Shown in pieces: positions 1 through 32,104 of a stretch of DNA of 32,104 nt. Position 1 is the first letter of the stretch; each line of letters begins with the position of its first letter. The stretch lies in assembly GCA_021159005.1 (NCBI GenBank), contig JAGGSN010000223.1, positions 1 through 32,104 on the forward strand, given 5' to 3'. The DNA comes from Candidatus Zixiibacteriota bacterium (GTDB lineage: Bacteria; Zixibacteria; MSB-5A5; UBA10806; 4484-95). The notes under the pieces are model-generated. The model was given only the letters and a program-made list of their open reading frames with translations, was not told where the DNA came from and did not search any database. A program made the translations under genes and the position numbers.

Positions 1-53
1 CGCAGACAGGCGGGCGCCGGCAGGCAGGAGGTATCGGCATGACCAATCTCTGG

Positions 54-73
54 ACTCCCGTTTTCACGGGAGT
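54..73. repeat. Short palindromic repeat of the 'WIPAFAGMT' type
   Basis: ACTCCCG (54-60) pairs perfectly with CGGGAGT (67-73) around the loop TTTTCA. Read in frame from 51, the element and its flanks encode W-T-P-V-F-T-G-V-T. This is close to the peptide W-I-P-A-F-A-G-M-T that a widespread bacterial palindromic repeat yields when mistranslated. The palindrome is seen directly; membership of that repeat family is inferred. Confidence 0.5.
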
Positions 74-136
74 GACGTTGATTATAATGTTCTGCAAAAG
101 GCCGGACAGTAGTGTGTTTATATATAAACATAACGT

Positions 137-170
137 GTAGGGGCGTCCGGCAGCTGCCGAACGCCCCTTA
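137..170. repeat. GC-rich palindrome, family sharing GTAGGGGCGTCCG
   Basis: GGGGCGT (140-146) pairs with ACGCCCC (161-167), and the inner CGGCAG pairs with CTGCCG with almost no loop; one C/A mismatch separates the two blocks. The first 13 bases, GTAGGGGCGTCCG (137-149), recur exactly at 16027-16039, where another palindrome is built on them. It is therefore a dispersed intergenic repeat. It sits between the end of the dockerin peptidase gene and the window edge, and has no T-run. Confidence 0.6.
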
Positions 171-192
171 GATATTCATGATTATTTACTAA

Positions 193-3100
193 TCATTTTA
201 TCGAACCGTCCGGAAAAACCGAAATATCATCGTTAAATAAAGCAGACGGCGTTGGCGGCGTTTCGGGGCAATAGGTTGGCGGAGGATTTACACCTCTGAA
301 ATATTGAACAAAATATACAACATCAGAACCCATAAATAAGCAATCGCCATTAACATCCGCAGCCGAATACAACCATGATTCATTCGATGTATTCCAGCAG
401 CTATCAGGAGGCGGATTGCCTGTCCCGCGGAAATAATTGACTGCGTAAGTTACATCGCTGCCAATAACAATGTCATCGCCATTAACATCGCCGGGCAAGT
501 AATCGCAATAGCCAAAAGGATCAATGAAAGTTACCGAACTGAAATATTCAACATAAGGGAAGCCATACCATCCCAGCGTATCGCCAATATTTGTTTCTCC
601 CTGAGGGGAATTAATTCCCATTCCCAGACAAGCCACTGTTTGTCCGATAAGGCTATCATCATCAACAGTTTTAAATGTGAATGTCATTATCTTACTGGCA
701 GTTTCTTGGTGAAGCCATGGAGCATCAGATTCGGAGCTAAGTCTGGCAAATCCCATAAATGCCTGATTTGACCATCCGGCTGGATTTGGCGGCGAACCAT
801 CTGGTGACAGAAATTCCGCCGCGTCCCATTCCGTTAACGGATAGTATAATTGACCCTCTGTTTGGCTTAGAAGGCTGTCGAAACAAGTGTTTTCTGCGCC
901 AAGACATAGGAGCATATCGCCAATATATACTTCCCCGGCAGCCAACATCCAAACATCAATGTTTAATCTGCTATTGACATTTGCAGTAAGCGGCGAACCA
1001 TCCAAATTGCCGTACCAGATAGCCGCTCCCTGAAAACAATCGCTCGATTTTAAAGTGGTATCATTTGCATAATTCATATCTGCTGACAGATTTGTATAGG
1101 CTTTGAGATTGTATATAGTATCAACAGATGGATAAAATGTATCAAAACCGGATACTGTATCAGTGGCATAACCAGGAACATTTGATAGTGAAACCGTATC
1201 AGCAAATTCTATGGCTGACGAGCCAAGAATACGCGCCTCGAAAATAACGCCGAAAGACTGCGTCTCCGACCCATAATTATTTACTTCGCATCTAATCAAT
1301 ATCGGCATATCCATAATCATGGAGTCTGTCGGGCTGAATATCTCGCTTACACCAGCATCATACGGCAGGCTATTTAGAGTAACATGAACCCTTGTAGTAT
1401 CGCCCTCGATAACCGAAATTCCGGTGATAGTAGTGTCTTGGTAGCCAGGATGGGAATAAGTAACACTATATGAACCCGAATCAAATCCGTAAAGAGTATA
1501 CATACCTGTTGCATCAGTAGTATCCTCAATAGATGGGCTGGAAGAATATGCATATACTCCCTCAATTGGTTCATACAGCTGATTTTTTACAATGCCGCTG
1601 ATTGCGCCATAGAATTCATCAACAACAGCTTCTGTTTCGGATGGCAGATAGTTATTCTTGGTAGCCGTAACATACATTGTCCCAAGAGTCGTGGGCGCCG
1701 GATAAAAAGTTACATCGCCGTTGATATCGGTCGAGCCGGTTAGATATACCTCGTCGCCTTTCATCAAACATACATAGCCTAAATAGATATTTGCGCCGCC
1801 AAAACTTTGAACATGCACCGTAAACGGATTAGAACCAAGCGGTATTGTATCGGGATGGGATACTATAAGGTTAACCGGAGTATCTGTCCAAACAGGCATC
1901 TCGGGGTCGCCCAGAAGAGTAAGCTCGGTAAATATTTGCTGTTCTGCGCCATAACTCGTCGGTCCATCGTTTTTATGATCGGAGAAAGCATTTCCCAGTT
2001 TATATTGCCCTTGACTTAACAGAGACCGGAAGAAATAGCGGTCATACAACATCGAAAGCGTATTATAGTCTCCCTGATAATACAACCCTGACCGCGAATT
2101 GCCGATAAAAGCAACACAGCCGCCATTCGAATCGCGGACGAAGTGTTCAGCTATGCAGCTGCTATAGTCATAGGAACAAGCCCAGCAGCCTAACGAATAT
2201 AAGATGCTTTGTCTGCTGCCATTACTGAAAGCGTCAACATCGCCGGTGTTGAGTCCCCAGCCGTGATTATGACTGCCGGTACCCATATAATATGTATATG
2301 AATGGTCGCTGTGATTTATCAGGTTCTGGCCGCTGTTAATCGAATTGATTACAGCAGTTCTATGATTGGTGCTCTGACTGTCATAAACCGTATCAATTGC
2401 CCAACCGGATGGAATATAATTATATGGAGAAGTATAGAGTTTTCTTTTTAGTATTTCAGAAAAGGTGTAGTCGTCAAGATCAAAAGCATACAAACCTATT
2501 TTTTCACAATAACTTGTTAAGGGCGGATTCTTTTCATAAGTTAAGACTTTATTCTTAAAAGTGGTAACGGCGCCGGAGGAGATTACCGAAGCTCTGCCGA
2601 CATGAACATTGCAGGTCCAATTGCCGTCATAGTCGGAATAGTATGTATCATTAGGAACATTCTCACCATTAACTGACTTAATATGATATGGAATCTGACC
2701 TGTATCGCCTCCCAGAAGGAAATAGACAGTTCCCCAAGTTGAATGGGCATCCATAATGAAGGCGCGTATTTTCTCAACATTGCTTCCGGAATATTCGCCG
2801 TAAATCCAAGTTGTAGTTACAATTTTTGCCGGTATTCCCTTCTTGGTTTTCCAATCAGCCAATGATTGAAAAGCACTGACAAAACTGCTGATAGTGATTA
2901 TAACATAATCATAATTGCCCGGGTCCAAAGCGATTTGAAATGGCGTATATTCTGAGGTTATTACCTTTGCATCCTCAGGATTAATTACCATACCTTTAAC
3001 CATGCTTTCATATTCACGCTTATTGAATTCAGACACTGCTGCCGGCAAATAATGACTGCAAACATTACCGAAATCACCCTGAATTGTAAAAGATATTTCA

Positions 3101-3651
3101 GTATGAAATACTAAACTTTTCTCAGCGGGAATATATTGAAGCGGATTAATCATTATTACAGCCATAGACTGACCAGCCAGATCGGTTTGATAAATAAGCT
3201 CAGCCAATTTTGTTGGATACGGCTTATCTGATGAATAAATGGCGCTGTTTGGCTCTACAAATTCAATATCTCTATCATAGTTGGAACTTATTTCCCTTGC
3301 TGGTTGGGAGGGATAGATATTATATTCGCCATCAATTTTTTGAGATTCTGCCTTATCAACAACAACGTTTACAGCAATCATCCCCTCGGGCAAGGCAACT
3401 TTTACAAGTTTTGATGGAAGCAGGGGGTTTCCGAGTTTAACATTTTTATCGCCATCAAACAGATGCACGATATCATAGCCTTCAATTTTATCGAAAATCA
3501 GGTCAGCTTCAGAAAATTCAACCGTAATCGGAACTTTATAAACGTTCCCTGAATTAACGTTTTGCGGTTGAGAATAAGCCGGTTGAGTAAAAATAACCCC
3601 CACAATTAAGAAAACGACAAAAACGAATGATGTTCCGTATTTTCTATTCAT
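193..3651 (-). CDS. Secreted gingipain-like (C25) cysteine peptidase with C-terminal dockerin repeats
   Basis: This is an 1152-residue exported protein. A signal peptide (about 1-27, ending A-Y-S) is followed by a propeptide-like region and then a C25/caspase-fold domain (about 245-590). The likely dyad is His447 or His450 in N-H-S-D-H-S and Cys489 in S-L-G-C-W. Next come a carboxypeptidase-regulatory-like beta domain (about 683-760), a CARDB-like segment (about 765-865), an unassigned beta-rich domain (about 875-1040), and two dockerin-type calcium loops: G-D-V-N-G-D at 1054-1059 and A-D-V-N-G-D at 1098-1103, each followed by G-S-D-V. C25 peptidases cleave proteins outside the cell, often after Arg or Lys; specificity cannot be read here. 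No Por-type sorting tail is evident after the dockerin. The gene is divergent from another dockerin peptidase at 4517. Family confidence is high, exact substrate unknown. Confidence 0.85.
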   Translation of the reverse strand: MNRKYGTSFVFVVFLIVGVIFTQPAYSQPQNVNSGNVYKVPITVEFSEADLIFDKIEGYDIVHLFDGDKNVKLGNPLLPSKLVKVALPEGMIAVNVVVDKAESQKIDGEYNIYPSQPAREISSNYDRDIEFVEPNSAIYSSDKPYPTKLAELIYQTDLAGQSMAVIMINPLQYIPAEKSLVFHTEISFTIQGDFGNVCSHYLPAAVSEFNKREYESMVKGMVINPEDAKVITSEYTPFQIALDPGNYDYVIITISSFVSAFQSLADWKTKKGIPAKIVTTTWIYGEYSGSNVEKIRAFIMDAHSTWGTVYFLLGGDTGQIPYHIKSVNGENVPNDTYYSDYDGNWTCNVHVGRASVISSGAVTTFKNKVLTYEKNPPLTSYCEKIGLYAFDLDDYTFSEILKRKLYTSPYNYIPSGWAIDTVYDSQSTNHRTAVINSINSGQNLINHSDHSYTYYMGTGSHNHGWGLNTGDVDAFSNGSRQSILYSLGCWACSYDYSSCIAEHFVRDSNGGCVAFIGNSRSGLYYQGDYNTLSMLYDRYFFRSLLSQGQYKLGNAFSDHKNDGPTSYGAEQQIFTELTLLGDPEMPVWTDTPVNLIVSHPDTIPLGSNPFTVHVQSFGGANIYLGYVCLMKGDEVYLTGSTDINGDVTFYPAPTTLGTMYVTATKNNYLPSETEAVVDEFYGAISGIVKNQLYEPIEGVYAYSSSPSIEDTTDATGMYTLYGFDSGSYSVTYSHPGYQDTTITGISVIEGDTTRVHVTLNSLPYDAGVSEIFSPTDSMIMDMPILIRCEVNNYGSETQSFGVIFEARILGSSAIEFADTVSLSNVPGYATDTVSGFDTFYPSVDTIYNLKAYTNLSADMNYANDTTLKSSDCFQGAAIWYGNLDGSPLTANVNSRLNIDVWMLAAGEVYIGDMLLCLGAENTCFDSLLSQTEGQLYYPLTEWDAAEFLSPDGSPPNPAGWSNQAFMGFARLSSESDAPWLHQETASKIMTFTFKTVDDDSLIGQTVACLGMGINSPQGETNIGDTLGWYGFPYVEYFSSVTFIDPFGYCDYLPGDVNGDDIVIGSDVTYAVNYFRGTGNPPPDSCWNTSNESWLYSAADVNGDCLFMGSDVVYFVQYFRGVNPPPTYCPETPPTPSALFNDDISVFPDGSIK

Positions 3652-3709
3652 TTCTTATCCTTCTGTAATTTACATGGTTAATTTATTAATCATTTATCTA
3701 AAAATTTAC

Positions 3710-3739
3710 ATTATAATAAGACGTTATTTGATTCTTCAA
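3710..3739 (-). promoter_or_regulatory. Sigma70-type promoter for the C25 dockerin peptidase
   Basis: On the minus strand, TTGAAG (3739-3734) is followed after 18 bp by a perfect TATAAT (3715-3710). Transcription would start near 3703, about 50 bases before the ATG at 3651. The assignment is by consensus match only, so confidence is moderate. Confidence 0.5.
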
Positions 3740-3991
3740 CTAATAACATAACCTTTGTCAGTATTTAGTTATCGAGAACAAATTCTATGTTGATTTAAAC
3801 TAAGAAGATATATTGAACTGTTCCGGATTAACATATTAAAAAACATCTTTTTACTTTTCAAGCTCGCCATCATTTTGAAGCTTTGATAATAGGCCAACAA
3901 TCATGATCAGCCTTACAATCACAATATATCATGATATAATTTCAGGTCAAGCTATATTTAGCAGGAGTTTCCCCGTATTTTTTATACAATC

Positions 3992-4129
3992 GTAGGTCAG
4001 GTTCTCCGCCTTAGGCGGACGAACAAGAAACCCGACACCTTTCGTAGTTATATAAGTATCTTTCCCTTAGTAAATAGCATATCAAAGTCAAATTGTCGGG
4101 TTTTTCCCTCCGGTCAGAACCCGACCTGC
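3992..4129. repeat. REPIN-like doublet: two hairpins in inverted orientation
   Basis: The left hairpin (3994-4037) has arms AGGTCAGGTTCT and AGAAACCCGACA enclosing TCCGCCTTAGGCGGA (4005-4019). The right hairpin (4094-4127) has arms TGTCGGGTT and AACCCGACCT. The halves are also inverted copies of one another: 3994-4005 matches the complement of 4116-4127 at 11 of 12 bases, and 4028-4037 matches the complement of 4094-4103 exactly. About 56 AT-rich bases separate them. Two inverted REP-like hairpins flanking a spacer is the layout of REPIN or MITE elements. No coding sequence lies inside. Confidence 0.6.
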
Positions 4130-4373
4130 TTGAAATCGTTAAAAAATTCCCCCGATTTTCCAAAATCGCTATTTCCACTTTTTGAAAATGTTAATTCGTT
4201 GACATGAATTGAATTAAAACAATTTTACCGGAATTTTCGGGGAAATTCCTGATATTTAGCACAAGATTATTTTTGAAAATTCCGATAGAAACTATATAAT
4301 TGAAAAGTTCATCAGTCAAAATGGATGGAATTTGAGATATTGAAAATTGGGAAAATTCCTTAATTAACAGATA

Positions 4374-4402
4374 TTGACATGCCAGCAAGTATTATATATA
4401 TA
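4374..4402 (+). promoter_or_regulatory. Sigma70-type promoter for the 477-aa dockerin peptidase
   Basis: A perfect TTGACA (4374-4379) is followed after 17 bp by TATATA (4397-4402), which matches four of six -10 positions. The predicted start near 4409 leaves about 108 bases of untranslated leader before the ATG at 4517. Confidence 0.5.
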
Positions 4403-4516
4403 TTACAGTGTAAGATAAACATAAGCAAATTCAATAAATAAAATTAAGGGTTTTAGTGAATTAAGGTATTTGTAAACCAATATAACATGAACTCTAAAAA
4501 TATTAAAAGGTAAACT

Positions 4517-5950
4517 ATGCGGCTTTTTTTTATTTCAATATTATCAGCATTAATTCTTGTTGGCAGTACGGCAGCAGCTAACGAAATTGAAAATCTGCTT
4601 AGCCAATATGAAACCGACTACAGCGCTTTCGAGATGACAGAAATCAACGATATGATAGTTATCTGGAATCAAAGGACAATAGGTGAAGCTATTGTCGAAA
4701 AAGACCAAGTAGTGTATCAATTTGATAAAGAAACTAAAACACTTCGCTATAAAAAAGGCAATTGGCGGGATGATTTGCCGGAAAGTATTGATATAAATAT
4801 CAGTCAGCATCAAGCGGAAACCATTGCCGGCGGTGAAACGCAATTTTCCAATCTGTATATCATATCTCCCGAATCGGATGTCTTCCCTATCGAACCGACA
4901 CCCGAAAATCCATGCTGGGTAGTAAATACTATTGAGGGGAAGCAAATGAACGTGGTTATTATAGACGCCGTAACGGGCGACTTGCTTGGCTATGGCATCC
5001 CGCCGCCCGCCGCTTTTTCGATGTCGGGACCTCAATATGACCAACCCTGCAGTAATTTATGGTATCTCTGGTCTTATAATGCCAAGACTTGGTTCAATCA
5101 AATAGGTTATCCTTGCGAGTTTAATACTTGGCCTACTCAAGCAGAGCTAAAAGACCAAATTCAAGATAACAGTGTGGGAATGTTTTACGAAATTGCTCAT
5201 AGCGGTCATTCACCCAGCACCTACTTTTTAAGCGGCTGTGTCGGCGACACTGCTTTTGAGATTACCTACGCTGACAGCATCGCCGCATGGATAACCGATT
5301 ATGAGAAAATACCATTCGTTTTTATAGCCAGCTGTTATGGCATGTGCTATACCGATGAGCATACGCTTTCGCATGCTTTCAGGAAAGGTTCGCATATAAA
5401 TACCGCAACCGTAGGCTATTGTGATATGAGTGAATTTTATTGCAGCACATGTTGGACCTATTCATTAGACTGGCAGGATTCTTTGTTTTCGTATATCTCG
5501 CGCGGGTGGACTGTAAAACAGGCTTATGACCAGTCTATGGCAGATTTTCCTATATGCTCTCATGAAAACGGCTGCATGATATTTGAAGGCGATGAGACTT
5601 TCGCCGGACCTTATATTCGGGGATTGCCGCCGGATACAAATTATCAATATATGCCGGGGGATGCAAATATGGCTCTCAGTTTGTGGCCGCCGCGGGTTAT
5701 CGGCAGCGATTTGATATATTTAGCAAGATGTATTCTCGATAAAGCAGAACCTTGCCTTATTGACAGCTTCTATGTCGCCGGTGATGTTAACGGCGATTGC
5801 CAGGTTATCGGCAGCGATGTTACTCGACTGGTTAACTATTTTAAGGGCATAAGCGATATTCGATGGTGTCCCGAATACATCCCGGACTGGCTTCATAATG
5901 AAGCTATTCCCGAGCAGATGCCGTCGGATTGGCCCGGCTGCGATGATTAG
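4517..5950 (+). CDS. Secreted caspase-like cysteine peptidase with PepSY-like propeptide and dockerin repeats
   Basis: This is a 477-residue exported protein. The signal peptide is about 1-21 (ends S-T-A-A-A). Residues about 90-158 resemble a PepSY/FTP inhibitory propeptide (W-V-V-N-T ... V-I-I-D-A-V-T-G-D-L-L-G-Y-G). The central domain (about 165-375) has a caspase-like His...Cys arrangement: H228-S-G-H231-S and, 42 residues after the second His, Cys273 in I-A-S-C-Y-G-M-C. It is cysteine-rich, which suggests disulphides. The C-terminus holds a dockerin: a degenerate first loop (G-D-A-N-M, 381-385) with G-S-D-L, then a canonical G-D-V-N-G-D-C (422-428) with G-S-D-V. The start is supported by AAAAGGT just upstream. 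I infer a zymogen-type extracellular protease related to C25/caspase-fold enzymes; the exact family is uncertain. It converges on nrdJ. Confidence 0.7.
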   Translation: MRLFFISILSALILVGSTAAANEIENLLSQYETDYSAFEMTEINDMIVIWNQRTIGEAIVEKDQVVYQFDKETKTLRYKKGNWRDDLPESIDINISQHQAETIAGGETQFSNLYIISPESDVFPIEPTPENPCWVVNTIEGKQMNVVIIDAVTGDLLGYGIPPPAAFSMSGPQYDQPCSNLWYLWSYNAKTWFNQIGYPCEFNTWPTQAELKDQIQDNSVGMFYEIAHSGHSPSTYFLSGCVGDTAFEITYADSIAAWITDYEKIPFVFIASCYGMCYTDEHTLSHAFRKGSHINTATVGYCDMSEFYCSTCWTYSLDWQDSLFSYISRGWTVKQAYDQSMADFPICSHENGCMIFEGDETFAGPYIRGLPPDTNYQYMPGDANMALSLWPPRVIGSDLIYLARCILDKAEPCLIDSFYVAGDVNGDCQVIGSDVTRLVNYFKGISDIRWCPEYIPDWLHNEAIPEQMPSDWPGCDD

Positions 5951-5990
5951 CGAATTAAATTGTTTTGTCGGGACGGTTGATTGATTATAG

Positions 5991-6028
5991 AAAAATAAAA
6001 CCGGGCGTCCCTCCTCAAGACCGCCCGG
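5991..6028 (-). terminator. Rho-independent terminator after nrdJ
   Basis: On the minus strand, CCGGGCG (6028-6022) pairs with CGCCCGG (6007-6001) around a 14-base loop and runs straight into TTTTATTTTT (6000-5991). It lies 27 bases past the nrdJ stop. On the plus strand the stem is followed by CAAAAAG, so it would act poorly for the convergent peptidase gene. Confidence 0.7.
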
Positions 6029-6054
6029 CAAAAAGTTTTCCCTTATGCTATTAT

Positions 6055-8334
6055 CTACTTACATTTCGAATAGCCGCAATTGGGGCAGGTTATACAGCCC
6101 GATTCATGCACTAATTTGCTTGAACAATCAGGACATATTTCAGTTCCCAGATCCTTATCTCTTTTCGGTGTTTTGCCATTGCCGAAATGCTTCTGCAGGA
6201 TTTTCGCCAGCGCATCAGGCATCGACCTGACCAAGCCGCCATTGCCGAATACCTGGGTATCCCCGCCGATACCGCGAAGCTGGTCGATAATCTTTTCAAC
6301 TGGCACGCCCGAACGCAGTGAGAGCGAAATCAGACGGCAGACAGCTTCGGTGTCAGCCATTGTATCATGCCCGGACTTGCCTATCTGGGCAAAGACCTCA
6401 AACGGTATGCCCTCATGGGTGTTGATAGTAACATATAGATTACCGAAACCGGTCTTTATTTTTTCGGTTATGCCGTGAAGCGTCTCCGGTCTATCTTTGA
6501 TAATTTTTTCTAACGATTCATCAAAGCTTCCTTTTTTCTTGCTCTTCTTAGTCGAAAGCACCTGGAATGGCCGGCAGCCGTCGCGATAAACAGTAACGCC
6601 TTTGCATGATAAGCTATAGGCAAGCTCATACGCTTTTTTAACATCATCCTTAGTGGCTTCGTTAGACAAATTGATGGTTTTGGAAACGGCGTTTTCGGCA
6701 TATTTCTGGAAAGCATCCTGCATCCTGATATGCCATTCGGGAGATACATCATGGCTGGTAACAAAAATCTTTTTAACATTATCCGGAATATTCGGAATAT
6801 CGGCAATTGAATTTTTATTAGCTATCTTTTCTATTAGCTCCTCGGAATAAAATCCTAACTGTTTGGCTTTTTGCTTGAAATAGGGGCTAACTTCGACCAT
6901 TTTCGTGTTGTCCATCACATTCCGCTCATAAGCGATAGCGAATACAGGTTCGATACCGGATGAACAAGCGGAAATTATCGAGATAGTACCGGTCGGGGCA
7001 ATTGTGGTTACAGTTGAATTGCGCCGCGGCTTGCCCTGCCCGGTTGTCTGGTCGAAAAATTTGGATTTTTCCCAGTTCGGAAAATTTCCTCTAATTTTAG
7101 CCAATTCTTGCGATGCCAAGTCGGCCTCGGTTTGAATAAAACCCATAACCTTTTCAGCCAGACTTAACGCCTCCTCGGAATTATAAGGAATGTCGAGCAT
7201 AATCAGAAGGTCTGCCCAGCCCATTATTCCTAAGCCGATGCGACGATTGGCTTTCGTATTGGAATTGATTTCTTCAAGCGGATAATTGTTAGCCTCAATC
7301 ACATTATCAAGGAAATGCGTGCTTAAATGCGTAACCCTTCTTAATTTCTCCCAGTCTATTTCACAGCGGAAAAGGTCGGTATCCGGCGAAACCCCGACAG
7401 TGGTTTTTATCATCTTGGATAGATTGAGCGAACCAAGGTTGCAGCTTTCATAGGGTAAAAGCGGCTGTTCACCGCAAGGATTGGTTGCCTCAATTAATCC
7501 TACCTTGGTTGTATTTTCGAGTTTGTTTATTTTATCGAGAAAAACAATACCCGGCTCGCCGGTGCTGTGAGCATGCTCAACAATAGTATCAAACACTTTT
7601 TTGGCATCAAGCGATTGCGGCTGCTCATCACGAATGAACTGTTCGTTTGTTTGAGGATCAATAAGCGGATAAGTTTTATTTTTCTTAACGGCATCCATAA
7701 AAACATCGGTTATACCTACGGAAATATTGAAATTAGTTAACTCGCTAAGATCATCCTTACAGGTGATAAATTCTAGAATATCAGGATGGTCGATTCGCAG
7801 GATACCCATATTGGCGCCGCGCCTTGTGCCGCCCTGCTTAACAGCTTCAGTGGCGGCATTAATCACTTTCATAAATGATATTGGACCTGAGGCGACTCCT
7901 GAAGTGGAGGCAACTACTGAATTAGTGGGTCTGAGCCTTGAAAATGAGAATCCTGTACCGCCGCCGGATTTATGAATTAGAGCCGCAGATTTTACCGCAT
8001 CGAAAATCGATTCCATCGAATCCTCGATAGGTATCACAAAGCAAGCTGATAATTGCCCTAGCGGTCGGCCGGCATTCATAAGAGTGGGCGAGTTGGGCAT
8101 AAATTCCAGTTCTGCCATTACATTATAAAAATCAACCGCAGTTTTTTCTGCTTCTTTAATCGATGCCCCAAAATCAAGATCGGGTTCAGCTATAGTGGCG
8201 GCAACCCGCATAAACATCTGTTCCGGTGTCTCGATAACGCGCCCCTTATTATCTTTTGCCAAATAACGGCGGCGGAGCACCGTTTGCGCATTTTCTGATA
8301 ATTGCGGTTTTATTCCGGTAGCCTTAATATTCAT
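6055..8334 (-). CDS. nrdJ: Class II (adenosylcobalamin-dependent) ribonucleotide reductase
   Basis: This 759-residue enzyme reduces ribonucleotides to deoxyribonucleotides using adenosylcobalamin and needs no oxygen. The radical-site motif N-P-C-G-E spans 285-289, so Cys287 is the likely thiyl cysteine. Cys98 (S-A-C-F-V) and Cys298 (S-C-N-L-G) fit the redox pair, and the 11-residue gap from 287 to 298 equals that in the Thermotoga enzyme. P-T-G-T-I-S lies at 447-452. The C-terminus carries zinc-ribbon-like pairs C-P-D-C (734-737) and C-P-N-C (750-753) plus a last cysteine at 758, probably the tail that re-reduces the active site. No N-terminal ATP-cone is visible. GAGGA lies just upstream of the ATG. 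The gene lies 38 bases after thyX on the same strand. No cobalamin riboswitch was recognised. Confidence 0.93.
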   Translation of the reverse strand: MNIKATGIKPQLSENAQTVLRRRYLAKDNKGRVIETPEQMFMRVAATIAEPDLDFGASIKEAEKTAVDFYNVMAELEFMPNSPTLMNAGRPLGQLSACFVIPIEDSMESIFDAVKSAALIHKSGGGTGFSFSRLRPTNSVVASTSGVASGPISFMKVINAATEAVKQGGTRRGANMGILRIDHPDILEFITCKDDLSELTNFNISVGITDVFMDAVKKNKTYPLIDPQTNEQFIRDEQPQSLDAKKVFDTIVEHAHSTGEPGIVFLDKINKLENTTKVGLIEATNPCGEQPLLPYESCNLGSLNLSKMIKTTVGVSPDTDLFRCEIDWEKLRRVTHLSTHFLDNVIEANNYPLEEINSNTKANRRIGLGIMGWADLLIMLDIPYNSEEALSLAEKVMGFIQTEADLASQELAKIRGNFPNWEKSKFFDQTTGQGKPRRNSTVTTIAPTGTISIISACSSGIEPVFAIAYERNVMDNTKMVEVSPYFKQKAKQLGFYSEELIEKIANKNSIADIPNIPDNVKKIFVTSHDVSPEWHIRMQDAFQKYAENAVSKTINLSNEATKDDVKKAYELAYSLSCKGVTVYRDGCRPFQVLSTKKSKKKGSFDESLEKIIKDRPETLHGITEKIKTGFGNLYVTINTHEGIPFEVFAQIGKSGHDTMADTEAVCRLISLSLRSGVPVEKIIDQLRGIGGDTQVFGNGGLVRSMPDALAKILQKHFGNGKTPKRDKDLGTEICPDCSSKLVHESGCITCPNCGYSKCK

Positions 8335-8372
8335 AATTCCTCACTTTATATAATAACACTATATTAATCCAA

Positions 8373-9056
8373 TTAGGTTTCAATTTCACCGGCTGCTGAC
8401 ATATTTTTTTCATCAATAGTAAAATCCCAGAATACTATCGGCGCTTCTTTTTTCATAATCTTAAGCATATCAATAGCGACTTTTCTAATCTCCCAGTGCG
8501 CTCTCGGGTTGGTTCTAACCCAGAAAAAGTGCCGCAGCTCCCTGAAATTGGAGCTTATCACTATTTCAGAAGTGGTGGCATTAGGGAGAATATATCTGGC
8601 ATCCTCCGGCGGAATACCTGCATCGAGCATCTTTTCATATAAATTATAGCACTGCTCGACCTGTCTGTTATATTCATCGGTAAAATCATACCCCTCGCCA
8701 ACAAAACAGGGCGGGGCTACAAACTCGAAATCCTTTGTCTTTTTTCGCTTGGGTTTGTCGGCATAACAAACATAACGCTGGCTTTCCTGAGATGGCGACA
8801 TCAGACGGTGACGTACCAGTTCATGAGTAAAAACCCTCGAACCGCCTTTAATTCTAAAAGTGGCGCTGGCATGTTCAAGCACCGAGTGATGTCTTTTACG
8901 GATAACCTTTTTAAGCAATTCCTCGGTTGATTTTGGCGGATCGTACCTATGGAAAGATAGATAACAGGTTCGACAGGCTCTCTCGATTAAATTCTCGGCA
9001 TTCGGCGTAATACTCTCAAGAATTACTTCGGCACTTTCTACATTCTTTGCTTGCAT
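8373..9056 (-). CDS. thyX: FAD-dependent thymidylate synthase ThyX
   Basis: This 227-residue enzyme makes dTMP from dUMP with methylenetetrahydrofolate, using FAD and NAD(P)H. The signature R-H-R-x7-S is intact: R82-H83-R84 ... S92, followed by Q-R-Y. The C-terminal R-T-N-P-R-A-H-W-E-I (181-190) matches the conserved substrate-binding region. GAGGTG stands a few bases upstream of the ATG. It is the first gene of a two-gene unit with nrdJ (38-base gap), so dTMP synthesis and ribonucleotide reduction are probably co-expressed from the promoter at 9169-9197. The length is normal for the family. Confidence 0.95.
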   Translation of the reverse strand: MQAKNVESAEVILESITPNAENLIERACRTCYLSFHRYDPPKSTEELLKKVIRKRHHSVLEHASATFRIKGGSRVFTHELVRHRLMSPSQESQRYVCYADKPKRKKTKDFEFVAPPCFVGEGYDFTDEYNRQVEQCYNLYEKMLDAGIPPEDARYILPNATTSEIVISSNFRELRHFFWVRTNPRAHWEIRKVAIDMLKIMKKEAPIVFWDFTIDEKNMSAAGEIET

Positions 9057-9168
9057 ACCACCAACACCTCAATAACAACCATTAAAACATCGTTGTTTAA
9101 ATACCGACACCGCAACTATCTTTAATCAGCTAAACATTAACCGACCCATCCCTACTGAAAGGGTTACT

Positions 9169-9197
9169 ATATTATTTTCAATCTGAATTTCTGTCAA
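9169..9197 (-). promoter_or_regulatory. Sigma70-type promoter for thyX-nrdJ
   Basis: On the minus strand a perfect TTGACA (9197-9192) is followed after exactly 17 bp by TAATAT (9174-9169, four of six). The predicted start near 9162 leaves a leader of about 105 bases before thyX. Confidence 0.6.
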
Positions 9198-9590
9198 GCG
9201 TTTTTCCATAAAAAAATAAACATTTTTACAATCTGCAGATTGGCAATACGTTACAGGGAAAAAGTGTTTTTTAGGAATAAAGCCGCCGATTAATATAATT
9301 GTCAAATATTATAACATATTTATAGACTATATGTTACGACTGTCTTTCAATTTAGTGCTTAAAACAGTAAATAGAAATTTAGTAATTATATGTTATTGAA
9401 TCATACCATCTTATCATATACGGATTGCGGTTAATATCTTATTAATAGTCCGCATTGTTTGGATATATATAATTGTATAAATTGAGTGATATTTACTAAA
9501 AGGTGATCGGTTGTCCATTTTAATGATTTGAAAATATCATTTTAAAACCGGATTTCACAGTTGGAATTTTATATAGCCGTTTATATGGGC

Positions 9591-9610
9591 GGCACACGTC
9601 CTCGTGTGCC
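9591..9610. repeat. Palindromic repeat with TCCT loop, copy 1
   Basis: GGCACACG (9591-9598) pairs perfectly with CGTGTGCC (9603-9610) around the loop TCCT. Related hairpins occur at 12271-12296 and 16132-16159, all in spacers, which marks a dispersed repeat family. Confidence 0.6.
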
Positions 9611-9845
9611 CCTTACAGGGGCGGCGTACCTCTTATCTGTATATTTCTCTCTTGAGAAGGGACAGGGGTGTGTTCTTAACACTAAATGTTCAACGTAATT
9701 CCGCATAATTTTTAAATTATTTGTAGTTCTAGTGTAAAATCTTGGTTTATGTATTACTACACTTGTGAAAAATGGTGCTTGACTCATAGGCTAAAATTTA
9801 TAATTTAACCTCAATATATTAAATTAAACTTAACGTGGAGGAATA

Positions 9846-12209
9846 ATGGTTTTTGATAAAATCAGCGGTAAAAAGCTGAATCTGGGGGATAGAAGAGGCA
9901 TCTATATTGATATCACAGATTATCCCGATCAACCAGATGTAGTTGGCAATGAGACATTACTGGCATTAAACAAATTTGATATCTGGTATCGCACATTATG
10001 TTCGATGCTTTTCAATTTCGCCTCAAGCGGACATCCGGGGGGAAGTATTTCCTCCGGCCATATGGTTGCCGCCGCTATTATCGAGACAATGGATTATGAT
10101 ATCGGCGATCCGGATCGTCCCGATGCCGATTTAATCAGCTATGCCGCCGGACATAAAGCTCTCGGTCTTTATTCGATGTGGGCATCGCGCAACGAGATGG
10201 TGAAAATCAGCAAACCGGAACTTTTACCCGAGCCGAAAAAACAACTTCGTCTCGAGGATATGCTTGGATTTCGCCGGAACCCGATACAGGATACTCCCCT
10301 GTTTAAAAAGTATAATGCCAAGCCTCTTGATGGTCATCCCACGCCGTTAACTCCATTTTTGAAGCTTGCTACGGGAGCCTCTGGTGTGGGTGTGCCTTCC
10401 TCGTTTGGACTGGCGCTGGGCGCGCTTGATAGATTCGGCAAAGATGCTCCGAAAGTGCATATCATAGAAGGCGAGGGCGGTATGACACCCGGGCGAGTTT
10501 CCGAAGCTTTAGCGGCCGCGGCAACTGCCCAGATGAACAATCTGATTATGCACATCGACTGGAACCAGGCTTCAATCGATTCAAACCGGGTTTGCCGTGA
10601 CGGCAGTAATCGGGGCGACTATGTCCAATGGAATCCCAGCGAATTGTTTTATCTTCACGACTGGAACGTTATATGGGTGCCGGATGGTTTTGATTTCAGC
10701 ATGGTTATCAAGGCGCAGCAAATCGCTAAAGAGGGTATAAACAACCAGCCAACTGCTATTGTGTATAAAACTGTTAAAGGCTGGAAATACGGCATTGAGG
10801 GCAGAAAATCTCATGGCGGCGGTCATAAGTTTTGTTCGGATGGATACTATAAATCAATAGAAGAATTTGAGCAAAGTTTTAATACTAAACTGCCGCGCCT
10901 GGAAAATCAAAAGACACCGGCAGAGCTTGAACAGCTTTACTATGATTCGCTTATAGTTTTACGCAAAGCCGCCGAGTCTGACAAAGATATGACCGGATAT
11001 GTCGCCGGTAAAATATCCGCCAGCAAAGAACGCCTGAATAAATTAAACCGTAAATCGCGCGCTAACTGCCCCGATTTGAGTATACTTTATAGCGATAGCA
11101 ATATCGATTCGCAGAAAATTCCCGCCGAATTGACGTTAGAACCCGGTACAAGCACCACCCTTCGCGGAGAATTGGGCAAGACGCTCGGCTATCTCAATAA
11201 AAAAACCAACGGCGCTTTCATGGGCGGAGCCGCTGATTTACTCGGTTCAACATCCGTTGACAAACTCAACGCTGATTTTCCCAAAGGCTTTTATAATTTC
11301 ATCGATAACCCCGAAGCAAGAATGGTTGCAGTAGGCGGTATCTGCGAGGATGCCTTAGGCGCCTTGATGACCGGTCTGTCATCGTTTGGTTATAATATTG
11401 GCGTTACTGCTTCCTATGCCGCCTTTATTGCCGCGCTCGAACATATCGCCGCCCGCATTCATTGTATCAGCCAGCAGGCGCGTTATGCTTTCTGCGGTGA
11501 TTTATTTAAAACATTTATCATGATCTGCGGTCATGCCGGTTTGAAAACGGGCGAGGATGGTCCTACTCATGCCGACCCGCAGGCGCTTCAGCTTCTGCAG
11601 GAAAATTTTCCGCTTGGCAAAACGATTACATTAGTGCCATGGGACCCGCAAGAATTATGGCCATTGGTGGTCGAGGGACTCAAAAAGCGTCCGGCGGTTT
11701 TAGCTCCGTTTGTTACCCGTCCCAATGAAACGATAATTGACCGCGCTAAGTTTAAACTTCCGCCGGCAACCGCCTCTATTGACGGCGTATGCCAATTCCG
11801 AAAAGCTGATCCGAATACAAAACCGTATCACGGTACGATTATATTGCAGGGCAGCGCTATAACTAACGATTTTATTACCTATGTACTGCCTCGCCTTGAT
11901 GAGGGCGGCTACAATATGAACATCTATTATATATCCAGCGCCGAGCTGTTCTCGATGCTTCCCGAGGATAAACAGCAGGCTATATTGCCGGATGAGAGGA
12001 AACATGAGGCGATAGGCATAACCGGTTTCACCATGCCCACGCTTTACCGCTGGGTAACCTCCGATATGGGACGCAAGCATTCGCTGTTTGCCTTCTCCAA
12101 GGGGATATATCCCGGCAGCGGCAAGGCTGAGGTGGTGATGAAAGAGGTCAGCTTGGATGGTGCGGCACAATGGGAAGCGATTTTGCAATATATCAAAGAT
12201 AGAGGATAA
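9846..12209 (+). CDS. tkt: Transketolase (long, divergent form)
   Basis: This is a 787-residue thiamine-diphosphate enzyme of the transketolase type; typical transketolases are nearer 650-680. It would move two-carbon units between sugar phosphates in the pentose phosphate pathway. Visible motifs: S-G-H-P-G-G-S (61-67), A-G-H-K-A-L-G (101-107), a cofactor loop reading G-E-G-G (209-212) instead of G-D-G with the partner Asn in D-W-N-Q (238-241), A-A-D-L-L-G-S (462-468), the catalytic Glu501 in G-I-C-E-D-A-L, and G-E-D-G-P-T-H (569-575). The Glu is followed by Asp where most transketolases have His. The start is fixed by GTGGAGG ahead of the ATG. The gene stands alone with its own terminator. 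Confidence in the superfamily is high, in substrate lower. Confidence 0.83.
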   Translation: MVFDKISGKKLNLGDRRGIYIDITDYPDQPDVVGNETLLALNKFDIWYRTLCSMLFNFASSGHPGGSISSGHMVAAAIIETMDYDIGDPDRPDADLISYAAGHKALGLYSMWASRNEMVKISKPELLPEPKKQLRLEDMLGFRRNPIQDTPLFKKYNAKPLDGHPTPLTPFLKLATGASGVGVPSSFGLALGALDRFGKDAPKVHIIEGEGGMTPGRVSEALAAAATAQMNNLIMHIDWNQASIDSNRVCRDGSNRGDYVQWNPSELFYLHDWNVIWVPDGFDFSMVIKAQQIAKEGINNQPTAIVYKTVKGWKYGIEGRKSHGGGHKFCSDGYYKSIEEFEQSFNTKLPRLENQKTPAELEQLYYDSLIVLRKAAESDKDMTGYVAGKISASKERLNKLNRKSRANCPDLSILYSDSNIDSQKIPAELTLEPGTSTTLRGELGKTLGYLNKKTNGAFMGGAADLLGSTSVDKLNADFPKGFYNFIDNPEARMVAVGGICEDALGALMTGLSSFGYNIGVTASYAAFIAALEHIAARIHCISQQARYAFCGDLFKTFIMICGHAGLKTGEDGPTHADPQALQLLQENFPLGKTITLVPWDPQELWPLVVEGLKKRPAVLAPFVTRPNETIIDRAKFKLPPATASIDGVCQFRKADPNTKPYHGTIILQGSAITNDFITYVLPRLDEGGYNMNIYYISSAELFSMLPEDKQQAILPDERKHEAIGITGFTMPTLYRWVTSDMGRKHSLFAFSKGIYPGSGKAEVVMKEVSLDGAAQWEAILQYIKDRG

Positions 12210-12218
12210 GCAAAGATT

Positions 12219-12253
12219 ATCGCCGCCGGATAATCGACCGGCGGCGATTTTTT
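12219..12253 (+). terminator. Rho-independent terminator after transketolase
   Basis: ATCGCCGCCGG (12219-12229) pairs perfectly with CCGGCGGCGAT (12238-12248) around an 8-base loop, and six T follow (12248-12253). It lies just past the stop codon at 12209. Confidence 0.88.
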
Positions 12254-12270
12254 ATATATCTGGTGATATG

Positions 12271-12296
12271 GCTGGCGTACGTCCTCGTGCGCCAGC
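12271..12296. repeat. Palindromic repeat with TCCT loop, copy 2
   Basis: GCTGGCGTACG (12271-12281) pairs with CGTGCGCCAGC (12286-12296) with one G-T pair, loop TCCT, followed by five T. It shares the GGC..ACGTCCTCGT..GCC core with 9591-9610, and about 22 of 26 bases with 16132-16159. It may also serve as a second terminator. Confidence 0.6.
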
Positions 12297-12345
12297 TTTT
12301 TGCCAACTCAAAAGCCTCTGTTTTCTCAATAGTCAAGACCACAAG

Positions 12346-12360
12346 TCCGCCTTAGGCGGA
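12346..12360. repeat. Palindrome TCCGCC-TTA-GGCGGA
   Basis: This 15-base palindrome is identical to the one inside the REPIN-like element at 4005-4019. It is framed by GTCAA (12332-12336) and TTGAC (12361-12365), an imperfect outer stem. It is seen twice in the window, both times in spacers. Confidence 0.6.
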
Positions 12361-12706
12361 TTGACTTGAAAGACGGCATCTACAAACCTACTATTATTAT
12401 TAATATATACAAGTATTGATATCCATTAGTAAATTGACTAATTTCAATATTGTAAATAGGTATTAAAATTCTTAACATTAAATACAATTTAAACTGCAAA
12501 ATTCAGGAAACACAATAACATATCTTATTAAAGTAGTCTAAATAAAGACGATAAATAATATATAAGCAAGCAATATTAAAGTATCGATTGAAATTCGAGA
12601 TGCTTAGATATTTAGAAGATATCGGCTGTGATAGCTGCAGACTAATTGATAATCTGAAAATTATTAATTGTCGCTCTATAGATATAGATATAGTGAAATA
12701 ATAATT

Positions 12707-15700
12707 ATGGAAGCTTCAACTAAAACATCGCTTTCCGGATTGATTGCCAGAAACCTGACAACCTATAAAATCACGGTTTCGATTATCTTTGGATTATTAG
12801 GATTTGTTATAAACTTATATAGTATTAGTTTTTCTTTCCCCCCCTATACGGCAACTGTTTTAATTGGATTGTTGTTTCCGATGCTTATAGCCCGCACTTG
12901 GGGTTGGAAATATGGTTTATTATCAGCCTTGGCCGGCGGTTGTCAATCAATATGGTGGCTATGGGGTCCCAGTAATGGCTACGCCGTATTTTTGGTTGTC
13001 CCCCCCTTTACATTGTGGGTTGTTTGGCATGGTTTATGTGCTGAATTACGTAATAAGCGAAAAAACCATAAATGGTGGTTAAGCGCTTATGCTGTCGAGA
13101 TTCCATTCAGGATATTAAGCACTATAAGTTTATTAACGCTGGCCAGATGGGCTATTACATTTAATCCGCCATCCTGGAGTTGGGCTTCGAGTGCGTCTAA
13201 TACAATCCCGCTGCAGTTTTCCGTCTTTGTGGCTGTAAAGCAGTTTGTAATAGGATATATAATTTTACTGCTTGCTGATGTTTTATTAAATTTTAGATTT
13301 ATAAGAAGATTCTTTATATTGGAGAAAAAAGGCAACCATGCGAATACAGGTTATGTTATAAGCGCTTCGCTATTATTTGGCGTTCTCTTTTGGATTATTG
13401 ACAGCTTTCTCGGCTGTCTGATATTTCATCCTGAGAATACTTTTTTTGATTTGCTTGCCTTGAATATTCCCCTGTATATATTCTATATAAGAATTGCTTT
13501 TATTCTCGCTTGTTTAACAGGCGGAGTATTGGTATCAAAATTCTTACGCAAAAAACATGAAAGCAAAGAGGCTTTGAGGAAACAAGAGGCACAGCTTCGA
13601 GCTGTTCTCGACAATACCATTATACATGTCTGGTCTTTTGATGGAGTGCAGTATCTCTACCAAAGTAAAGAATGGTACCGCTATACCGGACAGGACCCGG
13701 ATTTACCGCGGACTATTAAAAGATGGACTGAGGTTATTCACCCTGATGATGTGGATGAAACTGTTAAATCATGGCTTAAAGCCTGGAATAGTAAGGGCAT
13801 ATATGATGACCATTTCCGAATAAAAAATACCAATAGCGAATACAGACTGTTTCACAGTCATGCGGTTCCTATATATGATGAGAACGGCAATTTCCAACAT
13901 TATCAGGGATACAATATCGATGTTACCGAGCAAAAGCGGGTGGAGGAAGACCTACGCGAGAGCGAGAGCAAGCACAAGCGTCTGCATTCCATGCTCAGAT
14001 TAATGAGTGACAATCTACCGGATCTTATATGGACTAAAGATATAGAAGGCAAATTTCTTTTTGTGAATAAAGCCTGTTCAGAAATACTGCTCGATGCAAA
14101 AAATACCGATGAACCTATAGGTAAAACAGATACATACTTTGCCGAGAGGATGATGAAATCTCATCCGGAAATCCCTGACTACCTTTCTTTTGGGAAGAAA
14201 TGTGTTGAATCAGACCTGACAGTTTTAACAACCAAGAAACCGATGAGGTTTGATGAATCCGGTAATGTAAAAAGTAAGTTTCTATACCTTGATGTCTATA
14301 AAGCGCTCTTTAATGATGAGAATGGAAAAATTATAGGAACAGTGGGCTGTGCAAGAATTGTTACAAAAGAAAGACAGATGGAAAAAGAACTTCGTAAAAA
14401 TGAGGAGAAGATGCGTTCTCTCTTTGAAAATTCACCTTACGCTATTTTAGTTACTGATATAAATGCAAAGATATGTGATTGCAACCAAACAGCATTAGAT
14501 ATTAATGGTATTTCTTCTAAAGATAAACTAACCGGAAAGAACATTATAGATTTAATATCCAACAAAGACAAACAAAGAATAATGGAGAGTATAAAAAAGC
14601 TCACTAAACAAAATTATTTAAGATATGAAGAATACATGATTTTAGCTATAGATGGCAGGGAATTTCATGGAGAGATTTCAGCTAATGTTACCCGTGATTC
14701 TAACGGCAAACCTTTATATTTCATTATAATATACAGAGATATAACGAAGCGCAAGAAAGCCGAAGAGGAACGCCGGTTGATGATGGAGCAAATGCAGCAT
14801 GTACAAAAACTGGAAAGCCTTGGTGTTTTGGCAGGAGGCATCGCTCACGATTTCAACAACATACTGATGGGAGTGCTCGGCAATGCAGACCTTGTTTTAA
14901 ATAAACTTCAGCTTGATTCGCCTATTCATAAAAATATAATAAACATCAAAACAGCGGCAAAGCGCGCGGCTGGTCTATGTGATCAAATGCTAACCTATTC
15001 GGGCAAATGTCAAACAACTATCCAATCGCTTAATCTCAATCAGGTCATAGAAGAAATGGCGCAGCTGCTTAAAATCTCAATTTCAAAGAAAAGTATTCTT
15101 AAATGCAGTTTTGCTGATAATCTTCCACCTGTTAAAGGTGATGCTACTCAAATCAGCCAGGTAGCCATGAATCTGATTACAAATGCATCGGAAGCCTTGG
15201 GTGATAAGGGCGGCGTTATCACAATAAGTACCGGCTGTAAGGAATATAATAGCGCTTATCTAAATAAAACGTTCTTAGGTAAAGAATTGCTTGAAGGTGC
15301 TTATGTTTTTCTTGAAGTATCTGATAACGGATGTGGAATAGACAAAGAGAAAATATCCAAAATATTCGATCCATTCTTTTCAACTAAATTCACCGGTCGA
15401 GGATTAGGATTAGCTGCTGTACTTGGAATTGTAAAAGGACATGGCGGAACGCTTGATATTAAAAGCGAGATTGGAAAAGGTACAACTTTTAGAGTGCTTT
15501 TCCCATGTTCAAATAGCCCTGTTAACAAAATAGTTGAGAAAAAACACAATTTTAAGGATTGGCAAATTGGGGGCAGTATCCTTGTAATCGATGATGAAGA
15601 GGATATTTGTTCTGTTGCCAAGGATATGTTGGAACTCATTGGTTTTAAGGTGATTACAGCAAATGATGGACAAAATGCTATTAAGATTTTCCGCCAAAAT

Positions 15701-15970
15701 ACTGAGGAAATTGTTTTGGTATTGCTTGATATGACAATGCCTTACATGAGCGGCGAGGAAGTATTCAATGAAATTCGCAAAATTAAAAGCAAGGCTCGAA
15801 TTATTATCTCAAGCGGCTATAATGAATATAATATAAAAAAGCATTTTGCAGATATGGAATTAGATGGCTTCATAAAAAAACCCTACCAATTGGAAGCTTT
15901 AAAAGAAATAGTGTATGAAGTTTTAACACAAAAGAATGAATTGCAGGTTGAACACCCTGTTTACAACTAA
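12707..15970 (+). CDS. Membrane-bound hybrid histidine kinase with three PAS domains
   Basis: Counting from the ATG at 12707 it has 1087 residues; a TTG 13 codons upstream is an alternative start, and neither has a strong ribosome site. Numbering below uses the TTG start. Several hydrophobic segments fill 34-290, a sensor module I cannot name. Three PAS-like domains follow (about 305-425, 440-570, 580-700). Then come HisKA with phospho-acceptor His727 in G-G-I-A-H-D-F-N-N, an ATPase domain with N-box at about 835-845, D-N-G-C-G-I (887-892) and G-R-G-L-G-L, and a receiver domain with acidic pocket D975/D976, phospho-acceptor Asp1021 (L-D-M-T-M-P) and Lys1071. All catalytic residues are present. 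It should sense a signal and pass phosphate internally to its receiver. No output regulator or phosphotransfer partner is adjacent, so it is an orphan kinase here. Confidence 0.88.
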   Translation: MEASTKTSLSGLIARNLTTYKITVSIIFGLLGFVINLYSISFSFPPYTATVLIGLLFPMLIARTWGWKYGLLSALAGGCQSIWWLWGPSNGYAVFLVVPPFTLWVVWHGLCAELRNKRKNHKWWLSAYAVEIPFRILSTISLLTLARWAITFNPPSWSWASSASNTIPLQFSVFVAVKQFVIGYIILLLADVLLNFRFIRRFFILEKKGNHANTGYVISASLLFGVLFWIIDSFLGCLIFHPENTFFDLLALNIPLYIFYIRIAFILACLTGGVLVSKFLRKKHESKEALRKQEAQLRAVLDNTIIHVWSFDGVQYLYQSKEWYRYTGQDPDLPRTIKRWTEVIHPDDVDETVKSWLKAWNSKGIYDDHFRIKNTNSEYRLFHSHAVPIYDENGNFQHYQGYNIDVTEQKRVEEDLRESESKHKRLHSMLRLMSDNLPDLIWTKDIEGKFLFVNKACSEILLDAKNTDEPIGKTDTYFAERMMKSHPEIPDYLSFGKKCVESDLTVLTTKKPMRFDESGNVKSKFLYLDVYKALFNDENGKIIGTVGCARIVTKERQMEKELRKNEEKMRSLFENSPYAILVTDINAKICDCNQTALDINGISSKDKLTGKNIIDLISNKDKQRIMESIKKLTKQNYLRYEEYMILAIDGREFHGEISANVTRDSNGKPLYFIIIYRDITKRKKAEEERRLMMEQMQHVQKLESLGVLAGGIAHDFNNILMGVLGNADLVLNKLQLDSPIHKNIINIKTAAKRAAGLCDQMLTYSGKCQTTIQSLNLNQVIEEMAQLLKISISKKSILKCSFADNLPPVKGDATQISQVAMNLITNASEALGDKGGVITISTGCKEYNSAYLNKTFLGKELLEGAYVFLEVSDNGCGIDKEKISKIFDPFFSTKFTGRGLGLAAVLGIVKGHGGTLDIKSEIGKGTTFRVLFPCSNSPVNKIVEKKHNFKDWQIGGSILVIDDEEDICSVAKDMLELIGFKVITANDGQNAIKIFRQNTEEIVLVLLDMTMPYMSGEEVFNEIRKIKSKARIIISSGYNEYNIKKHFADMELDGFIKKPYQLEALKEIVYEVLTQKNELQVEHPVYN

Positions 15971-16026
15971 ACCCGGATTTTGTAGTTGATTTTTTTCAAT
16001 AAGCTTAATTTTATATACATCAGCGC

Positions 16027-16057
16027 GTAGGGGCGTCCGCATCAGACGGATACGCCC
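16027..16057. repeat. Palindromic repeat sharing GTAGGGGCGTCCG with 137-149
   Basis: GGGCGT and TCCG (16031-16039) pair with CGGA and ACGCCC (16047-16057), with a small bulge, around CATCAGA. The first 13 bases are identical to those at 137-149. Confidence 0.55.
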
Positions 16058-16081
16058 TCAGACTGTTGACAAAACCCGTCC

Positions 16082-16095
16082 CGACTGGAAAGTCG
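16082..16095. repeat. Small hairpin CGACT-GGAA-AGTCG
   Basis: This is a five-base perfect stem with loop GGAA. The hairpin at 27654-27677 has the same CT-GGAA-AG centre, so the two may be related; with so few bases this could be chance. Confidence 0.35.
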
Positions 16096-16131
16096 AGGCT
16101 ATTAAGTTTTGATTCGTGCGTCAGTTTTATG

Positions 16132-16159
16132 TGGCTGGTGTACATCCTGATGCGCCAGT
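16132..16159. repeat. Palindromic repeat with TCCT loop, copy 3 (degenerate)
   Basis: The element GGCTGG...GCGCCAG matches 12270-12295 at about 22 of 26 bases, but its arms have drifted so the inner stem no longer pairs fully. It looks like a decayed family member. Confidence 0.5.
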
Positions 16160-16265
16160 TTGTTTTTAAAATTACTAAGGCGGTCAAGCACCGTTTGACA
16201 GCCCGAGTGATGTGTTGTTTTGTTAATAAGATAAAATTCGATCCCCAGAAAACTCCTTTATTATC

Positions 16266-16295
16266 TTGACAATGGAACTGAAATATTCTTATCGT
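16266..16295 (+). promoter_or_regulatory. Possible promoter for the M16 pair
   Basis: A perfect TTGACA (16266-16271) is followed after 18 bp by TATCGT (16290-16295, four of six). The start near 16301 would leave a short leader of about 30 bases, including AAAGGAG, before the ATG at 16331. Confidence 0.4.
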
Positions 16296-16330
16296 TGCTA
16301 ACAAAAAACCGAAAGGAAAAAGGAGAAACT

Positions 16331-17641
16331 ATGAAAAAAGCTCTTATTGCCCTGTTTCTATTTATCATTACATCATCATTGTTGACAGCCGGCGAAACAC
16401 GGCAGATGACTCTTGGCAATGGCATGAAAGTCATTCTAAAAGAGAATCATTCGACATCGATGGTATCATCGATTGTTTGTGTGAGAGCGGGAAGCAAATT
16501 TGAGGATAAGACAAATAACGGGTTTACTCATTTCCTCGAACATTTATTGTTCAACGGCACTAAAAATCTCAGCCGGATTGAACTAAACGAAGGCTTCAAA
16601 AACCATGGCGGCTATATCAATGCATTTACAAGAAAAGACCTTACCGGCTACCTGTTTGTGATTCCCTCTATCTATGCCGAATATGCTCTTGAAACGCAAG
16701 CCGAACAGATATTCAACTCGACTTTGCCGGAGGAAGAATTTCCCAAGGAACGCAAGATAGTCTCGGAAGAAATCAACATGAATTATGACGATCCCGAAAA
16801 CCAGAAAGAGATGTTTTTCGATTCGCTCATCTATCATGGTTCGCCGTATGCTCAAACTGTGCTGGGTCCTAAAAATATTATCTCGACAATACCAAGGGAA
16901 AAGGTGCTGGCATATTACAAGGAACACTATTTGCCGAACAACATGATTGCTTTGTTCATCGGCGATTTCGAAATCGATCAATTCGCTAAGTTAGTAGAAA
17001 AATATTACGGCGCTTATCCAGCCGGCGAACTTCCCAATATCAGGAAATTCGAAGTTAATCCGCCATATGACAAAAAAATCCATTATCGAAAACTGCCGGT
17101 GGAAACAGCCTCTCTACATATGGTATTTCCGGCGCCGATGTATACCGATGCCGATTATTACAGTATCGATATGCTGGCTCAGATACTTGATTCGGGCGAG
17201 GGTTCGCCATTATATAAAGTCTTAACCGACGAGGATGAGTCTTTAATCAATGATATGAATTTCTATCTTGAATCAAATAGCGATTACTCCCTGCTTCATT
17301 TTTCAATCACTACTAACTTTCCTGATAAAATTGAGCATATCGCTAAAATGACCAACGAATTTTTAACCTCATTAGGAAATCATCCATTTGATGAGAAGAA
17401 ATTAAACAGGATAGTGGTTAAGAATAAAACCGATGCGATTTACCTTGAGGAAAAGCTGCATTATTATGGTGTTATGCAGGCGCCGATGTTGGTGAATTTT
17501 GGCTATGACTATATTGAAACATATGTTGAAAAATTAAGCCGGCAAAAACCATCCGATTTGCAGAAAGCGGCCGAGAAATATTTCGGCGCAAATAAATATC
17601 TGGCAATGGCTGTAGTTCCATTATCAGGGGAGGGAAAATAA
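16331..17641 (+). CDS. M16 family zinc peptidase, catalytic member
   Basis: A protein of 436 residues with a signal peptide (about 1-20, ends L-T-A). The inverted zinc motif H-F-L-E-H occupies 67-71, and Glu147 follows the second His at exactly 76 residues, the spacing typical of pitrilysin-type enzymes. Both halves of the M16 fold are present. The ATG at 16331 is chosen over an in-frame TTG 12 codons upstream because AAAAAGGAG lies at normal distance before it and the signal peptide starts there. Its stop overlaps the ATG of the next M16 gene by one base (TAATG), so the two are translationally coupled. M16 pairs usually form a dimer that degrades peptides in a closed chamber, here probably in the periplasm. 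Confidence 0.9.
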   Translation: MKKALIALFLFIITSSLLTAGETRQMTLGNGMKVILKENHSTSMVSSIVCVRAGSKFEDKTNNGFTHFLEHLLFNGTKNLSRIELNEGFKNHGGYINAFTRKDLTGYLFVIPSIYAEYALETQAEQIFNSTLPEEEFPKERKIVSEEINMNYDDPENQKEMFFDSLIYHGSPYAQTVLGPKNIISTIPREKVLAYYKEHYLPNNMIALFIGDFEIDQFAKLVEKYYGAYPAGELPNIRKFEVNPPYDKKIHYRKLPVETASLHMVFPAPMYTDADYYSIDMLAQILDSGEGSPLYKVLTDEDESLINDMNFYLESNSDYSLLHFSITTNFPDKIEHIAKMTNEFLTSLGNHPFDEKKLNRIVVKNKTDAIYLEEKLHYYGVMQAPMLVNFGYDYIETYVEKLSRQKPSDLQKAAEKYFGANKYLAMAVVPLSGEGK

Positions 17642-18969
17642 TGCGTATCCTAATTATTACTCTAACAATCGCTTTGATATTATCACTAAGCTGTGCCGAC
17701 AATATATCCAATAAATATACTCGAGAAGTACTGCCAAATGGGTTAACCGTGATAATCAAATACAACCCTGATTCTCGCATCTTTGCTGTTGATATCCTTG
17801 GGAAAAATCGCGCGGCTATGGAAGAACCCGATAAGGCTGGAATTACCGATTTGGTCAACCGCATGCTCGTTAAGGGAACGAAAGCGAAAAACGCCGAGGA
17901 AGTTCAAGCCGCTTTGGATGATATCGGCGCACGCCTTAAAACCAACGACTCGCCGTATATGCCCTACGATGACCGCTATACCTGGCGAGCTTTCAGCTTT
18001 ATCAGGTTTGAGACAATTGATGAGTATGCCGAAAAGGGATTGGATATTCTGCATGAAATAGTAACCGAACCTGCCTTTTCACCGACTGAATTGAGTAAAA
18101 CCAAGAATAGGGTTATGGGTATAATGGGAATGGAATCCGGTTCAACTTACAAGGTTTGTCGCAATCTGTATTACTCCAAGCTGTTTGAAAATCATCCGCT
18201 GTCGAATAAAGTGCTTGGCGGCAGACGGAATTTAATGAGCATCACAAGCGAGGATTTGGCACAGTATCACCAGAAATACTATGCACCCGATAACCTGATT
18301 TTAACGGTTGTTTCAAATATCAATCCCCGCAATGTAATGGACTGGGTAAAAATTCGATTCGGGAATATGACAGCCTCCGACGGCGAAAATATTAACCTGC
18401 CGGATGCGGTCAAAGCTAAGGGCATTGTCGAGATTAAAGAGCCGATGGATAAAGAGCAGATTTATATTTACATAGGCAATATAGTTCCGGGATTGAAATC
18501 CGACAGTGTGCCGGCTTTAAAGCTAACATTAGAAATACTTTCAACAAGACTGAAATTAAACCTTCGCGAAAAACAGGGATTGGCATATTCAGTCGGCGCC
18601 GGCGGACGGTTTCTTGAAAATTTCGGCTGGTACACATGCGCGATAGGCACAGGCTATAAAAACTTTACAGTCGCTAAAAATGGCATCTTAGCCGAAATAG
18701 AAAAGCTGAAAAATGAACCAGTCGAACAGGCTGAACTTGATAAAGCGCGCAATTCGCTTTGGGGTTCCATGTTGATGCGGAACATGAGCTGCATCAATCA
18801 GGCATACTATATGGCTTATTATGAATTCGTAAATGTTGGTTATGACCACGATGACGGCTGTAGAAAGCGTCTTGATAAAATTAATATCGATGATGTTCAA
18901 CAGGCGGCTAAGGCGTATCTTGATGCGGAAAATTATGTTTTAGCCTATGTTGGAAAAATAAATAAATAA
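17641..18969 (+). CDS. M16 family peptidase-like protein, non-catalytic partner
   Basis: This 442-residue protein begins with a hydrophobic export signal ending S-L-S-C, an imperfect lipobox, so it may be a lipoprotein or simply secreted. Where the catalytic partner has H-x-x-E-H this protein has D-L-V-N-R, so the zinc site is gone. The C-terminal half keeps R-E-K-Q-G-L-A-Y-S-V (299-308), whose Arg and Tyr contact substrate in M16 enzymes. A member lacking zinc paired with one that has it matches the alpha/beta arrangement of processing peptidases and heterodimeric bacterial M16B enzymes. It overlaps the upstream gene by one base. Confidence 0.88.
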   Translation: MRILIITLTIALILSLSCADNISNKYTREVLPNGLTVIIKYNPDSRIFAVDILGKNRAAMEEPDKAGITDLVNRMLVKGTKAKNAEEVQAALDDIGARLKTNDSPYMPYDDRYTWRAFSFIRFETIDEYAEKGLDILHEIVTEPAFSPTELSKTKNRVMGIMGMESGSTYKVCRNLYYSKLFENHPLSNKVLGGRRNLMSITSEDLAQYHQKYYAPDNLILTVVSNINPRNVMDWVKIRFGNMTASDGENINLPDAVKAKGIVEIKEPMDKEQIYIYIGNIVPGLKSDSVPALKLTLEILSTRLKLNLREKQGLAYSVGAGGRFLENFGWYTCAIGTGYKNFTVAKNGILAEIEKLKNEPVEQAELDKARNSLWGSMLMRNMSCINQAYYMAYYEFVNVGYDHDDGCRKRLDKINIDDVQQAAKAYLDAENYVLAYVGKINK

Positions 18970-18978
18970 AAAGTAGAT

Positions 18979-19009
18979 GTAGGTCAAGGCCGCTTGGGAC
19001 TTGACCTGC
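18979..19009 (+). repeat. Hairpin with GTAGGTC/GACCTGC ends
   Basis: AGGTCAAG (18981-18988) pairs perfectly with CTTGACCT (19000-19007) around an 11-base loop. The ends GTAGGTC and GACCTGC match those of the element at 3992-4129, and GGCAGGTC/GACCTGCC recurs at 26413-26435. There is no T-run, so this is a repeat rather than a clear terminator for the M16 genes. Confidence 0.5.
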
Positions 19010-19018
19010 TGTACTGTT

Positions 19019-19054
19019 GGAAGTAACTTCCGCAACAGCACAGAGTAACTTCCG
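19019..19054. repeat. Palindrome GGAAGT-A-ACTTCC plus direct repeat
   Basis: A 13-base palindrome lies at 19019-19031. The 11-mer AGTAACTTCCG occurs at 19022-19032 and again at 19044-19054, followed by CAACAGCA and ACAGCA respectively. This looks like a small tandem duplication; no function is evident. Confidence 0.45.
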
Positions 19055-19255
19055 ACAGCATAAAAACCTTCTTTGATTCTTAATAGGTTCCCGATATTGT
19101 TTCTATCATATTATTGTCCATGAGATTAAAAGCTAATTTCTAATAACAAAATAAACTTTTATGAATAATTAGGGTTATAATGGCTATACTCAATCCCTAA
19201 AAAAAACCGAGTTAAATTGCTTGAAATATATAAAATATTCCCTATATTGAACCAA

Positions 19256-19648
19256 ATGGTATTAATAAAATATCACCTGCCAATAATAATATATGCCGTG
19301 TTGATTTTTATCGGCTCATCTATTTCCACGTTACCATCAGAAATACCGGATTTCGATTTCATGGATAAATTCATACATTTTATGGAGTATTTTATCTTTG
19401 GCATTTTACTTTGGCGTTCGGCTTATAAATGGAATAAAATTGCTAAATCTCTGATGTTTATAACCATAGTTTTTTCAATCGGGGCTTTTTATGCGTTAAG
19501 CGATGAATTTCATCAATTATATGTACCCGGCCGGGACGGTAATTTATATGATTGGCTGGCTGATATTTTTGGGCTTGCGGTTGGTCTGGCAACTGCTTAT
19601 ATTTTTATTAAAGAAAGGAATAGCCTAAAAATCGATGTTAATGAATAA
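19256..19648 (+). CDS. VanZ-like family membrane protein
   Basis: A protein of about 130 residues. Hydrophobic segments sit at about 8-24, 44-58, 68-86 and 106-123. VanZ-type motifs are clear: D-K-F-I-H-F-M-E-Y-F-I-F-G, then S-D-E-F-H-Q-L-Y-V-P-G-R-D-G-N, then D-W-L-A-D-I-F-G. VanZ homologues are small inner-membrane proteins; some confer low-level teicoplanin resistance, but most have no known role. The ATG at 19256 puts the first membrane helix near the N-terminus. A TTG at 19217 would add 13 residues. Neither start has a strong ribosome site. The gene stands alone, 173 bases before aspS. Confidence 0.8.
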   Translation: MVLIKYHLPIIIYAVLIFIGSSISTLPSEIPDFDFMDKFIHFMEYFIFGILLWRSAYKWNKIAKSLMFITIVFSIGAFYALSDEFHQLYVPGRDGNLYDWLADIFGLAVGLATAYIFIKERNSLKIDVNE

Positions 19649-19672
19649 TCCGAGAAAAGCGATAGATTAATA

Positions 19673-19702
19673 TTGACCCAAATAAGTCGATAATTCTAAA
19701 AA
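19673..19702 (+). promoter_or_regulatory. Weak candidate promoter for the aspS cluster
   Basis: TTGACC (19673-19678) is followed after 18 bp by TAAAAA (19697-19702), each with partial consensus match. The leader would be about 110 bases. It includes the inverted element CGGATTATCCG (19704-19714). Confidence 0.3.
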
Positions 19703-19821
19703 TCGGATTATCCGGTTATATATTTATATTTGAAATAATAAAATCCGATAATGAAAGATAAAACAGTTCAATACATAAGTAATTTGGAATCACTTGATTA
19801 AGACATGACAGAAAGGCGCTG

Positions 19822-21642
19822 ATGGATTCTTTAACAACAGGATATCGCACTCACAATTGCGGCTCGCTAAACAAAAACGATACCGAAAAATCTGTCCAAC
19901 TTTGCGGTTGGGTTGCCGGCTGGCGCAACCTCGGCGGAGTTATTTTTATAGACCTTCGCGACCGCTGGGGCATAACTCAGATAACATTTAATCCCCAGAC
20001 ATGTTCATCCGAGTTAGTGGAATCAGCTAAAAAACTTCGCTACGAGTTTGTAATCCGGGTTGAAGGAGATGTTCAAGAGCGCCCTGAGAACGCCCGCAAT
20101 ACAAAACTCGCCACCGGTGATATTGAAATTTCGGCAGCGAAATTAATAATACTAAGCAAATCTGAAACGCCTCCATTCTTAGTTGAGAACGAGGTGGATG
20201 CCTCGGAAGAACTTCGCCTTGAATATCGCTATCTGGATTTAAGGCGGCCAATCTTGCAAGATAAATTGATTCTAAGACATAAAGCTGTATTGGAGGTTAG
20301 AAAATATCTCGACAGCCTTGATTTTATCGAAATTGAAACGCCTTTATTGATTAGGTCTACTCCGGAAGGAGCGAGAGATTATGTGGTGCCATCCCGCGAA
20401 CATAAAGGGTGTTTCTATGCTTTACCTCAATCGCCCCAGTTGTTTAAGCAGATATTGATGGTTTCGGGTTTCGACCGCTATTTTCAGATAGCTCGATGCC
20501 TTCGCGATGAAGACTTAAGAGCCGACCGTCAGCCGGAACATACCCAGATAGATATAGAAATGACCTTTGTTTCAATCGACGATATTTTCAAGATTGCCGA
20601 GGGCATGATGGCTCATCTGTATAAAACCATTCTCAATATCGAACTTGATACTCCTTTTCCAAGATTTACATTCGATGAGGTAATGGCAAAATATGGTTCC
20701 GATAAGCCTGATATGCGTTTTGACATGGAGATAACAGAATTATCATCAGAGATGGCAAACTGCGGGTTTGGCGTATTTGAAAATACCGTTGCCGATGGCG
20801 GTTATGTTGGCGGGCTGGTATTTAAAGATGGCGCCGGGTTATCAAGGAAAAAACTTGATGAACTTCAAGACGTAATTAAAAAATCGGGCGGGAAAGGTTT
20901 AGCGCATATAGCTTTCAAACCGGAAGGACCAAAATCGCCTATCTTGAAATTCCTTAAAGATGGCAGCCTTGAGCGGATTAAAAATAAAATGAGAGCCTCT
21001 GACGGCGATTTGGTATTGATAGTCGCCGACCGAAAAATAACAGCCCTAAACTGCTTGGGCACTCTGCGGCTTTATATAGGCAAGGAATACAATCTTATAG
21101 ATAAAAGCTTGTGGCAATTCCTCTGGGTTTATAGATTCCCATTATTCGAATACAACGCCGATTTAAAACGGTTTGATGCTATGCATAATATTGTAACCTC
21201 ACCGGTTGAGGAGGATATGGATAAGCTCGACGAAGGTTTCAATTCCGACCTTCCCTTAGATAATGAAAGTCATCCTTGGTCGAAAATCTATGCCAACCAG
21301 TATGACCTTGTCTGCAATGGTTCCGAACTGGCATCCGGCGGGATAAGGATACATCGTTCTGAAGTTCAGGAAAAAGTTTTAAAGATACTGGGATTATCAA
21401 AAGAACGGGCGGAAAAAATGTTCGGTTTCCTTTTAAAAGCGCTTCGATACGGCGCGCCTCCTCATGGCGGCATAGCACCCGGTCTCGACAGGATTATCGC
21501 GCTGATGACCGACAGCCCATCAATAAGGGATGTCATAGCTTTTCCAAAGACTACCGGAGGGCGTTCCTTGATGGATGGTTCGCCGACTCCGATAGAGCAG
21601 GAACAATTAGACGAACTCGGTTTAGAGTTGAAAAAGCAATAG
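19822..21642 (+). CDS. aspS: Aspartate--tRNA ligase, bacterial type
   Basis: This 606-residue enzyme charges tRNA(Asp). It has an N-terminal OB-fold anticodon-binding domain (about 1-110), then the catalytic core with Y-R-Y-L-D-L-R-R-P, motif 2 (F-D-R-Y-F-Q-I-A-R-C ... D-R-Q-P-E-H-T-Q), an inserted GAD domain (about 285-420) that marks the bacterial type, and motif 3 G-G-I-A-P-G-L-D-R near the end. AGAAAGG precedes the ATG. It is the first gene of a compact same-strand run; phoH follows after 12 bases. Leu in the R-N-L-G-G segment of the anticodon domain resembles enzymes specific for tRNA(Asp), but that is only a hint. Confidence 0.96.
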   Translation: MDSLTTGYRTHNCGSLNKNDTEKSVQLCGWVAGWRNLGGVIFIDLRDRWGITQITFNPQTCSSELVESAKKLRYEFVIRVEGDVQERPENARNTKLATGDIEISAAKLIILSKSETPPFLVENEVDASEELRLEYRYLDLRRPILQDKLILRHKAVLEVRKYLDSLDFIEIETPLLIRSTPEGARDYVVPSREHKGCFYALPQSPQLFKQILMVSGFDRYFQIARCLRDEDLRADRQPEHTQIDIEMTFVSIDDIFKIAEGMMAHLYKTILNIELDTPFPRFTFDEVMAKYGSDKPDMRFDMEITELSSEMANCGFGVFENTVADGGYVGGLVFKDGAGLSRKKLDELQDVIKKSGGKGLAHIAFKPEGPKSPILKFLKDGSLERIKNKMRASDGDLVLIVADRKITALNCLGTLRLYIGKEYNLIDKSLWQFLWVYRFPLFEYNADLKRFDAMHNIVTSPVEEDMDKLDEGFNSDLPLDNESHPWSKIYANQYDLVCNGSELASGGIRIHRSEVQEKVLKILGLSKERAEKMFGFLLKALRYGAPPHGGIAPGLDRIIALMTDSPSIRDVIAFPKTTGGRSLMDGSPTPIEQEQLDELGLELKKQ

Positions 21643-21654
21643 CAGGGTAATATA

Positions 21655-22617
21655 TTGGCAGAGAAAAAGATTTACATAGAAGATATCGACCAGCGGCTTT
21701 TGTTTGGTTTTCAAAATTCAAATCTCAGCCTGATTGAATCCGAATTTCCGGTTGAGATTACTGCTCGCGGAGACTGGGTTTACATGCAGGGCAAGCAAAA
21801 TCAGATTGATGCCGTTGAAAAAGTTATTCGTGATATAGCCGACCATCTCAAAGCCACCGGCGAACTTACTGACCGCTATATTCACTATGCTATTATCATG
21901 GTTAAGGAAAACGGCGCTGGCCCCAACGAGCAAATTCTTGATGTTGAGCCGCTGGTTTTTTCGCTCACAACTCATCAGGCAATCAAACCCAGAACTGTCG
22001 GCCAAAATGCATATGTTCAAGCAATTGATAAAAATGACCTGGTGCTGTCTATAGGTCCGGCTGGAACCGGCAAGACTTATTTAGCAGTCGCTATGGCTGT
22101 TATGGCTTTTAAACAGAAGCTGATTAATCGGATAATTTTAACCAGACCGGCAGTCGAGGCTGGCGAATCGCTTGGGTATTTGCCTGGTGACATAAGGGCT
22201 AAGGTTGACCCGTTTCTCAGGCCTCTCTATGATGCTCTTCACGATATGCTTGATGCGGAGAAAATCAAGAAATTAATCGATATGGGACTTATAGAAATCG
22301 CCCCGCTGGCTTTTATGCGAGGCAGAACATTGAACAGTTCGTTTATTATTCTCGATGAAGCTCAGAATACGTCTCACGGCCAAATGAAGATGTTTCTGAC
22401 AAGAATAGGTCAGGGTTCCAAGGCTGTGATAACCGGCGATATTACCCAGATAGATTTAGAGGACAAGTCAAAGTCCGGATTGCTTAGGGTAAGAAAGATT
22501 ATCGGCAACATCAAAGGAATTAAATTTGTAGAATTATCCAGCAAGGATGTTGTCAGACACAAGCTGGTTTTGGATATAATCAAGGCTTACGAAAAATACG
22601 AGTCGCGCAAAAAATGA
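21655..22617 (+). CDS. phoH: PhoH-like ATPase (YbeZ type)
   Basis: A protein of 320 residues. The N-terminal part (about 8-70) looks like the KH-type RNA-binding domain of YbeZ-type PhoH proteins. The ATPase core has Walker A G-P-A-G-T-G-K-T (134-141) and Walker B I-I-L-D-E-A-Q-N (231-238), followed by T-G-D-I-T-Q-I-D. In this family the protein works with the ribonuclease YbeY in rRNA or RNA processing, and ybeY lies two genes downstream. The start is a TTG at 21655, preceded by AGCAGGG. The last four bases overlap the start of pgpH (ATGA), so translation is probably coupled. Confidence 0.94.
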   Translation: MAEKKIYIEDIDQRLLFGFQNSNLSLIESEFPVEITARGDWVYMQGKQNQIDAVEKVIRDIADHLKATGELTDRYIHYAIIMVKENGAGPNEQILDVEPLVFSLTTHQAIKPRTVGQNAYVQAIDKNDLVLSIGPAGTGKTYLAVAMAVMAFKQKLINRIILTRPAVEAGESLGYLPGDIRAKVDPFLRPLYDALHDMLDAEKIKKLIDMGLIEIAPLAFMRGRTLNSSFIILDEAQNTSHGQMKMFLTRIGQGSKAVITGDITQIDLEDKSKSGLLRVRKIIGNIKGIKFVELSSKDVVRHKLVLDIIKAYEKYESRKK

Positions 22618-24833
22618 AAAAATCTCGTGTGTCTAATAATAACGTTATTAAATCCGGCGAGCTAACTCTTGAGGATGCTAAAGAGCGCAAGTATTTCGAT
22701 AAGGATTTATTATTCCGAGTTATACTGGGAGCTATTCTTATTCTTGGCATTACTTTCTTGTACCCATTAGAGAAATTATATCAGCCGCTTGATGTGCCTA
22801 ACATGGGCGAGGTCGCAACTGAGGATTTAAGAGCGCCGTTTGATTTCCCCATATTTAAAAGCGAAGCGGAACTTCAACAAGACAGGGAAACAGTCATTGC
22901 CAATCTAAGACCGGTTTTAATTTATGATACTCTGCTTAGCCAGATGGTTTCTGATAAAGCGCTAAATTTCTTCGATTATATCGATTCATCAATAAATAAA
23001 AATTTAGACAATCAGACAACGATTTCCCTGATACGAAATCATTATCCCGCATTATCTGATTCGGTTATACTATCAATATTAACTGAATCGCAATTAATAC
23101 GAAATACAACCCTTTCTATTGTTGACAGTTTAATTTCAAGCGGAATTATGAATAATATCAACAGCCTGCCGCTGCAGAATTCAGGTCTTGTTACAATCTA
23201 CGGGCCATCCGAAATAAAAACAGTCGCTCGGGATCATGTGCTGGATTTATCATCAGCGCGAATTTTCATTGCTAATGAATTATCCAAGCTTTTAAAAATA
23301 GATGCCGCATCGAAAAAAATAATATCAGATTTAGCCTTTATGTTTTTAGAACCTAATCTTATTTTCAGCAAAGAGAAAACCGAAATGAACCGCCAAGCGG
23401 AAATAGAGGCAATCCCGAAAACTAAGGGCTTGGTATTTAGAGGCGAATTAATAATCAAGTCTAATGAGCGAATAACAGAAGTGCATCGTGATAAGCTGGT
23501 TTCATTAGCCAAGTATAAACTAGAACGTCTTCAGGGCAAAAGCGTTATAAATTATATCTTGCCGCCAATGGGAAGAATGTTTTTTGTAGCTTTCCCGATA
23601 CTGTTTTTTATATTCTATCTCTATTTTTTCAGAAGAAAAATCTATAACACTAACAGTTCCATTTTAGTGGTTGCAATATTAATTGGCGCAGAGGTGTTGT
23701 TATTAAACACCGTACTTTCCCAAAATTACCTTTCAAAATATCTCGTTCCTTTGACTATTGCCTCTATGCTGGCAACAATTTTGTTTGATGAGGAAGTGGG
23801 CTTAATATTAACGTTTTCTTTGGGATTGCTGGCAGGCGTGCTTTCGGGTTTCAAGCTGGACATAACCTTTGTTACTATTATATCCGGAGTGGTCGCCAGT
23901 TTTTCTGTACGCAAAGTCCGTCACCGCCAGGAATTTTATCGTCCCTTATTGTATCTATGTCTTACTTATGGAGGCTCGGTTTATATCATCGAATCACTAA
24001 AACTTACGCCCTCGCCGGAGTTAATATCGCATGTTTGGATGTCAATTCTCAATGGCTTTCTTTCACCTATTCTGACAATAGGCTTGCTGCCGCTTTTTGA
24101 AACAGGTTTTGGCATCACCACCGATGTTACCCTGCTGGAACTGTCTGACTTGAACCGGCCTTTATTAAAACGTCTGGCTTTAGAGGCTCCGGGCACATAC
24201 CATCACTCGCTAATGATTGGCACTTTAGCGGAGGATGCCGCAGAGGCGATTGGCGCCAATTCGCTTTTGGCGAGAGTGGGATCGTATTACCATGACATAG
24301 GCAAAATACAAAAACCGGAATATTTTGTCGAAAACCAATCGGGCGGTGTTAACAAACATGAGAAACTGACTCCTACTATGTCGGCTATGATTCTGGAAGC
24401 TCATGTCAAAGAAGGAATCGAACTTGCCTTGAAACATAATTTGCCAAAGAGCATTATAGATTTTATAACCGGTCATCATGGTACCAGCACCATGACTTAT
24501 TTCTATGACAAATCTCAGAAAGAAATAGGCGATGCGGCTGATGTTAGAGATTTCCAATATCCGGGACCTAATCCTGAGACCAAGGAAGTAGCTATCGTAA
24601 TGCTGGCTGATTCCGTAGAGGCGGCCTCGCGAACGCTTGATGATCCCAAACCGTCCCGTATAAGAAATCTTGTCCACCGAATATTTATGGATAAATTTAA
24701 TTCGGGATTGCTCGAAAAGTCTAATTTAACACTTCGCGATTTAAAAACAATAGAAGACAGCTTTGTCAGAGTGTTGATTGCAACTTTCCATAAACGCATC
24801 AAATATCCTGAACAAAAGAGAGTGCTATCATAA
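22614..24833 (+). CDS. pgpH: 7TM-HD family c-di-AMP phosphodiesterase (PgpH type)
   Basis: A membrane protein of 739 residues. One membrane helix at about 32-50 is followed by an extracytoplasmic domain (about 55-310), then a multi-helix membrane block (about 322-497) and a cytoplasmic HD domain. Metal-binding residues of the HD fold are visible: H530/H531 in T-Y-H-H-S, H560-D561 in Y-H-D-I-G-K, and H621-H622-G-T. PgpH enzymes hydrolyse c-di-AMP to pApA, and the extracellular part is thought to sense a signal. It overlaps phoH by four bases and is itself overlapped by the inferred ybeY start. The grouping phoH-pgpH-ybeY is common in bacteria. Confidence 0.92.
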   Translation: MKKSRVSNNNVIKSGELTLEDAKERKYFDKDLLFRVILGAILILGITFLYPLEKLYQPLDVPNMGEVATEDLRAPFDFPIFKSEAELQQDRETVIANLRPVLIYDTLLSQMVSDKALNFFDYIDSSINKNLDNQTTISLIRNHYPALSDSVILSILTESQLIRNTTLSIVDSLISSGIMNNINSLPLQNSGLVTIYGPSEIKTVARDHVLDLSSARIFIANELSKLLKIDAASKKIISDLAFMFLEPNLIFSKEKTEMNRQAEIEAIPKTKGLVFRGELIIKSNERITEVHRDKLVSLAKYKLERLQGKSVINYILPPMGRMFFVAFPILFFIFYLYFFRRKIYNTNSSILVVAILIGAEVLLLNTVLSQNYLSKYLVPLTIASMLATILFDEEVGLILTFSLGLLAGVLSGFKLDITFVTIISGVVASFSVRKVRHRQEFYRPLLYLCLTYGGSVYIIESLKLTPSPELISHVWMSILNGFLSPILTIGLLPLFETGFGITTDVTLLELSDLNRPLLKRLALEAPGTYHHSLMIGTLAEDAAEAIGANSLLARVGSYYHDIGKIQKPEYFVENQSGGVNKHEKLTPTMSAMILEAHVKEGIELALKHNLPKSIIDFITGHHGTSTMTYFYDKSQKEIGDAADVRDFQYPGPNPETKEVAIVMLADSVEAASRTLDDPKPSRIRNLVHRIFMDKFNSGLLEKSNLTLRDLKTIEDSFVRVLIATFHKRIKYPEQKRVLS

Positions 24834-25255
24834 AAGTTTCATTTGCTTACTCGGATAAACGTTTTAAGCTGCCCTTGGCGCAGATAAAAAAAATCCTTAA
24901 TCGGCTGGCAAAAGAGCATAAAGCTCAAGGCGAATTATTTGTTGTCTTTAATAATGACAAACAGATGAGCAGTTTGAATTATCAATTTAAAAAGAAAAAT
25001 CGCCCTACCGATGTTTTAGCATTCAATCTTGCGGAAAATACGGCGAATAACTATATTGAGGGTGAGATTTATGTTAATTTGCAAATTGCCAAAAGACAAG
25101 CCGCTGAATATGAAGCAACGTATTTGGAAGAAGTAATTCGGCTTTGCCTTCATGGTTTTTTGCATCTGTTAGGATATGATGATTTAAATACTAACGCCAA
25201 AAAAGAGATGTGGATCATTCAGGAAAATTATTTAACAAGTTTTAAGGAACATTAA
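24830..25255 (+). CDS. ybeY: Endoribonuclease YbeY, probable non-ATG start
   Basis: YbeY is a zinc-dependent RNase for 16S rRNA maturation and ribosome quality control. The core R-P-T-D-V-L-A-F and H-G-F-L-H-L-L-G-Y-D-D are present. The third metal ligand, usually His (H-x3-H-x5-H), is Asp here. The frame is closed by TGA at 24809, and between there and TTG at 24875 no ATG, GTG or TTG exists. The TTG start gives 126 residues and cuts off the first beta strand (K-V-S-F-A-Y-S-D). ATA at 24830 gives 141 residues, overlaps the pgpH stop as ATAA in place of the usual ATGA, and has GAGAG seven bases upstream. I therefore infer ATA (or ATC at 24827) as the start; TTG 24875 is the fallback. corC overlaps its stop by one base. 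Confidence 0.85.
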   Translation: MKVSFAYSDKRFKLPLAQIKKILNRLAKEHKAQGELFVVFNNDKQMSSLNYQFKKKNRPTDVLAFNLAENTANNYIEGEIYVNLQIAKRQAAEYEATYLEEVIRLCLHGFLHLLGYDDLNTNAKKEMWIIQENYLTSFKEH

Positions 25256-26172
25256 TGGAAACAAAAGATAATTCAGAACCTCCCAGTAGTGGCTATCATC
25301 AGAACGGTTTTTGGACTCGGCTAAAAAGGCTGTTTAAAAAAGAACCAGCCGCAAAACTTTCCCAAAGTCAAAAAGATGCATTCATAGAAAAATCGATTGA
25401 GGAATTCTCAACTAATATTTCTATGGAGGCCGAAAAACTCGAACAAGCGGCTAAAAAAATGATTCACGGCATCATCGATTTATCTGATACGGCTGTTAAA
25501 GAAATTATGGTTCCGCGCGTTGACATCGTGGGAATTGAGGAAGGCGCTTCATTAGCTGAAATAATTGAATTGGTAAAAAAAACAGGTCATTCCCGATTTC
25601 CTTTCTATCGAGAATCGCTTGATGAAATAAAAGGTATTCTCTATATCAAGGACGTGTTTGTCGATTACCCTTCCTCTAATGATACAACCTTAGATACAAT
25701 CACTCGTCCGGCCTACTTTGTCCCGGAAAATAAAAAAGCCAGCGAGTTATTAAAGGAGATGAAAATGAATAAAATTCATCTCTCGATTGTTGTTGATGAA
25801 TATGGCGGAACCGCTGGTTTAGTTACTCTCGAAGACGCCCTCGAAGAGATTGTTGGAGAAATTGAGGACGAATACGACCTTGAGGAACAAGTGGTTAAAA
25901 AAATCGATGAGACCCACTATTCTGTGAAAGGCAGTCTGCCTATTTCCGATCTCAACGAAGAGCTCGATCTGGATCTTCCTGAAGACCAGTTTGAAACTGT
26001 TGGAGGGGTCATATACGATATTGTCGGTAGGCTGCCCGAGCAGGGAACTACTATTGATTATCAATCCTTGAAATTTACAGCAGAAGTAATCGATGGTCAG
26101 CGAATAACCAGAGTTATTGTCGAACTCGTTCAGAATAAAATTACCAACAAGCAGAACACTAACAGCGAGTAA
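25255..26172 (+). CDS. corC: CorC/HlyC-type CBS-domain protein (YbeX-like)
   Basis: A soluble protein of 305 residues. After a charged N-terminal stretch it has two CBS domains, the first starting near M-V-P-R-V-D-I-V (about 85) and the second near 145-205 (S-I-V-V-D-E-Y-G-G-T-A-G-L). A C-terminal CorC/HlyC domain (about 215-295) has G-S-L-P-I-S-D-L-N and F-E-T-V-G-G. No DUF21 membrane domain is present, so it is the short YbeX type rather than the integral-membrane type. The family is linked to Mg/Co efflux and, in E. coli, sits beside ybeZ and ybeY and affects ribosomes. AAGGA precedes the ATG, which overlaps the ybeY stop (TAATG). Confidence 0.92.
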   Translation: METKDNSEPPSSGYHQNGFWTRLKRLFKKEPAAKLSQSQKDAFIEKSIEEFSTNISMEAEKLEQAAKKMIHGIIDLSDTAVKEIMVPRVDIVGIEEGASLAEIIELVKKTGHSRFPFYRESLDEIKGILYIKDVFVDYPSSNDTTLDTITRPAYFVPENKKASELLKEMKMNKIHLSIVVDEYGGTAGLVTLEDALEEIVGEIEDEYDLEEQVVKKIDETHYSVKGSLPISDLNEELDLDLPEDQFETVGGVIYDIVGRLPEQGTTIDYQSLKFTAEVIDGQRITRVIVELVQNKITNKQNTNSE

Positions 26173-26458
26173 TGTGTTTTAGCCGGAGTTTAACACTTGC
26201 GTTTTGATAAGACACAGCGCTGTAATATGTTAACCATAATTGCGATTAGAAATCCGACACAACAAGACTCTTCATTGAGGGCCTCGGGACTTTCAAAGCT
26301 TCGAAAATCTCAAGCTGCTTTGCATCCGCGCTCACCAAGGCATGATGATGACTATGAGATTAAGTTCGGTGATGATTATTGAGAGTGGTTTTAAAAGCAT
26401 ACGCGCCGAATAGGCAGGTCTCGGGGAGACCTGCCCTGCAGGCTTATAAAACCGCTGC
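26173..26458. other. Spacer between convergent corC and fba
   Basis: It holds one strong palindrome at 26413-26435. A 61-codon plus-strand frame at 26197-26382 begins with TTG and has GGAG upstream, but its residue make-up is unlike a folded protein, so it is not called. No T-rich terminator was found for corC. Confidence 0.5.
26413..26435. repeat. Perfect 10-bp hairpin GGCAGGTCTC/GAGACCTGCC
   Basis: The arms 26413-26422 and 26426-26435 pair perfectly around the loop GGG. The outer GGCAGGTC/GACCTGCC matches the ends of the elements at 3992-4129 and 18979-19009. Its position between convergent genes would suit a two-way transcription barrier, but T-runs are missing on both sides. Confidence 0.55.
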
Positions 26459-27421
26459 TTATTTTGCAGCCATTTTTTCATCGGCTGTATTTTTCGCAGA
26501 TGCTTGATTGGCGCTTCCTAAGACTTGCATCTTTTGTTTAACGATTTCTGTTATCGCATCCCGAGCAGGACCAAGTATTTTCCTCGGATCAAACTCTGCG
26601 ATTTTCGTAGTTAGCACCTCTCTGACAGTAGCCGTAAATGTCAACCGTAAGTCTGTATCTATATTTATTTTATTGATGCCTCTTTTTACGGCTTCTCGAT
26701 AAGCTTCATCCGGCACGCCTTTTGCCCCCGGGATTTTGCCGCCGTATTTAGTTAGCTTGTCTACCAGATCCTTAGGTACGCCGCTAGCGCCATGAAGAAC
26801 TAACGGGATATTAACCATTGATTTAATCTTTTCTATCCTGTCAAAATCAAGCTTGGCTTCGCTTTTGAACTTATAGGCTCCGTGGCTCGTCCCAACGGCT
26901 ACCGCCAGGGCATCACAGCCGCTTTTTTTGACAAATTCAACCGCTTCATCCGGATCGGTATAGGTAGCATTCGCCGCATCGACCTTAACATTATCCTCGA
27001 TACCGGCAAGTTTGCCAAGCTCCGCTTCAACCGTAACATTATACTTGCGGGCATAATCCACTACTTCTTTTGTAATCCGGATATTTTCCTCAAACGGATG
27101 ATGTGAGCCGTCAATCATAACTGAAGTAAAGCCGGCATCAATGCATCTTTTGGCATCGTCAAATGTTGCGCCATGATCAAGATGAAGAGCCACCGGTATA
27201 GATTTTCTTTCTACTTCAGATTTAACGATGGCGACAAGATTTTCCAGCCCGGCATATTTCAGAGCGCTGGTAGAGGCGGCAATTATTACCGGTGATTTCA
27301 TCTCTTCCGCCGCTTGCAATACAGCTTGAACAAACTCGAGATTATTTACGTTGAATTGACCAATAGCATAATATTTTTTATTTGCTTCTTTGTACATTTC
27401 ATGCAAAGGAACTAAAGGCAT
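26459..27421 (-). CDS. fba: Class II fructose-bisphosphate aldolase
   Basis: This 320-residue zinc enzyme splits fructose-1,6-bisphosphate in glycolysis or makes it in gluconeogenesis. Visible features: Asp82-His83 in H-L-D-H-G (catalytic Asp and zinc ligand), S-H-H-P-F (106-110), E-A-E-L-G (132-136), zinc ligands His180 (V-G-T-S-H-G) and His210 (L-H-G-A-S-G), and phosphate-binding N-I-D-T-D (253-257). A GGAGGGAG motif precedes the ATG. The C-terminal 20 residues are Ala/Lys-rich and extend past the fold. A tagatose-bisphosphate aldolase role cannot be excluded from sequence alone. It stands alone between convergent corC and the VIT/VWA gene. A small leader frame overlaps its start. Confidence 0.93.
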   Translation of the reverse strand: MPLVPLHEMYKEANKKYYAIGQFNVNNLEFVQAVLQAAEEMKSPVIIAASTSALKYAGLENLVAIVKSEVERKSIPVALHLDHGATFDDAKRCIDAGFTSVMIDGSHHPFEENIRITKEVVDYARKYNVTVEAELGKLAGIEDNVKVDAANATYTDPDEAVEFVKKSGCDALAVAVGTSHGAYKFKSEAKLDFDRIEKIKSMVNIPLVLHGASGVPKDLVDKLTKYGGKIPGAKGVPDEAYREAVKRGINKINIDTDLRLTFTATVREVLTTKIAEFDPRKILGPARDAITEIVKQKMQVLGSANQASAKNTADEKMAAK

Positions 27422-27491
27422 TTCTCCCTCCTATTAAATTAGAGATATTTTTATTTGAAGTTTTTACTAATTCCGCAACATTGACAACCAT
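27399..27491 (-). CDS. Candidate 30-residue leader ORF overlapping the aldolase start
   Basis: An ATG at 27491 has AAGGAGG (27505-27499) exactly seven bases upstream, the best ribosome site in the area. It opens 30 codons (M-V-V-N-V-A-E-L-V-K...) and ends at a TGA inside fba, in a different frame, 20 bases past the fba ATG. It could couple translation to fba. A TATAAT at 27517-27512 lies so close upstream that its transcript would begin in the ribosome site, so either that is not the promoter or the frame is poorly translated. It is too short to judge by composition. Confidence 0.3.
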   Translation of the reverse strand: MVVNVAELVKTSNKNISNLIGGRNAFSSFA

Positions 27492-27653
27492 TTGCGTTCC
27501 TCCTTGGTTGTATTATACTTATTAAACTATTATTTTCTTCAATCGGTTTGTTATTTCTTATCGACAGGTAATACTAATATAAATAATATTATATGGCAAT
27601 TATTTTTTGTGTTTATACCGGAATTTATAATTTAATATCAGTGCCGCAGCAAT

Positions 27654-27677
27654 AATCGGGGCTGGAAAGCCCCGATT
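27654..27677 (-). terminator. Hairpin after the VIT/VWA gene, possible terminator
   Basis: AATCGGGGCT (27654-27663) pairs perfectly with AGCCCCGATT (27668-27677) around GGAA. It lies 15 bases past the stop of the VIT/VWA gene, where a terminator would be. On the minus strand it is followed by ATTGCTGC, so the T-run is poor. It may instead be a repeat. Confidence 0.4.
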
Positions 27678-27691
27678 ACTAAGTGGTTATA

Positions 27692-29893
27692 TTACAGATT
27701 CGGAAACAACAATTTTAACTCTTTCTCAGTTAGATTTTCTTTTCCCGAATCCGATATTTGGACAACCTGAGCGCCGATTTTCAAACGCACCTGTTCGCCT
27801 AATCCAAGATACCTGCCAAGCGACTGGTCATTTTCGAGAAGCTGGAAATATGCTTTCGAATATCGCTTGACCTCCATATCGAATTTATCGCCCTCGATGT
27901 CGCCCTGTATCCAATTATCGCCCGCTTGGAAAAAGCCCTGCGAACCGACCTGAGTAATATTTGAGAAATGTTTTTCCTCACCGTCAATTATTATTTCATT
28001 GGCAGGGGCATTTTGTGTCGAAGAATATTTCTTATTTAAACTTTTCGATTGAGCAACCGCCGCCCTGCCGGTTTGGTAGCTTGAAAGGTCTTTAAATTTC
28101 CGCCCAATATATTCATTTGCTTCTGGCAGCGGCATCGCTCTAAACTCCTCAGCTTGCCTCTGTCCATCACCGGTAACTAAAAAGGATGTGTATTCTGTAA
28201 CAATCCCAAATTTCTTCGATAATGCGATTACTTCATTAAGTAATTCATCCTGCGTGCCATGAAGCCGCATTTGCTGAATCAGGTGGCTAATCCGGCGGTT
28301 AGCCCATAATAGCGGGATAAATTCATCTTTTTCGGAACCATCGTTAAAATTGACCGGAAATTCATAGGTTATATCCCGATTGCCGATTTTGCCTTTGATA
28401 ATTGCCTGAGAACTGCCATTGCCATCATAACGACCGACTATTATGATTTCAGAGCCATGGAAAAGATCGGGCAGTTGGTTCGGATATATATTGTAATCTC
28501 TGATTGAACTAAACGAAAGCGATACATCAGTTAATGCCGGACTGCTGATTCTCGAGGCGAAACGCGACACCTTAACCTCAATATCCTCATCAGGCAAAAC
28601 ATATTCGGAAACGCCGCTATTTCCCTGAGCCAGACGGTCTAATAAATGTGCATTAACATCGAAACCTACGCCAAATGTAAACAGCCGGGCGCGATGTTCA
28701 TTAAGAGTTTTTGTATTATTAATAATATTTTCGATGTCTATAATGCCGGAGGTCGGCAGGCCATCAGTTAAAAATAATATGTAAGTAGGGTCATTGTCGT
28801 ACGAAGTCATGCTGCAGGCGGCGGCAAGGGCATCATAGATGTTTGTACCGCCGGAGGCATCGAGTCTTTCGGCGAAATCAATTGCTTCCTCAATATTAGT
28901 TCTATCAGCTCTGACTAAACTTTGCTTAAACGGCTTGATTGAATCATCATAATCTATGATATTGAAATCATCGCCATCGTTAAGCCCCAAAAGGACGAAT
29001 TTAAGCGCGGCTATTGCCTGCTTAAATTTATCGCCGCGCATACTGCCGGAGGAATCAAGCACGAAAATAATATTCTTATCGATATCATTATTATTTTTCT
29101 TAAACGGCGGGGCAAGTATGCCTAAGAAATAACCATCCTTGTTGTTTCGCTCACGATAGCTAAGAAGGTGAAAACCGAAATCGCGATTTTGACGGGTGAA
29201 ATACAGGGCGAAATCTTTATCGGGTTTTACGTTTCTTTCACTGTAGTGAACCGCGAAAGACCTATCGCCGGTGCGTTTCGTTTCTATCTGATGCGAGGGG
29301 CAATACAGCGCGCCGATTTTATCGAATGATTTAATTGCAGCATCAACAGTGCAGTCCTGAAGATTTTCACCCGAATATTTTTCAGTATTGAGGGGATAGA
29401 TATATTCCACAGTGCCGTTGTCGGATTTCAATGATTCCTCATACTCGATTTTAATTCGCACTTCGCCTCTGGCGGGAATAGGATATACTCTCAGGCGATA
29501 CATCCCCCGTCCGGCGTATTCCAAGAGCGCCGGGTCTTTTCGCTGACGTACGATATCCTCATATATTTTACGAGCCTGGTCAGCATCGAGAAGCTCTGCC
29601 TCCATCTTGCGGCCATCCAGCCAGGCAACAAAACGGCTGATTACCGCGCCCTCCGGGATAGGGAAGATGTAATCGGCTTCTATTTCTCTGCGGTAGGGGT
29701 TTACAAAAACCTGGTCGATTTCAGTCAGCGCTGCCGGGTCGTTAATTTCAACATCTACATGATGATATTTGACATTAATCGCCGGTTTCGGCGGCATCCA
29801 TGGTTTTGGGTTGGGTATAATCATTACGCCATCTGCCAAAACCGCTGTAGTGAAAGCCATGATAGATATCATTATAAGAGTGATGCGTTTCAT
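27692..29893 (-). CDS. Secreted VIT and von Willebrand A domain protein
   Basis: A protein of 733 residues with a signal peptide (about 1-20, ends A-V-L-A). A VIT (inter-alpha-trypsin inhibitor) domain spans about 35-155, with the typical P-I-P-E-G-A-V-I and Y-E-D-I-V-R-Q-R-K-D-P-A-L-L-E. The VWA domain (about 272-450) has a complete metal-ion adhesion site: D280-S-S-G-S284, Thr350 in S-G-G-T-N-I and Asp377 in T-D-G. The remaining 280 residues include an alpha-helical part that usually follows VIT-VWA and an unassigned tail. Such proteins are thought to bind other proteins at the cell surface; the bacterial role is not established. GAAGGAG precedes the ATG. A hairpin at 29921-29940 lies in the leader. 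Confidence 0.88.
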   Translation of the reverse strand: MKRITLIMISIMAFTTAVLADGVMIIPNPKPWMPPKPAINVKYHHVDVEINDPAALTEIDQVFVNPYRREIEADYIFPIPEGAVISRFVAWLDGRKMEAELLDADQARKIYEDIVRQRKDPALLEYAGRGMYRLRVYPIPARGEVRIKIEYEESLKSDNGTVEYIYPLNTEKYSGENLQDCTVDAAIKSFDKIGALYCPSHQIETKRTGDRSFAVHYSERNVKPDKDFALYFTRQNRDFGFHLLSYRERNNKDGYFLGILAPPFKKNNNDIDKNIIFVLDSSGSMRGDKFKQAIAALKFVLLGLNDGDDFNIIDYDDSIKPFKQSLVRADRTNIEEAIDFAERLDASGGTNIYDALAAACSMTSYDNDPTYILFLTDGLPTSGIIDIENIINNTKTLNEHRARLFTFGVGFDVNAHLLDRLAQGNSGVSEYVLPDEDIEVKVSRFASRISSPALTDVSLSFSSIRDYNIYPNQLPDLFHGSEIIIVGRYDGNGSSQAIIKGKIGNRDITYEFPVNFNDGSEKDEFIPLLWANRRISHLIQQMRLHGTQDELLNEVIALSKKFGIVTEYTSFLVTGDGQRQAEEFRAMPLPEANEYIGRKFKDLSSYQTGRAAVAQSKSLNKKYSSTQNAPANEIIIDGEEKHFSNITQVGSQGFFQAGDNWIQGDIEGDKFDMEVKRYSKAYFQLLENDQSLGRYLGLGEQVRLKIGAQVVQISDSGKENLTEKELKLLFPNL

Positions 29894-29920
29894 CGTTATG
29901 CTCCTTCGTTACAAGTTTTA

Positions 29921-29940
29921 ATAACGGGACCCCGTTATTG
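29921..29940 (-). promoter_or_regulatory. Leader hairpin upstream of the VIT/VWA gene
   Basis: AATAACGG (29921-29928) pairs perfectly with CCGTTATT (29933-29940) around GACC. A TATAAT on the minus strand (29958-29953) puts the start of transcription near 29946, so the hairpin would form at the very 5' end of the message, or the palindrome could be a repressor site. No good -35 is seen. Confidence 0.35.
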
Positions 29941-30120
29941 TTGCATTTAACCATTATACTCATCGGGCAGGGAAAATATTCCATTTTTTTATTGCTTTTA
30001 AGTTGTTAATATACAGGAAAATATGAAAAACCAAATAATGCGGGGGGAGCCCTGTTAGTTCTTTGTCAAACTTGAACTGATGTTAAAATCACTCTTACAA
30101 AAATATACATCGCCTATATG

Positions 30121-30842
30121 TCAATCTTTATCCTTCACCGCTTCCAACAACGTAAAATCATAAAACTTGCCGATAACCTTGAACCTTATACTAATCACAA
30201 ATAATATTTTTATCCGCCCGCGAACTTCCATATTTGTCATCGCATAATGTCTGTTGTTAAGCTTAGAGAAACTAAAATTCAGGAAAAGCTCCTTTACTTT
30301 TTTAGGTCGGAGCACCTCGACATCAATGGTTTTATACAGGAAACTTTCCTTATCGATTATTATTTTCCCCCTAACTTGTCCTTTATCGGTTTTTTTTTAC
30401 GGGGATTAATCGAGATGATATAGGCATTATCGGTTTTTTCAAGCAATTCGAAATAGTAATTGGGGTCATCAATAGATAAATGTGATTTAATATCGAGTTT
30501 ATTTTTTTCATTTCTGTTTTTCTTATCATCCCTATCATCTTTATCATCAGAGCTGGAATAGATTATCTCACGAGTTAATTCCTCATCACCCTGCATCTTC
30601 ACTCGAGATATAATGGTATCAGCTTCATCATAAATACCCTCTTTATCGACTTTGCCGATAAGAATTTTCTCGGTGAATTCGATGATATAAGATTTACTAT
30701 TTTCTTCTTCAGCCTCAAGAGCATTTTGGGTGCGGTTGAGAATTTCCTCAAGGGTGATTTGTTGTGAATGTGCCTGACTAAAGACAGCTATGATTGATAA
30801 TAATATTACAGTTGATTTCAAAGTTCTATAAATTCCTTGCAA
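30121..30842 (-). pseudogene. LolA-like outer-membrane lipoprotein-sorting protein, interrupted by a -1 frameshift
   Basis: The first frame (30842-30360, TTG start, 160 residues) has a signal peptide (about 1-26, ends A-H-S) and the start of a LolA/LolB-like fold. It has a charged K/D-rich insert near 98-115 and ends ...L-G-G-K-stop. The -1 frame then continues without a break, I-I-I-D-K-E-S-F-L-Y-K-T, for 80 residues to 30121. I-D-K-E-S-F-L is the strand that normally follows in this family. A complete protein would be 240 residues. The shift must fall at 30360-30399, because the -1 frame has a TAA just before the A-run. That window holds nine A (30398-30390) and a G-GGA-AAA heptamer beside the stop. 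It is either a real mutation, a base-calling error in a homopolymer, or programmed slippage. The family call is moderate. Confidence 0.7.
30363..30398 (-). promoter_or_regulatory. Possible slippage site: A9 run and G-GGA-AAA heptamer
   Basis: Reading the minus strand, nine A lie at 30398-30390 and GGGAAAA at 30369-30363, split by the reading frame as G-GGA-AAA directly before TAA. X-XXY-YYZ is the standard -1 ribosomal slippery pattern, and A9 runs can cause RNA polymerase slippage. Both would yield the correct downstream frame. No downstream stimulatory stem was identified. Confidence 0.4.
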
Positions 30843-30958
30843 TTACTATTATCTTAAGCTGTAAATTATTGGGTATAAACGAATAATAACCCTGCAGTGT
30901 TTTTACGCACTTACCGGATGTTGAATCTTTAAAGTCTTGTATGTCCATTTATAATATC

Positions 30959-31010
30959 CTTATTGCAGGATACTGCAATAAGAAAATCTCTCGCTACAGT
31001 ATCCTGTAAT
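30959..31010. repeat. Switchable inverted repeat: two small hairpins or one long one
   Basis: CTTATTGCAG (30959-30968) pairs perfectly with CTGCAATAAG (30973-30982), loop GATA. TACAG (30995-30999) pairs with CTGTA (31004-31008), loop TATC. Alternatively, 30962-30975 pairs with 30997-31010 at 13 of 14 positions over a 21-base loop. The two arrangements exclude each other. The element lies in the 242-base spacer between two same-strand genes. It may be an attenuator-like leader for the LolA-like gene or a REP-type repeat pair. Confidence 0.5.
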
Positions 31011-31084
31011 GTTATTCTCTTTAGGTGTCCATTATCAGCATCTTTTAAAATAGCTATATTGAGACATAAGTCATATCGCCATAA

Positions 31085-32011
31085 TTACTTATGTTTGGAA
31101 TAGCCCTCCGGTATCTCAAACTTGCTGTCATCAACATCGCCTTTTTCGATACTCTGAACCTCAGTAGTCAATGTAAACACCATATTCATTCCGTCTTCAC
31201 TTTTGGGCTTATCATCTAATCCCATCATAGCGAGCATTTCCGGCGGAATCTGACTATGATCTTCACCGCCAGCGCCCATTGCCTCAGTGCTTTCCATCAG
31301 AATAGCTGTTTTGATAGGATAACCACCGGCTTTCTGCATCTGCTCTGTCATTTCATTAAATTGGTCTCCATAATAACCGAAAAACTGCGACATGCTATTT
31401 TGGCTCCACATCCTGTCAACGCCGGCTATATCAGCAAAGCTTTGACTAAATTCCGTTAATTCATCTATGGCAGGAACATCTTTGGCATACCAGTATTCAT
31501 AGGTAATCCGCATTTTCCTGTCAGGGTCGGTTTCATAAACGCCGTTGGCTTTGCCGGTTATTTTTTTACATTTAAAACCGTTAATATCAACATTTTCGTC
31601 AGATTTTTCTACCTCGACAGTCCAGATAAAGTCCGTTGGGTCATCTTTATCAGGAATACCGCCGGACATAGCTCCTTGACTCATAGTTCTTTCAAGGCCT
31701 TGAAGCATGGTTTCTGTATAAGTTCTCTTTTCTGTGTCGAGATCCCACATCATTTTCATATCCAGACGGGTGATATGTTGAAATTCGGTAGTCTTTTCGC
31801 CGCCGGTCATAGCCATGATGCCGCCGGATATTGTATTGATGCCTTTAGTACTGCTTCTGTCGCTTTTGACATACTGCGTTCCATCCATATCGATATTCAT
31901 CAGCCCGCCGGATTCCATGTGTGTCTTCTGTTTGATAATCACATCGGCTTCAACAATGTCAGCAAACCCAACAATTAGAATGGCAATTAGAATAAAGCTC
32001 AAATTTTTCAT
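31085..32011 (-). CDS. Exported protein of unknown function, DUF4412-like
   Basis: A protein of about 308 residues with a signal peptide (M-K-N-L-S-F ... I-V-E-A). The mature part is rich in Met, Asp, Glu and Gly, with beta-strand-like stretches (V-I-I-K-Q-K-T-H-M-E; R-L-D-M-K-M-M-W-D-L-D). One segment has W-T-V-E-V-E ... G-F-K-C-K-K-I-T-G, and the end reads F-E-I-P-E-G-Y. That ending and the G-F-x-C-x-K-x-x-G segment resemble the DUF4412 type of periplasmic proteins, an impression I cannot test here. AAAGGAGG sits close upstream of two adjacent ATG codons; the second (32011) has the better spacing. An in-frame ATG at 32032 would add seven residues. It shares strand with the LolA-like and VIT/VWA genes. 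Confidence 0.7.
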   Translation of the reverse strand: MKNLSFILIAILIVGFADIVEADVIIKQKTHMESGGLMNIDMDGTQYVKSDRSSTKGINTISGGIMAMTGGEKTTEFQHITRLDMKMMWDLDTEKRTYTETMLQGLERTMSQGAMSGGIPDKDDPTDFIWTVEVEKSDENVDINGFKCKKITGKANGVYETDPDRKMRITYEYWYAKDVPAIDELTEFSQSFADIAGVDRMWSQNSMSQFFGYYGDQFNEMTEQMQKAGGYPIKTAILMESTEAMGAGGEDHSQIPPEMLAMMGLDDKPKSEDGMNMVFTLTTEVQSIEKGDVDDSKFEIPEGYSKHK

Positions 32012-32052
32012 CATTCCTCCTTTATTAAGCATTATCTTTTAATTTCAGATTA

Positions 32053-32081
32053 ATTATAGTATATTTAATTTTATTGAGCAA
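32053..32081 (-). promoter_or_regulatory. Probable promoter for the DUF4412-like gene
   Basis: On the minus strand TTGCTC (32081-32076, three of six) is followed after 17 bp by a perfect TATAAT (32058-32053). Transcription would begin near 32046, about 35 bases before the start codon. Confidence 0.45.
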
Positions 32082-32104
32082 TTTTTAATTGATTAAAATT
32101 ATGC

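Follow-up and report, generated by a model that had tools for sequence, protein, structure and literature searches.

In Escherichia coli, most slippery heptamers of the X_XXZ_ZZN class shift ribosomes into the -1 frame at a low level, and no stimulators are needed for it (PMC4066793). Homopolymeric runs are a second kind of slip site. In many bacterial genomes, A/T runs begin to be avoided once they reach a length of nine, and a gene that is disrupted but carries such a run may still give a full-length product (PMC1088944). For frame breaks met as singletons and validated by BLAST, the authors of GeneTack expect most to be sequencing errors (PMC3711429). The gene described here can be compared with each of these systems.

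It lies on the minus strand of a contig of 32,104 bases, which was analysed over its whole length (the window in what follows) and belongs to a draft genome of 241 contigs that is 97% complete. The end of its 0 frame reads ...CGT AAA AAA AAA CCG ATA AAG GAC AAG TTA GGG GGA AAA TAA, with the last coding base at 30363 and the stop at 30362-30360. The features around this stop are the following:

30360 to 30821, minus strand: 0-frame open reading frame with the signal peptide and the N-terminal two thirds, from the reading of the frame and homology to G003 (E 2e-49)
30121 to 30387, minus strand: continuation in the -1 frame, the C-terminal third (88 aa), with a TGA stop at 30123-30121 and 60% identity to G003
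30390 to 30398, minus strand: A9 run (CGT AAA AAA AAA CC), at which transcripts might slip; homologues lack it here
30363 to 30369, minus strand: heptamer G_GGA_AAA, directly before the 0-frame TAA and 3' of the junction given by homology; homologues lack it here

The gene is without an ATG, and its open frame may begin at TTG 30842 or TTG 30821; by inspection, the latter looks the better start, as it opens a signal-peptide-like MKSTVILLSIIAVFSQAHSQQ and has AAGGA before it. The 0-frame stop falls at residue 153 of about 233. Counted from 30387, the -1 frame reads DKGQVRGKIIIDKESFLYKT...KDKD for 88 residues up to the TGA, and an open frame of that length exceeds chance expectation (7 of 20,000 shuffles stayed open as long). 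Since a TAA at 30399-30397, overlapping the start of A9, closes this frame upstream, the switch must fall in 30360-30399. The anatomy given in the preliminary description, a 0 frame ending as GGG-GGA-AAA-TAA with the -1 frame carrying on, a frame change confined to about 40 bases and two kinds of slip site inside that interval, was thus confirmed. Its reading of one gene split by a single-base frame change also stands, because the two pieces have one homologue in common in G003, a genome of the same family: residues 44-195 of this homologue match the 0-frame piece (E about 2e-49) and residues 185-276 the -1 piece (E about 7e-36). It was right, too, that a simple one-base deletion would look the same.

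The nearest relatives of the window genome are Zixibacteria metagenome-assembled genomes, and another genome of the organism's own genus was not among the genomes searched. Homologues in a single intact frame of 230-278 codons are present in seven Zixibacteria genomes (G001, G003, G004, G006, G007, G008 and G020), and across 132 genomes of the class the window copy is the only one in which a stop divides the profile match. A first scan of the genome contigs with the truncated protein as the query had given no match, and a search for viral relatives of the protein found none. The gene was not found in G002 or G005, each about 95% complete, and no second intact copy was found in the window's own genome; for these two reasons, we think that the gene is dispensable. 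The name LolA-like, taken from the preliminary description, is plausible, but every match stays under its curated family cut-off: 18.3 bits against 30 for PF17131, and 16.2 bits against 83 for NF053579 (LolA3). What the protein shares with LolA-like proteins is the signal peptide, these sub-threshold matches and, in a weak fold model built from three sequences (pLDDT 43), a helix followed by about eleven strands. The product would be secreted or periplasmic and belong to a small family in Zixibacteria with LolA-like features.

The upstream neighbour is common to the window and G003 and, by inspection, G001:

31085 to 32032, minus strand: DUF4412-like gene (315 aa); in G003 and G001, the intact gene has a similar neighbour before it

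In G001 (L044 1974-5669), three tandem DUF4412-like-looking genes precede the LolA-like gene, and the last of them ends on its start codon; the corresponding gap in the window is 263 nt. This gap holds overlapping inverted repeats at 30954-31010 (ATTGCAGGATACTG / CAGTATCCTGTAAT and ATATCCTTATTGCAG / CTGCAATAAGAAAAT). It is single-copy in the genome and gave no Rfam match at the gathering score, which led us to reject an insertion element or an RNA family there. Elsewhere in the window, a dockerin-like duplicated motif, GDVNGDxxxxGSDVTxxVNYFRG, ends two proteins (193-600, minus strand, and 5640-5890, plus strand), a long secreted one of 1152 aa and a second one of 477 aa. The motif occurs as well in more than a dozen sampled open reading frames of G003, mostly near the C-terminus, and there was no NCBIfam match; it may be a domain for sorting or anchoring that is used across the phylum.

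The position of the frame change was mapped by sliding the switch point codon by codon and scoring each product against two profiles, built from overlapping sets of relatives. The score was maximal at 30387 (239.0 and 275.0 bits for the two profiles), fell by about 5 bits for a switch within A9 (233.5 and 270.4) and by 11.7 and 12.3 bits for a switch at the heptamer (227.3 and 262.7). The resulting feature is:

30384 to 30390, minus strand: best frame-change position by homology, with the profile score peak at 30387

This position is just 3' of A9, and the score peak at 30387 places the heptamer about 18 nt downstream of the junction. At this place the sequence of the three closest homologues is P-R-x-x-K-P-D-K-G, with codons such as AAG AAA AAA CCC GAC AAG GGT in G003 and GAA AAA CCT GAT AAA GGA in G001, and the window reads PRKKKP in the 0 frame and, directly after, DKGQVRGK in the -1 frame.

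The preliminary description had considered that conservation of the break, the A9 run and the heptamer would favour slippage. The alignment of homologues was done, and none of the seven relatives conserves the break or carries an A9 run or a heptamer at the aligned site. Together with a junction lying some 18 nt upstream, this leaves the canonical slippery heptamer unsupported as the cause. Programmed -1 ribosomal frameshifting at G_GGA_AAA, by which two products would be made, could appeal to a heptamer that is canonical, in the correct phase and touching the stop, and also to the low-level shifting of most such heptamers in E. coli without stimulators (PMC4066793). However, its product would lose an invariant Gly, and the deficit of about 12 bits under the best junction disfavours it. 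In a comparison that covered downstream folds other than pseudoknots, and no upstream Shine-Dalgarno-like spacer, the 95 nt that follow the heptamer did not fold better than shuffled sequences (z -0.67), and no stimulatory structure was seen among the folds scored. Moreover, in-frame heptamers of this type are common in the sampled genes (0.91 per kb), and of the 372 genes sampled, 20 have a heptamer no more than 30 nt from the stop; its place beside the stop is therefore an unremarkable coincidence. Given the junction position, the non-conservation and the lack of a downstream structure in this comparison, slippage at the heptamer was rejected, and we regard it as highly improbable.

The A9 run adjoins the junction, and slippage there keeps a small probability, but the best junction is just 3' of it. 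If RNA polymerase added a base in some of the transcripts, these would enter the right frame at once (233.5 bits), the full frame would be restored and some full-length protein made, with the arrangement being maintained. The run is rare in coding sequence of this genome, as 372 sampled genes hold 137 A7, 21 A8 and 2 A9 runs, and the -1 frame is still open. Nine is also the avoided A/T length in many bacteria, in which disrupted genes may stay productive (PMC1088944). Against such a maintained system, no homologue conserves the run, the slipped product has Thr where seven of seven homologues have an invariant Pro, at a cost of 5 bits from the optimum, and the sequence after the break is under relaxed constraint, as described below; we find it unlikely. 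A minor class of slipped transcripts is plausible, since bacteria are known to slip on runs of nine A (PMC1088944). It is quite unlikely, in our opinion, that such slippage partly masks a one-base loss, giving truncated protein together with some full-length LolA-like protein.

The main rival is a sequencing or assembly error, in which the organism would have an unbroken gene and a single base at or beside A9 was overlooked. A frameshift in a single genome beside a homopolymer has the usual look of an error, the genome is a draft of 241 contigs, the -1 frame, still open, retains its homology, and validated singletons are mostly errors according to the GeneTack authors (PMC3711429). We surveyed frame breaks in samples of about 0.51 Mb of the window genome and 1.19 Mb of G003. 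When G003 genes were compared with the window-genome sample, one gene in 162 had a break, the LolA-like gene itself (55,109 aligned residues), and in the reverse comparison none of 190 did. A second apparent break (L065 5208-5611) was a short open reading frame that disappeared once overlapping frames were removed. With the LolA-like gene as the sole break among 162 comparable genes, the assembly is not error-ridden, and a frameshift-ridden assembly was rejected.

The rates of change around the break bear on the same question. On a fixed tree, the branches before the break are similar in length (0.35 for the window and 0.41 for its sister G003), whereas after it the window branch is 0.59 and that of G003 0.057, about ten times faster in the window, in a test that is post hoc, concerns a single lineage and gains from a C-terminus that is unusually slow in G003. 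The contrast persists with the LG, WAG and JTT models and with trimming, and it was reached by one of 200 column permutations. Otherwise invariant residues were replaced or deleted at 5 of 16 positions after the break, one of them being a deleted Gly; before the break, the count was 0 of 9. Such accelerated changes and losses are not what an isolated error would produce, and we give an error a modest chance. The data point to relaxed constraint on the orphaned 3' third and, therefore, to a real mutation. The -1 frame stays open throughout its 88 codons, and comparison with relatives gives it a pN/pS of 0.25-0.55 (pN below pS); both results say that any decay is probably recent, or that the gene may be partly still expressed.

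A repeat search revealed a possible origin for the lost base:

30427 to 30439, minus strand: copy 1 of a 13-nt direct repeat, AAAAAACCGATAA, 44 nt upstream in the gene
30383 to 30395, minus strand: copy 2, an exact 13-nt match that spans the junction

This is the only pair of direct repeats of at least 13 nt within 60 nt in the window. A similar pair was matched in 4 of 2000 gene shuffles, and 0.077 such pairs occur per kb of the genome sample. Runs of A are very mutable, and a switch in A9 costs one substitution, the Thr for the invariant Pro; for both reasons, the base may also have been lost inside the run.

We consider it probable, with some reservation, that a real, lineage-specific loss of one base truncated a dispensable exported LolA-like gene, through misalignment at the repeat or the A run and with the heptamer as a bystander. 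In this organism's lineage, a base would have disappeared near 30384-30390 or within the neighbouring A run. Replication misalignment is the probable source, either between the two direct repeats or within the run; near-identical repeats could have misaligned in such a way that the copies were made identical and one base was lost. The protein would then be cut at residue 153 of about 233, and the truncated gene left as an incipient pseudogene whose orphaned 3' third starts drifting. The heptamer beside the stop would stand beyond the junction. What the sequences show directly is the split gene, its intact homologues, the place of the junction, the repeat and the faster change after the break. 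From these we infer that the loss belongs to the organism's DNA and not to the assembly, that misalignment caused it and that function was lost. After assembly error as the main rival, rescue by A9 is the most interesting one, and frameshifting at the heptamer is disfavoured.

In itself, the locus is ordinary and of little importance: another gene with a broken frame in a draft assembly. We think that it is useful as a worked case of how a textbook slippery heptamer near a stop can be coincidental. Mapping of the homology junction, combined with rates before and after the break, can help to tell recoding from error and from real decay when reads are lacking.

With -1 programmed ribosomal frameshifting at X_XXZ_ZZN heptamers, the locus shares motif and phase, but its heptamer is unconserved, lies away from the homology junction and has no stimulator that was found. 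Genes rescued by transcriptional slippage at nine A (PMC1088944) are closer, with a disrupted frame, an A9 beside the break and an open frame downstream; here, however, the run is unconserved, the best junction is just 3' of it and downstream constraint is relaxed. As in the singleton indel-disrupted genes that GeneTack assigns to pseudogenes or errors (PMC3711429), an unconserved break occurs in one genome and the two halves match one intact homologue, although the faster change past the break speaks for a real mutation over an error. The locus also resembles a frameshifted pseudogene: homologues are intact, the break is in one lineage and constraint after it is relaxed, with pN still below pS, so that the event would be recent.
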